64,000 nucleotides of DNA from Vulcanisaeta sp. JCM 14467 (lineage in GTDB: Archaea; Thermoproteota; Thermoprotei; Thermoproteales; Thermocladiaceae), in NCBI RefSeq assembly GCF_001316245.1, contig NZ_BBDM01000012.1:1-64000 (forward strand), in the 5' to 3' direction. The stretch's first letter is position 1. Each line of letters starts with the position of its first letter. The position numbers and the translations under genes were made by a program. A model generated the notes under the pieces. The model was not told the origin of the DNA. It did no database searches and saw only the letters and a program-made list of their open reading frames with translations. Positions 1 to 64,000 of this stretch are shown piece by piece.

Positions 1-1
1 C

Positions 2-160
2 GTTGTCGTGGACGCAATACCAGTGAGGGACCAGGAATTCTGGATCGACACACCACCGCCGGAGAGAGATTCCGAACTGGGCATTGGCCTAAGGGTAGCA
101 TGGCAAACGCCAATACACAGGGAAGCCGTAAGAAAAGCCCTAGAATCGGTGATGCAATGA
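2..160 (+). CDS. Archaeal AAA ATPase, C-terminal end only (partial at window edge)
   Basis: This reading frame is open from the window edge to a TGA at 158-160 and encodes about 52 residues. They closely match the C-terminal end of the next gene: RDQEFWIDTPPPERDSELGI here against RDQRFWVDQPPPEQDPELGI there, followed by a shared VAWQTPIHREA block. It is therefore the tail of a tandem paralogue of the archaeal ATPase downstream. Its stop overlaps the likely ATG of that gene (ATGA at 157-160), so the two are probably cotranscribed. The ATPase core lies outside the window. Confidence 0.8.
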   Translation, partial: VVVDAIPVRDQEFWIDTPPPERDSELGIGLRVAWQTPIHREAVRKALESVMQ

Positions 161-1161
161 ACAGGGTCAAACTGAGGTTCGCGAACCTGGAGGTTAACTT
201 CGTTGATAGGGAGCAAGCCATCAAGTGGATCGAGTACTGGGCGAGCAGGGGCATGGCACTTCCACACGTGATCTATGGGCCAGAGGGATGCGGCAAATCA
301 GCATGGCTAAGGCAGGGAGCCGAACTACTCAGGGAATTAGGCTTCGACGTAATCTACGTGAATCCAATCGAGTCAGCATTCACGGTAGAACTAGGGATTG
401 AGGACCTAAGAAACAAACTAATGAACCTAATACGCGAAGCCACCTCACAGACCACCTGGGGCAGGGTGATTTGGTCCATCATAGACATAGCCAGGTCACT
501 AATTGAAGCCGGGACACGTAAGCTCGCGATTATCGTCGATGACGCATTCCAAGTAATCGGCATTGATAAAGCCGCAATATACGTGAAGGGACTACTCGGA
601 ATACTCGAACACCCACCCGCCAGTTACGACAAAATAATAGCCATCGCAGCCACAAGCGAGGGAGTCAGCCTAGGCGAGATCGGCAGACACTCATGGTCAG
701 ACACAGCGCCAATATGGAACATGAGCAAGGAGGGGTTCAGGCAACTCTACGAGCAATTACCAGAGCTCAAGCCAGACTTCGAAGAGATTTGGAGGCTGAC
801 TGGTGGGAACCCGAGGATGCTCGAGAGGCTCTACGAGAGTGGGTGGATGGTTGATAAAGTCATTAATGATCTCGTTAGGGAAAAGATGATAACGCCGAAC
901 TTCACCAGGAAGTGGTCGAACCACCTCAGGGAGGCTATTGAGGACCCAGACTACCTATGGTACAACGCACCGGAGGAATTGACCAATGAACTCATTGAGA
1001 AGAACCTCATAATATACTTCCTACCTGAGAGGGACCAAAGGTTTTGGGTCGACCAACCACCGCCAGAACAAGACCCAGAACTCGGAATAGGAAAACACGT
1101 CGCATGGCAAACACCAATCCACAGGGAAGCCATAAAAAGAGCACTGAAGGAAGAAAACTAA
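157..1161 (+). CDS. Archaeal-type AAA ATPase (PF01637-like)
   Basis: This is a P-loop ATPase of about 334 residues. The Walker A motif is GPEGCGKS near residue 45 and the Walker B-like strand is LAIIVDDAF near residue 130. A sensor-like region (IAIAATSEG) and a C-terminal winged-helix-like part follow, which is the layout of the archaeal ATPase family. An ATG at 100 is in frame, but it lies inside the upstream paralogue; the ATG at 157 overlaps that gene's TGA and is the better start. Members of this family are expanded in hyperthermophilic crenarchaea, and most have no assigned role. The tandem copy upstream suggests recent duplication. Family assignment is firm; the biological role is unknown. 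Confidence 0.8.
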   Translation: MNRVKLRFANLEVNFVDREQAIKWIEYWASRGMALPHVIYGPEGCGKSAWLRQGAELLRELGFDVIYVNPIESAFTVELGIEDLRNKLMNLIREATSQTTWGRVIWSIIDIARSLIEAGTRKLAIIVDDAFQVIGIDKAAIYVKGLLGILEHPPASYDKIIAIAATSEGVSLGEIGRHSWSDTAPIWNMSKEGFRQLYEQLPELKPDFEEIWRLTGGNPRMLERLYESGWMVDKVINDLVREKMITPNFTRKWSNHLREAIEDPDYLWYNAPEELTNELIEKNLIIYFLPERDQRFWVDQPPPEQDPELGIGKHVAWQTPIHREAIKRALKEEN

Positions 1162-1650
1162 CACAAATCACTCCTCCTAATCAACCAACCCTGCAAATAC
1201 ATGGCATTGAACCCTCCTAAAGCAAATCTTAATAGTATCAGTATCTTTGAACTTCTATTAGGGCTCACCGGTCAGGTTGAGGCATATACCTGAAATTATG
1301 TCTTTATCTACTAATATCCTCATAAAATAGTCTAATAAGTTAGCTAAATCAATAAATTGCTTCACGGCATCCTTTGCGATTGATTTAATATCTCCATATT
1401 ATTCACGGCTTATGATTGCTAATACTTCTCGGAGTTGAAGACAAAGTCTCATGGTAAGGGTTTATATATTAGTTAGTAGCATATGTAGAGATTTATTTCA
1501 TAGGATATTACCCTTCTATTTCAGGGTAAAAATTATTTGTTTATCGGCATTAACTCTCTTAGCATAAGGGCTTCGTGTTTTGCATAGCCTTATCAATTTG
1601 GCTTAGCTGGTAGGGGAGATACTACATTATTACGTTCTGAGGAGGAACGC
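1162..1650. other. Intergenic stretch, AT-rich, no supported gene
   Basis: About 490 bases between the ATPase and a glycosyltransferase on the other strand. I see no convincing gene. On the minus strand there is an open stretch of about 46 codons without an ATG, covering roughly 1270-1410, which may be a decayed fragment. Two short inverted repeats are visible: one around 1508-1530 (TTACCCT/AGGGTAA) and one near 1634-1650 (CGTTC/GAACG), the latter just beyond the end of the minus-strand glycosyltransferase. Confidence 0.4.
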
Positions 1651-2802
1651 TTAAAGTTCTAGGTAATTCTTTATATTGTGGGATATTACACGCCAATTGT
1701 ACGTTGTCTCGATGTCCATCCTCGCGTTAATATCCAGCTTGTTCCTTAACTCCTTATCATTTATTAATTCAAGCATTGCCTGTGCCATTGCATTTATATC
1801 ATCCAAGTTCACCATATACGCATTATACATATGCCTAAGCACGCCCAGTGCCCCTGGCGTTCTCTCCGCTATTATTGCCCCCCCACTAGCCATGTACTGA
1901 AACATCGTTGACCTCTCGGCAAGATAAACAGATGGAAATTTAGTAGCAGTCAATACCTTAATGTCCAATGCATGTAGCAATGATAGTCTAAGTGGGTCGT
2001 TGAACCTTGTCTGGTTAACATACACGTAGTTCTTAATACCGTACCTCCTAACTATCGGTATTATTGACCTCGATGTTTGAAGAACAAGAACTGCATCGCC
2101 CTTAACCTCTCTTTCTACTAATTTAAATGCACGTACTATCTTCTCCACGCCTATCCTCTCCTCACCATTTACATACCACATGCCACCACTATAACCAATG
2201 AGTATTTTCCCCTCGACATCCTTATATCTCTCGAAGAATATAGTAGTTGGCACCTTCATAGGGTCGAATTGATTTAAATCAATGCCGAAGGGTACGTACC
2301 TCACGTTGTTAATCCCGATCCTTTTGAGCAGTATGGCGATTGCCTTTGACCATGCCCATACTTGCTCTGCTTTTCTTAATACGTAGTAATCCAACGCATT
2401 CATACGTAGTCCCTGTGGACTACAACTCCATAGGTCCATTAAGTCAATGATTACCCTCTTACCAGCCCTTATGGCTGCGAGCGCACCCATCGTATTCAGT
2501 ATTATTACGGTCCTTTCACTTATTTTTCTAAAGAATGGCATATATAGGGATTCTATTAGTAAGGCCGTTAATGAATCCACCCCATTTATTTGCGGACAAT
2601 CATGAATCCTCGGTAACGCATAAATCATGTTTTTACTATTGATAGCACTAGCTCTGATTTTATTCAGTAAATGATCAATGATTGCTCTCGAATTATAAAT
2701 CTTCAGTAAACTTCCTAATGCACGCTTAATAAATAACGGTCTTGGATACATATTTAAATCATAGCCCGTTATGTAGGCTGCTATTGCTTCATTACTTCTC
2801 AT
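1651..2802 (-). CDS. Glycosyltransferase, GT4-like (GT-B fold)
   Basis: A 383-residue protein with the shape of a family 1/4 glycosyltransferase. A middle segment, VWAWSKAIAILLKRIGINNV, leads into VRYVPFGIDLNQFDP, the typical inter-domain loop of GT4 enzymes. The C-terminal half has SVYLAERSTMFQYMASGGAI followed by the nucleotide-sugar binding end of the fold and a closing helix. It probably adds a sugar to a surface glycan or lipid-linked oligosaccharide at the cytoplasmic face of the membrane. It begins a region rich in sugar transferases. The donor and acceptor cannot be read from the sequence. The gene is intact and AT-rich. Confidence 0.75.
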   Translation of the reverse strand: MRSNEAIAAYITGYDLNMYPRPLFIKRALGSLLKIYNSRAIIDHLLNKIRASAINSKNMIYALPRIHDCPQINGVDSLTALLIESLYMPFFRKISERTVIILNTMGALAAIRAGKRVIIDLMDLWSCSPQGLRMNALDYYVLRKAEQVWAWSKAIAILLKRIGINNVRYVPFGIDLNQFDPMKVPTTIFFERYKDVEGKILIGYSGGMWYVNGEERIGVEKIVRAFKLVEREVKGDAVLVLQTSRSIIPIVRRYGIKNYVYVNQTRFNDPLRLSLLHALDIKVLTATKFPSVYLAERSTMFQYMASGGAIIAERTPGALGVLRHMYNAYMVNLDDINAMAQAMLELINDKELRNKLDINARMDIETTYNWRVISHNIKNYLEL

Positions 2803-2896
2803 GGTCTTTTATCTTAGGCTTTATTTAAGGCCCTTTATTATTTTTTACCATCTTAACCTTAGTATGATCATTCTTCGAAACTAAAGTTTTTGATAG

Positions 2897-3075
2897 TTAA
2901 TTTCGCATATTAGTTTCACCTAATGCACACATTATTGTCCCATGTCTTTTAAGCCCAACCTTCACTGCGATTTCATTATGCGCATAAGCCCTGCACTTGA
3001 AGCCCAATGCCTCAATGGTTTAATCAGTTGATCCGCCGTGTAATTCCTAAGGTACCCACTATACTCTATACCTTT
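2897..3075 (-). pseudogene. Short unidentified coding remnant
   Basis: The 319-base gap between two minus-strand genes (2803-3121) holds a broken open frame. One piece ends at a stop at 2897-2899 and encodes IEALGFKCRAYAHNEIAVKV and about 20 further residues. The neighbouring frame just upstream encodes a compatible-looking piece (GIEYSGYLRNYTADQLIKPL). Together they look like the end of a lost gene. I do not recognise the family. Confidence 0.3.
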
Positions 3076-3121
3076 AGGATGTAAGTATAAGTTTTCATTT
3101 TCTACTTATTGAAATTGGCTA

Positions 3122-4032
3122 TTATGTAGCTTGAATATTCATTGATACGTTGGAGCTTTTTATGGGTTTCATGGCTATGCTGTAGCCTAGGTTCTTGAGC
3201 CTTGTCACTATTGGTTCTGACCCCTTGTGGTATTCAATGATTATTTGCCAAAGGCCCTCAGGGTCTCAGGCTCTGCTGAGTTAATCACCTCATACTCACA
3301 ACCCTCACAATCCATCTTGAGGATACCGTTTGATACTCCATATTCCTTAACGAGCGTCCTTAGTGTAATGGTTCTAATCCTAACTGACTCGCTGGACTTG
3401 TGGGTCATTGGTCTGAAGAGGACGTAATCACGGATCTCTTGGGTTGGTGCATATGTGAATCCATCAGTGTCTGATACCGCCGCATTTAGTAATACGACTT
3501 TGTCCTCAAGCCCGTTGATTCTTACATTCATTAACGCCTTCTCGTAGAGTGATGGGTATGGTTCGAGGGCAATAACCCTCTCAGCACCCCTTAAAGCGAA
3601 CAGTACCGCCGTGTCCCCAATCCCAGCACCAACATCAACAACCACACGGCCACTAACATCAACATCATCATAAGCACCACCAAGGAAATTCTCAAAAAGA
3701 ATATCGTAAATGAACGAAATCGGGCTAGTAAGCCTGATGCTTTTATTCGAATATGAAAACTCTATAAAACTGGGAGGAATAACCGCTAAAGGAATATCCC
3801 TGTACCTAAGGTTAATGCGTGAATCAAGACAATGAACATCATTAATATTCCCATCATAATAACTATTAACTATGAATGAGTAGAGGTCAGGACTAAGCCC
3901 ATGCACCAAGCCACCACACCTAACCATGACAAGACCACTGGCCAAACCATGCTTAATAAGCAAATACCTAACAGCAGCACCAAACCAATTCCCAAACAAA
4001 CGCCTCGTAGATAATACTGCACGAAGAGACAT
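3122..4032 (-). CDS. FkbM-family SAM-dependent methyltransferase (single frame break near its end)
   Basis: An SAM-dependent methyltransferase of about 303 residues once the frame is restored. The SAM motif is VVVDVGAGIGDTAVLFALRG and the motif II acidic residue is in VIALEPYPSLYEKA. The FkbM signature LKMDCEGCEYEVI lies near residue 240. In the given sequence the frame stops at 3241, but the next frame continues directly with IIIEYHKGSEPIVTRLKNLG, the usual FkbM C-terminus. One extra A in the run at about 3244 would restore AFGKIIIEYHKG. The enzyme probably O-methylates a sugar in a surface glycan, consistent with the neighbouring glycosyltransferases. It lies 22 bases downstream of a GT2 gene on the same strand. 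Confidence 0.8.
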
Positions 4033-4054
4033 TGGCTTAGTTAGACTTAATTAA

Positions 4055-4887
4055 TTAAAAATATTTTCTGTCGACATATCCTTCCTGATTTAATAATGCA
4101 TGTAGAATACCCAACCCTAATGACTTTAGGAGTTCCTAAAACCATCGTGGAATAGAACAATTAGACCCCAATACAGTAATTGGCCTAAGTAAATATGTGA
4201 GTGTATCTTTCTTTCTTTAAATAATATCGTTGAGTTTCTAGCAATATAGTAATACCTCCATGGTGGCTCATAGCTTACAGTCCTTCTTAGCAGCGGTATG
4301 TAAATTTCATTTCCTATTTTATGATCAATCAACTTACAGTTTAATTCAAGCGTTAGAAAACCCATTTTCTTAACCCTGAAGTATAGATCGAAATCTGCTT
4401 GGTCAAGGAAGAAGTCGGACCTACAGCATGTTCTTAATGCAATATCATGTCTAATTAAACTACCTGAAAATGCAATAGTGCGTGCATCATAAACCCTACA
4501 ATCACCCCTCACTGATCCTAACCTTATTATGCCCACCTTATCCCTAATTTCTTTCGGTATTTTCTCGAGGATTTTTAGTGTAGTTCTTACGGCATTTCTC
4601 ATTATGATTGTGTCGTCGTCTAGGAGTAGGAGCCAGTCTGGGTTATGCTTCTCGACTGCATAGTGAACACCCTTCATTAGTGCATAGGCTACTCCGCTAT
4701 TGAATAGAAGCCTAATAACACTACAGTTAGGGACTTGACCGCACAACTTCATGATCTCATTAATGTTCCGCGATGCATTATCAACAATGACAACACCATC
4801 AACCTCACCAACAAGTGAATCAAGGACAAGCCCAAACCTAACCAAGTCCGGATCATGAGTAACAACCACAGCAACAACACTAGGCAT
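4055..4887 (-). CDS. GT2-family glycosyltransferase (single frame break near its end)
   Basis: A GT-A fold transferase. It opens with VVAVVVTHD and has the strand VVIVDNAS near residue 35. The DXD-type metal/nucleotide site is LLLLDDDTII near residue 90, and the acceptor-side acidic motif is in FLDQADFDLYFRVKKMG. This pattern resembles rhamnosyltransferase-like GT2 enzymes. The frame closes at 4126, but another frame continues with LLKSLGLGILHALLNQEG to a stop at 4055-4057; one added C near 4129 joins them. Its role is probably glycan assembly together with the FkbM methyltransferase that follows. Confidence 0.75.
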
Positions 4888-5063
4888 AGTCCAAAATGCA
4901 TTGATAAGAAGTCACAATTTTAAAATTGTCCTTATTAAGAAATCACGGTTTCGTTTAATAATTATATTAATGGATCATGGATAACACGAAATTTTTTATG
5001 AAAAATCAATAATTTGTATTAACGTTAGTAAAACTTATTTTTATTAAGGCGTTGCTGCATTGT

Positions 5064-5360
5064 ATGGTTAGGGCTTCGGTTGTTTGGTTGAACTACAACA
5101 GCATGAAGTTCATCAACATTGCCTTAAAAAGCCTTGAGTCGTTCTTGAACCTCGACTTTGTCGATTATGAGTTGATTGTTGTTGATAATGCGTCGAGTGA
5201 TGGTAGTTTCGAGGTGATTAAGAAATACGTCGAGGAGCATGGGAGGGGCGTTAGAGTCAAGGTAATCAGGAATGATAGGAACCTAGGCTACGCAGGAGGA
5301 ATGAACACTGACTGAGAGCCAAAGACCTAGACGCCAATTATGTAGCCCTCACATTACAAT
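5064..5360 (+). pseudogene. GT2 glycosyltransferase, N-terminal fragment
   Basis: The fragment starts at an ATG at 5064 and encodes the first 80 or so residues of a GT2 enzyme: SVVWLNYNSMKFI, the strand YELIVVDNASSDGSFEVI and the loop RNDRNLGYAGGMNT. It then hits a stop at 5313-5315. Shifting frame gives LRAKDLDANYVALT, the expected continuation, but this too ends within 20 codons and the catalytic DXD region never follows. The deletion of more than half of the gene makes this a genuine pseudogene and not just a sequence error. It diverges from the intact GT2 gene upstream. Confidence 0.8.
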
Positions 5361-5638
5361 AACTAATAAAACATTAAAAATTCTGTTTGATCCACGAAAC
5401 TATTATACAGGGAACAATTCGGAATCGTTGTAAGTCTTGGTAAGTAATTGTTATTCATTACTAAGCGAATATGGTCTATTGTTTTTCCATCTAAAAATAA
5501 TGCATTAATTTATTTACGGCCACTGTCTCGCTGTTACTTTAAGGTGTTTGGTTAGTAGCAATGTTTTTGAACTACAGGAATGGCTAACCATTAAGCAAAC
5601 CTAAACTTACCTTAATCTTAATGGCGTATTACGTAATC

Positions 5639-6106
5639 TTAACACTTTCGACACCCCCTACTCACCACATAGGCACCCACATTACCAACCAAACCACGCC
5701 TAACCAAAGACCTCAAAAGCACCATGAACTTCGTATCATAAACAATAGCCGTCAAGGGCTTCCTCGCCTTAATTGCGAAGATGATTGCGTGATGCCTCAT
5801 GGCAATGACACGATCAAAGTAATTAAATAGGCAGAGAACCTGCAATGGGCTCAATTCCTCAGTGATAATCCTCAACTCAGGGACGCGGGACTTGAGTAAC
5901 CAGGCGATTATGATGTCGTCATCGAAGAATTTATCGGCGAAGCTACCAAAACCGAAGGGGATGAAGACGACCTTGGAGAGCCCGCCCTCAACCATGTACC
6001 TACGTATCAAACCAGCCATAAAATCAACAACAAACCCATTAGTCACACCATCAAGAGTCCTCAAATTAACACCAAGAACATCACCAACAACCAAGCCAAA
6101 CCTCAC
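5639..6106 (-). pseudogene. Polysaccharide pyruvyl transferase-like protein, C-terminal part only
   Basis: 155 residues matching the second half of the polysaccharide pyruvyl transferase (CsaB-like) family. A conserved stretch FDRVIAMRHHAIIFAIKARK is followed by PLTAIVYDTK, where family members bind phosphoenolpyruvate or the sugar acceptor. The N-terminal domain is absent and the upstream sequence does not encode it in any frame, so the gene is truncated. In an intact form it would add a ketal pyruvate or a related group to a cell-surface polysaccharide. The assignment rests on motif resemblance only. Confidence 0.55.
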
Positions 6107-6133
6107 AGCTCTACATTAGGTATGATGCGGAAA

Positions 6134-6346
6134 CTAAGCCCTACCTCTGTAAATTAGCCATCCTTGTAGGTATATTACGTCGAATCTCTTTAGTGCGAAG
6201 CTCCTCAGTGTCTCCTACGGTGTCTCGACCAACAGCTCACCGACGAGGTTGGGACTTATGTTTAGGATTATTTCCTCACCGGTTAAGTCCTTGAATACCT
6301 TTACCAACTCATGCCGCGTTGGGGTTTCATTCCTTGTCACTAACAT
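6134..6346 (-). pseudogene. Unidentified coding remnant with in-frame stop
   Basis: A minus-strand frame from an ATG at 6344-6346 reads MLVTRNETPTRHELVKVFKD and then about 22 residues to an in-frame TAG, after which it reads ETLRSFALKRFDVIYLQGWL and closes at 6134-6136. The sequence is protein-like but interrupted and short. It may be the end of another sugar-transferase gene. I cannot name the family. Confidence 0.4.
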
Positions 6347-6467
6347 AATGTACGGCTGGAGCTACTTTATCACGCTTAACAAGCCAGTTAAAAACTAAAT
6401 AATAGTCATTACTTAAGTCATGGACATTTAACTTAAAAAGTAACCCTCTTACCAATGCATTTAACGT

Positions 6468-7486
6468 ATGAGGGTTCTCGTTGGTGTTCCTACGTTTAAT
6501 AATTCGAGGTTTGGATATACTATTAGGCAGACTCTTGAGCCTTGGCTAACCAGTCGTTTAGGGATTTTCGTGTGATGATTGTTTATAAGCCGAGTCCTGG
6601 TGATAGGACTCTCGATGTTGTTGATGAATTCAGAGACAAGCTCGACATTGAGGTTAAGATCCAAAATGAGGGCTTCTTCGAGGAGGCTATGAACATGATA
6701 TTCGAGGCATCCAGGGACTACGACATAACACTAACCACAGACGACGACGCAATACCAACAACGTCATGGATCCAAGAACACACAAACATGCACAAACAAC
6801 ATGAAAAAATAGGAATATTTCGAGGAATGATAAACAACGTATTCATAGATGAACGTCATTTACATATTATTTTACATATTACTATGCATATAATTGGTTA
6901 TTACAAACCGCTCCTACCAGAACTCAGAAACTATGTAATTTTTATAAATGACTCAGGATTATTGGCATATAATAGTGGTCTCATTAAGGCGATTGCGAAG
7001 AGTAATGCAACAATGTACTATAATGTTGCTCGTGGTGTTAATATGAGTTTTAAATCGAGATTTATCGATGACTTTAAATTACCGGGTGCAACAATACGTG
7101 GCCTTCACAATGAACAGCTATTACTACTTCATTACCTTAATAATCATAAGTTCCACACGGCATGGTTTAAGGGTGGTGATGTTGTGCACATTGATCGTGA
7201 ATCTATCTCAAGATCCAAGAATCTTAAATCACGATTTATGATCGACGTTGAGACTATGCTATTACCATACATGATTACTCAATACGGAGTCAAAATCAAC
7301 CTCAACAAGTTAAAGAGGTACCATGAACTTATAAAAATATATTCAAGATTTAGAAAAACAATAGTGATAAGGGCATATGAGTCAGGATTAAGGCTCGCGA
7401 TAGAGGCTATTGAGAACAATTACGAACCAAGGGAAGTAAGGAATAAACTAATTGAATTAAACAAAGAAGTAAATATAATAATATAG
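6468..7486 (+). CDS. Glycosyltransferase, GT2-like (frame break near the start)
   Basis: A protein of about 339 residues after restoring the frame. The open frame begins at 6542, but the ATG at 6468 gives MRVLVGVPTFNNSRFGYTIR, the usual first strand of GT2 enzymes, and runs into a stop only because one A is missing near 6546. The joined sequence continues EPWLNQSFRDFRVMIVYKPS. The DXD-like site is ITLTTDDDAIPTT near residue 100. The C-terminal half is AT-rich and poorly conserved. It is probably a surface-glycan transferase; donor and acceptor are unknown. The alternative is a decaying gene, given its pseudogene neighbours. Confidence 0.65.
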
Positions 7487-7593
7487 ATGGTGAACCATTT
7501 TAATCTTGATGGTTTAATAATTAGCAGCCTTTAAAAATAGCCATATTTAACTAGCAACGCCTTAAATTAACGCAACAAGCAACTAAGCTAAAT

Positions 7594-9724
7594 TTACTTC
7601 GTTGTAGTTATTTGGTTAAGTACTACGCATTTAAAGTATACCCCTGATATTCCTGTTGGGTTTAGGCCACGTATTTCAATGGAAAGCGCCGGTGTCGTTA
7701 AATTGAATTGTAATGGAACACCTATCCATTCATTGGGTTTAGGGAACATGCTGCAACTTACCGTTTTAGTAGTAAGTATCTGTGTTCCATAGTTGTTTGC
7801 TACATCAAGCGTTAATAACGTTCCATTACATGGCCTAGTGATCATTAGATACACCGTAGCCTTATATGAACCTGGCATAAGTATTAAATACGGACCAAAC
7901 CAGAAGACGGGGCCGCTAGCATTAGGTGGCCAGTAATAGACTATTTCTCCATGCATGTCCTCAATACGTACAGGAGAGCCTGATATTAAGTAGAATGATG
8001 TTGCTGGTAATGTCATGTTTATGGGGACCTTTAGTATGGGTGGACCTGTATAGTTCTTCATAAATAGGTAAATGCCATCTATGTCAACTAATAGTCCATA
8101 GTTCTGGGTTAGGGCCTTAATCATGCCTTGTTGCGAGCCCCATATATCTCCGTTTGCCGTTATTAGTATGTATGTAACGTTTAATTTCTCCGTAAATGCA
8201 CTATATGGAGCGTAATATGGTATTACATAGGCGTTGATATCGTTAGCGTAGTGAGGGAATAAGTTATTTATTGTCAATATACTTACGTTATTGGGTATTA
8301 AGTTTCTGATAATGTTTAGGTAATTTATAGCTCTTGAGTGAATACTAAAGATAAAGGTCCATAGATTTGAATTTACGAATGGACTTAATAAATTGAATAA
8401 TGCAAAATACGATATGCTTATTATGAATGATGCCACTACAATACGTTTTTTTATGCTTAATCTTTGTAATGCCCATGATGTATGCTATGAATATTTGCGG
8501 CACAAAATACGTTGCATATTGATAGGGTATCTCGTAATAAGCCGAATAATTTGATAGTGATGAGAAAATAATGTATGGTAGAGCAGGGAGTGACCATATG
8601 GGCTCGAGTACCGATGCAAATAATGGTAATAAGTTTACCATGAAGTAACTGACCTTTATTTTATAATTTACTGCTAAAAAGTTAATCACAGCATAAACAT
8701 GTTTCCTAATATAACCGAGTAAGCCCATAATAGGACCTTTATAGCCGGCGATTGCTGATGGAATATAAGTAACGCTTGACTTTGCTGGGTTAAATATACC
8801 GGTTATTTTTGGTGTTATCGTCAAGAAAATTAAAATCACTAAAATGTAAAGTATGGTATATGATACCTTGTATTTTATCGTTATCTCCTTATTCTTAATA
8901 ATGCTGTATATTATAGGTATCAATAATGCTAAGGCTATTATTTGTGTGAATTCAATTATCATTAAAAATAATGCTAAAAATATAAGCGATTGTGTATATC
9001 TTTTCTGTATAAAATAGTATATGAGTAGAAAATATATTAATGGTATGAAAGCCTCTACGTGAAAATCGAAATATATTAAGCCACTTAGTCCTGGTGCCAA
9101 TAAATATATTAATGCTACCATGAACGATACAAATCTATCTTTTGTTAAATTTATTGTAATGAAGTAAAGAGGTATTGTCGCTCCATATACTAGTACTGCC
9201 TGTATCGCTAGTAGTGTTAAGGCGTGCGGGCTCAAGTAATAAATTGGTACTAAGGTAAATAAAATTGGTGAGAAGTGGGTGCCTAAGAAGCTACCGCTAG
9301 GATTTATGTAAAGTTCAACAGTATAATATAGGGGTTTATGGTAATAGGCTGTGGTGTATAGGGCTTGCATGAAGATTCCTAGATCCCATGCTGTGGAATT
9401 GTACGTTAAATGTTTAATGTAAGACAATGTTGCTGACAATACTATGAATATGGCAGTTATTATCATTGTAGTTAGCAGAAAATGATCGTTCTTTGTCATC
9501 GTTATAATTTTTATTAATGCCCTTAGTAGGATAATGAGTAATCCTGATAAGTACAGTATTGATGATACGTACATTACCGAGTAATAAATAGAGCTTGTGA
9601 GAATGTTAATATAGCTTAAAATCCATAGTATATAGTATTGAATCATTAATAGCACTGAGATCCGAATTGCCCATTGCGAGTTTAATTCCTTAATAATGGG
9701 ATTAATAACGCCCATTCTTTGCAT
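7594..9724 (-). CDS. DUF2079 polytopic membrane protein (frame break at T7 run)
   Basis: About 709 residues. The first 440 contain roughly ten hydrophobic membrane segments, with the conserved DUF2079 motifs TAWDLGIFMQALYTTAYYHK and FFDFH-like YFDFHVEAFIPL. The last 260 residues form a soluble domain, presumably outside the cell, with beta-rich sequence and several NxT/NxS sites. The two parts are in different frames in the given sequence. The break is exactly at a run of seven T (8446-8452); reading six joins KIKHKK to RIVVASFIISISYFALFNLL. DUF2079 proteins resemble membrane glycosyltransferases of the GT-C type. This one fits the surrounding glycan genes, but no activity is established. Confidence 0.75.
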
Positions 9725-9749
9725 TCAATTTATATGATGATTTTAAGCA

Positions 9750-10399
9750 TTATGACCACGTACTATATTCATTAATTATTCGTTCTTTTAGTTTTTCTTG
9801 ACTTTTGGTCTATGTCTTTCTTGCTTTTTAAGTATTTTTCTCCGTCGATTGATTTTCCAGGTATTTATTGCGTTGTGTAGTGTGGGCTTAGTATGTGCTC
9901 GGTCTTTGGTGTTATGCCCATTTTTGGTAGTAGCTTCCTGCTAGGTTCATTGTGTACCTCGAGTTGTAGACCATGAACGAGCCATCATACATCCTGTACA
10001 GCCTCGACAATACCAGAATAGGGTTTGGTTTTTCACGTTGCCGTGCTCGTCGATTATGAAGTCTATGAAGGATAGTCCGTGCATTATCACTGGGCCTTTG
10101 TTGTATGGTATGTAGTTTGGGTGGTTGTTTATGATTAGGTCGCAGTCCTCCACGTATTTGCCGATTGACTTCCTGAGTCTCACGTGGTTTATGTAGTTTG
10201 TGAGTAGTGAGTGTGGGTCGTAGGATGCCTTGAAGCCCACGTTGATGCGTCTCATTGGGTACTTCGGCTTAACTTTCACGTTTCCGACGACCACGAACTC
10301 AACGGAGTGACCGAGCTCCGTGAGTGCCTCGGCCATTTGCATGGCGTAGACCTGCCCGCCACCGAGTCTGGTGAATTCCTCGAGTATGCAGACCCTCAT
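9750..10399 (-). pseudogene. GT4 glycosyltransferase remnant with several frame breaks
   Basis: The N-terminal domain of a GT4 enzyme is clear: CILEEFTRLGGGQVYAMQMA followed by EALTELGHSVEFVVVG, then INNHPNYIPYNKGPVIMHG. After about 130 residues the frame changes, and the continuation is LVLSRLYRMYDGSFMVYNSR then YTMNLAGKLLPKMGITPKTE in two further frames. A last piece (KERIINEYSTW) ends at 9750-9752. The total is only about 215 residues, so the C-terminal nucleotide-sugar binding domain is missing. Multiple breaks plus deletion indicate a real pseudogene. Confidence 0.75.
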
Positions 10400-10463
10400 T
10401 ACTGGTTTCCCTGGTTTGCTTCGGTTAATAAGTGTTGGGCTGTTCAGCTGCCCATTTTGTGGT

Positions 10464-11018
10464 TCATTGCATGCCTAACTCGGTCTTTAAAGCCTTGAGG
10501 GTGTTCTCGAGTTCGTCGTTCCACCTAATTCTTGGTTTTAGTTCCTCAACCTTCCTTGCTAATTCCTTTAGTAGTTCTGTCACGGCTATTGCCGCTTCCT
10601 CCCTATTCCTGTACTTACTCACGGCCAAGTCAGGGTCAGGGCCGTTATATTGGTAGTCATGTAGTTCTAGGGCTGTGCTTGTGGCGAAGTATATCCCTGA
10701 GTATCCGATGTCGTTAAGCATTTTGGATAGTGCCTTCATCTTGCTCGTCGGGATTCTGGGCACGGCTCTATCTGCGAGCCATCTCCTCTCTTCATCCGTT
10801 TTAGCTAATTGAACTAACCTATCAAGCTCAAGCCTAAGTAATGCGGCGAGCAGGGCTCTCCATGCCTGGAAGGCCTTACCGGCGGCGTTACGGACAAGGC
10901 CATTCCTTAAGAATTTAACTGTGAGGTATGCCTCGACTAAGGACTCAAGCAACCTAGCGCCAATGTAATCCTCCGTAGTAGGCTTAGGCAGGGGCCTCTC
11001 AAGGACCTCCGCATCCAC
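10464..11018 (-). CDS. PaREP1-family protein, copy 1
   Basis: 184 residues of the PaREP1 family (PF05942), first described from paralogous repeats in Pyrobaculum and nearly confined to Thermoproteales. Family features are the helical GLVRNAAGKAFQAWRALLAA block near residue 40, the central AVPRIPTSKMKALSKMLNDI block and LHDYQYNGPDPDLAVSKYRN near residue 125. The protein is all-helical and resembles HEPN-type four-helix proteins, which often act in toxin/antitoxin or RNA-directed systems; that link is inference. A second copy lies 88 bases upstream on the same strand and is roughly 60% identical by eye. Confidence 0.85.
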   Translation of the reverse strand: MDAEVLERPLPKPTTEDYIGARLLESLVEAYLTVKFLRNGLVRNAAGKAFQAWRALLAALLRLELDRLVQLAKTDEERRWLADRAVPRIPTSKMKALSKMLNDIGYSGIYFATSTALELHDYQYNGPDPDLAVSKYRNREEAAIAVTELLKELARKVEELKPRIRWNDELENTLKALKTELGMQ

Positions 11019-11106
11019 GGTATAGCATTTGATTTATTCCTTAAATACATAATGTCACGCGGCAACACAGCCACCCAATTATGGTATGCCCATCCATTGG
11101 ATAGGG

Positions 11107-11664
11107 TTATCCAGTCTTGTGCAACTCCTCCCTCAGCACTTTTAGTGCATTCTCGAGTTCATCACCCCATTTAATCTTTGGTTTTAACTCCTCGATCCTC
11201 CTGACTAACTCATTAATCAGTAATTTAATGTCTACTGCTGCCTCCTCCCTATCCCTATATTTGCTCACTGCCATGTCTGGGTCTGGGCCGTTGCGTTGGT
11301 AGTCATGGAGATTGAGCGCCGTATCTGTTGCGGGGGAGATTCCTGAGTACCCAATTTCCTCAAGCATTTGTGAGAGCCTGACCATCCTCGTGATTGGCAC
11401 CCTTGGTACTGCCTTGCTCATGAGCCACTTCCTCTCCTCCTCACTCCTCACGACCTGCAGTAACTTATCAAACTCAAGCCTAAGCAGGGCGGTAAGCAAT
11501 GCACGCCATGCTTGAAACGCCTTACCCGCGGCATTCCTAACCAGGCCCCTATCCAGGAACTCAATGGCCAATTGCGCCTCGACCAAAGTCTCAAGAAGCT
11601 TGGCGTTCACGTAATCCTCACTCGTTGGCTTGGGCAATGGTTTTTCAATTATTTCTGTACCCAC
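11107..11664 (-). CDS. PaREP1-family protein, copy 2
   Basis: 185 residues, clearly homologous over its full length to the neighbouring copy: RGLVRNAAGKAFQAWRALLT, the AVPRVPITRMVRLSQMLEEI block and LHDYQRNGPDPDMAVSKYRD. Conserved positions include the NAAGKAFQAW helix and the DYQ-NGPDPD turn, which are good candidates for a binding or catalytic surface. It lacks membrane segments. The tandem arrangement points to local duplication. Function unknown. Confidence 0.85.
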   Translation of the reverse strand: MGTEIIEKPLPKPTSEDYVNAKLLETLVEAQLAIEFLDRGLVRNAAGKAFQAWRALLTALLRLEFDKLLQVVRSEEERKWLMSKAVPRVPITRMVRLSQMLEEIGYSGISPATDTALNLHDYQRNGPDPDMAVSKYRDREEAAVDIKLLINELVRRIEELKPKIKWGDELENALKVLREELHKTG

Positions 11665-11776
11665 AGTTTTAATGTGTGTTATTTCCCTTAAAAATACTTA
11701 TTGTATCGTTACTGAGCAGGGGGACCTACCTGAGCACTTGGTTAGGTGCATCTTCGTGGTTTAGGGGTTAACGCCA

Positions 11777-12400
11777 TCACTTTTGTTGTTGCCTTAGCTT
11801 TGGGTATATGAATACGGCCCTGGCTACCATTGCGTAGTACCTTAGTTTCCATGCGTATTCCAGGAGTTCCTTCCTGTTTGTTTCCATGCCCTCCTTCTCG
11901 ATTAGGTCCGCTATTTGGAATAACTCCTCGATATCGGCCATCGTGTAGTCGTTTGGGTCCTTGTCGAGGAGCTGCTTAAGTCTCTCGTAGACCTTCCACG
12001 TGTAGTACTTCGTCCTTGGAATGGGCATTAAGGCCCTAACCAAGCCCCTAAGCGTCATAGCCTCGGTCTGCGTCAGCATGTTCTTACTCTCAAACGTGGC
12101 TATTAGGACGTCTGAGAATTGAACAAAGGCATTCTCAAGCCTTGCGAGCCTACCCTCAATACCGTCAACTCTCTCCTCCAACTTGCCGAGCCTATTCTCG
12201 AGCCTACTAATTCTGTTTTCAAGCTCACTAACCCTTTCCTCTAGCTTACTAAGTCTGTCCTCGATAGAATTAAATCTATTCTCCAACTCCGTAAACCTGA
12301 ATTCGATCTCTGCGAACCTTCTACCTAGCCAATAGGCTAGGCTAGCCACTGAAGCGACCACGCTAATCACGGTGGTGATTATTGATACAATATCAACCAA
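11777..12400 (-). CDS. Membrane-anchored coiled-coil protein
   Basis: 207 residues. Residues 4-27 form one hydrophobic membrane segment (VSIITTVISVVASVASLAYW). Residues 35-90 are a long coiled coil built from 7-residue repeats of the type RLSKLEERVSELENRISRLE. A C-terminal helical domain carries a TKYYTWKVYERLKQLLDKDP stretch. Similar small anchored coiled-coil proteins of unknown function are frequent in crenarchaeal genomes. Nothing in the sequence indicates catalysis; a scaffold or membrane-tether role is a guess. It is divergent from rmlB downstream. Confidence 0.7.
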   Translation of the reverse strand: MVDIVSIITTVISVVASVASLAYWLGRRFAEIEFRFTELENRFNSIEDRLSKLEERVSELENRISRLENRLGKLEERVDGIEGRLARLENAFVQFSDVLIATFESKNMLTQTEAMTLRGLVRALMPIPRTKYYTWKVYERLKQLLDKDPNDYTMADIEELFQIADLIEKEGMETNRKELLEYAWKLRYYAMVARAVFIYPKLRQQQK

Positions 12401-12555
12401 TGCCTACACCAGGTTAGAGGTGATTCTGGGAGGATTTATACCTAACGCCACCGCCATTGTAGTCTCTTTACCTGATGCGCGTGGTGATATTCCATGATTA
12501 TTCGTATTCATGATTGAAAACCCTTAAAAGGTAGGCATTATGGCTTGTTGATTTA

Positions 12556-13530
12556 ATGAGGATTTTGGTTTCTGGTGGTGCTGGTTTTATTGGGAGTAAT
12601 TTTGTTTGGTATTTGCTTGGTTTGGGTCATGAGGTTCTTGTGTATGATGCGTTCACCTATGCTGGTCGTCTTGAGAATTTGCCGAGTACTGTGAGGATTG
12701 TTAGGGGCGATATAGTTGATAGGGATGGGTTGATTAGTGTTGTTAGGGATTTCCAGCCTGATGTTGTGGTTAACTTTGCCGCTGAGACTCACGTTGATAG
12801 GAGTATTAGGGATCCTGAACCCTTCATCAGGACTAATGTTTATGGTATCTTCACGCTCCTTGAGGTTACCAGGAGGTTTGATCTACGACTCATACACGTA
12901 TCCACTGACGAGGTTTATGGTGATTTAGAAGGTAAGGAGCCTGCTAGTGAGGATGCCCCGCTTCGCCCGAGTAATCCGTACTCAGCCACTAAGGCTTCTG
13001 GTGATATGCTGATAATGGCTTACTGGAGGACTTACGGTATAAAAGCCTCCATAGTTAGGCCGTCGAATAACTACGGGCCAAGGCAACACCCGGAGAAGTT
13101 AATACCTAAGACGATAATTAGGGCTGTCAATAACCTGCCGGTTATTGTTCATGGTGATGGTTCTCAAAGGAGGGATTGGCTTTACGTGGAGGATACGTGC
13201 AGGGCCATATGGCTTGTCGCTGAGAGGGGTAGGCCCGGTGAGATCTATAACATACCTGGCTTTAATGAGAGGAGTGTGTTGGAGGTTGTTGAGAAGGTGC
13301 TGGAGCTCTTAAATAAGCCCAAGAGCCTAATACGCTTCGTAGGTGATAGGCCGGGTCAGGATAGGAGGTATTTAATGAGGGGTGATAGGATTTTGTCGCT
13401 TGGTTGGAGACCGATGGTTAATTGGGAGGATGGGTTGAGGATGACTATTAAGTGGTACCTGGAGAATGAGTGGTGGTGGAGACCGCTCATAAGTGATGAA
13501 TACTTCGTTAAGGATACGCCTTGGCAATGA
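12556..13530 (+). CDS. rmlB: dTDP-glucose 4,6-dehydratase
   Basis: A 324-residue short-chain dehydrogenase/reductase of the extended type, second enzyme of dTDP-rhamnose synthesis. The NAD site is GGAGFIGSN at residues 7-15. The catalytic region shows STDEVYGD (Thr/Asp/Glu of the RmlB subfamily, near 115-122) and the YSATK tyrosine-lysine pair near residue 140. SNNYGPRQHPEKLIP and the HGDGSQRRDWLYVEDT loop are typical of RmlB. It converges on the rmlA gene, which ends two bases after this stop, so the two form a functional pair on opposite strands. A TATA-like CCTTAAAAGG at about 12524 lies about 30 bases ahead of the ATG. Confidence 0.93.
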   Translation: MRILVSGGAGFIGSNFVWYLLGLGHEVLVYDAFTYAGRLENLPSTVRIVRGDIVDRDGLISVVRDFQPDVVVNFAAETHVDRSIRDPEPFIRTNVYGIFTLLEVTRRFDLRLIHVSTDEVYGDLEGKEPASEDAPLRPSNPYSATKASGDMLIMAYWRTYGIKASIVRPSNNYGPRQHPEKLIPKTIIRAVNNLPVIVHGDGSQRRDWLYVEDTCRAIWLVAERGRPGEIYNIPGFNERSVLEVVEKVLELLNKPKSLIRFVGDRPGQDRRYLMRGDRILSLGWRPMVNWEDGLRMTIKWYLENEWWWRPLISDEYFVKDTPWQ

Positions 13531-13531
13531 C

Positions 13532-14595
13532 CTAGGCGCTTTCTATTGTATTTCCCTCACCAATCACAAGCCTTACTACCCCGCTTGAGAGCTTGACCAC
13601 GGACTTAGGCCCAATTATGCTGTCAACGAGCCTAGCCCTACCAAGGTCCAGCGATGCCTCGCTCAGTACGAGTGACCTGCTTATACCGCCATTTATTACC
13701 ACGCCTGACTCAATATCCACGTAGTGCTCGATCACTGTGTCCTTACCAATCACCGAGCCCCTACCAATGTAGGCTGGCCCGTGTACCCTGCCCTCGACAA
13801 CAGCCCCGCGCTCTATCACGACCCTCCCATTTACCTCGCCCCTGACCTCACCCTCGATTCTTGGCTTGACTTCGTCGAGCATTAGGTAGAGTAGGTCGAG
13901 TATGTCCTGGGGTGTTCCCATGTCCTTCCACCAACTATTGGTCACTGAGTAGCCCACCTTCTTGCCGTTGTCTATGAACCACTGGATCAAGTCGGTTATC
14001 TCGTACTCACCCCTCGCCGACGGCTTAATCGTACTAAAGGCCCTCTCCACATCTTTCGAGTCCCTGAACATGTATATGCCGGTCATGACGAGGCTGTTGG
14101 GTGGTGGTTCCCTGGGCTTCTCGATTAGTTTCACTATCCTGCCGTCCTGGATTATGGCGTTGCCGAATCTGGTTGGGTCTTTATGTCTTGTTAGGACAAC
14201 GTAAACGTCGTAATCGCCCTCCCTGAACTCGCGAATAAACCTGCCCAAGCCCTCGCCGAAGTAGTTATCGCCTAGGTGGACTATTAATTCTCCGTCTGCG
14301 CCATCCTCAATCGCCCTGTGTATCGCATGCGCAATGCCAAGTCTCTCCCTCTGCTCTGAATACCTAATGCTCACGCCAAGCTTGAGCCATCACCGAGCAA
14401 CTGCCTGAATAGGAAGCCTAGGTGTCCGACGACCACGTAGATGTTGTTAATGCCGTTGCTCATTAGTCCCTCTATTATTCTTGTGACCAGGGGGTTTCCC
14501 ATTATTGGTATTAGGGGCTTGGGCAGTGTGTATGTTAATGGCCTGAGCCTGGTGCCTTCGCCTGCCACGAGTATAATGCCGTTTATGTTCATCAT
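13532..14595 (-). CDS. rmlA: Glucose-1-phosphate thymidylyltransferase (one frame break)
   Basis: About 354 residues after repair, the length of the archaeal long form with a C-terminal left-handed beta-helix. The N-terminus has the nucleotidyltransferase signature LVAGEGTRLRPLTYTLPKPL. The second part contains HLGDNYFGEGLG and the ITDLIQWFIDNGKKVG region with Trp in SWWKDMGTP. The C-terminal 90 residues are hexapeptide-like (GRVHGPAYIGRGSVIGKDTV). The frame changes near 14382: adding one G turns SSLA-stop into SSLGVSIRYSEQ. It makes dTDP-glucose from glucose-1-phosphate and dTTP for the rmlB product next door. Confidence 0.9.
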
Positions 14596-14692
14596 GATCT
14601 TATTGGAAAATGGTTTTAAAGTATTTCATGGGGTTAGGTAATGTTGTTGATTATCCATAATACTTAAAATACGGTGGGTGATCATTCCGTGA

Positions 14693-16164
14693 ATGGTTAA
14701 GGAGAATGCTGTTGTTGCTGTTGTGTTGAATTACTTGCCAACCGCGGTTAACTACGTATTGGCCGTTGCCTACATAATCGTTCTTACCAGGTACATACCA
14801 CTGACTCAGTACGGATACTACAACGCGCTCTTCGCAATCATAAACTCAATTGGTGCCTTAATACCGATACCAGGTGTTACGAACGCCATTGCCAGGGAGG
14901 GGGCGATTGAGTATGCCAGGGGTGGTGATGCCAAGCCCTACTTTGCTGCCATGGTCTTTATGTCCCTGGTCATGGCGGTGATCTACGGCCTAATCATCGC
15001 ATTGGCAACACCGATATACCTAAGCAATGGCATACCGGGTTGGCTCCTTGGCACTGTGTACATCTACATTGGCGCCGTATTCGCTCAGTCAGTGGCTGGT
15101 GCCCTCGGCCTATATCTGTGGTTGTTGGGTAGGGTTGCGTCTCAGGGCATGGGTTCAACGCTTAACATGCTCGTGATGAGGGTGTTCCAGGTCTTGCTCA
15201 TTGTTGTTATGCGTAATGTCTATGCCCTGGCCCTCTCGGTACTCCTTGGCTCCCTGGCGCAGTTACTGTATTACCTAGGTATTGTTAGGGGTTTTGCGGA
15301 TCCTCGGGCTGGGATTGACGTTGTTAGGGGTAGGGCTAGGTACCTACTTGAGTTTGGTTTTCAGTCATGGATACTTGGTTACATGGGTACGTTAAGTTTC
15401 AATTTACTTACTTACCTTGTCTACATATACCTTGGGCCTGGGTATACCGGCATCTATGGATTAGCCACCGCGATAGCGAGCGCGGTTACTGCGTTGGGCC
15501 CCGCGGTCTCCACAGTGATGAATAGTAGGATATCCCAGGGACTGGGTTCTGGGATTGACGTGGGTAGGACGTTCCGTGATTACGCAATACCATCCTTCAT
15601 AGCTGCTGCGCTACTTGCCCAGTTAATAGTCCTTGCATTGCCAACCCTACCAATTATTGGCATAATCAACGGTGAGTATGTCGGGGTCATACCCTACGCC
15701 TCAGTACTCCTCGCTACACGCCACTCGCCGTGATAGTGAGCATCTACACGTCATACTACTGGGTCATTGGTAGGGGTTGGCACGCATTAATTGCAAACAT
15801 CGCAGGGTTGGGCCTTGGTGTGCTGGCTTACATGATCTTTCACCAACTCGGCATATACATGGCAATAACCAGTAACTACCTAATCTATGCATTTGCATTA
15901 CTGATTTATTGGCTTAACGAGAGGTGGAGTGTTAGAAGTATGAATGTCCTAGCCATCGGCTTATCCCTAGCCCTAACCATAATCTCCTCCTGCGCCCAAC
16001 CAATCCAGGACCCACCAATCACCTGGCCACTAACGCAGTTGATCACCATAACTGCATTATTGATCATCCTCTACGTAATCAAGCCACTACCCAAATCCCT
16101 AGTTAATCAGGTACCGGGGTTCACGAAACGATTGATCGCACCCTTCACCAGGGTAGACGGCTAA
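14693..16164 (+). CDS. Polysaccharide/oligosaccharide flippase (PST/MATE-like, one frame break)
   Basis: About 490 residues with roughly 12-14 hydrophobic segments, starting with VLNYLPTAVNYVLAVAYIIV. The layout and the motif LTQYGYYNALFAIINSIGAL match the polysaccharide transporter family that flips lipid-linked saccharide units across the membrane. The frame closes at 15733, and the neighbouring frame continues with YTPLAVIVSIYTSYYWVIGR; one added T near 15712 joins them (LLAYTPLAVIV). It follows the dTDP-sugar genes and probably exports the glycan they help build. The substrate is not evident. Confidence 0.8.
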
Positions 16165-16228
16165 GCAGTATTATTCCTAATAGAAAGGCAGCAAATGCTT
16201 ACTGAGATCCTCCCTCAATTTGCAATAA

Positions 16229-16241
16229 GCTTTTATTTAAG
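16229..16241 (+). promoter_or_regulatory. TATA-box promoter for a leaderless transcript
   Basis: GCTTTTATTTAAG is a good archaeal TATA box with an upstream purine-poor BRE-like flank. Its centre is about 28 bases before the ATG at 16264, which supports that start over the ATG at 16195. Confidence 0.6.
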
Positions 16242-16263
16242 TCCCGTGGAATTACTAATGATA

Positions 16264-17163
16264 ATGTCTCTTCGTGATGAGTTCCTGAGGCTGTTGAAGG
16301 AGGATGAGGTTTTTAGGTATGCGGTGTTGGGTATTACTGATGTTCAAGCCGGCATTAGGCAATTGACCGATGCACTGGATAAGGTGCTAGAGGTCGTTAG
16401 GGGCTTGGCCGAGGCTGAGGCAAGGCATATGGATCTCACCGGGCAGGTATTCGAAATCACGAAGCAATTAGCCGAGGGGCAGAGGCAGGTTCTTGAGGTT
16501 GTTAAGGGCTTGGCTGAGGGTCAGGCTAGGCTTATGGATGCCGTTAGGCAGTTGGCCGAGAACCAGGTTAAGTTAATGGAGGGACAGGCGAGGCTAATGG
16601 ACGCAATCAAGGAGTTAGCCGAGGGCCAGAGGGAGTTGGCTGAGAACCAGAGGGAGTTAATGAACATGACAAGGCAAGTCCTCGAAACAGTACAGAAACT
16701 CGCAGAAATCGAGGAGAGGCACTTGAAAATTACCGAGGAGTTGATGAAGGAGGTTGGAGCTCTTAGGAGGGATGTTAATGATATAAAGAGGACCTTGGAT
16801 AAAATAATAATCTCAATTGAAGATGAAGCTAATGACGTTGTTCAGTACCTCCTTAAGCAGAGGGGCATTACCATCGATACTAAGCCGACACACTTTAATA
16901 CGAGGTACGAATTCGATATTTATGGAACGAACGGGCAGGTGACCGTTGTTGGTGAGGCGAAGGTAAGGATTAGTGCGGACTTGGTTAGGAGGATTGCCGG
17001 TAGGATTGATAGGGTAATGAGGAAGTTACCCGATAGGTTTCCAGGTAGGGTTATCAAGGTCATATACTGCTTAAGGACGTTACCAGGGGCTGTGGAGGAG
17101 GCCAATAGGTTGGGCATATGGCTCATAGAATCAGGTAGGGAGAAAAGCCCATTCCCTACTTAA
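16264..17163 (+). CDS. Coiled-coil protein with PD-(D/E)XK nuclease-like C-terminal domain
   Basis: About 299 residues from the ATG at 16264. Residues 25-180 are a repetitive coiled coil made of recurring units such as VVKGLAEGQARLMDAVRQLA and KELAEGQRELAENQRELMNM. The C-terminal 100 residues have YEFDIYGTNGQVTVVGEAKV, where Glu/Asp-D-x13-E-A-K fits a PD-(D/E)XK nuclease core. This combination recurs in crenarchaeal and cyanobacterial proteins of unknown function. Nuclease activity is a prediction from the motif. The gene ends against thyX on the other strand, with an overlap of about eight bases. Confidence 0.65.
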   Translation: MSLRDEFLRLLKEDEVFRYAVLGITDVQAGIRQLTDALDKVLEVVRGLAEAEARHMDLTGQVFEITKQLAEGQRQVLEVVKGLAEGQARLMDAVRQLAENQVKLMEGQARLMDAIKELAEGQRELAENQRELMNMTRQVLETVQKLAEIEERHLKITEELMKEVGALRRDVNDIKRTLDKIIISIEDEANDVVQYLLKQRGITIDTKPTHFNTRYEFDIYGTNGQVTVVGEAKVRISADLVRRIAGRIDRVMRKLPDRFPGRVIKVIYCLRTLPGAVEEANRLGIWLIESGREKSPFPT

Positions 17164-17936
17164 TGAACTCGGATAATTTCTTCGGCACCTCCATGCCCCA
17201 TTTCTCGAAGGCGTCCTTGATGCTTATTACCCTGCAGTCGCTTGTTCCATAAGTGGGGCTTAGCTTCTCGACACCGCGGCAGTAGTCTGGGTGTAGCCTT
17301 GGCAGGTTTTCCCAAACCCACCTTGCGTGATGGGGAACTTATCGACTAGGGTATCGAACATTAGCCATGCAATGAGCCTAATCTCGTGGAAGGCGCCGAG
17401 CCCAGTCCTGAGTGGGATGAAGTTTAGGAAGAATTCCCTGGCATTCATCTGGCCCATATCCTACTAGCCATGGCGTTCGGCAGCAAGTACCTGGCGTCCT
17501 CCGGTGCGAATCCCTCCCTAGCCCTCACGTATGTCTGGGACGCACTATCCAGGTAGTTAGACCATTGGCTTGCCAGGGCTGGCGGTAGTACGTAACGCAG
17601 CTGCCCCTTGGTGTAGTCCACGTAGCGCTGGCTCTCCTGCCAGTAACTCGCCACCCTATGCCTAATGACCTCATGCGTGAACGCCCTGGAACCCTCAATA
17701 AGCCAGCTAGCGCCCATGAACTCAAGCACGCTGTGGTGCCCGTCCCTGAGGAAGCTGGTTATCCTCCTAACCACGAGCTCCGGCTTCTCCCTAACCCTCC
17801 TCATGGCATCCTCAATTGCGTATGCCCTGTATACCACGTCTGTCATTGCCGCTATTAACTCCTCACTGCCCCAGGTAAGCACTAACTCAACCCTTGGCCT
17901 AATTATGTTAACCACACTTACTTTTACCTCCTGCAC
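17156..17936 (-). CDS. thyX: Flavin-dependent thymidylate synthase (two frame breaks)
   Basis: About 260 residues after repair. It converts dUMP to dTMP using methylene-folate-type C1 donor and FAD. The ThyX signature is present as RHRVASYWQESQRY near residue 90, with the preceding HHSVLEFMGASWLI segment that contacts FAD. Two single-base losses split the gene. The first, near 17456, needs one G (RIVGQMNAREFFLNFIPLRT). The second, near 17328, needs one C (KFPHHARWVWENLPRLHPDY). The last frame ends at 17156-17158. As a core gene it is an unlikely pseudogene, so these are probably sequence errors. In an organism with H4MPT, the actual C1 donor for this enzyme is an open question. Confidence 0.9.
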
Positions 17937-17999
17937 ACTTATAAGCTGGTACTTAATTAAAGGTCAAAAGATGTAAATTAAGAGGTATATTAGGAAGTA

Positions 18000-18953
18000 T
18001 TACTGTTGTTGGTAGAGCCAGCAGGCCACGAGTCTGTTACTGGTATTAATTAATTGAGGCTCCTTCTCCCTGCAAATGGGCATTACGTATGGGCATCTTG
18101 GGTGGAACCTACAGCCTGGTGGTGGGTTGACTAGGCTTGGCACCTCGCCGGTTGGTGGTTCAAGCTCCTTTCTACCTATTGTTGGTACGGACTTCATTAA
18201 CAACTGCGTGTATGGGTGCATTGGCTTCTTAAACACCTCATCAACGTCGCCAGCCTCCACGACCTTGCCCGCGTACATTATGGCGACCCTATCCGATATG
18301 TAGTACGCCACCGCAATATTATGCGTTATGAATAGGTAGGTAAGTTTCAACTGCTCCTTAAGATCCATCAATAAATTAAGCACCTGGGCCTGCAGTGAGG
18401 CGTCCAGAGCTGAGGTCGGCTCATCAAGTACTATGAACCTGGGCCTCTTGATTATAGCCCTGGCAATGGCAACCCTCTGAACCTGCCCGCCACTCAATTC
18501 CCTAGGCCTCTTATTACCATGCTCCCTGTAGTTAAGCCCGACCATTTCCATGGCCTCCCTAACCTTATCCTCATCAAAGTGCCCCAGTGGTTCGGAGATT
18601 ATTTCCTTAACGGTGAGCCTCGGGTTGAGTGAGCTGTATGGGTTTTGGAATACCATGGCTACCTGCTGCCTAACCCAGGGTATCTTATCCTCAGTAACCT
18701 TCTCACCCATGAAGTAGTACTCACCACCGTCAGGCTTCTCCAGGGTGACGAGCAATTTACCAAGCGTGGTCTTGCCCGAACCACTCTCGCCGATAAGCCC
18801 CAGGGTCTCGCCCTCCTCAATCTCAATACTGACGCTATCCACAGCCCTAACCCAGGCCGGCTTCTTACCAAACAACCTATCCAGTAAACCAATCTTGTAG
18901 GCTAGGTAGTACTTCCTTAGGTTTACGGTCTTAACTATTGGGGGCATGCCCAT
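18000..18953 (-). CDS. ABC transporter ATP-binding protein, OppF/DppF type
   Basis: About 317 residues. Walker A is GESGSGKTTLGKLL, the signature is ELSGGQVQRVAIARAI and Walker B is FIVLDEPTSALD. The C-terminal oligopeptide-transporter domain ends with the Cys-rich block GCRFHPRCPYVMPICREKEP. The ATG at 18951-18953 shares a base with the TGA of the preceding oppD-type gene (TGATG), so translation is probably coupled. It is the last gene of a five-gene import operon for peptides or oligosaccharides. Confidence 0.9.
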   Translation of the reverse strand: MGMPPIVKTVNLRKYYLAYKIGLLDRLFGKKPAWVRAVDSVSIEIEEGETLGLIGESGSGKTTLGKLLVTLEKPDGGEYYFMGEKVTEDKIPWVRQQVAMVFQNPYSSLNPRLTVKEIISEPLGHFDEDKVREAMEMVGLNYREHGNKRPRELSGGQVQRVAIARAIIKRPRFIVLDEPTSALDASLQAQVLNLLMDLKEQLKLTYLFITHNIAVAYYISDRVAIMYAGKVVEAGDVDEVFKKPMHPYTQLLMKSVPTIGRKELEPPTGEVPSLVNPPPGCRFHPRCPYVMPICREKEPQLINTSNRLVACWLYQQQ

Positions 18954-19932
18954 CACCCACCGTAGAGCCAACACCTAACTATCCTATTATTAACCCTTGT
19001 CAACTTGGGCTCCTGAACCTTGCAGATATCCTTAACGTATGGGCACCTCGGGTGGAACTTACAGCCACTTGGTAGGTCTAGGAATGATGGTGGGTTGCCA
19101 GGTATTGACTGCAGCTTCACCTTCCCGCTAACGAACTTGGATAAATCTGGCACTCCGGCTATTAGTCCTTGGGTGTATGGGTGCATGGGCTCCCTAATCA
19201 CCGACTCTATGTCGCCATCTTCCATTATACGCCCTGCATATAGTACGACTAACCTAGTCGATATTACGTATGCGAGACTTATGTCATGCGTTATGAAGAG
19301 TATTGCCGTCTCCATCTCCTTACTCAACTGCTTAAATAGGTTGATTACCTGGGCCTGTATCGTGACGTCTAGGGCTGACGTCGGCTCATCAGCAATTAGT
19401 ATCTTAGGCTTCAATATCAGCGACATTGCAAGTACAACCCTCTGGATTTGGCCACCGGAGAGTTGGTGTGGGTACCTGAGCATTATTATTTCTGGGTCTG
19501 GGAACCTCAGGTCCTTAAGGGCCTGTATTGCCATTTCATAAGCCCTATCCTCACTATACCTCTCCCCACCCCTCTCCATCCTAATCCTGGCGGCCTCCAT
19601 GAGCTGATAACCAATGGTCTTGACAGGGTTTAGGCTTGTGAACGGGTTCTGCAGAACCATGAACACGGTGGTCCCCCTGTACTTCTCCATCTCCTTCTCA
19701 CTAAGCTCAAGCAGGTTGACACCATCTACCATTATCTTACCCGAAACGAAGGCATTGCCTGGCAATACCCTGGCTATTGCCTGCCCAAGCGTCGACTTGC
19801 CTGAACCACTCTCACCGACTATGCCACTATCTCGCCCCTATCAATGTCGAGGTTTATATCATCCAATACATGTAGGTCTCCCATCACCGTCTTATAACCA
19901 ACGTACAAATCTCTAATTGATAGGAGGACCAT
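18953..19932 (-). CDS. ABC transporter ATP-binding protein, OppD/DppD type (one frame break)
   Basis: About 326 residues after repair. The N-terminal 40 residues (MVLLSIRDLYVGYKTVMGDL) run into a stop near 19824. One added A gives EIVAIVGESGSGKSTLGQAI with an intact Walker A. The rest has the signature QLSGGQIQRVVLAMSL, Walker B ILIADEPTSALD and the C-terminal GCKFHPRCPYVKDICK block of the Opp family. It pairs with the OppF-type ATPase and lies 10 bases after the permease gene. Without the repair the Walker A would be lost, so the break is more likely an error than decay. Confidence 0.88.
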
Positions 19933-19942
19933 ACCCACCACC

Positions 19943-20877
19943 TCAGTACACCGCCCTACCACCTATTATATCCTGCAACCTATCACCGAGCAATACGAAG
20001 CCGAGCGCGATTATTAATATCACCACACTTGGAAACACAGCCCACCACCAATACTTCGGGAATCCCCAGCTAACGCCGTCAGACGCCATCTCACCAAGTA
20101 TTGGCAACCCTGGCTGTAGGCCGACGCCTATGAAGTTCAGTATTGCCGCGGCAAGTATCACATTGCCAAAGTCAAGCATTGCATAGGCTATTATTGGGTC
20201 AATCGTGTTAATGAATAGGTACTTAAAGAATAGCTTAAGCGGTGATACACCGTAGAGCTGGGCCGCGGCTATATAATCCATGGACTTAACCCTGAGGGTC
20301 TCAGCCCTAAAGAGCCTTGCGTATATCGGCCACCAAACAATTATGAAGGAGTAAATCATGCCCATGAAACTAGCCTTAAGCAGTACCGAAACCACTATGG
20401 CAAGTATTATGGCAGGAACCGAGAGGAATGCGTCGGTAATCCTCATGAGTATCTCATCCCACCAACCACCCAGGTAACCAGCACTAATGCCCAGCGCCGC
20501 CCCAATAAGTATTGCTGAGAGTACTACGAGGAATGCTGGGTAAGCGGCGCTGTAGGGTATTGAGTATAGTATCCTTGATAGTATGTCCTGACCCATGTAA
20601 TTAGTACCCATTAAGTGAGCCCATGAAGCGGTTGAAAGGCGCCGGCGAGGTTTTGGGCGAATGGGTTATACGGCAGTAATAGCCAGCCAAGCCTCGGATC
20701 CCTTAGGTACGTGGCTAGTAACTCCAGTACTCCCTGAACTATTGACCAGATGATGAAGGCTGCAACGATGATGAGGCCCAGTAAGCCCGCTGGATCCCTG
20801 GATATTAACTTGACCCAGTACCAAACCGTGGCAGCGAATCCACCTGCAGCCCTCCTCTCTGTTACCTGCTCCGTCAT
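19943..20877 (-). CDS. ABC transporter permease, OppC/DppC type (one frame break)
   Basis: About 311 residues after repair. An N-terminal membrane segment (AGLLGLIIVAAFIIWSIVQG) precedes five more in the binding-protein-dependent transport domain. The permease EAA loop is AETLRVKSMDYIAAAQLYGV, which docks on the ATPases. The frame break near 20628 is repaired by one C (FQPPSWAHLMGTNYMGQDIL), and MGTNYMGQD is the conserved OppC motif. The ATG overlaps the stop of the OppB-type gene by four bases (ATGA). Confidence 0.88.
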
Positions 20878-21914
20878 GCTATCCTCACCCTCGGGTCAAG
20901 TATTCCATAGAGTATGTCCGCAATGAAGTTGGCAATAATCACAGATATTCCGACAAATAATGTTATGTCATAAACCATCAATGGGTCAACGCTTGTTATT
21001 GCCACTGTGGTTATGTAGCCCATACCGTGGTAATCAAATACATCCTCAGCAACATAAGCCCCAGTCCAGGACAATGCGAAGGTGAGGACCATTAATGTGA
21101 CCAGTGGTATTAGGGCGTTTCTCAGGCCAACCCTATAAACCACAACCCTCCTCGAGAGCCCCTTAACATAGGCAAGCCTTACGTAATCGCTCTCGAGCAC
21201 GTCAAGCATGGTGTTCCTGGCCATCCTCGTATAAACACCGAAGCTATAGAGGACCACGGCGAACATGGGGAGTATCATGTGAATGACGTAACTCTCCGCG
21301 TAAGCCCAATCATGCTCAATTAACGCATCAATCAATGGCCAACCAGTTACTGGCTTTGGCCTGGGCAGTAGTGGGTTTACGTAACCACTCGTTGGTAGGT
21401 GGGTCCAGGGGCCAAGCCATATGGCGAATATTAGCAGTAGGAGTAGGGCTATGAAGTATGGCGGTGAGGACCAGGTAAATATGTAGAAGGCTCTAATTAT
21501 GTAATCAGCCCACTTATTCCTATTCGCCGATGCAATGGCTCCTAGGTAGGTCCCGAGGAGCACGGTTATTATTACTGCAGGTATCATGAAGGTCAGCGTT
21601 ATTGGTAGGTAATGCATTATTATGTAGGCCTCGGGCTCCTTATATATTGGGTCATAACCAAGATTACCACTAAAGACGCCTATTAAGTAGTTGATGAATT
21701 GAACATAAAGCGGGGCATCAAGGTGGTACTCCTTGACAATCGTCTCAAGCTGAGCCATTGTTGGGTGCGGACCTGCATAAAGCCTGGCCAGTGCCAGTGG
21801 CGTTCCATAAATTGCGTGAACCAGAACAAACATTAGCAGGAGTAGGAGTAGTAATGTTATTATGGCATTAATTAACCTCCTTACCACGAATATTGCAAAA
21901 TCACGACCAGCCAT
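20874..21914 (-). CDS. ABC transporter permease, OppB/DppB type
   Basis: 346 residues, intact, with about six membrane segments beginning at VVRRLINAIITLLLLLLLMF. The EAA-like loop is RNTMLDVLESDYVRLAYVKG followed by LSRRVVVYRVGLRNALIPLV, both typical of OppB. The C-terminus with DPRVRI is characteristic. It forms a heterodimeric channel with the OppC-type permease and is followed by it with a four-base overlap. The large insert around PRPKPVTGWPLIDALIEHDW is seen in archaeal members. Confidence 0.92.
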   Translation of the reverse strand: MAGRDFAIFVVRRLINAIITLLLLLLLMFVLVHAIYGTPLALARLYAGPHPTMAQLETIVKEYHLDAPLYVQFINYLIGVFSGNLGYDPIYKEPEAYIIMHYLPITLTFMIPAVIITVLLGTYLGAIASANRNKWADYIIRAFYIFTWSSPPYFIALLLLLIFAIWLGPWTHLPTSGYVNPLLPRPKPVTGWPLIDALIEHDWAYAESYVIHMILPMFAVVLYSFGVYTRMARNTMLDVLESDYVRLAYVKGLSRRVVVYRVGLRNALIPLVTLMVLTFALSWTGAYVAEDVFDYHGMGYITTVAITSVDPLMVYDITLFVGISVIIANFIADILYGILDPRVRIA

Positions 21915-22055
21915 ATAATCATCAAGATAATCGTTACTTTAAAAAGCTTACCCACAGGTACATAGTCCTAAAAATACCTAGAATTATATATTGACTAAAA
22001 TAATTTATAAAAATAATAAAATATTTTTTTTAAATAAGTTAGAAATTATTTATAC

Positions 22056-24126
22056 CTATGAACTTACCTGAACTGCCTTTGTTCCGTTACTGTATGTTAT
22101 GACCGTTATCGTTATTGGCTTGTAATACATTGTGTTGTAATAGTACTGTCCATGTAACTATTACACCCTTTACATAGGGCTGTACTAGGAAGTATGGCAC
22201 TGGGTCGGGTATCCACACGTACGGTGCCTGGTTATAGACTATCTCGTACACCTGCTTTGCTATTTGTATTTGTTCGGTTAGGTTTGTTGTGAATGCTGCC
22301 TCGTAAAGTAGGTTTGCGACGGTCGGATTGTTGTACCAGGCATAGTCACCAGTTGGTAACTCACCAGTCAGTATTGATATTGCTATCTGCATTATTGGGT
22401 CTGGCCAATCAGCGCACCAACCAACTTCGTAAATTAGCCTACCACTGATTGATGGCGAAGTCCAACTATCGAATTCTGAAGATGTCACGTAGCTGATGGC
22501 AGTCGGTATACCAATCTGGCTTAAGTCCTGGGACACTATCTCGAGCTGCTCCTCTAACTGCGGCGTCACTGGCGGTATGACATAGATCGGTATTGACGGT
22601 AGCTTCTGTCCATTTGGATTACCTATTACGGTGCCGTTTGGCAGTACCGTGTAGAAGTCACCCTCCCACCCGGACTCGTTGAGGTACTCAATGGCTAGGT
22701 TCGGGTTGTAGCTATAGAATGATAAGTTATCTGGATTGTATAGTGCTGGGTTGAGTGGTGTGAATGGGCCTAGGTATAGCTTGGCTAATGTCACGTTTAG
22801 TAGTGGTGAGTAGTAGGTGTATAGTAGGGCTGTGTAGTTAATTGCATGTTCAATGGCTAGTCTAAAGTCTGTTATGTTCGTGGGCCACCTCTGGGTGTTC
22901 ATTGAGAACATCATTATGCACTCAGGAGTTAAGTCCCAGCTAATGTGCACAATACTTGTTGGTGGTAAGTACTGGTTATATGGCGACCAGGCACTATAGA
23001 CCTGGCTTAGGAATGGTGAGCTTACGTAGGATAGTTGGGCTTGATTCTCAGCGAATAGTTCGACCCTATTGGTGTGTGATTCTGATATCTTCAGGTCTAT
23101 GATCTTTATGTGACCGGGTTGGTCAAGCACGGGTAGTGAACCCGGTGGGTAATTATTGCCCCAGTAGTTCGGGTTAAGCGTTAGGACAATCTCAGTGAAT
23201 TCGCCTGGTGTTCCTGTGACACTCTGTATCTCATAAGGACCAGTACCAGGCAACCCATACTGGCATAGGTAGCTGTTCGGTGAGTTGACCTGAACACCGC
23301 CGTGTGCGTCTACGTAGGCTGGTGGTACCATCGCGCCCCACCATGATGCAATGTCAAGTAGGAAGTACATGTATGGATGTATCAAGTTAATCTCAACCTC
23401 ATACGGCCCCAATACCACTACGGCTTGGTTTGGGTATTCCATGAGTTTTACTATTGATTGGTTGTGTACGTTGAAGTTGCTTAGTACGTTGGCTAGGGCA
23501 TTGGCGCACTCCTCCTCATAACCAGTCAGGTTAGTCTGCGGATTCGGAAACTGAAGACCAAAAATCTGCTCCATAGCACGACAAACACCCCAGGGAGTGG
23601 CATAACCCGTTTCGCTATAGACGCTCTCATGGAATAGTAATGAACCATAATTGCTCACTCCGGGTCCCTGGCCCATGATTATTGTTCTGTAGAGGCTGAA
23701 CCAGACTACGGTTGCGTTGAATGGCTCACCATCAGTGAAGTATACGCCCTGCCTAAGCGTAAATATGTAATGCTTATAGTCAGGACTAACAGTCCAATTA
23801 GTGGCAAGCATAGGAACAACATGGAAGTAGTCACTACCATTCCATGTCACTAACTCCTGATAGACAACATTAAATATTGGTTGATCCATTGTCCAGAAGC
23901 CCGTGGCTGGGTCTAGGCAGTCTGGTGACGAAACATCCGTCAGGTCAATTAGTTCGTTTGGGTTTGGTGGTGCTAATGTTATTGTTTGGTTCGAGACTAC
24001 CTTAGGCTTGACAGTAGATGATAAGTCACCGCGAGGTAACCACCAACTGCGACGACCACGACAACAACCACGATTATACCTATCAACGCTGCCTTTGATA
24101 TCCCTCCCCCGTTAAGACCTAGGCAT
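22056..24126 (-). CDS. Extracellular solute-binding protein, family 5 (several frame breaks)
   Basis: About 690 residues after repair. The N-terminus has a membrane anchor (AALIGIIVVVVVVVAVGGYL), a Thr/Ser-rich linker and then LDPATGFWTMDQPIFNVVYQ, the normal start of the SBP_bac_5 fold. Typical parts follow: TDGEPFNATVVWFSL, GTGPYEIQSV and NPNYWGNNYPPG. The frame changes near 24112 (uncertain) and near 24023 (one T), and again near 22133, where the better continuation is YYYNTMYYKPITITVITYSN, ending at 22056-22058. It captures peptides or oligosaccharides outside the cell for the Opp/Dpp permease encoded downstream. The ligand cannot be told from sequence. Confidence 0.85.
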
Positions 24127-24137
24127 AAAGTAAGCCA

Positions 24138-24157
24138 ATTTATATATTCTTAAAAGC
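24138..24157 (-). promoter_or_regulatory. TATA-box promoter for the ABC transporter operon
   Basis: On the minus strand the sequence TTTAAGAATATATAAATT lies about 15-30 bases ahead of the ATG at 24126. It is the only good promoter-like element before the five-gene transporter operon, and implies a short or absent leader. Confidence 0.5.
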
Positions 24158-24323
24158 TTTACTCACTGCTATTATACTATAAACATTATTTAGAGATAAT
24201 TTAGATCATGAACCTATAAATATAAATGTATAAAAATTCATTTGAAATTAAATAAATTATTAGTAAGCCTTTACTAATCCTTTATTTTAATGACAAAAAT
24301 TAATCGGCAGGTATTACTTCCTC

Positions 24324-26330
24324 TCATTTGCTAAGTTTTTCAATCTCCGCCTTAAACTCTTCATAGGCCCTCTTAACCTCCTCAACGCTTGCCTCATCCT
24401 CGAGTGTTGTTACGTCGCCCAGTGGTTGGCCTGTGACTACGGCCTTTACGAGCCTCCTCATTATCTTACCACTCCTGGTCTTTGGCAGTTTTGTTACGAA
24501 GAATATGTTGGATAGTGTGGCTATTGGGCCCACAAGCTCCCTAACCGTGTTGTTCAACTCAGCCTTCAACTGCTCAGATGGTTGGTAGCCCTGCCTCAAC
24601 ACGACATAGGCCACTGGGACCTCACCCTTCACTGGGTCCGGCACACCGACCACGGCCGCCTCCGCAACGGCTGGGTGTTGTATTAGGGCTGACTCGAGTT
24701 CGTAGGTGCCTAGCCTGTGGCCTGCGACCTTAATTACCTCGTCTGCTCTGCCTAGTATCCAGAAGTAGCCGTCCTCATCCTTAACCGCGTAGTCGCCCGC
24801 GTAGAATATGCCCGGGAACTTGCTCCAGTAAGTCTTCACATACCTGTCCGGGTCCTTCCAAATGGTCAGTAACATGCCTGGCCACGGCTTCTTAATCACT
24901 AGGTAACCCCTCTGTCCTGGCGGTACTGGGTTTCCATTGTCATCAATCACATCAGCATCAACGCCAGGTAGTGGTGGCCCGTTGGTGCCTGGCTTGAGTG
25001 GTACTAGTGCTAGGCCTGGTGCGTGGGATATCAATATGCCTCCTGTCTCCGTCATCCACCAAGTCGAGCCAAAGGGCACCTTCTCCCTACCGACCAGTCT
25101 CCACAGCCATCTCCAGGCCTCTGGGTTTATGGGCTCGCCAACCGAGTGTATTATCCTTATCGTGCTTAGGTCGTGCTTCTTAACCCACTCATCACCGAAC
25201 CTCATTAGCGTCCTTATCCCTGTGGGGCTTGTGTAGAGTATTGTTGCTCCATACCTCTCAGCAATGGCCCACCAGCGGTCTGGGTTCGGGTAGTCCAGCG
25301 CTCCCTCGTACATGATCGTCGTCATACCCTCAAGAAGTGGCCCAAATACTATGTAGCTGTGCCCCGTGACCCAGCCAATGTCGGCTGTGCAGAAGTGTAT
25401 GTCGTCCTCCCTCGCGTCGAAGACCCACTTCATTGTTGCGTGGAGTAGCACCATGTAGCCTCCCGTGTCGTGTACAATGCCCTTGGGCTTGCCCGTCGTT
25501 CCCGAGGTGTATAGTATGTACAGTGGGTGCTCACTCTCCACCGGCTCGGGCTCCACGTAGGCGTTCATCGGTACGTCACTCATAACCTCATGCCACCAGT
25601 AGTCTCTGCCCTTTACCATGTTCACGTCGTTAAGCCCAACCCTCCTGTAAACAATCACGTTCTTAACCGTGGGCGATTGCTCAAGGGCCTTATCCACAAT
25701 GTCCTTAAGCCTAATGACCCTACCACGCCTGTAACCGCCGTCAGCCGTTATCACGAGCTTAGCCTCCGCATCATTAAGCCTATCCGCTAACGCCTGTGCC
25801 GTGAATCCGCTGAAGACTACCGTGAATATCACGCCGAGCCTTGCAGCCGCTAGCATCGCTATTGGGAGCTCGGGTATCATTGGTAGGTAAATGCCTATAG
25901 TATCGCCCTTCCTCAGGCCGAACTTATTCTTTAATACGTACGTGAGCCTATTAACCTCACGCCACAGGTCATAGTAAGTGAGCTTGCGAACCTCAAGCGG
26001 GTTACCACTCTGGTCAACCGGCTCGCCCTCCCAGATAATGGCAACCTTATTCTTACGCCCACCCCTGACATGCCTATCAAGGGCTAGGTACGAAGCATTT
26101 AACCTACCACCAACGAACCACTTATAGAATGGCGGCTGCGGATCCGCAACCAACACCCTGTCCCAGGGCTTAAACCACTCGAGCTCCCTGGCAATATTGG
26201 ACCAGAAGGCCTCGATATCCCTGAGACTCTCCTGGTGAATCCTCCTATACTCCTCAGGATCAACAGCCCTCTCCTTACCGATTTCGGGAATTATCTTCTC
26301 CTTGAAGGGTAGAGCCCATGTTACTGACAT
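24324..26330 (-). CDS. acs: Acetyl-CoA synthetase, AMP-forming
   Basis: 668 residues, full length and intact. It converts acetate, ATP and CoA to acetyl-CoA, AMP and PPi. The AMP-binding motif is YTSGTTGKPKGIVHDTGGY, the adenylate motif TWWMTETGG, and the hinge region YFWILGRADEVIKVAGHRLG. The C-terminal lysine motif is TRSGKIMRRLVK, whose Lys is the catalytic residue regulated by acetylation in other organisms. Some archaeal homologues also accept propionate or other short acids. A TATA-like AAACTTATAAAAC on the minus strand (26355-26368) lies about 30 bases before the ATG. It could feed external acetate into the central metabolism. Confidence 0.95.
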   Translation of the reverse strand: MSVTWALPFKEKIIPEIGKERAVDPEEYRRIHQESLRDIEAFWSNIARELEWFKPWDRVLVADPQPPFYKWFVGGRLNASYLALDRHVRGGRKNKVAIIWEGEPVDQSGNPLEVRKLTYYDLWREVNRLTYVLKNKFGLRKGDTIGIYLPMIPELPIAMLAAARLGVIFTVVFSGFTAQALADRLNDAEAKLVITADGGYRRGRVIRLKDIVDKALEQSPTVKNVIVYRRVGLNDVNMVKGRDYWWHEVMSDVPMNAYVEPEPVESEHPLYILYTSGTTGKPKGIVHDTGGYMVLLHATMKWVFDAREDDIHFCTADIGWVTGHSYIVFGPLLEGMTTIMYEGALDYPNPDRWWAIAERYGATILYTSPTGIRTLMRFGDEWVKKHDLSTIRIIHSVGEPINPEAWRWLWRLVGREKVPFGSTWWMTETGGILISHAPGLALVPLKPGTNGPPLPGVDADVIDDNGNPVPPGQRGYLVIKKPWPGMLLTIWKDPDRYVKTYWSKFPGIFYAGDYAVKDEDGYFWILGRADEVIKVAGHRLGTYELESALIQHPAVAEAAVVGVPDPVKGEVPVAYVVLRQGYQPSEQLKAELNNTVRELVGPIATLSNIFFVTKLPKTRSGKIMRRLVKAVVTGQPLGDVTTLEDEASVEEVKRAYEEFKAEIEKLSK

Positions 26331-26354
26331 ACAGAGGATTACTTAAATATAGAG

Positions 26355-26368
26355 TTTTATAAGTTTTA
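26355..26368 (-). promoter_or_regulatory. TATA-box promoter of acs
   Basis: Minus-strand AAACTTATAAAACT centred about 31 bases ahead of the acs start codon, the distance expected for a leaderless archaeal transcript. Confidence 0.55.
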
Positions 26369-26461
26369 TCAATGTTATATTCACTTTTATTATTTGCAAT
26401 TGTAGAAATATATAACGGCAGTATTCAGATATAATAACTATACTACGAACCCGCCGAAAAA

Positions 26462-27037
26462 CTAGATAGACCTTCTACCGCTTAATATGTGCTCTACCTG
26501 TCGCTCAATGTAGTTTACTGTAAACCTTACGCTATTGAGCTTCTCATCAATCTCCTTAATCCTAGGCTTAATCTCCTCATTATAAACCCTCCAATCCCTA
26601 GGCTGAAGCATACGCACTATCTGCGTCGTCCTATACATCGCCACCACCTCCGTGGGCCTCAACTCCCAGGGCAGTCTCAACTCCTCAAGTCTCCTAACCC
26701 TAGCGTACTTAGCCTTACCCACTTCCACGGCGTGCACATGGTGCGCAAATAGGTGGAGTAGTGTGTTCATGTCCATCCTATAGTTAATGAGTATTATTGA
26801 CTCCTCGGGAAAGTACTTACCAGTTATTGCCTGGCATTCCTGCCCCCTATCGATATACTCCACGCATTCGTTCGTCTGGTTCACTGTGGCTATCACCCTG
26901 GGCTTCTCAATATTCATCCTCTCGGACAAGCCCTCGAGTATTCCCTCAGCACTGCTCTCAATGTCCTCCAGGGGTTTTAGGACTGAATTCTCAATCTCCG
27001 CAATTACCTGGTTAATGAAGTCCCTACCAGCCGACAT
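26462..27037 (-). CDS. Conserved protein of unknown function with His-rich helix
   Basis: 191 residues, mostly helical. The central part has LLHLFAHHVHAVEVG near residue 95, then a conserved Glu in LRPTEVVAMYRTTQI about 25 residues on. The spacing recalls zinc-peptidase-like folds (HxxxH followed by Glu), but the catalytic Glu of HExxH is replaced by Leu, so a protease function is doubtful. There are two Cys (ECVEYIDRGQECQ) that could form a disulfide. I do not recognise the family. It is divergent from a TusA-like gene. Confidence 0.45.
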   Translation of the reverse strand: MSAGRDFINQVIAEIENSVLKPLEDIESSAEGILEGLSERMNIEKPRVIATVNQTNECVEYIDRGQECQAITGKYFPEESIILINYRMDMNTLLHLFAHHVHAVEVGKAKYARVRRLEELRLPWELRPTEVVAMYRTTQIVRMLQPRDWRVYNEEIKPRIKEIDEKLNSVRFTVNYIERQVEHILSGRRSI

Positions 27038-27183
27038 GAACCTATTAATTACTAATTCCGAGGCTTATAAATCCTCCTCAGGGTTATTACCCAATAAGCC
27101 GAGCTAACGCGCTCAATAGTTATGCAAAAAAAATGCACAGTACACTATACCTAAAGTAACACTTAATTCATTACAGTGATTTT

Positions 27184-27423
27184 GTGAGGGTTGGTGAGTT
27201 AACAGTTGATTTAAGGGGAATTGGCTGCCCATACGGTAGTACATTAGCCATACAGCACTTCCGCGATGCGCCTGTTGGTTCGGTAATAACATTCGTACTC
27301 GATGATGAGGAGTGCTACCTAACACTGAAGAGGTTATTCCCATTACTCGGTCAAAGAGTCGTGAGAGTCGAGGAGCAGAATAGGGTGTATAGGCTCTCGG
27401 TCCTTAAGGTGAGGTTCTTCTAA
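27184..27423 (+). CDS. TusA/SirA-like sulfur-carrier domain protein
   Basis: 79 residues, starting at a GTG. The fold begins with a strand VDLRGIGCPYGSTLAIQHF, where the Cys-Pro pair is the family's sulfur-carrying cysteine, and continues with PVGSVITFVLDDEECYLTLK and a final strand. These small proteins relay persulfide sulfur in tRNA thiolation, molybdopterin cofactor or sulfur metabolism. A sulfur delivery role for the formylmethanofuran dehydrogenase cofactor is possible but unsupported by location. The helix after the Cys is slightly different from classical TusA. Confidence 0.7.
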   Translation: MRVGELTVDLRGIGCPYGSTLAIQHFRDAPVGSVITFVLDDEECYLTLKRLFPLLGQRVVRVEEQNRVYRLSVLKVRFF

Positions 27424-27461
27424 GCGGTAATGCATATTAACTTCGTACTAAGCCACAAAAC

Positions 27462-29983
27462 GTGTCCTTTGATAAAGCTGGCTACCTAATTGGTAGGAAC
27501 TTCGTATACCCTGATTACAGGCCCCAATTCCCCAGGCACTACGGCTATGCACTGAGACACTTAAAGGCCCAAGTACGGATTAGAACCAGTGACAAATCAA
27601 TTGAAGCTTAGCCGAGTACAGCATTGAAGTACCGCCGAGTAGGGATTACATAGAGCTTGATGCAGCTGAGGTGAGGATTACCTCGGTCAGGGTTGATGGA
27701 CAGGAAGCAAGGTATGAGTATGATGGAAAAACGCTCAGAGTATACGTTAGTCAGGGAGTTCATGTAGTCCAGGTCAGTTATGAGACCAAGCCAAGGAAGG
27801 GGCTTTACTTCGTACTACCTGATGAGCATTATAGGGATAGGGTGCCTATGGTCTGGACGCAGGGCGAGAGTGAGGATAATCACTACTGGTTACCAATGCC
27901 CGACTACCCAAACATTAAGTTCACCAGTGAATTATTAATAATAGTCCCGAAGAATTGGACCGCAGTCTCCAACGGAGTATTGGTGGAGACCAAGGACCTC
28001 GGTAATGAGGTGATGTGGCACTGGCGCTTGGATAAACCGCACTCAGCCTATCTAGTGGCCTTCGCAGCCGGTGAGTTTGAGGCTGTTAGGGAGGATTGCG
28101 ATGGAGTGACCATTGAGCACTACGTGCCGAGGGGGTACGGTGATAAGGCCCGTTTCAGCTTCTACAGGACATGCGACATGATTAGGTTCTACAGTGAGTA
28201 TACTGGCGTTAAGTACCCATGGCCGAACTATAAGCACGTAGCCGTCAGCGAGTTCATATATGGTGGCATGGAGAACACGACAGTGACCATAGTCACAGAC
28301 ACCACCCTACACGATGAACACGCCCACTGTCCAAGTTCTAAATTCCCATGTCCAGGTATGGAGACTTCACGTCAGATGGTTTAGTTGCTCATGAGCTTGC
28401 CCATCAGTGGTTTGGTGATTACGTCACGACTAAGGACTGGGCGAATATATGGCTTAATGAGGCCTTCGCCACGTACTTCGAGGCTCTCTACACCGAGCAT
28501 GCCAAGGGCCGTGACGAGTTCCTATACGAGCTTTACCAAAACCTTAGGAGCTACCTCAATGAGTACGGTAATAGGTATGCTAGGCCCATAGTCATTAGGC
28601 TCTACAGGATCCCGAGGAGATGTTTGATAGGCACACGTATGAGAAGGGTAGCCTGGTCCTCCACACGCTCCGTAACCTACTCGGTGATGAAGTATTCAGG
28701 AGGGGCATTAACCTATACCTAACCAGGCATGCCCATGCAATGCCGATACGGAGGACTTTAGGAAGGCTCTTGAGGAGGTTTCAGGGCAACCACTCGATTG
28801 GTTCTTCATGCAGTTCGTATACTCGGCGGGTCACCCAGTGATTAAGTATTCCTGGAGCTACGATGCAGGTAATAAATTCATAAGATTAAGTATTAGCCAG
28901 GTCCAGGGTGACGACTCGTACCCAGTCTATAGACTACCCCTTGAATTTGAAATCAAGTACCCAGGTGGTAAGGCCGAGATATTCAGGTTTGAGTTAAATG
29001 AGAGGGAGGTCACGGTGTATATACCGGCTAGTGAGAGGCCTCAGTACATTTGTATAGACCCTCAGTTTAAGATCGGTGTTAAGGCTGTTAATGCGGATAA
29101 GGGTGTTGAGGAGGCCATTGCGGAGTTAGGTAGCGACAACCTGGTGTGTAGGCTTGAGGCTGTTGATGCGCTGGCGAGGGATGGTAGTGCCAGGGCCGTT
29201 GAGGGATTGAGCAAGGCGTTAACTGGCGACTCATTCTGGGGTGTTAGGGCCGAAGCGGCTAGGGCGCTTGGTAGGGTTGGCACGGAGGATGCGCTTAAGG
29301 CGCTCCTCAATGCGCTAAATAATGAGAGACACCCAAGGGTTAGGCAGGCCATTGTGGAGGCCCTTGGGAACTTTAGGAACAATGATAATGCGGCTAAGGC
29401 GCTCGTGTCAGTCCTGGAGAACTCCTCGGAGAGTTACTACGTTAGGTCTAGGGCTGCGCAGTCACTCGGTAAGTTGGGGATGCCGGACTACGGTAAGTAC
29501 CTCATTAAGGCCCTCGACTACCCAAGCCATAACTACGTAATAACCCAAGGCGCGCTACAGGGACTCTCGGAGCTTGGGACCGACGAGACCGTGGACACAC
29601 TCATTAAGTATACGGAGCTTGGTAAGCCCACGTTGGTTAGGGTTGCGGCCACGCAGTCTCTGGGTAAGTTCGTAAGCGTTAGGAGAGTTTACGATAGGGT
29701 TAGGGAATTGCTGAGGGATCCGTATTACAGGGTTAGGTACGCTGCCGTGGCTGCTGTTGAGAGCTCCCTGGATCCGAGGTTCCTGGACATACTCGATGAG
29801 TTAGCCAGTAAGGACTTGGATGGTAGGATTAGGCGCTATGCGAGGGATGTGGCCAGGAAGATCAGGGATCAGCTGCAGAGGGGCGTGGAGTATGCTAGGT
29901 TGAGGGAGGAGATCGAGAGGATCAGGGAGGAGCAGAGAAGGATAATGGATAGGTTAGGTAGGGTAGAGACGAAGTATGGTTAG
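27462..29983 (+). CDS. M1-family aminopeptidase with C-terminal HEAT repeats (at least four frame breaks)
   Basis: About 840 residues after repair, beginning at a GTG ([20 protein letters not shown]). The exopeptidase motif is [10 protein letters not shown] and the zinc site is [13 protein letters not shown] with the third ligand in [14 protein letters not shown] later conserved Tyr region is [20 protein letters not shown]. The last 300 residues are HEAT-like repeats ([20 protein letters not shown] and similar units), followed by a coiled coil. Frame breaks lie near 27609, 28350, 28609 (one G) and 28737 (one G). The enzyme removes N-terminal residues from peptides and may act after the Opp/Dpp importer encoded nearby. 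The HEAT extension resembles that of tricorn-interacting factors and related M1 enzymes. Confidence 0.85.
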
Positions 29984-30179
29984 TCAAGACTTCCCGTGAA
30001 CATTAACATTCATGTTAATTAAATAACTTCATTTACCCTCATCCCATCACCTATCCCCTCTTCCCTTAACTAATTCATAGATCACTAACTCACTTAATGA
30101 ATTACCCCAACACTTGACTTATTATAAAGGATAAACTCAACCTATGTCCAACAATACCTTTGAACAACATAACATCATA

Positions 30180-30794
30180 TCATTTCCTTCCCCAAGTACT
30201 TGGTTTATAGGTTCTTTTCCTTAGCTCTATTGCCTTGTTTATGATGTGTTGGGCGAGTTCAGGGGCTATCACGTTCTTGAGACTTAGTACCCTGACTATT
30301 AACTCGCAGAACTTAGCGTTGGTGTTGAAGTCGCAGATGCTAACGTCGGTTTCGCGGTCACCGCCCCTACACCTAATCATTAGGTACGCGTGCCTACCCT
30401 TCCCATACACGGTTAGGTAACAACCACGCTGCCGCAAACCCCTAACCACACCATCAATCACAGGCCCATAAAGGCCATCCACGTAATTAACAACAGCACC
30501 CACCAACTCATCAACCGGCACAGCCAAGATGTAGCGAGCAACCCCATCAGCACTAGGCACTGCCTTGAGTATTCCGGAATCCGCAAACTCCTTTAGGTAC
30601 CTATTGGGTACATTAACATCATACTCATCAAAGTCACGCCCAGGATTACCCCTAGCATAATCAATAATATTCATTAAGTACGATAACTTCCAAACCCTAC
30701 CCTCAGCATCACTACCATCCAAGTCCCTAAGTAACTCATCAATACCCATCATCAACAACCCACTAACCACAACCACCACTAAAAACACTTCCAT
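30180..30794 (-). CDS. Hypothetical protein
   Basis: 204 residues, or about 189 if translation starts at MGIDELLRDLDG (near 30749), which avoids an odd Val-rich hydrophobic stretch at the N-terminus. The middle part has an acidic winged-helix-like pattern, FDEYDVNVPNRYLKEFADSG, and a Cys-containing strand region (GCYLTVYGKGRHAYLMIRCR). No catalytic motif is evident and I do not recognise a family. The gene is intact and lies alone between the aminopeptidase and the RNA candidate, on the opposite strand. Confidence 0.5.
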   Translation of the reverse strand: MEVFLVVVVVSGLLMMGIDELLRDLDGSDAEGRVWKLSYLMNIIDYARGNPGRDFDEYDVNVPNRYLKEFADSGILKAVPSADGVARYILAVPVDELVGAVVNYVDGLYGPVIDGVVRGLRQRGCYLTVYGKGRHAYLMIRCRGGDRETDVSICDFNTNAKFCELIVRVLSLKNVIAPELAQHIINKAIELRKRTYKPSTWGRK

Positions 30795-30879
30795 CGGGGA
30801 ATATTAGGGGAATACAAACCATAAACCCAACAACCAAACCCAACCATTAACCTCCCTAGTTTCTCTTATTTTGTCCAAT

Positions 30880-30893
30880 ATTTTTATTTAAAT
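30880..30893 (+). promoter_or_regulatory. TATA-box promoter of the structured RNA candidate
   Basis: ATTTTTATTTAAAT is one of the strongest TATA boxes in the window. There is no open reading frame of note starting 25-35 bases downstream, so it probably drives the non-coding RNA that follows. Confidence 0.6.
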
Positions 30894-30914
30894 GCCAATC
30901 GAGACGTACCTTAA

Positions 30915-31086
30915 TGGAACATCACGAGAAATACTGCGTAATTACCATAACGAGGAAAAGGAGGGTGGGCGCCAGGCAGGGATGAGACCTGTGATGACGT
31001 ATCCTAGCGCAGAGCCCTGAAGAGGCTTAGAACCGCTGAGGTGGACCTGCCTGGCGCCCACCCTCCTCCTTAATGTTTCGTGGCTC
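30915..31086 (+). ncRNA. Structured non-coding RNA candidate with a 21-bp perfect stem
   Basis: Positions 30960-30980 and 31046-31066 are exact reverse complements over 21 bases, GC-rich. Inside, a second helix pairs ATCCTAGCG (31001-31009) with CGCTGAGGT (about 31035-31043) with one mismatch. A third pairs GAGCC with GGCTT around a CTGAAGA loop. A box-C-like TGATGA (30992-30997) and two CTGA boxes (31017, 31036) sit between. Flanking CACGA and TCGTG may form an outer stem. A strong TATA box lies 25-30 bases before 30915, and no protein is encoded. It could be a C/D-type guide RNA, an RNase P type-T RNA or something new; I cannot choose between them. Confidence 0.65.
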
Positions 31087-31197
31087 TTTAAAAGTCTATC
31101 CCTGATTTTAGGCGTTGGTTCTGTGGATTATAGTCATTAATTTGTTAATGCTGAGTGATGTCCGCATGATGAGTCCTTGGGCATGAAACTCGGTGAG

Positions 31198-31797
31198 TTA
31201 GCTCATTACCTTGGCTATGTAGGCTATGTAATTTCCTGACTTAGCCAACCTCTCAACAATGTCATAATTACTATAGAGGATCTCCTCAAACCTGGACCTC
31301 AACTTCTTCGGCACAACAATCTGCAGTAAACCGCCGGGTTTTAGGTGTTCTTTAGCCTCGATTATTAACCTCCTATTTATGTCGAGGCCTGCCGTTATTG
31401 GTGGGTTGGAGATTATCGTGTTGAATTTTTCACCCTCGACGGCGCTGTATAGGTCACTAACCCTAACCTCCGCATTACTCACCTTATTGATCTTTATGTT
31501 TATGGCGGCTAACTTAACCGCGAGTTTGTTTATGTCTACCATGACAACCCTACCCCTAGGCGCCAACTTAGCCGCCACAATGCCGAGAACCCCATAGCCA
31601 CAGCCCATGTCTAGTATGTCCCAGTCATTCATAATGACCATGTTCTCAGCCAACAACCTAGTCCCAGCATCCACGTCCTCGCTCGAGAAAACGCCCGGCG
31701 CCAGTACGAAGGTTAGTGGAAATCCCCTAATTATGGTGCGTATCCTCCTGATCCTCATCTCCTTAAAGACGGGCTCCCTATCGTAGTAATGCATCAA
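31198..31797 (-). CDS. Class I SAM-dependent methyltransferase (RsmC/MTS-like)
   Basis: 199 residues. Motif I is ILDMGCGYGVLGIVAAKLAP, the acidic residue of motif II is in RVVMVDINKLAVKLAAINIK, and the catalytic NPPI is in FNTIISNPPITAG near residue 130. The NPPI motif with this overall length matches the RsmC-type small domain that methylates exocyclic amines in rRNA or tRNA. The N-terminal PLTFVLAPGVFSSEDVDAGT is also typical of this archaeal family. Substrate unproven. It is divergent from the transporter gene that follows. Confidence 0.85.
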   Translation of the reverse strand: MMHYYDREPVFKEMRIRRIRTIIRGFPLTFVLAPGVFSSEDVDAGTRLLAENMVIMNDWDILDMGCGYGVLGIVAAKLAPRGRVVMVDINKLAVKLAAINIKINKVSNAEVRVSDLYSAVEGEKFNTIISNPPITAGLDINRRLIIEAKEHLKPGGLLQIVVPKKLRSRFEEILYSNYDIVERLAKSGNYIAYIAKVMS

Positions 31798-31889
31798 CTC
31801 TTCAAGCCCCTCCTAGGATGAAGTCCCTTTTATCCCTTATTATTTCCCAGGAAGAACGGTTTTTAAGCAAACATGGCTTGGCTGTGGTG

Positions 31890-32744
31890 ATGAGGAAATC
31901 ACTATTCATTGGTTACCTATTGATTTACGTATTCTCGGCATCACTTAATTACTTCTTTGTCAAGTTCGGCCTTAGGTACTCGACACCGTTGGGCTACATG
32001 GCCATTAGATATGCAATAGCCGGAGCCCTACTCGCCATAGCCGCGGCGTTAATTAGCGGGAAGTACTACGTGATATTGAATAAGGACCTCGCCCTCCTGA
32101 GCCTATTCTCTTCATTAAGCACGGCGCTCTGGGCCTATGGACTACTTTATATTGACCCGGGTTCATCAGCCATCTTTGGATATACAATGCCGTTATTCGC
32201 AATACCATTGTCCATCGTATTAATACATGAACAGCCAAGAACACTCAATGTCATTGGTGCAACCATAGGCTTTGTGGGCGTTATTATTTATGGCGTATCC
32301 TCAATAATGAGGGGCGTCTCCCTGATTGGTGCCTTGCTTACGGTGATTAACGCCATATTCTGGGCCCTATATAGTATATACTTCAAGAAGCTGGGTAATA
32401 ATAATGGGCTTATTGTCGTATCCAACATGTTCATAGTGGGATCACTAATACTCGCAGTGATGGGATTATTAATTGATGGCCCTCAATCATTCACAAGCAT
32501 TAAGTGGGTACCTGGGTTTATCGGTAATTTACTGGGCACCTCCGTGGTCGGCGGCGCTGTCCTATTCCTCGTCTGGTACCTACTCGTTAATTCCATAGGC
32601 GTTGCCAACTCAACACCATACATATTCACGGTACCCGCACTGACTCTCGTGCTTAATTACCTAATAATGGGTATTCAACCAACAATCCCCGAGATCATTG
32701 GCTCTGTAATCATGTTTATCGGTATATACCTCGCCTCGGCATAG
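31890..32744 (+). CDS. EamA/DMT-superfamily transporter
   Basis: About 284 residues with ten predicted hydrophobic segments in two EamA repeats of five; the second begins near SLIGALLTVINAIFWALYSI. GSSAIFGYTMPLFAIPLSIV ends the first repeat. An ATG at 31818 is in frame, but a TATA-like GGTTTTTAAGC at about 31858-31868 lies 28 bases ahead of the ATG at 31890, making that the probable leaderless start (MRKSLFIGYLLIYVFSASLN). The family exports metabolites such as amino acids or sugars; the substrate here is unknown. Confidence 0.8.
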   Translation: MRKSLFIGYLLIYVFSASLNYFFVKFGLRYSTPLGYMAIRYAIAGALLAIAAALISGKYYVILNKDLALLSLFSSLSTALWAYGLLYIDPGSSAIFGYTMPLFAIPLSIVLIHEQPRTLNVIGATIGFVGVIIYGVSSIMRGVSLIGALLTVINAIFWALYSIYFKKLGNNNGLIVVSNMFIVGSLILAVMGLLIDGPQSFTSIKWVPGFIGNLLGTSVVGGAVLFLVWYLLVNSIGVANSTPYIFTVPALTLVLNYLIMGIQPTIPEIIGSVIMFIGIYLASA

Positions 32745-32764
32745 CCGTGGCCCACGGGTATACT

Positions 32765-32778
32765 AAAATTTTTAAGTA
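32765..32778 (+). promoter_or_regulatory. TATA-box promoter of rpl24-rps4e
   Basis: AAATTTTTAAGTAA lies about 30 bases ahead of the rpl24 ATG and probably drives both ribosomal protein genes. Confidence 0.6.
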
Positions 32779-32800
32779 ATTGGCTTAAGCGTGTTCTTGC

Positions 32801-33280
32801 ATGGTCACATTAACAAGGTCTAAACAACCGAGGAAGCAGAGGAAGGCGCTATTCAACGCACCACTCCATGTTAGGCATAGGCTAATGACTGCTAGGCTAA
32901 GTGAGGATCTCCAGAGGCAATACGGCGTTAAGAGACTGCCAGTTAGGAAGGGTGATACCGTTTTGATACTCAGGGGTGACTTCAAGGGCGTTAGGGGTAA
33001 GGTCGTTGAGGTTGATCTTAGGAAGATGAGGATCTACGTTGAGAATGCTACCCTGAAGAAGCCCAGTGGTGAGACTGTTTACTACCCAATACACCCGTCC
33101 AAGGTCATGATCGTCGAGCTTGACACAAGTGATAAGAGGAGGCTTGAGGCCATTGAGAGGGCTAGGAAGCAGCGTGAGGAGTACCTTAAGAGGCTTGAGG
33201 AGGCTAAGGAGGCTAAGGCCCTGAGGAAGCCCGAGGTAATAGTAGTTGGTCAGGGTGGTGGCGGTGAACAAAAGCAGTAG
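32801..33280 (+). CDS. rpl24: Large-subunit ribosomal protein L24 (uL24)
   Basis: 159 residues. The N-terminal extension [20 protein letters not shown] is typical of archaeal/eukaryotic L24/L26. The KOW motif is [20 protein letters not shown], followed by [20 protein letters not shown]. The last 40 residues are a charged, helical tail with Glu/Lys and a Gly-rich end, longer than in many archaea. It binds 23S rRNA early in assembly and sits 36 bases before rps4e, the usual archaeal order in the S10-spc region. Confidence 0.95.
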
Positions 33281-33316
33281 TAAGCCTTTAAATGGGGTTT
33301 TCCACGGTGATGTCTA

Positions 33317-34045
33317 ATGCCCAGTAGGCACTTGAGACGTTACCAAGCGCCTGAGTGGTGGCCAATATCGACTAAGGAGGCCGTTTGGGTCGTTAGGCCA
33401 AGCCCTGGACCGCACCCACTGGCTAAGTCATTACCACTTGGATTGCTCGTGAGGGATGTCCTTAGGTACGCGAAGACTCTCAGGGAGGCTAGGTACGTGA
33501 TTGGTAAGGGGTTGATAAAGGTTGATGGTAGGGTCAGGAGGGATTATAAGTACCCGGTCGGTCTCATGGACGTTGTCGAGATCGTGCCAACCAACGAGGT
33601 TTACCGGATAGTCCCACACCCAATTAAGTTCCTGTGGCCAGTACCCATAAGTCAGGAGGAGGCTAGGTATAAGCTTTGTAGAATTGAGAATAAGACAATG
33701 GTGAAGGGCGGCCAGATACAGCTTAATCTGCATGATGGCAGGAACATACAGCTACCCTATGAGGAGGGGAGTAAGTACGATACGCTCGACACGGTGCTCA
33801 TAGACATAGTTGAGAACAAGATCGTGGACCACGTCAAGCTCGAACTAAACTCGTTGGGGCTTATCGTTGATGGTAAGAACGTGGGTTACCACGGCAAGAT
33901 AACCGAGATAATACAGACCTACAGGAAGAGAGAGTCCATTGCGAAAATAATCACTAGTGATGGCAAGGAGGTCAGGACAATAATGAATTATCTATTCACG
34001 GTCGGCAGAGATAAACCTTTGATAAAGATAACGGAGGATCAATAA
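33317..34045 (+). CDS. rps4e: Small-subunit ribosomal protein S4e
   Basis: 242 residues, intact. The N-terminus HLRRYQAPEWWPISTKEAVW matches the S4e signature, then an S4-like RNA-binding domain (IGKGLIKVDGRVRRDYKYPV) and a C-terminal KOW-containing part (SKYDTLDTVLIDIVENKIVD). It is found only in archaea and eukaryotes, supporting an archaeal source. In many crenarchaea rpl5 and rps14 follow; here the C1 island begins instead. Confidence 0.95.
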   Translation: MPSRHLRRYQAPEWWPISTKEAVWVVRPSPGPHPLAKSLPLGLLVRDVLRYAKTLREARYVIGKGLIKVDGRVRRDYKYPVGLMDVVEIVPTNEVYRIVPHPIKFLWPVPISQEEARYKLCRIENKTMVKGGQIQLNLHDGRNIQLPYEEGSKYDTLDTVLIDIVENKIVDHVKLELNSLGLIVDGKNVGYHGKITEIIQTYRKRESIAKIITSDGKEVRTIMNYLFTVGRDKPLIKITEDQ

Positions 34046-34132
34046 CTAATTTCCTGTTCGGGTTCTCATAAGTCCTTGATTTAGAATCCGAAAATTAATA
34101 AGTATATTAGGGATTATGGAGACTAAACATGT

Positions 34133-35526
34133 ATGGCGAACATGGACAAGTTATCGAAGTGTGTCGAACTACTTAGGTCAGAACCCTTAATGATTATTGG
34201 TAGTAATACTATGGGAGACTCATGTATTGAAATACCATTACCGACAAGAGACTTTGGATCTCACTTCTTAGATACTGGGCTTATGGGTAAGGCAATGGAG
34301 AGTATTGGGTTTTTCTTTAATGGAAAGGCAAAGGTTGTTTTCTCAGGTTCTACTGGGAGTATAAGATGCGTATTAACGGCCTATGGACTATACTCTCGAC
34401 AATTTAAGAAAGCCCGTGTTATTGCTGTTTCCCCATTTCATAAATCCATTGTTGATTCCATGTTCTTAATACTCAATGGTAGAGAGGATATTAATATTAG
34501 GTATGTTGGACCAAGTGATGAAGATTATTTAATAGATTACGATATGCTAATCCAGCCAGGAATCTTTAGGATTAAGCATTATATCAATAACGATAACTAT
34601 GATAATACATTAATTATAATTACATCACCTACCTATGGAGGTGTTTATATTAACGATGATTATGTAAATGCGATTAAGACACTTTTAGGAGATAATGCTC
34701 TTATCTTTATTGATAATGCGTGGGGCCTTGGGAAGCCAAATATTGAGATGTTCGATGTACTTGTTAGAAGTAGCCATAAGGTTGATGGTGGTCCACGCCC
34801 AATATCATTAATAATAAGCAGAAATGACGAGTTCTGGAATTACATAAGAATTGCATATTCAATGTTAGAATCAACATCACCATTAGTATGCTCATTATTT
34901 GAAACAGAACGTATTTATAGAATACATAAAAAAATGCGACCTCGCCGGTATTTTAAGAGAACTTGGAATTAGATTCATTGATTCGTTAAAAGATAATGGC
35001 CTTAAAGTCCTTGATCGCGTAAATAGAGAGGGATTTTTCATTGATCCAGTGCAAATAAATATCAATACTGGAAGTAAGAATGGTTATGATGTTCATAATA
35101 TATTGCTACGGCACGGCATAATACCCGTAAGGGCCGGACCTAGGGCCATTGAGATATTAATTAGCATTGATTTGCTACGGAAATACTATGATAATCCGTA
35201 TCTAATTAATGAGGTGAGTAATGTAATAGCAGGCGCAATTGATAATGCTGAACGCAGAGAAATTGAACCGGTATTTAATTATAACTATGATATTGAGGAG
35301 GATGTAACTGGTATTTTAAATAGACGAAAAATAAAATTTGTAGATATTAATGAATCCCTAGACGCCATAGCCGCTGCGCCGTTAGTCCCATACCCACCTG
35401 GTGTACCTGTGGTAATTCCAGGAGCAGTAATAACAAAAAAATGTTTTAGAATATATTAAGTCAATACGAACATTAGGAGGATACGTAATCAATGTTATTG
35501 ATAATAAGATACCGATTTACGAATAA
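34133..35526 (+). CDS. PLP-dependent enzyme, Orn/Lys/Arg decarboxylase fold (two frame breaks at A7 runs)
   Basis: About 464 residues after repair. VVFSGSTGSIRCVLTAYGLY, then VIAVSPFHKSIVDSMFLILN, SPTYGGVYIND, the cofactor Asp in FIDNAWGLG and the Schiff-base lysine in SSHKVDGGPRP follow the order of group III decarboxylases. The C-terminal AAAPLVPYPPGVPVVIPGA is the closing motif of that family. Two frame changes fall on seven-A runs at 34928-34934 and 35435-35441; reading six A in each gives a continuous protein ending INVIDNKIPIYE. It is the first gene of the C1 island and converges on beta-RFAP synthase. A tyrosine decarboxylase role for methanofuran (replacing MfnA) is an inference; arginine or lysine decarboxylation is the alternative. 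Confidence 0.7.
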
Positions 35527-35541
35527 TCATTGTTTAAATCA

Positions 35542-36550
35542 TTAATTAGAGTATTGAATGATTGCTCCCCTATTTCGTGCTTTCGTAACGAAATACAACA
35601 TGTCATATCCTTTTTTCTCAATGTCTTTTCTTACGTTAGATAAAACCTTCATTGCTTGCCGTTGTCCCTTGATAATACCATATGCTGTTGGGCCCCAACT
35701 ACTTTGTCCTGCACCGTAGGCACCATGCCTTAAGAGGGATTTTATTACGAACTCGGTTTCGTCACAGCAATATATGCCACCCTGATATTTAGAGAAATAT
35801 TGACCAACGAGTGCCTGTATTTTCGTTAATGCATTTCCAAATGTCTTAATATCATTCATGGTAATTGAGGGTATTAAATATAATAGTAGTAATTTGTATA
35901 ATTCATATTTTAATTCCTTAGGGAGGGAGCTTGGCACATCCATTGCCTTTCTTTCTGCCAATTCATCAAGCCCAATCCTTTGCTTAGGTATGAACACTAG
36001 AAAGTACCAATCATTAGGCACTTTAACCCTAAATATTGGATAGGGTAAATCATTTATGCTCTTAGGAAGTTCTACGCGCGTACTATTAAGCGGTAAGCGT
36101 CTACCTGAATCAACTATAAAACCTCCTCGCTCAAATGATGCAATACCTATACCCGAATCTCTGCCTCTACCGAGTATTACTGCTAATTCCCTAATTTTAA
36201 TCTGCTTATTCAGCAGTCTCATTATTGCGGCACCAATAGCTAAACTCATTTGCGTAGTAGAGCCTAAACCAACATGCCTAGGGATTGCCTCCGTAATATT
36301 TATTTTAAGTCCAGGTAGTTCCTTATTTACTGAATCACGTACTTTCTTAATGACATTATCAATTATATCATTCACCTCAATATCTGTTTTATTTACAATA
36401 ATTAATTGAGAATCCTTCAATATACTCACTGTAATGCTTATCTTAGGTACTTCAATACTAACGCCTATGCTTCCATAAGCTATATTATCCTCTAAAAAAA
36501 TTATAAAAACCGAGGTGCAGCCTCGCTGATGCTTCAACAACGACCTCCAT
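35542..36550 (-). CDS. Beta-ribofuranosylaminobenzene 5'-phosphate synthase (one frame break at A7/T7 run)
   Basis: About 335 residues of the GHMP-kinase-like family that joins p-aminobenzoate (or a derivative) to PRPP with loss of CO2 and PPi, the first committed step of H4MPT synthesis. Landmarks are PRHVGLGSTTQMSLAIGAAI, GRGRDSGIGIASFERGGFIV and the closing GAGQSSWGPTAYGI. The usual start, MEVVVEASARLHLGFYNF, lies upstream in another frame. Reading the seven-base run at 36494-36500 as six bases fuses it to LEDNIAYGSIGVSIEVP. It lies 18 bases after the DHPS-like gene on the same strand. Confidence 0.9.
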
Positions 36551-36568
36551 AACTTTAATAATAAATCC

Positions 36569-38147
36569 TCACTTATTCACCTTTATATATTTAAGCTGTT
36601 TAAATAATGGTCTTTCCTGAACGTACTCCTTACCCAGCATCAACGCTGCCTCAGCCTTTGCAAGTTCCTCACCTAAATATAATGCATGAGATATTTCTGA
36701 GACCAAGCCTCTAGCCGCTATCTCATGTCTAACGACCTTAGCGCTTCTGCCCCTAATCAAAATTCTACCCTTTTTACCAATATATAATGCATTTATTAAG
36801 TGATTTTTATGATCAACATAAATCTTAAACAAGCCTAATGGATCAAACCTAAACTGCCTTTCCTCCCCAAATGCATTTATTACCTCATTATAGGGCTCAT
36901 TAATTTCAATACCTGCCCTCCTCTTATCCTTTAGTACGAGCATCGATACTCCTAAATTCTTAGGCGGTGACTCCCTATACTTTGCTATGGCCGCCATTTG
37001 AGATGCCACCTTAAGCTCAAGTACGGATCCTCTGGCCTTTTGGCTCTTCTCAACCGTAAATACTATGCTCGCCCCCACCTCCTGCGCCAACATTGTCATT
37101 ATGGCATTCACACCAATACTATCGGCATCAATGAGTTCGGTCACATTACCTATACCCATGAACAGTGGTACGTTGGGCATTACCTCCTTAAACCTGTAAT
37201 AGGCGATTAACGATTTAAAGGTTGAGAAGGGTGGATCCAAAATGGCGTCAGCTATGACTTTCCTAAATCCCACATTTCTGGCTTTATTTACTGTTTCGAC
37301 CAAATACTTAACCCTTGAATCAGGGTCTTGCGGAATTAAACCGGTATTGGGGTTTCTAGGAACGACCACTATAGCTACGTCTTTATCGATATTACTAACC
37401 TTGTCGATATTCATTAAGTCAATGTTTACTATCATATCTGCGCCCGCATTATCCGCAGCCCTAATCTCGCTGGGTATTGATGAGTCCACGGCAATTGGTA
37501 CGTCAAAATTCTCCTTAAGTTTCCTCGTGAGCTCATAAACTATCAGGGTGAGGGTTAAGCGCCTCGAAGCCTATAGCCACTAAGTCAGCGCCTGATTCCA
37601 CATAGTACTTAGCCCTTTCTAATACCTCATCAAGACTGAATAAATGCGCCTCAAAGACCTCCGCCATTACCCTAATGGGTGGTGGATTTAATGGTATTCT
37701 TACCTTATCCACGGATATACTGTTCGAATCATTTAGTGATGCCTCGATCTTTAGCAATATGTCCCTGGCCATGTTCTCTGCGGAGTTCTGCATTACCTCA
37801 TCGGCAGGTACATCAGGTGATAATACCTCATCGAGTTTCCTTAGCTTTAGTATTTCCGTTAAGCCGTAGGCATCCAGCGTACCCTTCAATGCCTTTATCC
37901 CCACAGTTTCCTCAATAACTTTACCAGACCCCATTGTTAGACCCGGCAGTAATATATAGTCGTAATCGCCACTCCTCACCCTAGCCACATCCCTTAAGTA
38001 CTTCGCCACGTACTCCGTGGTTAAAAACGCGGCTATCGATACGGGCATCGTCAAGATATCTACTGTGTGTTCGCTCTTTATTTCAGAAACGACCTTCTTT
38101 ACGATTGGTTCAGCCAATCTCCCAGTTATTATAAGTATTTTTGCCAT
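36569..38147 (-). CDS. Dihydropteroate synthase-like protein (TIGR00284 type, one frame break)
   Basis: About 525 residues. The N-terminal part (ILIITGRLAEPIVKKVVSEI, then TMPVSIAAFLTTEYVAKYLR) and the pterin-binding TIM barrel (IAVDSSIPSEIRAADNAGAD, IVVVPRNPNTGLIPQD, KVIADAILDPPFSTFKS) match the archaeal DHPS-related family that clusters with H4MPT genes. It probably couples the pterin pyrophosphate to the ribofuranosyl-aminobenzene phosphate, a DHPS-type condensation. The frame shifts near 37547, joining NPHPD to VYELTRKLKENFDVPIAVDS. It shares an operon with beta-RFAP synthase. The exact reaction for this family is an assignment by context. Confidence 0.85.
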
Positions 38148-38209
38148 ATTTAGTTGCTGCTGAACTTTATAATATAGACTTTTATAAGTAAATTTGTTTG
38201 CTATTTTTA

Positions 38210-38968
38210 ATGAGTTTACGCATTGCGTGGGTTATTACTGGTGGAGGTTCTCACCTTAGGGAATTAACTGAAGAGATATTACGATTAAAGAGGATGTATG
38301 GTATAAAGGTAACGCTATTTTTAACGAAGTGGGGTTATGAAGTATCGAGGCTCTTTGGTGTTCTTCCTAAGTTAAAGGTAATTGCGCCAGGTAAATACTA
38401 CGAGGAATTTCTCGTGGAGGATGATGGTGTATACTATATTGGGCGACTAAACCTGGGCAGGTATAAAGTGGTTATTATTGCACCAGCTACATCAAACACA
38501 ATCGCTAAGATGGTTTGCGGCATTGCCGACTCCATAGCATCGACGGTTTTCGCACAAGCTCAAAAGAGTAATGTACCCGTGATAGTGATGCCAACAGATA
38601 TGCCTGGTGAGGATGGCCTTATGGAGACAGAGATACCATGCTCAATAAATAGGGACGTGTGCATGGAGTACAATTGCAATGTTTGCATACCAATGGCTAA
38701 ATGCCCAGTTAAGGCGATTGAGTTAGTTGATGGGTATCCCAGGATAAACTATAAGTCGTGCATTGGCTGCGAGGTCTGTAGTCGATCATGCCCATACAAC
38801 GCAGTAACCTGCTGGGAGAAGGTTAAGCTATATCCAAGGGATCTCGATGTGGAAAATATAAATAAGTTATCAAAGATGAAAAACGTAATAGTAGTCTCAA
38901 AACCACAAGAAATAATATCAATACTGAAGGATTTGATAATGAACAATCAAGGAAAGTCTGAGACATAA
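38210..38968 (+). CDS. Dihydromethanopterin reductase-like flavoprotein with two 4Fe-4S motifs (DmrX-like)
   Basis: About 252 residues. The first 150 form a flavoprotein fold (IAWVITGGGSHLRELTEEIL; APATSNTIAKMVCGIADSIA). Residues 150-210 carry two ferredoxin clusters: CNVCIPMAKCP and CIGCEVCSRSCPYNAV. This is the composition of archaeal DmrX, reported to reduce dihydromethanopterin to H4MPT using ferredoxin-type electrons. A TATA-like CTTTTATAAG near 38180 lies about 28 bases ahead of the ATG at 38210, so that start is preferred. It is divergent from the DHPS-like gene, which makes the pterin precursor. Confidence 0.85.
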   Translation: MSLRIAWVITGGGSHLRELTEEILRLKRMYGIKVTLFLTKWGYEVSRLFGVLPKLKVIAPGKYYEEFLVEDDGVYYIGRLNLGRYKVVIIAPATSNTIAKMVCGIADSIASTVFAQAQKSNVPVIVMPTDMPGEDGLMETEIPCSINRDVCMEYNCNVCIPMAKCPVKAIELVDGYPRINYKSCIGCEVCSRSCPYNAVTCWEKVKLYPRDLDVENINKLSKMKNVIVVSKPQEIISILKDLIMNNQGKSET

Positions 38969-39007
38969 AAATAAAGGCAAACTTACTCATAGATTTAATA
39001 AACCCTT

Positions 39008-39919
39008 ATGATAGATTTAATGTGTAAAAGGGATGATACAAGAAATAGAAAGCTCCGTATAGTGGTGAAGCTTTATAGAAAGCCGTTCACTTATTGGTAT
39101 CCAGGTACTGACGCAATAAGTAAGTTAATACGCGCATATGGTAAGGTAGCAGATAATGGAGATTTCTTAGTCATTAGTGAGAAGGCATTGGCCATAGCGT
39201 ATGGATATGTATATGATGAAAGCTTAGTAAAGGCTGATGAAATTACGTATGCCTTAACGTTCATCCTTAATAAGTATGTGTGGGGGTATTTATTAAGTAG
39301 GTACATTGGCATAAAAACACGGCAATTATTACTAAGTACACCAATTAATGTTATGGCTAGGCATAAAAAGCTAGCGTTGAGGTATGGCGGATTTAAACAT
39401 TTTATTAAGCCTGTATCTGAGGCAGGGATTGATGCAAAGAACCTACCATATCAATATGTTGCATTACCATTAAATGACGCCAATAAAATCGCGCAGAAGA
39501 TTTATCAGGAGTTTTTATTACGTGGTAAGAGAATTAATGTTTTGATAATAGATACTGATCGTGCATTTAAACCTAAGCGATTAAGTGGTATTGTATTCTC
39601 CACACGGAAATCATTTATAAAAGGCATAATTGATTTGGGCGGGTTTGGCTATATGATCGGCAGGGCATTTCCAAGGCTCTTTAAGGTTTATCCCACACCC
39701 GTGGCTTACTACGGCGATCGTATAAGCCTTATTACCATTCTCAAAATCAGTAAAATAGCAAGAAAGATTATTGGCGAAGGATTTGGATTAAACGTGTATG
39801 ACATGTTATCCAAGCTAAATAAGAAGAGCTTTGAGGAGGTGACATGGACTGATATGAGCAAGATAATGCATTATCCAGCAGTATTGATAAAGGTAATTAA
39901 GGTAATTAATCAATGCTGA
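39008..39919 (+). CDS. Coenzyme F420-0 gamma-glutamyl ligase-like protein (CofE family, divergent)
   Basis: 303 residues. Two blocks align with CofE: GDFLVISEKALAIAYG (CofE: GDVLVV...SKAEG) and SEAGIDAKNLPYQYVALPLN followed by INVLIIDTDRAFKPKRL (CofE: NAGIDASN...VIITDTNGR). The C-terminal part differs. CofE adds gamma-linked glutamates to F420-0 using GTP. In this island the enzyme could instead glutamylate methanofuran or H4MPT. Adjacent DmrX and MtdB do not show a clear F420 dependence. The family assignment is fairly safe; the substrate is open. Confidence 0.65.
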   Translation: MIDLMCKRDDTRNRKLRIVVKLYRKPFTYWYPGTDAISKLIRAYGKVADNGDFLVISEKALAIAYGYVYDESLVKADEITYALTFILNKYVWGYLLSRYIGIKTRQLLLSTPINVMARHKKLALRYGGFKHFIKPVSEAGIDAKNLPYQYVALPLNDANKIAQKIYQEFLLRGKRINVLIIDTDRAFKPKRLSGIVFSTRKSFIKGIIDLGGFGYMIGRAFPRLFKVYPTPVAYYGDRISLITILKISKIARKIIGEGFGLNVYDMLSKLNKKSFEEVTWTDMSKIMHYPAVLIKVIKVINQC

Positions 39920-39924
39920 GACAT

Positions 39925-40804
39925 TTAATAATTAATGTCCACAATACTAACTTTACATTCAGGGTTATCTAGCGATAAGTAGGTCTCTCCTGACACATAA
40001 CGCTCAACCCTACAGCTAGAGAGGAATAGCTCAGTATTTACTGGTATTTCGCTAAATCTCATTCTCTGGCTCTTAATTAGTACTGCACCACCGCTACCTA
40101 ATGCCTCATAGATATATGGCATTATGATTGGAGACAGGGCTTGGGTGATCCTGACCTTACCTGTGTAATAACTAATGTATGAGATAGGCCTTATTTCAGT
40201 ATTTTGCTTACAAGATACAACCCTAATACTATATACCAACTTATCCCTATACACGCCCTCAAGGACTACGCCTAAGTAGCTCATTCCTCGTGATTGGATC
40301 CGTACCGCTGAAATCCTTAGATTCAATATGGTGCTCGGTAATCCCATCTTCGCGTAAATCCTTAAGTACATCATAGATCCTAAGTCCCTCCCGTACATCC
40401 CTAATTATTAAGTCCAGATCTCTGGGCTTAATTGAGACTAGACTAGAAACTAAGTAACTACCTGTTAAGCCAACATCTTCTGAATTAAGGGCGCCTATCT
40501 CATTGAGGAATTCATTGATTATATTTGGTAGTGATGGCCATAACGACCTATTAAATGGATCTAAAATACTGTCAATAGCATATCGAGGGATTACGGGGAC
40601 CTCCATCTTTAGGCCATCAATATATTTAACAAGCCCCAACCTCCTCGCAATATCTAAGCCGTGGATGGGATCTTTTACCTTACTACCATCCTTAAAGTAA
40701 CGCGGATACGCTATAAATCCATTAATGGGGTGCTCACAACCCTTAACCATCCATAGGGTATCCCTATGTAGTAATACGTATCCCTCAATTACCTGGTCAA
40801 GCAT
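39925..40804 (-). CDS. Nucleotidyltransferase-fold protein, archaeal conserved (one frame break)
   Basis: About 292 residues after repair. The nucleotidyltransferase core is VGLTGSYLVSSLVSIKPRDL followed by DLIIRDVREG (GS...DxD). An N-terminal part (LHRDTLWMVKGCEHPINGFI, AYPRYF) and a C-terminal beta-rich part (EIRPISYISYYTGKVRITQA) match, in order, the larger protein at 53995. It is therefore a paralogue of that COG1665-like archaeal family. The frame changes near 40265, inside the NELL/LGVVLEGVYRD region. The function is unknown; a nucleotide-transfer step linked to the cofactor genes is possible. Confidence 0.65.
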
Positions 40805-40839
40805 TTTAAAACAATAAATTAAATACGCAGGTTTAAGCC

Positions 40840-41750
40840 TTACTTAAGAAATATGGACTTACCTATTTCATACGCAGCCCTAAAGTCAAAAATACCCTTA
40901 GGCTCACTCAACGCCTTCTTAATTAACTCAGCCTCTATATTATTCTTAAGCACACCAATCACCAACGCGCCAATCCCATATACACCAGGTATTATTTCCT
41001 TACCATCCATGTTAGGGTCAATACCTTCAACGCCATATGGCGGTATTGCATTCACGTCAGCAACTATCTTCACGTTCTTACCATAATTCTTAAGGATATT
41101 GAGGGGTAATAGTGTTACGCTGGGCGCCCTGTTGATAATACTATCGTTGAATCCTTAATGGCTTCACCAACCTGCTCAGGAGCCTTGGCCTCGACCCCCA
41201 CTACCTTATTCACTTTCAATTCATTATTAATTAAAGAAGCAATCCTCTGCGCCTTAGAAAGCTCTCTAGACGTAACTATCACCTTAGACGCACCCTCCAT
41301 TGCATAGAGCCAAGCGGCTGCAATACCCACGGGTCCCGTACCTGCCAGTACAGTTATTGTCTTGCCCTCAAAGGTGCCTAGACCGAGCTTCATTGATAAT
41401 TGTAGAGTCTTTAGCACTGCAGCACTTGCTGTAGTGTATGAACCCCTTGGATCGACTATTACTGATAGCTCGAAGGGTGGGAACATCCTCTTCTTTATCC
41501 TATCGACTATTGCGTTTACGGTGTCCAGGTCCTTACCATTAACGAATATTTTCGTGAATTTAGCACCTTTTGGGCCCCTCGGGAACATGGCGTCTGAGAC
41601 TATCTTATCAGCATCATCAGGAGTCACTTGCTCATACTTAAGCACAACGGCGTCAGGTATTAGGTCTATTACCATTAAAATGTCAAAGGGACTTGCATGC
41701 CTATCTGCGTCAAGGAATATAAAAATTGGTCTAAAGCTCTGACTTGACAT
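40840..41750 (-). CDS. mtdB: NAD(P)-dependent methylene-H4MPT dehydrogenase, MtdA/MtdB family (one frame break)
   Basis: About 302 residues after repair. FPRGPKGAKFTKIFVNGKDL is the substrate-binding region of the MtdA/MtdB family, and the Rossmann dinucleotide motif is ITVLAGTGPVGIAAAWLYAM near residue 130. The frame breaks near 41127, where one added G gives STGAPSVTLLPLNILKNYGK. It oxidises methylene-H4MPT to methenyl-H4MPT with NAD(P). The family is best known from methylotrophic bacteria; methanogens use the unrelated F420-dependent Mtd. A TATA-like TAATTTTTATTAAGG on the minus strand at about 41778-41792 supports a leaderless start. Confidence 0.9.
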
Positions 41751-41809
41751 GGTCTTATCAGCATATATTGATTTGAGTCCTTAATAAAAATTATCCTAAT
41801 GAACGTTAA

Positions 41810-42487
41810 TTAGACAATGTAGTAGGGCCTATTAACCACGCCCTTATGTAGCAACGTTGCTACGAGAATTCCATCAATACCGTAATTCTTTAAATCGAAA
41901 ATTTCATCTAGGCTACCCAGTCCACCACCAACATATAGTTTACCACCATAATACTGCTTAACTAATTCAATGGTATGCTTATTTATCCCCTTCATCGTAC
42001 CAACGAACTTTAAATTTATTATTAATAATTCATTGGGCGTTAAGCTGGTGAGTGCCGGTGCGATCTTCATTATATTAACTAGTGAATTTGCGAACTTAAC
42101 GTTATTATACTCCATGTCGAGACTGGCAACTCTATTTTTAATCAGCAATAATTCATCTGGGTAAAGCAGATATTCGGTACCAATAACATGCCTTAACCTT
42201 TCGCTATCTTGTAATGAAATACCGGCCCTACCTACGTCAGCGTAGACCGTGAACCCCATCCCAATTGCGTGATTTATAACCCATTGATTACTACCCCTAC
42301 CTATTATTGAGTCGAGATCTGCTATGTATATTGACCGAAATCCCATTTCACGAAACTTATCTAAGAAGCAGTCAGGGTCTGGCGTGTTGCACAGAGTGCT
42401 GTCTGTATACGGTCTGTATTTTTCACGTTCGCCAGCTATTGCATGCACAACAACTCCATTCATTATGTCTAAAACGGGAATTATCAT
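41810..42487 (-). CDS. HisA-like TIM-barrel protein of H4MPT clusters (COG1411-like)
   Basis: About 226 residues from the ATG at 42487. The start IIPVLDIMNGVVVHAIAGER and IYIADLDSIIGRGSN resemble the phosphoribosyl isomerase HisA, and KLYVGGGLGSLDEIFDLKNY is the C-terminal phosphate-binding GGG loop. The catalytic aspartates of HisA are partly kept (VLDIMNG, IADLDSI). HisA-related proteins of this type are conserved with H4MPT genes in methanogens and methylotrophic bacteria, where the role is not settled. It lies 60 bases before mtdB on the same strand. Confidence 0.8.
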   Translation of the reverse strand: MIIPVLDIMNGVVVHAIAGEREKYRPYTDSTLCNTPDPDCFLDKFREMGFRSIYIADLDSIIGRGSNQWVINHAIGMGFTVYADVGRAGISLQDSERLRHVIGTEYLLYPDELLLIKNRVASLDMEYNNVKFANSLVNIMKIAPALTSLTPNELLIINLKFVGTMKGINKHTIELVKQYYGGKLYVGGGLGSLDEIFDLKNYGIDGILVATLLHKGVVNRPYYIV

Positions 42488-42767
42488 AATTCTTACCTGA
42501 TTCACGGCGCGTTGTCAATGCGCATTATTATTTAATAAGCATTCCTCTTAGACTAAGGCTAAGAGAACACGTAATGCGTAATTTCGAGAATTTTCTTCGC
42601 GGCTCATAACAGTATAATTATGTCAATAATTCTTGCCGTGTTTTTAAGATTCGAATTGAACTTTCGATTTACCCTAGAAAGGCATAATAAATAAATAAAT
42701 GAAGTAACATGAGATAGCATGAAGCACTTAAATCTTAAAATCGACCTATAATTGCGCTTAATTACAT
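42488..42767. other. Divergent intergenic region between HisA-like gene and mptD
   Basis: About 280 AT-rich bases between divergent genes. A 7-bp inverted repeat (CTCTTAG/CTAAGAG) lies near 42546-42566. CACTTAAATCTTAAAATC at 42726-42743 is TATA-like and about 30 bases ahead of the mptD ATG. I see no gene. Confidence 0.45.
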
Positions 42768-43166
42768 ATGGACAGTAAATACTTGGATAAGGCCAGTAAG
42801 TACTTCACGCCAAAGCTCACGGATAGGGAAAGGGCTGCGTTCGAGGCTGGTGTTGCCCTTGGAATGATATTACATCAATTTAGGGGAATACCCATTAAGT
42901 ACACTGATGAGATTGAACATTTAAGGAAGGTCATTGAATATGCAGTAATGTCACAACCATTTAAGCATAGTGCCAGGGTGCAGGTAAATATTGATACGAG
43001 TAAGTTCAATATAAATGATCCATATAGCTACGTAACACTAGATCCCAGGTACTTGGATGTGGAGATTACCGTGGAGTATGGGAAGGCCTTTGTAAAGGCA
43101 AGAATTAGATATATTGATGAGATTAATTATACATTGGCATATATCGAGGATATTGGCGAAAAATAA
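42768..43166 (+). CDS. mptD: Archaeal dihydroneopterin aldolase (MptD-like, PF04038)
   Basis: 132 residues, intact. RAAFEAGVALGMILHQFRGIP is the conserved N-terminal helix of the archaeal dihydroneopterin aldolase family, and the C-terminal strands (SYVTLDPRYLDVEITVEYGK) agree. It cleaves dihydroneopterin to 6-hydroxymethyl-dihydropterin and glycolaldehyde, the pterin step before MptE. It begins a cluster of cofactor genes transcribed in one direction. No paralogue is visible in the window. Confidence 0.85.
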   Translation: MDSKYLDKASKYFTPKLTDRERAAFEAGVALGMILHQFRGIPIKYTDEIEHLRKVIEYAVMSQPFKHSARVQVNIDTSKFNINDPYSYVTLDPRYLDVEITVEYGKAFVKARIRYIDEINYTLAYIEDIGEK

Positions 43167-43193
43167 ATATTATCCAGGATTAATCTTTGAGTA

Positions 43194-43850
43194 ATGAATA
43201 CATGTCGAGAACTAAGAAAATTTGGTTTTTCTAAGGATACTTATGGTGAGACAATCACCATATTCTATGGAGATAACGATGACATAGTTAATGTAATGCC
43301 AATGGGGTTTAAACTATATGCAGATGGGGAATTCTGCGGATTAACTGGTAGGGTTTTCAAGGGATCCACGATGTATGACCTAGTCATTTATAAGGGTCTT
43401 AATGAAATAAGATGCAGTGTGTGCATTACGAAGGATCCGCGCGCATTCTATTACTCTATCTTCAATAAAAAGTACGTAATTAACTTACTTAAGAGGAGAG
43501 CCTTGAATTCTTGTGATGCTTACATTAATGGAACTATGGTAATTAGTGATGTAGGTGATGATAGTATTAAGGTAATTGTTAAGTTGCATAATGTTAATAT
43601 CATTACGAGGAATCCAAGGGTGTTTGATAGGGCGTCGGCTGCAATAATTGAGGCGCTGGTTTGGTATACTAAGATCCCTTATGTACCATGTAATAAGATA
43701 AGGCAAATTTTGGATAGAGAGAGATTTTACTTAGAAACTGTTAGGAGAGCAAGTAGGAAAGGCATTTATAGGCATATGATTAACGACATATATGCTAGGG
43801 CAAAGGAACTTGCGAGTACTAGGTGTGGATCCAGGGACAAAGACCTTTGA
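43194..43850 (+). CDS. DUF447-family protein of H4MPT clusters
   Basis: 218 residues. FGFSKDTYGETITIFYGDND then NVMPMGFKLYADG is the flavin-binding-like split-barrel start of DUF447 (COG2457), and ASAAIIEALVWYTKIPYVPC is the conserved helix before the C-terminus. DUF447 genes accompany H4MPT biosynthesis and C1 genes in archaea and methylotrophs; no reaction is assigned. The gene overlaps the 5' end of the following DUF1464 gene by about 40 bases, suggesting co-expression. Confidence 0.8.
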   Translation: MNTCRELRKFGFSKDTYGETITIFYGDNDDIVNVMPMGFKLYADGEFCGLTGRVFKGSTMYDLVIYKGLNEIRCSVCITKDPRAFYYSIFNKKYVINLLKRRALNSCDAYINGTMVISDVGDDSIKVIVKLHNVNIITRNPRVFDRASAAIIEALVWYTKIPYVPCNKIRQILDRERFYLETVRRASRKGIYRHMINDIYARAKELASTRCGSRDKDL

Positions 43851-44968
43851 CATAGCGGTTATAGAAGATGGCGAGGTTAAGATCGAAAAGAGCATACCAA
43901 CTGAGGAAATAGCAAAGGATCCTAATGTCCTTATTAACGCGATGGAGTCCTTCGATGTTGATTACGTGGTTGGACCATCGGGCTATGGCGTCCCACCAAC
44001 AATGGGTAGTGACGTGATAGACCCTAGCGATTCGCCGTTGAGGTTCTCCTCTTAAGTACTGAGGATGATATTAAGCGTGGCGTAGCCGCAGGTGAGATTG
44101 GAATATGGGTTTATGATGCGCTCGCAAAGACGGTTGAGCACATAGTGAGGGCACTCGGTAATAAGACACTATTCCTGCCGGGCATTATTCACCTACCTAC
44201 GGTGCCCTGGTACAGGAAGATTAATAAGGTTGACCTCGGAACCGTGGATAAACTAGCAGCATCCTTCGTGGCATTATATTCATATAGCCAGAGGGAGGGT
44301 ATTGATTATGATAAGGTTAATGCCATAGTTGCCGAGTTAGGTTTTGGCTACAACGCGGCCATAGCTATTAGTAATGGTAAGATTGTGGATGGGGTTGGGG
44401 GTACGGTAGCCTCAATAGGCACGTTAACGTCAGGCGCATTGGACCTTGAGGTGGTGGCTCATGAGAGTTCCTGGGAGAGGTGGGATGTATTTCACGGTGG
44501 GATCTTCTATTACGGTAAGGTGTATGACATGCAGGAGTTGGTGAATGGTTATCAGAGGTCTGAGGAACCATACGCATCCTTACTTCTTGCCTTTGTTGAG
44601 GGTGTGGCTAAGGACATAATGAGGGCCAGAGTATCAACACCAAAGGCTAACGTAATTCTACTAACTGGTAGGCATAGTAAGTATGACTTAGTCGTAAAGT
44701 TATTGAAGGAGTACCTAAGGGATTTAGACGTAGAGCCCGCCGGCCTGTTAAAGGGTGCCGTTATTAGTAAGGAGCTAGTCAGGGCTATGCCGCAATTGGT
44801 GAGGGATTAATGGGCGGCACCTTTAGCGACTTAGTCAAGTATATGCAGATAGATAAGGCGTGTGGAACGGTTGCCGACTACGTAATTCACGAGAGGGCCA
44901 GCAGGTTTAGGGAGAGAGTTTTAAAGTCGTACTTAGAGACTGTTAGGAAACCAATACTATGTAAATGA
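43810..44968 (+). CDS. DUF1464-family protein (ASKHA-fold kinase-like, two frame breaks)
   Basis: About 385 residues after repair. RVLGVDPGTKTFDIAVIEDG is the phosphate-1 motif of the sugar-kinase/actin fold, and LTGRHSKYDLVVKLLKEYL is the adenosine-side loop. Frame breaks lie near 44040 (join to VLLLSTEDDIKRGVAAGEIG) and near 44808. After the second, the family's C-terminal block continues as TFSDLVKYMQIDKACGTVAD YV and ends at 44968. The start is uncertain: an ATG at 43792 or a TTG at 43810, both inside the upstream gene. The family (COG2441) is annotated as a predicted kinase; it often accompanies DUF447. Function unproven. Confidence 0.75.
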
Positions 44969-44990
44969 TGCAATCAATAAAAATTATTTA

Positions 44991-45005
44991 AGGGTATATA
45001 ATACT
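44991..45005 (+). promoter_or_regulatory. TATA-box promoter of mptA
   Basis: AAGGGTATATAATAC is centred about 36 bases ahead of the mptA ATG at 45035. Confidence 0.5.
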
Positions 45006-45034
45006 TAAATTAAGACCAACGCCTATAATAATTG

Positions 45035-45976
45035 ATGAGGAGTACGATATTACCCCACGTACAGTGCGACCAACCCGATATTCCAATTAAAATTGATAAG
45101 GTGTGTATTAAGGGGATTTATAGGAGGATCTGTCTCAACACTGATGATTCCTCCATTTGCTTAAATGCCAGGATCAATGCCTGCATAGATCTTCCCAAGA
45201 ACCAGAAGGGTATTCACGTATCTAGGAACGTGGAAACAATATTGGAAACACTCAGCGAGACAAGATTTACTGGGTTTAAGAAATTGGAGGAAGCGCTCAG
45301 GAATATAACGCATATGCTCCTTAACAAGCATAATTATGCATACAGGGCCGAGGCGTCAATAAGTACGCTTTACCTGTATAAGTATGGTGATGAACGCATT
45401 AGTAATTATGTTGATGAAATACCCGTTACCCTAGTACTGAGAGATGTACTGCTGCGTGATGGGTATGAGGAGATTACCATAGGCGTTAAGATGATGGGAA
45501 TGACCGTATGCCCCTGCGCCCAGCAGGTTTATGCCGCAATGGAAAACCTATCGCTTCCTAATGCGCCGTCCCACTCCCAGAGGGCCATGATATACTTAGG
45601 CGTTAAGGTGCACGGAGGTGATAGTGATGGCATTGATCTCAATAACATAATTAGGGCTGCATTAGACTCCTTCTCAGCTCCTGTGTTAAACTTCCTAAAG
45701 AGGGATAGCGAGTATAGACTTGTTAAGAAGGCCTTTGAGAACCCCAGGTTCGTCGAGGACGTAACTAGGCACGCAATATACAACGTCTATAAAATACTTA
45801 GGGATAATCTTAAGGATGATGATGAGGTATTCGTGAAGGTCATTAGTTACGAGAGCATACACCCATTCAACCTTTACTCATACTCAGCATATAAGGTTAA
45901 GGAGTTGCGAGAACTTGACCACCTAAGTAATGGAATTAATAATAATTCTAGTGATATAATTAATAAGAATTGTTAA
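45035..45976 (+). CDS. mptA: GTP cyclohydrolase MptA (FolE2/GCYH-IB family)
   Basis: About 313 residues. It opens the GTP ring to a cyclic dihydroneopterin phosphate, the first pterin step of H4MPT synthesis. VKMMGMTVCPCAQQV holds the metal-binding Cys and PSHSQRAMIYLGVKVHGG the His/Ser motif typical of MptA. The N-terminal HVQCDQPDIPIKIDKVCIKG is also characteristic. A TTG codon precedes the ATG at 45035, which is preferred. The C-terminus is Asn-rich and variable. The following step normally needs MptB, for which I see no gene here. Confidence 0.92.
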   Translation: MRSTILPHVQCDQPDIPIKIDKVCIKGIYRRICLNTDDSSICLNARINACIDLPKNQKGIHVSRNVETILETLSETRFTGFKKLEEALRNITHMLLNKHNYAYRAEASISTLYLYKYGDERISNYVDEIPVTLVLRDVLLRDGYEEITIGVKMMGMTVCPCAQQVYAAMENLSLPNAPSHSQRAMIYLGVKVHGGDSDGIDLNNIIRAALDSFSAPVLNFLKRDSEYRLVKKAFENPRFVEDVTRHAIYNVYKILRDNLKDDDEVFVKVISYESIHPFNLYSYSAYKVKELRELDHLSNGINNNSSDIINKNC

Positions 45977-45988
45977 GTTATAAATTTG

Positions 45989-46633
45989 TTATTTATAAAA
46001 TATCACTTTACTTCTATTCTTCCTAATTACCCTATTTATCAGGGTTTCTGCTATTTGAAGCTTCGTCCTCTTTATCTCGTCATCCCTCTTAACCATCTTA
46101 TGTGGGTTGAAGCCGTATATCCTAATTTCCCGGGCACCCATGTAATACGCCAGATAAACTGCGCGGTCGCCATCCGTAAATCCTGGAATCAATAGTGAAC
46201 ATCCACGTGGCCATACTTGCACTGTTGGTAATAATTGCTTAGCCATTGAGGCGTACCTTGGGTAATAACTAATGTTATCGCCATGCGCATGCCCCAGTAT
46301 TAATGCGTCATACTTAACTAATTCATCCGGCTTAAAATCGAAGTCTGTAACGATAATGTCGGGGCTTAAACCCCAATTATGAAGTAACTCCACGGAGTAG
46401 CCCTCAACGGCTATAAGTAAGCCATCATTCAGCGGCTTGGTTTCCGCAGGTGGCATTACTATGTTTACCACATCCCAATCATACTCCTTTAAATCCCTAT
46501 CATAATTACAGTACTTAGGCGCTATTTCAGCCGCTACGTGATCGCCGTTGAAATTTAATTGCGGAAGCAATGCGGTATAGTAACTCCTCACTAACACCCA
46601 TTCCAATGGATCGAAAACGATTCCTCCACGCAT
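45989..46633 (-). CDS. mptE: 6-hydroxymethyl-7,8-dihydropterin pyrophosphokinase MptE (DUF115)
   Basis: 214 residues. Conserved DUF115 features are IAVEGYSVELLHNWGLSPDI followed by IVTDFDFKPDE, then LILGHAHGDNI and RGCSLLIPGFTDGDRAVYLA, ending with REIRIYGFNPHK. It transfers pyrophosphate from ATP to the pterin alcohol made by MptD. It converges with mptA and is divergent from ftr. No frame problem. Confidence 0.92.
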   Translation of the reverse strand: MRGGIVFDPLEWVLVRSYYTALLPQLNFNGDHVAAEIAPKYCNYDRDLKEYDWDVVNIVMPPAETKPLNDGLLIAVEGYSVELLHNWGLSPDIIVTDFDFKPDELVKYDALILGHAHGDNISYYPRYASMAKQLLPTVQVWPRGCSLLIPGFTDGDRAVYLAYYMGAREIRIYGFNPHKMVKRDDEIKRTKLQIAETLINRVIRKNRSKVIFYK

Positions 46634-46709
46634 AACGTTAAATAGGCCGTGGTCAATCCAATATATCCCTTTCTGGGCACATACGTATTCCTGGTAATAA
46701 CATGGTAGT

Positions 46710-46722
46710 AATTCTTTTTAAC
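46710..46722 (+). promoter_or_regulatory. Promoter region of the ftr-fmd-mch operon
   Basis: AATTCTTTTTAAC is a TATA-like element about 38 bases ahead of the ftr ATG (46754), on the strand leading into the five-gene operon. Confidence 0.4.
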
Positions 46723-46753
46723 ATCACATCTTGTACTAGTTTGTCGACCTTTA

Positions 46754-47689
46754 ATGAGTATGCTTAAGATTGGTGATGTAATTGTTGAAGACACATTCGC
46801 TGAGGCATTCCCCATGTATGCTACACGCATTTTAATAACAGCCATTAACCGTAGGTGGGCATTAATAGCGGCTAGCGTGGCTACGGGCTTTGGAACATCA
46901 ATAATAGGTAGTCCTGGCGAGGCAGGTATTGAGGGTTTAGTCTCTCCAAAGGCAACACCTGATGGTAGGCCTGGCGCCCTTATTCAGATATACCACACCG
47001 ACCTAGCAAGCCTGAAATTAGTTACTATACAGAGAGTTGGTCAGTGTGTATTAACGGCACCGACCACGGCGGCCTTTGATGCCCTTGAGAATAGCCGTAG
47101 GAAGATGGCAGTTGGTAGGGCATTGGCGAAGTTCGGTGACGGCTTCGAGAGGCAGGGCATCATGTATAATAGGAAGGTGTGGAGAATACCCGTGATGGAG
47201 GGCGAATTCATCGTTGAGGATTCCTTCGGCATTAAGAAGGCTGTAGGTGGTGGTAACATATTGATAATAGCGAGGAATCAACAGGCAGGGTTAGAAGCAG
47301 CGGAAAAAGCCGTTAAAGCTATAAGGAAGTACGCTAGAGGTGTCATTACGCCATTCCCTGGTGGGATCGTGAGGTCCGGATCAAAGGTTGGCTCACTTAA
47401 ATATCCTAAATTAAGGGCAACAACAAATCATCTTTACTGCCCAACACTAAGGTCGGTGGTTAAGGACACACGATTACCACCTGATGCTAATTCCGTGTAT
47501 GAAATAGTCATTGATGGTCTCACAAAGGATGCGGTATTGTTGGCCATGGGCCTCGCAATAAAGGCGGCTGCATCAGTGCCTGGCGTTATTAAGATTGATG
47601 CCGGTAACTATGGTGGAAAGTTAGGGCCATATCTACTATATTTAAAGGAGGCCCTAGAGGTGGCTAAGGATTATGATGTTAAGGTTTAA
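46754..47689 (+). CDS. ftr: Formylmethanofuran:H4MPT formyltransferase
   Basis: 311 residues, intact. VIVEDTFAEAFPMYATRILI, then GFGTSIIGSPGEAGIEG, TPDGRPGALIQIYH, the long conserved VWRIPVMEGEFIVEDSFGIK and FPGGIVRSGSKVGSLKYP are all hallmark Ftr segments. It moves the formyl group between methanofuran and N5 of H4MPT. In methylotrophic bacteria the same subunit (FhcD) is part of a formyltransferase/hydrolase complex with the A, B and C proteins; here it leads an operon with those genes. The spacing to fmdDB is 12 bases, with a GGTGA element. Confidence 0.95.
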   Translation: MSMLKIGDVIVEDTFAEAFPMYATRILITAINRRWALIAASVATGFGTSIIGSPGEAGIEGLVSPKATPDGRPGALIQIYHTDLASLKLVTIQRVGQCVLTAPTTAAFDALENSRRKMAVGRALAKFGDGFERQGIMYNRKVWRIPVMEGEFIVEDSFGIKKAVGGGNILIIARNQQAGLEAAEKAVKAIRKYARGVITPFPGGIVRSGSKVGSLKYPKLRATTNHLYCPTLRSVVKDTRLPPDANSVYEIVIDGLTKDAVLLAMGLAIKAAASVPGVIKIDAGNYGGKLGPYLLYLKEALEVAKDYDVKV

Positions 47690-47701
47690 GGTGACTCGAT
47701 A

Positions 47702-49433
47702 ATGCAGGAATTCATACTAAATACCGAGAGAAAAACTAGTCAGGCAATGTACATGGAGGGATATGGCAAGTTCTCGCCGGAATATTTACGTATAGTGAGC
47801 ACGGCAGAAATGAATCTCGAGGATGCTAAGGTGCTTGGAATAAGGGATAGAGTGAAGCTAATGTCTAGGGATGGAGTGAGCGTGATAGTTAATGTAAAGG
47901 TCACGGATGGGATTCCCCGTGGTACTATATTCCTACCACCAGGCCCCTGGGCTAATGTATTAATTACAGAGGGTACAGACGCTATTGGAGTTCCATCATT
48001 TAGGAACGAAAAAAATATTTGTTGATACAACGACAGAACCCGTCACATCGCTTGAGGAAATACTCAGGATACTTAGTGCAAAAGTACTGCAAATACCGCA
48101 TGGTACCGATATACCCCTCAAGAGTGGTGAGAAGAGAATTATTGAGAACGTTGCATGTCCGATCTGTGCTGAGCTCTGTGACTATCTAAAAATTGAGATT
48201 ACTGGTAATAGGATCGTGCGTAATATCGGTGGTTGCGCTAAGTCGGTATCTAAATTCCTCAATTATCATAAAGATAGGATATTAAAACCATACATTAGGA
48301 TTAATGATAAGCTTGTTGAAGTTAGCCTAGAGGAGGCCCTTGATAAAGCTGCTGATATACTCGTTAATGCCAAGTACCCATTAATTTACGGCCTCTCGAT
48401 TACAAGCGTCAAAACGGATGAATACGCAATACAGTTAGCCGAATTATTGAGAGGTGCCGTTGATAATCCAAGTACATTCTGCCATGGGCCAACGTCATTA
48501 GCCGTGCAAGAAGTCGGAGGCGTATTCACGACATTTAGTGATGTAATAAACTTAGCAGACCTAGTAATATTTTGGGGTTCCGATCCCATTAATTCCCACG
48601 TTAATCATTTATCAAGGAATATTGTGCCGAAGGGTAGGTTTATTGGTGGTAGGAAAGATAGAAAGATAGTAGTTATTGATATAAGGAGGACGGAATTAGC
48701 TAACATGGCAGACTTATTCATACAAGTGAAACCTGGCAGGGACGTAGAATTAATAACCGCACTTAGGATGGCATTGCATGATTTAGATATTGAGGTAGAT
48801 AATGTGGCTGGGGTTCCACGTGACATGGTTTACAAGTTAGCTGACATGATGGCTTCAGCTAAGTACGGAGTCATAATGTATGGCTTGGGGATAACCGAGA
48901 ACGGAGTAAAGCATAGAAGCGTTGAGGAGCTAATGAAGCTAGTCCAGGACTTAAATGAGTATACGAAATTTGCTGTGATGCCAATGAGAGGTCACTACAA
49001 CGTTGTTGGGTCCAATGAGGCTTCACTTTGGTTAACGGGATATCCATATGCCGTGGACTTCGCTAGGGGATTCTCAAGGATGTACGTGGGTGTCACTACC
49101 GCGATGGACTTATTAATTAATGGCGATGTTGATGCCGCGTTAATAGTTGGTCACGACCCCGTGGCAAGTTTTCCGAGAAAGGCCGTACAGCACTTGTCTA
49201 GGATACCGGTGATAGTCATTGATCCAAAATGGTCCTTAACCACGGCATTTGCCGACGTAATAATACCAAGTGGTATGACCGGAATTGAATGTGAGGGATC
49301 AGCCTATAGGATGGATAAGATACCAATTAGGATGAAGAAGATACTTGACCCTCCACCTGGCGTTCTCTGTGATTATGAAATATTAAAGTTACTTATAGAT
49401 AGAGTGATTAATAAGAAGGTTGGTAAAGCATGA
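47702..49433 (+). CDS. fmdB: Formylmethanofuran dehydrogenase subunits D and B, apparently fused (one frame break at A7 run)
   Basis: About 576 residues if the seven-A run at 48009-48015 is read as six. Residues 1-125 are subunit D (molybdopterin-dinucleotide binding): RDRVKLMSRDGVSVIVNV and FLPPGPWANVLITEGTDAIG, ending with EPVTSLEEILRIL. Without a stop or start codon it runs into subunit B: ENVACPICAELCDYLKIEIT with four 4Fe-4S cysteines, and the metal-ligand region STFCHGPTSLAVQEVGGV. The rest matches the B catalytic subunit to the TGA at 49433. B has no in-frame ATG, GTG or TTG between 48015 and its cysteine motif. The kept Cys residues suggest a redox-active enzyme that interconverts CO2 and formate, unlike bacterial FhcB. 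The Mo/W choice is unknown. Confidence 0.85.
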
Positions 49434-51156
49434 CGCAAATCCTGATTAAGAATGGGTATGTCTTTGACCCGCTTAATGGCATTAAGGGAGAGGTAACGGA
49501 CATAGCCATTAAGGATGGGAAAATCGTGGACCCAAGAGAGTTAAATCCGGAGGAGGGGATAACCGTAATAAATGCCAGCGGTAAGGTCGTAATGCCTGGA
49601 GGCATCGATATTCATAGTCACATCGCAGGTCCCAAGATAAATATTGGGAGAATGATGAGACCCGAGGATCATTATACCACGAATAAGCCTGGCGTATTCC
49701 CATACATAAGGGCTGAGACTGGGCTATCAACACCGAACGTGTTTAGGATTGGCTATGAATATGCGATAATGGGCTACACATTAGTTGCTGAGCCTGCTAC
49801 GCCGCCCGTTATGACGCGCCATACTCATCATGAGTTAAATGCCATACCTATAATCGATAAGATGGCGTACGTAGTTGTAGACTCAAATTGGATGCTCCTC
49901 GACTTAATAACGAATAATGACCCCAAATTGCTTGCTGCGTATCTATCATGGATTTTAAAGGCAACTAAATCCTACGCCCTTAAGCTTGTTGATCCAGGCT
50001 CTGACTTTGCATGGTTACTTCAGGGTAGGGGACTTGATATTTCTGATGAATTACCTGTGTATAACTTTACACCAGCGGACATTATTAAGAGTATTGCCGA
50101 GGCGGCCCAGGTGCTGAATTTACCGCATAAGCTGCATGTTCACTGTAATAGACTGGGATTTCCAGGTAATTATGCTACCACGCTTAGAACCATGGAATTA
50201 GCATTGAACATTCACAGGGTGAGTGAGGGATTAGCGCTGCATGTTACGCATGTGCAATTCACCGGCTATAAGGGCGATTCCTGGTCGACATTGGAAAGCG
50301 GTGGTGAGGAGATAGCTAAGGAGTTGAATAGTAATCCATACGTATCGCTCGATCTGGGGCAGGCCATACCTGACCGTGCAGTAACCACGATGACCGCTGA
50401 CGCGACATTTCAATTCGTGCTTTACCACATAATGAAGAATAAGTGGTATAGCTCAGACATAGAGTCCGATGGCGCATCGGGTATTGTACCGTATAAGTAC
50501 AAGAAGAAGAACTATGTAAACACTGTGCAATGGGTAATCGGGCTGGAGGTAGCATTATTGGCTAGGGATATATCACGCGTATTCATAGCCACTGATCACC
50601 CGAATGCGGGTTTGTTCACGGATTATCCATTAATATTTGCGTGGCTGATGAGCAAGAAGGCCAGGAAGATACCATGAAAAAGCTTAATCAAAGGGCGCTT
50701 AAGAGGAGCGCGTTACCAGCTATAGACCGTGAGCTTACGCTATATGACATTGTGTTTATGACTAGGGCATCACCAGCTAAGTTACTTGGTCTGGAGAAAA
50801 CGAAGGGTCATTTAGGCATTGGTGCTGATGCTGATGTGGCTATTTATGACATAGACCCAACACGCATAGACCTAAGTAAGGAGTATGATAAGGTTATTAG
50901 GGCATTTAGAAGGGCATGGCTTGTAATTAAGGATGGCGAGATAGTAGTTAGAAATGGTGAAATAATCAACCCATTAGTTAATGGTAGCACTTACTACATA
51001 AATCCGGAGGTCCCTGAGCCCCTGGAGAAGGACCTATATAGGTTCATTCATGATAAGATAAAGCAGTACTATTCCATAACGTATGAATCCTTCATAATAG
51101 ATGAGAATGAATTACTCAGGCCTAAAGCCGTGAATATACGCACATTATTGAGGTGA
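49430..51156 (+). CDS. fmdA: Formylmethanofuran dehydrogenase subunit A (one frame break)
   Basis: About 575 residues after repair, the usual length. It is a dinuclear-metal amidohydrolase that interconverts formate plus methanofuran and formylmethanofuran. Metal-site motifs are PGGIDIHSHIAG, KLHVHCNRLG, LHVTHVQFTG and DHPNAGLF. IESDGASGIVPYKYKKKN is a family hallmark. The frame breaks near 50669; one added G joins SKKARK to DTMKKLNQRALKRSALPAID. Its ATG overlaps the fmdB stop (ATGA). The C-terminal VRNGEIINPLVNGSTYYINP is typical. Confidence 0.93.
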
Positions 51157-52007
51157 TGAGGATGACCGTAACTTATCACCTAAGGCTTAAGGATAAACCG
51201 TCAGTGCTCGTGGATGCGAGAAGCATAACACCGGATTCCTTCGCTGGTAAGCAATTAAATGGCATACTCTCACTGAGGATTCTTGAGGGCGGTAGGCAGA
51301 TCACTCTGCAGGACTTATTCGATGTTGATGGACCAAGCGAGGCCCCTAAGGATCCGGGGGAGATTGCTATAGTGATTGATGGAAGCATAAATAAGATATC
51401 CTTCGTAGGCTATAAAATGAGTAAGGGTAGTATTACAATAAATGGTGATGCAGGGCACTTTATTGGGTATAGAATGAGGGGTGGTAGTATAGTTGTTCAT
51501 GGTAATGTGAGGAATTACCTAGGCGCCAAGATGAGGGATGGATCAATAGAGGTCTTCGGTAATGCGGAGCATTGGATTGGCGCTAAGTTACTCGGGGAGA
51601 AGCCAGGTAAGGGCATGAAGGGAGGGACAATAATAATACACGGCAATGCAGGTTCAGAAATAGGTAGTGGAATGAAGAGCGGTACGATAATAATCGATGG
51701 AGACGCTGGGAATAGCGTTGGCAACCATATGGTTGGTGGTACAATAATAATTAAGGGCAATTGCGGGCTATACCCAGGCCTGGAGATGAGTAGTGGTAGG
51801 ATCGTAATTAACGGCTCTGTTGAGGCCTTATTACCCAGCTTCTACGTGGACTCACTCATACAACCGCTAAAGGTTAAGGGTATCACGTTTAATAAGTCGT
51901 TCATGAGCTTCATAGGCGATGCGTTGGTTGGCGGTCATGGATTACTTCAGGTATCATATGAGGATAATAAGGAGCTGCTTGAGGAGTTTAGGAAGTTGCT
52001 TGAGTGA
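51156..52007 (+). CDS. fmdC: Formylmethanofuran dehydrogenase subunit C
   Basis: About 283 residues with the FmdC beta-helix made of repeated G-x3-G-x-x-M units: GDAGHFIGYRMRGGSIVVHG, GNVRNYLGAKMRDGSIEVFG, GNAGSEIGSGMKSGTIIIDG and GDAGNSVGNHMVGGTIIIKG. This domain, shared with glutamate synthase large subunit, links the A and B parts. The ATG at 51156 shares a base with the fmdA stop (TGATG). No frame problem. There is no separate fmdF, fmdG or fmdE gene in the operon. Confidence 0.93.
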   Translation: MRMTVTYHLRLKDKPSVLVDARSITPDSFAGKQLNGILSLRILEGGRQITLQDLFDVDGPSEAPKDPGEIAIVIDGSINKISFVGYKMSKGSITINGDAGHFIGYRMRGGSIVVHGNVRNYLGAKMRDGSIEVFGNAEHWIGAKLLGEKPGKGMKGGTIIIHGNAGSEIGSGMKSGTIIIDGDAGNSVGNHMVGGTIIIKGNCGLYPGLEMSSGRIVINGSVEALLPSFYVDSLIQPLKVKGITFNKSFMSFIGDALVGGHGLLQVSYEDNKELLEEFRKLLE

Positions 52008-52012
52008 TCATT

Positions 52013-52973
52013 ATGGGGCTTTCCATGAATAGGCTTGCCGTGGACATAGTTAAGGACCTAATAGACCATGAGAGGGAGTATAATGTATCAACATTAAAAA
52101 TCAATGGCGCAACAATTGTGGACACGGGGCTTAAGGTGCCTGGTGGAATTAACGCTGGACTTGCGGTATCGAGAATAACCATGGGCGGCTTGGCCTCAGT
52201 TAGCCTAGTGGTGTATGATGTAGATGGTGTTACCGTACCTGCGATGTCGGTATTTACGGATCACCCAGTGGAGGCGTGCATTCTATCGCAGCTAGCCGGT
52301 TGGAGGGTTCAGGTTAAGGACTTCCTTGCCAATGGCTCAGGGCCTGCCCGCGCACTTGCTAAGAAGCCAAAGAAGATGTATGAGGTCTATGGATATGATG
52401 AAACATCCGATGAGGCCGTGCTCGTCCTCGAAACAGATAAGTATCCAACGGATGAGGTTGTGGACTATATCGCAAAGGAGACTGGCGTGAAAAAAAGATT
52501 CCATTTACCTAGTCCTCGTTTCACCAGCGTCAATGGCTGGCTCAATACAGGTTAGTGCGAGGATTGTTGAAACCGGCCTCTACAAGTTGGATACGCTTAA
52601 GTTTGATTTAAGGTCTGTAATGAATGGATTTGGACTAAGCCCAATAGCACCGCTCCATAAGGATCCGTTAATAATGGCTGGGAGAACAAATGACATGCTA
52701 CTTTATGGCGGTATTACGTACTTCACCGTTGACGTTGATAATGATGATTTGGTAAAGGATGTAGTAAATAAGGCGCCGAGTTCCTCATCTAAGGATTACG
52801 GCAAATCATTTACAGATCTCGTAATGCAGTATGGTTGGGACTTCCTTTATAAGGTCGACCCATCAATATTCGCACCAGCTGTTATTACAATAAATAGCAT
52901 TAAGACAGGCAGGACATACACGGCAGGCCGCATCAATAAGGATATCCTTAAGAAGGCGCTTGGTCTTTCATGA
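52013..52973 (+). CDS. mch: Methenyl-H4MPT cyclohydrolase (one frame break at A7 run)
   Basis: About 319 residues after repair. It interconverts methenyl-H4MPT and N5-formyl-H4MPT. INGATIVDTGLKVPGGINAG, SRITMGGLASVSLV, TDHPVEACILSQLAGWRVQV and NGSGPARALAKKPKKMYEVY are hallmark Mch segments. After the run of seven A at 52490-52496 the frame is lost; reading six A gives KKDSIYLVLVSPASMAGSIQ and then VSARIVETGLYKLD. The C-terminal AGRTNDMLLYGGITYFTV is also typical. It overlaps the fmdC end, so it closes the operon. Confidence 0.93.
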
Positions 52974-52979
52974 TCTACA

Positions 52980-53879
52980 TTACCGCCTAATAGCATTCAC
53001 TATGTACTTTGCTATTTCAAGCGCTATGTCCTTATCAGGATACACCGATTGTAAGCCCCTCCAATCAGGTTGGCTATTGACCTCAAAGACCACGGGCCTA
53101 CCATTAACCACGGCTATGTCAACGCCCGCAATATCGCAGTGCAGGGTGCTCGCCGCCTTTAGCGCCACCTTCTCGACCTCGGGATCCAACTTATCAATTC
53201 TAATGGGTGCCCCGCCCTGTGCAATATTTGTTTTCCAAGCACCGGGTGGTGCCCTTCTATACATTGCTGCAAGCACTTGATTGCCGAGTACGAAGACCCT
53301 AATATCGACACCACCATGGCGAATAAACTCCTGTAGGTACGCTACGTGCCTATGGTAAGTAAGTGACCTAACTAATTCCCACAGAATATCTCTTTCTCTC
53401 TTTCTTACCATTGCACTACCATGTCCGCGGGACCCGAACATTGGCTTTATAACAACGGCGTCAGAATTTAACATATCTAGACTCCTCATGGCTAAGCTAG
53501 ATCGTTCAGTGACAATAGTGGTTGGCACTGGAACGCCATTCATGCTTAATGTGTATAATGACCTAAACTTATCACTACACTTCTCTATGGCCTCAGGCCT
53601 ATTGAAAACACGCACACCATTCTCCTGCAATGCGTATAGAAGGTCTATCCTGAGCAGTGCTTGATCTAGGCTTGCACGTCCTATAGGCCTCACAACAACT
53701 GCGGCGAGCTCCCTGACAATGTTTATGCCCCTCACAAAGAGCTTAACCTCATTACCCACATACGCAACAATGTCATTAAATCTAAAGGATATAACCTCCT
53801 GACCCAATTTCTCAAGGGATTTAATAAGCCTTGATGTCGCAAAGCTCTGGGGGTTTCGGGTTATTACGCCGATCTTCAT
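52980..53879 (-). CDS. RimK-family ATP-grasp ligase, candidate MptN (H4MPT glutamate ligase)
   Basis: 299 residues. The ATP-grasp core shows FNRPEAIEKCSDKFRSLYTL, VVIKPMFGSRGHGSAMV (phosphate-binding loop), YLQEFIRHGGVDIRVFVLGN and FEVNSQPDWRGLQSVYPDKD with the metal-binding Glu/Asn. RimK-family ligases add glutamate to proteins or cofactors; in methanogens MptN adds alpha-glutamate to H4MPT and CofF to F420. The position directly beside mch and the lack of an obvious F420 gene set support MptN, but specificity cannot be told apart by eye. Intact gene, convergent with mch. Confidence 0.8.
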   Translation of the reverse strand: MKIGVITRNPQSFATSRLIKSLEKLGQEVISFRFNDIVAYVGNEVKLFVRGINIVRELAAVVVRPIGRASLDQALLRIDLLYALQENGVRVFNRPEAIEKCSDKFRSLYTLSMNGVPVPTTIVTERSSLAMRSLDMLNSDAVVIKPMFGSRGHGSAMVRKRERDILWELVRSLTYHRHVAYLQEFIRHGGVDIRVFVLGNQVLAAMYRRAPPGAWKTNIAQGGAPIRIDKLDPEVEKVALKAASTLHCDIAGVDIAVVNGRPVVFEVNSQPDWRGLQSVYPDKDIALEIAKYIVNAIRR

Positions 53880-53994
53880 GCCATTAATGGCTTCATGGCG
53901 AATAAATAAAAATCTATCCTAACTCAATCGTGGGTGATCAAAAGTGAACGAAGGCATTGAATACTTTTATATGGCATAATGTGGCAGAAAAGTA

Positions 53995-55083
53995 GTGAAT
54001 AGGGGATTTAGGGATAGGGACTTCCTAGAGACTAATGAGGGCATGATCTTCTGCGTAGTTGGTAATGTTCATCCTAAGGGTCGAGTCCTCGCATACCTAA
54101 AGTATGTAATGAGTAATTCGGCGTCAGGCACGATATGGAGCAGGCAGGGCGTGGCTTATCAAAGGATGATACCAATATACAGCGCAATAGAGGTTAAGAG
54201 AGCAAGCGAGTACTTGAGGAAGAGGTATCCTGAGTATATCGTTCATGATAGGTATAAGAACATTGAATTTACGGAAATACCCATCGACAGAATAAGGACA
54301 CATTATAAGCCTGAGGAGAGGCTGAAGGAGATAATTAACGAAGGACCTAAGGACCAACTTGAGGAGCTAGTCATCGATTTAGTTAATGAGCTCTCCAACG
54401 AATCTGGAGTACCAATAGATAGCTTTGGCGTGACGGGCTCAATACTACTAAAGATACATAATCCCAGGTTCTCCGACATAGACCTCGTAGTGTACGGCTC
54501 ATCAAATGCCCAGCCAATAAAGGAGGCACTGCTTAGGCTTTATGATGATGAGAGGTCCGGCTTTTCAAGGCTAAGCGGTGACGCATTGACTAAGTGGGTT
54601 AATGAGGTTGTTACTGCCCACCCATTCACGGCTGACGAGACCAGGGTACTACTCACTAGGTATAGGTGGAATAAGGGAATCTACAGAGGTAGGCCATTCT
54701 CAATACACCCGGTTAAGGTTGAGAGTGAGGTAACCGAGGAATGGGAGCAGAGGGTTCATAAACCGCTTTGTCTCGCAACGATAAGGGCTCGAGTCATTGA
54801 TTCCAGGGACTCCTACTTCATGCCTGCCGTATACCAGGTGAGGGATGTCTATATCCTGGATGGTTGTAAGCCCCAGGTTGAGGTGAAGCAGGTTGTTAGT
54901 TATGAAAGTCTCTACATGGACATTGCCCAGGAAGGTGATGAAATACTCGTGCATGGTAAAATCGAGGAGGTTCACGACCTTAAGACCGGCGATGTATACG
55001 CACAGGTTGTTGTTGGCACATACGAAGCCCAGGGTAAGGATTTTATTAAACCATTGAAGATGCTCAATAATGGCAGGCATTAA
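53995..55083 (+). CDS. Archaeal nucleotidyltransferase-fold protein (COG1665-like)
   Basis: 362 residues from a GTG, with ATACTTTTATATGG about 27 bases ahead as promoter. The nucleotidyltransferase core is SFGVTGSILLKIHNPRFSDI followed by DLVVYGS, the GS-x-DxD pattern. The N-terminus (FLETNEGMIFCVVGNVHPKG, RVLAYLKYV) and the C-terminal OB-like part (DIAQEGDEILVHGKIEEVHD) are conserved in archaea generally, so it may have a role outside the C1 island. A shorter paralogue lies at 39925. It overlaps the following CitG-like gene by 14 bases. Function unknown. Confidence 0.75.
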   Translation: MNRGFRDRDFLETNEGMIFCVVGNVHPKGRVLAYLKYVMSNSASGTIWSRQGVAYQRMIPIYSAIEVKRASEYLRKRYPEYIVHDRYKNIEFTEIPIDRIRTHYKPEERLKEIINEGPKDQLEELVIDLVNELSNESGVPIDSFGVTGSILLKIHNPRFSDIDLVVYGSSNAQPIKEALLRLYDDERSGFSRLSGDALTKWVNEVVTAHPFTADETRVLLTRYRWNKGIYRGRPFSIHPVKVESEVTEEWEQRVHKPLCLATIRARVIDSRDSYFMPAVYQVRDVYILDGCKPQVEVKQVVSYESLYMDIAQEGDEILVHGKIEEVHDLKTGDVYAQVVVGTYEAQGKDFIKPLKMLNNGRH

Positions 55084-55966
55084 ATTAATAATGAATTTAA
55101 GGCGAAGACTTGGCCTTTACGCCCTTTATCTATCGAGTGGTTTAGCCCTCGAGGCAGCCGCATATCCAAAGCCTGGTAATGTGCATAGGCTACATGACTT
55201 TACTGATATAAGGTTCGAGGACTTCCTAGTGGCATCTAGCGTATCGCAAATGCACTTGCTAAGAGGGCTACGTAGGGGCATGCTCCTGGCTAAGGGGATT
55301 AGGTTAGTTAATGTTTACGGCGATTTAATAAGGGATGTGGTTATCGAGTCAATGCGTATAAGCGGTGGTGGAAATACAAACCTTGGATCGAGTCTCCTCC
55401 TTGCGCCACTATCAATAGCCCTAGGTTACCTAAGGGTTAATAATTACGAAGTCGAGTTAAATAACCTACTAATTACAGCACGGGATCTCCTAAGGAGATA
55501 CTCAACGATGAATGATGCAATAAATTACTACAAAGCCGTTAGGGCCGCAGCGCCAAGCTACATAAAAGCAACGGACTATACTGGAGAAATGCCCAATGTA
55601 TGGGACCCAGAATTCATTAATAAGATTAAAGGCAGAGGAATAACCCTATGGGACGTCCTATCATACTCATCAAGGTACGACCTAAACTCTAACGAAATCG
55701 TTCAAGGATACCCAAGGAGCCTAGAATTGACATTATATTTACTCAGTAGATTAAGGATTCATGGAGAGTGGAATAGAGCTGTCGTAGAGACGTATATTTA
55801 CCAATTATCGAGAGAGGATGATCCAGTAATTGCACGTAAGTATGGTAGTGAGACCGCCGCGTATGTACGAAATGAGGCGCGTAAATTAATTCAATGCATA
55901 GATGATTGGGTGATGTGCGAGAAGGAAGTCGTGAGGTTTGATGAGAAGTTGTACGAAGCAAGGTAA
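55070..55966 (+). CDS. CitG-like protein (triphosphoribosyl-dephospho-CoA synthase family)
   Basis: 298 residues (possibly starting at the Met of MNLRRRLGLY). GLALEAAAYPKPGNVHRLHD then DFTDIRFEDF is the conserved substrate region, and GGGNTNLGSSLLLAPL is the family glycine-rich motif; DVLSYSSRYDLNSNEIVQGY also matches. The founding enzyme makes a triphosphoribosyl-dephospho-CoA prosthetic group. Homologues are conserved next to H4MPT genes in methylotrophs and methanogens without citrate lyase, so here a ribosyl-transfer reaction in H4MPT synthesis is more likely than citrate lyase activation. That is inference. Confidence 0.8.
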   Translation: MAGIKLIMNLRRRLGLYALYLSSGLALEAAAYPKPGNVHRLHDFTDIRFEDFLVASSVSQMHLLRGLRRGMLLAKGIRLVNVYGDLIRDVVIESMRISGGGNTNLGSSLLLAPLSIALGYLRVNNYEVELNNLLITARDLLRRYSTMNDAINYYKAVRAAAPSYIKATDYTGEMPNVWDPEFINKIKGRGITLWDVLSYSSRYDLNSNEIVQGYPRSLELTLYLLSRLRIHGEWNRAVVETYIYQLSREDDPVIARKYGSETAAYVRNEARKLIQCIDDWVMCEKEVVRFDEKLYEAR

Positions 55967-56104
55967 ATCCTGGATCAACCGCCGATTTAATTATTATTGC
56001 TATATCGCTCTATTCCCTTTGGAAACAAAAGCGCCTTATAAGGCCTATGCAATGATTCTAACGTACCAAAAGGATTTATCCCGCCTATGAGGGGGTTTAT
56101 TGAT

Positions 56105-57181
56105 ATGAAAGTACTCATTACGGAGTATGTCTTGAGTACGTACTATGGCGATAATTCCATTATTGACTTAATGCCCGAGGCAATTGCCATGGTTAGGTCT
56201 CTGGTCAGATCATTAATTGTTAGTAGGGCTTATGTGGGTGTGACTATTAGTCCCTTTATTAGTTCCTCATTATTACCCATTAATGGTAATGTCATTAGGG
56301 TTGATCCTCATGATTACTTCAACGAGGTTAAGCGCGTGAGTGGTGATTTTGATTACGTAATTGCGATAGCGCCTCCCAGGGAATTAATTAAGGTAGTTGA
56401 TGTTATTGATGATGGCAAATTACTTCAACCGCCCAAGAACCTAATTAAGCTCTTCTCGAATAAATACGATGCAATTAAGGAATTAAGTAAGTGTGGATTT
56501 AGGGTTCCCAAAACTGAATTGATAACCTCCAATGATGTGAATAACCATGTTCAGCAATTTCATTCACCAGCTGTTGTCAAGCCTACATACCTAGCTGGGT
56601 CTGAGTGCGTATACCTGGTAAATAATGATTATGAATTAAGGAGGGCCTTAGCATATGCGATTAATTGTGATCCCGACGGTATGGCTGTTCTTCAGGAGTT
56701 TATTAATGGCGTGCATGGTAGTATTTCCATCGTGTATGGTGTCAATGGTCCATTATTCTACTCATTAAACCTTCAATTCATAAAGAATGATGCAGGATCC
56801 CTTCACTTCATTGGAGGAATACTACCGATTAGGAAGAGGGAGTTACAACGAGAGGTTGAGGGATTGGTGCATGGCATCTTTAGTTGTTATCCTGAATTGA
56901 GGGGCTACGTGGGGTTAGACGTGGTTTGGAATGATGGTGGCATTCACATTATTGAGGTTAATCCTAGGCCAACAACCTCTATCGCTGGCATTGTCTCGCT
57001 TTACCCAGGTTTTGGTAGGCATATCCTTAGTACATATAGTAAAGATGCCATGGGTACTATCTTTTTAGGTGATGCCGTAAATGGTTACGCATACTATGTG
57101 CTTTACGACAATGATTCTGAAAAGAATTTAGGTACTGATGATATTGATAAAGAGGTTATTTCTGTTTTTCAAAGAAGTTAG
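56105..57181 (+). CDS. ATP-grasp ligase, candidate MfnD (tyramine-glutamate ligase)
   Basis: About 358 residues from the ATG that gives MKVLITEYVLSTYYGDNSII. The ATP-grasp fold shows NLIKLFSNKYDAIKELSKCG, VVKPTYLAGSECVYLV, LQEFINGVHGSISIVYG and the metal-binding HIIEVNPRPTTSIAGIVSLY. The N-terminal part and overall length match the ligases of methanofuran clusters (MfnD joins tyramine and glutamate). The next genes are mfnB, mfnE and mfnF, which strengthens the call. The alternative is the related COG2232-type ligase found with H4MPT genes in bacteria. Confidence 0.75.
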   Translation: MKVLITEYVLSTYYGDNSIIDLMPEAIAMVRSLVRSLIVSRAYVGVTISPFISSSLLPINGNVIRVDPHDYFNEVKRVSGDFDYVIAIAPPRELIKVVDVIDDGKLLQPPKNLIKLFSNKYDAIKELSKCGFRVPKTELITSNDVNNHVQQFHSPAVVKPTYLAGSECVYLVNNDYELRRALAYAINCDPDGMAVLQEFINGVHGSISIVYGVNGPLFYSLNLQFIKNDAGSLHFIGGILPIRKRELQREVEGLVHGIFSCYPELRGYVGLDVVWNDGGIHIIEVNPRPTTSIAGIVSLYPGFGRHILSTYSKDAMGTIFLGDAVNGYAYYVLYDNDSEKNLGTDDIDKEVISVFQRS

Positions 57182-57312
57182 AGGTAGGCAGGGCAGATGA
57201 TTTAATTAAAATCTATCAAAGAATTAAACCATTATTAAGTAATTTAGTGTACGATATAAACATTATTTTGCATTAAGTAAGGCTTAAATAATGCCGTTGA
57301 GCCGTCCTCGTA

Positions 57313-58034
57313 ATGGTAAAGCTTCTAGTCAGTATTAAGGAGCCGGGCGAAATCCTAGATGCGGTGGATGGCGGTGCTGATATTATTGATGTTAAAAATA
57401 CCGAGCGCGGAAGTCTTGGCCTTCCATCATTAGGTGTGGCGAGGGAGGTTGCATTAAAGATTGGTAAATTAAAGGAGAAGAGTGCGCCGTTGGGTGATGT
57501 GGATCATTATGATGAATACCTCGCATATACGCCTACGTGCTTAGCGAGTTGGATTATGATTATGTGAAGGTCGGTATTAAAACGAACTCTAGGGAGGAGG
57601 CTATTAGGATAGGTCATGAGGTTGTGAACGCTGTTTCCCATAATGTTAAGGTTGTCCTTGTGGGTTATGCCGATTTCCAGAAATTTAACACATTATCACC
57701 GTTCGACGTTATTGATATTGCTAATTATGTTGGTGCTGATGGAGTAATGATAGATACGTTGGGTAAGGGTGGATACTCAACCTTCGATATACTCACGCAT
57801 CAGTATTTATCGGACTTCGTTAGTAAGGCGAAACAGTATGGTCTTTTCACGGCATTGGCTGGTGGATTAAGAATCGAGCATATTAGTATGGCTGTGCATC
57901 TTGGTTTTGACGTGATTGGCGTTAGGACTGCAGCTTGTCAGGGTGGGAGGAATGGAAGGGTTAGGAGGGACCTAGTGATGGAGTTGAAGAGGAAGATCCT
58001 GCAGGTTGAGAAGAGTAACTTAGGGAGTTATTAA
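57313..58034 (+). CDS. mfnB: (5-formylfuran-3-yl)methyl phosphate synthase MfnB (one frame break)
   Basis: About 240 residues after repair. It condenses two glyceraldehyde-3-phosphates into the furan ring of methanofuran. KLLVSIKEPGEILDAVDGGA with the Schiff-base region, then ADIIDVKNTERGSLGLPS and VKVGIKTNSREEA and the GGLRIEHISMAVHLGFDVIG end are hallmark MfnB (DUF556) segments. The frame breaks near 57527, joining LAY to YAYVLSELDYDYVKVGIKTN. A Lys in VKVG and an Asp in IDVKN agree with the aldolase-like mechanism. It is convergent with mfnE. Confidence 0.92.
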
Positions 58035-58069
58035 CGTGTATTCGTCATCAGCATCGCTAATGATGCTAT

Positions 58070-58660
58070 TTAATACCCATGGCTTCCTAGCATTGAATAT
58101 CGCGACGCCTTATTGAACATCTTAATTAGGGTCCTTAGATATGCATCAACAACATCACTATTCATATCATCAGCCTTTACCCTCCTTATGAGTCGCCCAT
58201 TAATTATTATGCCGTCAATCATCTTCGCGAGTATTGTCATGTCAAAACCTAGCACATGCGTTAAGTAAAGGGTTATTGAATCACTGGTAACGGACCAAGT
58301 ATGGGGTAATTCATTGGTACTCCTCATTATTTCATAGGGCATTATTAACGGAATTCTATCTTGAATTGCCACTACCTCATTTAGATCGGTAATCTCCTCG
58401 ACAATGCTTGGAAACATGCTTGAGATGTAGGAGCCGTAAACCTCCATCGCCTTTATTGCCATCCAGTGAGCAACGTCATCATTAAACCCCACCCGTTCCT
58501 GTAAATTCCTAACTAAATCCGCAAATTCACTACCACCAGGAATTAACGCTATGAATGCTGTACCTCTATGATGAATATCATATATTGTATTTATCAATTC
58601 CCTTAAGACACTGGGATACTTAATTAGGTGACCACTAACCTTAAGGACATACCTCTTCAT
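58070..58660 (-). CDS. mfnE: Amino acid kinase-family protein MfnE (furan-methyl phosphate kinase)
   Basis: About 196 residues from the ATG at 58660 (a GTG at 58669 is the alternative). YVLKVSGHLIKYPSVL replaces the usual KIGGS start of the family, and LIPGGSEFADLVRN and LPHTWSVTSDSITLYLTHVL are shared with the archaeal aminomethylfuran-phosphate kinase MfnE. It phosphorylates the furan phosphate to the diphosphate used by MfnF. The gene overlaps the end of mfnF by about 20 bases, on the same strand. Confidence 0.85.
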   Translation of the reverse strand: MKRYVLKVSGHLIKYPSVLRELINTIYDIHHRGTAFIALIPGGSEFADLVRNLQERVGFNDDVAHWMAIKAMEVYGSYISSMFPSIVEEITDLNEVVAIQDRIPLIMPYEIMRSTNELPHTWSVTSDSITLYLTHVLGFDMTILAKMIDGIIINGRLIRRVKADDMNSDVVDAYLRTLIKMFNKASRYSMLGSHGY

Positions 58661-59756
58661 TGAGCTCACCCTTAATAAGCATTAATGAAGCTGCATATGC
58701 AGGAAACACGCCACTAACTGGCGCATTTAGCATTTGGTCGATATCTATAATGCCCCTAAACCCAGCCCTACGTGACGCTTCACGGGCTATATGCTTACCA
58801 ATGCCAGCTATAACTGCATCGAATAATGATGGTTTAAATCCCATTGACGCAATCCATGATCTAACCTGCATTAATGCCTCAAACACCTTAAATACCTGGG
58901 CTTCATATATGTACCGGGCTATCTCAATAATCTCGTCACTATTAAGCATGTTAGTATCTGCACAGGGAACACGCGAGAGCCTAACCATGGCCTCGTTAAT
59001 GCTTTTACCCCTACCATCCGCTGTCTCTGACGTATATTCCTCAGAACTTATATAGCCTAAAACTAGGTGAACATCCCCCGTAAGTGCGAAACGCTCAAAG
59101 GATACTCTGGCGAAGTAGCCCTTATAGGGTACCTTATCCACTATGGTCGCCACATTAGCCCTTAAGGCACCTGTATAGACTAGCTCACCAACAATTAATT
59201 TTTCAGGGTCCGTCCTACCCCTTACAGTCACCCTTCCATTTATCACGGGTATTATCGTCGTTGTCGTACTGCCAATGTCTATGAATACGAAGTTAATGAG
59301 ATTGAAAGCCCTACTCAGGCAGTTCTCCAGGTACCAGGCAGATGCTGCCCAATTAGCTGCGGCTATCCTTAGTGTGTCAGTTAATGCCTCGTTTGCCTTA
59401 ACGAGTCTTATGTCGCTCGATACGTAGTAATTAGATAGTGAGTCATTAAAAACGTCCTCAACAGCATTTATTATGTACTTAACACCAACATCCTTAGTTT
59501 CAAACACATCACTCAATTCAGCAGTCATTGTGGATACGGTGTAGTACTTACCCTCACTGCTCAGGTTAAGGCGTAATTTAATTTCGTTCAATTTCTGATA
59601 TAATGAATCAGCACCATTTATCCAGATGGGATTGTAAACCCGAATTATATTATCTATATTAATTCGATTAGAACCCACGCTTAACTTTACAGCCTTAATG
59701 TACGCACCGCCTATGTCTAAGCCCACGACGGTGTATGATTCGTAGGGTTTACTCAT
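58641..59756 (-). CDS. mfnF: Methanofuran core synthase MfnF (hydantoinase-like ASKHA fold)
   Basis: 371 residues. VVGLDIGGAYIKAVKLS is the phosphate-1 motif, FVFIDIGSTTTTIIPVINGR phosphate-2, and IAGIGKHIAREASRR the adenosine-side loop. The block RTDPEKLIVGELVYTGALRA and the ending PVSGVFPAYAASLMLIK are conserved in MfnF. It couples the furan diphosphate to gamma-glutamyltyramine, giving the methanofuran core. Intact gene. It is the first gene of a two-gene minus-strand unit with mfnE. Confidence 0.9.
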   Translation of the reverse strand: MSKPYESYTVVGLDIGGAYIKAVKLSVGSNRINIDNIIRVYNPIWINGADSLYQKLNEIKLRLNLSSEGKYYTVSTMTAELSDVFETKDVGVKYIINAVEDVFNDSLSNYYVSSDIRLVKANEALTDTLRIAAANWAASAWYLENCLSRAFNLINFVFIDIGSTTTTIIPVINGRVTVRGRTDPEKLIVGELVYTGALRANVATIVDKVPYKGYFARVSFERFALTGDVHLVLGYISSEEYTSETADGRGKSINEAMVRLSRVPCADTNMLNSDEIIEIARYIYEAQVFKVFEALMQVRSWIASMGFKPSLFDAVIAGIGKHIAREASRRAGFRGIIDIDQMLNAPVSGVFPAYAASLMLIKGELNEEVCP

Positions 59757-59821
59757 GAATTCATCTCAAGAAGAGAATGTATTGATAATAGGTTTTAAGC
59801 TTATATGGATTTACCGCCGAA

Positions 59822-60346
59822 TCACTTCTTTTGATAGAACGGATGGGCTAGCTTATCCTTCTGTGCCAATATATCGTCTATCTTCGGCTCACCCGTCATG
59901 GCCCTCTTAATAGCCAGCTTAACGGCTTCATAATTATATTGATAGACCTTATCGGGATCCTTAGCCGCTGGGTGTATGAATACGCCAGCAATTATTACGA
60001 CATCATCAACTATATCCTTAGGAATAACACCCTCAGCAACAGAATCAACAACGGCCTTAGCAACTGCGTACTGAGCAGGGCCGAAGATCATCTCTGCCTG
60101 CTTCATATTCTCAATAGTCACCTTAGGAACTATCAACGTGAACGGCTTAGCCGGCCAGTTCGGGGTTATTACGGCATATAATTTCGTATGTCCACGCGAT
60201 TGATGCGCAAGACCAAAAGCAAATGCGATACCTGCTGGGCCGTCCTTATCACCAATTATTAAGTCTATGTGTGCAACCTCATTACCTTCACCAACCAAAG
60301 CCTCACCAAACCTAATACCTAGCTTGGGCTTACTTACATTTGACAT
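59822..60346 (-). CDS. fae: Formaldehyde-activating enzyme
   Basis: 174 residues, intact, the normal length. It catalyses condensation of formaldehyde with H4MPT to methylene-H4[23 protein letters not shown] carries the catalytic His after the Glu, and GFALGLAH-type [20 protein letters not shown] plus the [20 protein letters not shown] core are hallmark features. The C-terminal ANPYYQK-like motif is LAHPFYQKK. It has its own strong promoter. It links free formaldehyde to the cyclohydrolase/formyltransferase pathway of the operon at 46.7-53 kb. Confidence 0.95.
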
Positions 60347-60375
60347 GCTTAATCACCGGTATGCAGCATCTTCTT

Positions 60376-60389
60376 AAATATTAAAGCAT
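60376..60389 (-). promoter_or_regulatory. TATA-box promoter of fae
   Basis: On the minus strand TTTAATATTTAAGA lies about 35 bases ahead of the ATG at 60346. A GGTGATT ribosome-binding-like element lies between, which suggests a short leader. Confidence 0.55.
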
Positions 60390-60491
60390 TACTCCTCTAA
60401 TAATTATAAAAAATAACTATATATCGATGAATATATTATTTCATGTACAATTATGACAAATTATTAAATAATTTCGAGGAAATTATTGTAA

Positions 60492-61785
60492 TTATACGAG
60501 AATCCTAAGATCAATGTCAACGCCTACATCCTTTGGGTGAAATCCATACTTAATCATCGTGAACTCCCTTCTAAATTCAATGACTTCTTTCCTCACATTG
60601 CCTGAGTCTTCACCCTTAATTAATACCCTAGCCATGAACTCAGCGATTGCCTTCATTTCGTCCTTGCCCATTCCGAATCTTGTCATTTCCTGAACACCAA
60701 GTCTTAGCCCACTTAATTCGCCCCTAAATGCTTTGTCCCACGGTAGTGCGGTTTTGCTTACGATTATATTAGCCTCCTCAAGCAATGCTGCCGACTTAGC
60801 GCCGCCACCTAATTTAGCAACATCGACAAGTACTTGGTGAGTCCTTGTAAATCCCTTATTTTCAGCAACTACGTTAAACCCTAACGCATGTAGCTCCTCG
60901 GCTAAGGTCCTCGCATTCTCGACTATTTGCTTAGCATAGGCCTCACCGAACTTCATCATCTCTATACCGTCACGGCTGTTGCGGCATACCTATGGTGATG
61001 ATAATTAGATGTTAAGCCGGGGAATACCGCCTTCTGTATTTTGCTAAATAACTCCTCATTATTTGTGAAAATGATCCCTCCTGAGGACCAGGGAAGGTTT
61101 TATGAGTTGATGATGTCATAATATCAGCACCTAGCTCAAGTGGATTTGGAAATGCCTTACCAGCGATTAAGCCAAGTACGTGGGCTGAATCATGAAGTAA
61201 TACGGCATTAACCTCATGAACAGCATCAAGAAGCTCCCTAACTGGGTGCGGAAATAAGTATACGGAGCTGCCCAGTATTACAATCTTCGGCTTAACTTCC
61301 CTTATCAACTTTATACTCTTATCAACATCTACATTAAATTCGTCATTATCCCAGGGTAAATTCATTACCTTTAATCTTAAGATACCGGGTGCGCCATTGG
61401 CTCTATGACTTATGTGTGAACCTGCCGTTATTGGTATTGAGAGTATTGTGTCGCCAGGCTCCGTCAACGCCGCATAGACTGCGGTATTAGCTATGGTGCC
61501 TGATATAGGCCTTACATCAACAAACTTTGCGTGAAATAATTGTCTCATTATATCTGTGAGCAAACCCTCAAGGGCGTCAATGTACTTAGTCCCTTGGTAA
61601 TACCTATTACCTAACGTACCTTCTGCGTACCTACCCTCCATGTCGTTTAGATAGACGTACTCCGCCAGTGGACTCATCACGTTTTCGCTGGCTATTAGAT
61701 TTATGGATTCCAGCCTACGCCATCTATTATGTACTTTAACAAGGTCCAAAACCCTACTTAGTGCTGAATCGATATCTAACGACAT
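60492..61785 (-). CDS. glyA: Serine hydroxymethyltransferase (two frame breaks)
   Basis: About 430 residues after repair. It interconverts serine and glycine with a pterin C1 carrier. [17 protein letters not shown] is the family start, [18 protein letters not shown] the substrate loop, [14 protein letters not shown] the PLP Asp region, and [17 protein letters not shown] the PLP lysine. One G is missing near 61078 ([20 protein letters not shown]) and one near 60969 ([20 protein letters not shown]). Archaeal enzymes of this type use H4MPT or a related pterin, and its location next to fae fits that. It ties the C1 pool to amino acid synthesis. Confidence 0.93.
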
Positions 61786-61899
61786 TTAAGAATGATAAGC
61801 CCTAATCTATTAAAGCTTTAATATCCTGCCCAATTAACCTATTCCTTTGGGTATTACGAAGCGGTGGATTAATTAATCTCTACGCAGAATAGGAGAGAG

Positions 61900-63722
61900 A
61901 TGGCCACCAGTAGTAATGACATTAAGTTTATCGATGTTGTGAAGGCACTCGAGAGTATTGAGGCGACTACTCAAAGGACTGTGATGGCTAAGCTACTCTC
62001 ATCGCTCCTCAAGAAGACTCCACCAAACGTTATTGATAAGGTCATTTACTTCATACTCGGTCAATTAAGGCCTGACTGGGAGGGTGTGGAGCTTGGTGTT
62101 GCTGAGAAGCTCACCTTCAGGGCCATTGCCAACGCCACCGGCGTGCCTGTTAAGCAGGTTGAGGACCTATACAAGAGGCTCGGTGACGTTGGCGAGACCG
62201 CAAGGAGAATAATGAGTAGTAAGCCGCAGCAGGCCGGTGGTAAGTCAATACTTGAGTTCTTCGGCGGTGGCGCAACTGAGGAGTTGACCATGGGTAAGGT
62301 GTACGACACATTAATATCCATAGCAAGGGCGAGTGGTGAAGGTGCCCAGGACACTAAGGTTAAGCTACTAACCTACCTATTCTCAAGGGCTAAGCCCGAG
62401 GAGGCTAAGTACATTGCCAGGTTTGTAATTGGTAGGTTGAGGCTTGGTGTTGCTGATATGACAATACTTGACGCCTTGTCAGATGCCTATAAGGTGCCTA
62501 GGGAAGCCCTCGAGAGGGCTTACCACATTTACCCAGACCTTGGCTACATAGCAAAGATGGTTGCTCAAGAGGGTCAGAATGCGCTGGCTAAGATTCATGT
62601 GACGCCTGGCGTGCCCATACAACCAATGCTTGCTGAGAGGTTAAGCACTTCCGCAGAGATCCTGGCTAAGTTGGGTGGTATTGCCATGGTTGAGTATAAG
62701 TATGATGGTGAGAGGGCTCAGGTTCATAAGACTAGGGATGGGGAGGTTAGGATATTCAGTAGGAGGCTTGAGAACATAACGTATGCTTATCCGGATGTGG
62801 CTGAGTATGTTAAGGAGGCTATTGATGCCAAGGAGTTCATTGTTGAGGGTGAGATAGTGGCGATAGACCTGACACGGGTGAGTTTAGACCCTTCCAGGAA
62901 TTGATGCATAGGAAGAGGAAGCACGATATCAAGGAGGCAATGAAGGAATACCCAGTCAACATATTCCTATTTGATGTAATGTATGTTGATGGCCAGGACT
63001 TAACAAACCTACCACTCATTGATAGGAAGAGGAAGCTACTCGAGATCCTCAAACCAAGTGAGTATGTGCATCTCGCCACGTGGAGGGTCATAAATGATGC
63101 TGAGGAGTTGGATAAGTTCTTCCATGAGGCCATAAGCGATGGTTGTGAGGGTGTCATGTGTAAGTCCATTAAGGCTGACTCGATCTATGAAATGGGCGCC
63201 AGGGGCTGGCTCTGGATTAAGTATAAGCGTGACTATAGGAGTGAGTTGACGGATACCCTGGACCTAGTGGTTGTTGGTGCCTTCTGGGGCCGTGGTAAGA
63301 GGGCTGGGACCTACGGCGCACTACTGATTGCTGCTTACGACCCGAAGACTGACCAGTTCTACACAGTGAGTAAGGTGGGTAGTGGATTCACGGACGAGGA
63401 CCTGGTGAAGCTTAAGCAGATGCTTGACCCGTACAGGATACCGCATAGGCATCCGAGGGTCGTCTCTAAGATGGAACCAGACGTGTGGTTCGTGCCAGCC
63501 GTGGTGCTTGAGATAATTGGTGCTGAGATAACCCTGAGCCCACTGCACACGTGCTGCATGGGCGCCATTAGGCCTGATGTTGGTTTAGCCATTAGGTTTC
63601 CGAGGTTCACTGGGCGCTATAGGACTGATAAGTCGCCTGAGCAGGCGACCACGGTGGATGAAATCCTCGAAATGTATAAGGAGCAGAAGAAGGTGAAGAT
63701 AGAGGAGGGTGCGAACCCGTAG
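61900..63722 (+). CDS. lig: ATP-dependent DNA ligase (one frame break)
   Basis: About 607 residues after repair, the normal length for archaeal Lig1-type enzymes. The N-terminal DNA-binding domain comes first ([20 protein letters not shown]). The nucleotidyl motif I lysine is in [14 protein letters not shown], and motif III is [16 protein letters not shown]. Motif IV is GCEGVMCKS, motif V is [11 protein letters not shown] and the C-terminal OB domain ends ...[20 protein letters not shown]. The frame breaks near 62870; one added C gives [20 protein letters not shown]. As an essential gene, this strongly suggests a sequence error. It closes the island on its right side. Confidence 0.93.
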
Positions 63723-63746
63723 GAGTGCATTAGATTGATTAAACGA

Positions 63747-64000
63747 TTATTCACCGCCCTCCTCCTTCAATACCCTTTCCAACGTCCACCTTGTCGCCCT
63801 AATTATCTCCCTAAGCCTCTCATCGCTCCTGTAATTCCTAATGACTATGCCAACCACGTTATCACCATCAAGCTTGACCTCATAATTAAAGGCCTCCTCA
63901 CGTCTCAACTGGCCGTCCTTAACGAGTTTATCATCCTCCTGTTTGAAGCCCTCGAGTATTTTATCCTTAAAGAACCTCCTGAACGCCGTGTTATCCTTAT
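63747..64000 (-). CDS. Unidentified protein, C-terminal part (partial at window edge)
   Basis: An open minus-strand frame runs from the window edge to a stop at 63747-63749 and encodes about 84 residues, including FRRFFKDKILEGFKQEDDKL, VKDGQLRREEAFNYEVKLDG and ERLREIIRATRWTLERVLKE at the end. It is charged and helical, without membrane segments or a recognised motif. The start lies outside the window. It converges with the ligase gene. Confidence 0.5.
   Translation of the reverse strand, partial: KDNTAFRRFFKDKILEGFKQEDDKLVKDGQLRREEAFNYEVKLDGDNVVGIVIRNYRSDERLREIIRATRWTLERVLKEEGGE

Follow-up and report, generated by a model that had tools for sequence, protein, structure and literature searches.

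Two neighboring reading frames in the archaeon Vulcanisaeta sp. JCM 14467 resemble subunits D and B of formylmethanofuran dehydrogenase, an ancient W/Mo enzyme of CO2 and formate chemistry in which D and B are distinct proteins in well-studied methanogens. The question raised by this locus is whether the two frames encode two proteins or one. We analyzed a stretch of 64,000 nucleotides (contig NZ_BBDM01000012.1, positions 1 to 64,000; below, the window). The D and B ORFs are one frame apart and meet at a run of seven A's (A7) at 48009-48015. An earlier note on this DNA had claimed that the D reading enters B without a stop if the run is read as six A's (A6). The sequence confirmed this: with A6 there is one chain of 576 aa and 63.8 kDa from ATG 47702 to the B stop, as computed, close to the ~64 kDa product that had been proposed. 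We consider it very probable that the best explanation overall is a one-chain FwdD-FwdB catalytic subunit of a W/Mo formylmethanofuran dehydrogenase that starts at ATG 47702. The parts of the gene are as follows.

47702..49433, + strand: probable fwdDB fusion gene (D domain, ~30-aa linker, B domain), with one indel inside
47702..48045, + strand: FwdD (molybdopterin dinucleotide-binding) domain, from PF01568 and solved FwdD chains
48009..48015, + strand: A7 run, the site of the frame break; A6 scores best against nine relatives
48046..48137, + strand: linker of about 30 aa, free of ATG, GTG, and TTG
48138..49430, + strand: FwdB catalytic domain, from TIGR03129 and active-site motifs

The D ORF (47702-48025; 107 aa) matches PF01568 (E 4e-13) and has a Shine-Dalgarno-like motif, GGTGA, directly 5' of its ATG. 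The last ~12 residues of the D domain are encoded past the A-run, in the B frame. That frame is open from 47964 to 49430, and its ORF from TTG 47985 to 49433 encodes 482 aa and matches PF00384. TTG 47985, which is inside D, is the sole upstream start in the B frame; from it, about 52 residues would precede the B domain. As the earlier note had pointed out, ATG, GTG, and TTG are all missing between the A-run and the first Fe-S cysteine, a stretch of 50 codons.

The assignment of the B part is straightforward. The B frame scored 482.8 bits against TIGR03129 (subunit B), over the cut-off of 327.8. The domain retains four Fe-S cysteines, the W/Mo-ligand cysteine with its adjacent histidine (CHGP), and the arginine of MRGH, all of which have catalytic roles. 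An alignment of B homologues shows no variation at C58, C61, C65, C84, C166-H167, and R335 (numbering of the 482-aa frame), and CHGP and MRGH align, via homologue L003, with 118-119 and 288 of 5t5i_B. The D frame scored under the curated cut-off of NF042908 (subunit D; 59.5 vs 175 bits), a narrow model of the 'exception' type, and the frame scored is truncated. Intact homologues were also under this cut-off (fused, 126.5; separate, 107). Since the cut-off was missed, we named the D part a FwdD-like domain by homology from PF01568 and from the solved FwdD chains that it matched in a PDB search (2ki8, 5t5i_D, and 8rja_D). The adjoining fwdA and fwdC are both over cut-off (TIGR03121 and TIGR03122). 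No FwdF/FwdG-type ferredoxin electron-transfer subunits were recognized within this operon; many Fer4_9 proteins are encoded elsewhere in the genome.

We searched for D and B in a single frame in 61 relatives, then in 81 genomes of the class, and then in 398 genomes of the phylum, and recovered open frames spanning both domains. A scan of GTDB-representative contigs provided 80 further named loci. With the window left out, D and B HMMs run over all frames found 38 distinct homologues with D and B fused and 68 distinct ones with D and B separate. D, linker, and B are uninterrupted in 38 of the 38 fused homologues; in the window they are in one frame only with A6. The nearest homologues (63-65% identity in B) include L086 (Thermoproteota DRTY-1 bin 32), L087 (Guaymas B50_G16), and L088 and L089 (both Desulfurococcaceae). 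All of these are fused, and among the nearest relatives the linkers resemble each other in both length and sequence. The frame break of the window is absent from all fused relatives of its clade. Homologues with separate D and B and an overlapping start near 47985, an arrangement that the earlier note had set against the fusion, were not found in this clade; judged from sequence, D plus B is one open frame throughout it. The layout is not a matter of chance, because 38 distinct homologues have it in one open frame. The fusion reading of D and B is now supported by many intact homologues and appears to be right.

The linker has features for and against a single chain. In its favor, five distinct fused frames have a linker without ATG, GTG, or TTG. 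Against it, some such codon is present in the linker of 33 of the 38 fused homologues, with a Shine-Dalgarno-like motif in 15 of the 38, in a scan that discriminates weakly. Internal initiation may be possible in many fused relatives. In L004-L008 (from G016, G024, G013, G022, and G019) a 2x[4Fe-4S] ferredoxin-like domain is inserted in the B part of FwdDB. These ferredoxin-inserted proteins are 638-650 aa and come from a sister genus of the same family.

We compared readings of the A-run that restore the frame. A6 had a higher score than A3 and A9 against nine of nine close relatives (for example, 710, 716, and 711 for A3, A6, and A9 against L086), and the A6 reading aligned without a gap across the run with close relatives. 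We also called frameshifts across the window by tblastn with open-frame proteins from genus mates, several of which are a single contig, and from other relatives. There were 12 frameshifts, each backed by at least three queries. Four are near 41118, 48009, 50650, and 52490, inside an island of C1 genes described below. The other eight (14344, 15712, 17326-17451, 27584, 28324, 28605-28739, 60965-61093, and 62859) are outside it and break genes that have open orthologues in genus mates, which suggests a high indel rate of the assembly, with frameshift density measured on the window only. The source assembly is 81.6% complete and in 25 contigs. Passages of a published study describe an excess of split genes in the draft of Vulcanisaeta souniana (PMC11237513). 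An A7 run is also present at 52490-52496, at the broken mch, and another at 34928-34934, where two pieces resembling an Orn/Lys/Arg decarboxylase overlap. Because eight other supported frameshifts are in genes outside the island, the seventh A at 48009-48015 is most likely an assembly indel, as far as sequence comparison can tell. Indels throughout the assembly account for A7 better than a biological cause would, and the break between D and B is almost certainly a sequencing error.

Two of the genes around fwdDB are broken as well.

46754..47689, + strand: ftr, formylmethanofuran:H4MPT formyltransferase (PF01913/PF02741)
49430..51156, + strand: fwdA, split into two ORFs (49430-50677 and 50641-51156) by a second frameshift, near 50650-50710
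51153..52007, + strand: fwdC (TIGR03122)
52004..52973, + strand: mch, with PF02289 in two pieces; the third frameshift is at A7 52490-52496 or close to it
59822-60346: Fae, in the island

The order ftr-DB-fwdA-fwdC-mch is intact in L089 (fwdA, 574 aa; mch, 318 aa), and an mptN-like gene comes next on the opposite strand. In the window, these genes are part of a 26.5-kb island (34030-60510) that five genus mates lack. Collinearity between the window and the DNA of genus mates ends at about 34.03 kb and resumes at about 60.51 kb, and in G004 and G007 only about 0.75-0.8 kb separates the collinear blocks. GC content is 0.35-0.46 in the island vs mostly 0.45-0.52 in the collinear flank. One contig of another genus mate (G009:C122) has 65-72% DNA identity to several stretches of window 38.7-42.5 kb, and part of the island may be present in that genome.

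Besides Fae, the C1 genes of the island encode an MtdB-like dehydrogenase, Ftr, Fwd, and Mch. The island also has genes for biosynthesis of H4MPT (MptA, MptD, MptE-like, beta-RFAP synthase, DmrX-like, and MptN-like) and of methanofuran (MfnB, MfnD-like, MfnE-like, and MfnF-like), several of these biosynthesis matches being under NCBIfam cut-offs. No CODH alpha subunit was over cut-off in the genome, which is 81.6% complete. The island is apparently a formaldehyde-oxidation module, and its gene content suggests that its role is most likely the oxidation or detoxification of formaldehyde to CO2.

Three other readings of the frame break were considered. The frameshifts could be real mutations, and the C1 operon a set of decaying pseudogenes in this strain. 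DB, fwdA, mch, and at least one more island gene are broken, and five genus mates do without the island. However, the eight supported frameshifts outside the island are in genes common to genus mates, and the island genes retain long, open, conserved frames. We rejected a decay confined to the island because genes outside it are hit too, and we regard the pseudogene reading as very unlikely.

Slightly less likely still is that A7 is real and used, such that transcriptional slippage or programmed +1 frameshifting yields a short D as well as a D-B fusion. A run of seven A's could plausibly be slippery, and the A7 runs at mch and at the decarboxylase overlap (34928) fit this reading, but runs of at least five bases are missing near most of the window's other frameshifts. 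In addition, a short D product would miss its conserved C-terminal end. Because 38 of 38 fused homologues are in frame without any shift and unrelated frame breaks are numerous across the window, we rejected programmed frameshifting and slippage. Finally, taken literally, the sequence encodes D and B as separate proteins, with TTG 47985 as the start of B. This reading is hardly credible: D would be truncated, B would gain about 52 N-terminal residues that are partly homologous to the D C-terminus, and homologues contradict it, with B in separate relatives starting only a few codons ahead of the cysteines.

The one-chain FwdD-FwdB subunit appears to have a simple origin. On a tree of B domains (a quick tree with some long branches and no set root position), the fused or separate state needs 2 changes vs 31.7 in shuffles. 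The 38 fused rows that include the window form one supported side of the tree (SH-aLRT 97), and the window is nested within a fused Thermoproteota clade. A second fused case, one Undinarchaeales record (L164:5692-7422), is apparently of separate origin. In most separate relatives fwdD is directly upstream of fwdB; about 50 nt at most lie between its stop and the B domain, and the two often share a frame. Because of this proximity, loss of the stop codon is the simplest route, and the fusion likely arose in this way from an adjacent fwdD-fwdB pair, to judge from present-day gene order. The other MopB proteins that we recovered (frames among L009-L022) have the D-like domain after B. The earlier note had called the D-B order a circular permutation. 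The order is indeed reversed relative to the usual MopB chain, but the joining of neighboring fwdD and fwdB is simpler than the permutation of an existing B-D chain.

We examined a predicted model of homologue L086, built from an alignment of 18 sequences (pTM 0.85; mean pLDDT 81). Residues 111-150, including the linker, had block-mean pLDDT of 86-94. The best PDB matches of the model were FwdB chains (5t5i_B, TM to target 0.89), with formate dehydrogenases next, and no chain listed in the PDB search was a D-B fusion in this order. The high pTM and homology suggest that the N-terminal D would close over the bis-pterin cofactor bound in B, in the manner of the separate FwdD. D would be tethered in cis by the ordered ~30-aa linker, and the two halves would be made 1:1. 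Together with FwdA and FwdC, the chain would convert formyl-methanofuran to CO2, or the reverse, with formate as the intermediate. Given Fae, the MtdB-like dehydrogenase, Mch, and Ftr in the island and no CODH over cut-off, the reaction probably runs toward CO2, by oxidation of formyl groups that derive from formaldehyde. We infer both this direction and the electron acceptor.

Fusion of subunits B and D is already known, and the protein in the window is a further member. Passages of a 2024 study describe B-D fusions of Fwd/Fmd (cluster 525) in 16 Methanomicrobiales and 14 TACK assemblies (PMC11237513). As in the window, the same two subunits are fused, including in TACK archaea. These passages give no domain order, linker, or mechanism, and the Methanomicrobiales cases could be B-D or D-B (PMC11237513). 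The statement of the earlier note that D is a separate protein in Fmd/Fwd holds for 5t5i and fails for these B-D fusions (PMC11237513) and for an FmdC-D fusion (9sw6). In the open-licence literature we found no description of the N-terminal D, the conserved linker, or the ferredoxin-inserted variant. On balance, and with some reserve, we favor the view that a large Thermoproteota clade usually has, as its Fwd catalytic subunit, an independently evolved MopB-type single chain with an N-terminal cofactor cap, in reverse order to formate dehydrogenases, including the sister-genus form with the 2x[4Fe-4S] ferredoxin-like insert in B. If the insert is what it seems, electron transfer would be built into the same chain. 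The single chain, probably heat-stable, could be a scaffold for studies of CO2 and formate chemistry. There is also a caution: frameshifted drafts hide such fusions, and automatic annotation would give two truncated genes here.

In bacterial FhcB the metal site has been lost, and the protein is not known to have a D partner. It has the B-domain fold (PDB 6s6y, formyltransferase/hydrolase complex; TM to target 0.74 for L086), and, unlike FhcB, the window protein has retained the catalytic motifs and D. The W-Fwd of Methanothermobacter wolfei (5t5i) has the same two domains and the same Fe-S cysteines, Cys-His, and Arg motifs. However, its FwdB and FwdD are two separate chains, whereas the window has one chain with D first. 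In the FmdC-FmdD fusion (PDB 9sw6, chain K), D is, as here, a mobile module joined to a partner in the complex, but it is at the C-terminus of subunit C rather than on B. Formate dehydrogenases FdhF and FdhA, like the window protein, have B- and D-homologous domains on one chain. Their D-like domain IV is C-terminal and that of the window protein is N-terminal; that is, the order in which a pterin-capping domain and the catalytic domain are fused can be the opposite of that in formate dehydrogenase. A fusion of FwdB and FwdD has been proposed at the base of the formate dehydrogenases (PMC7331816), and the D-B chain is a natural comparison for this proposed origin.
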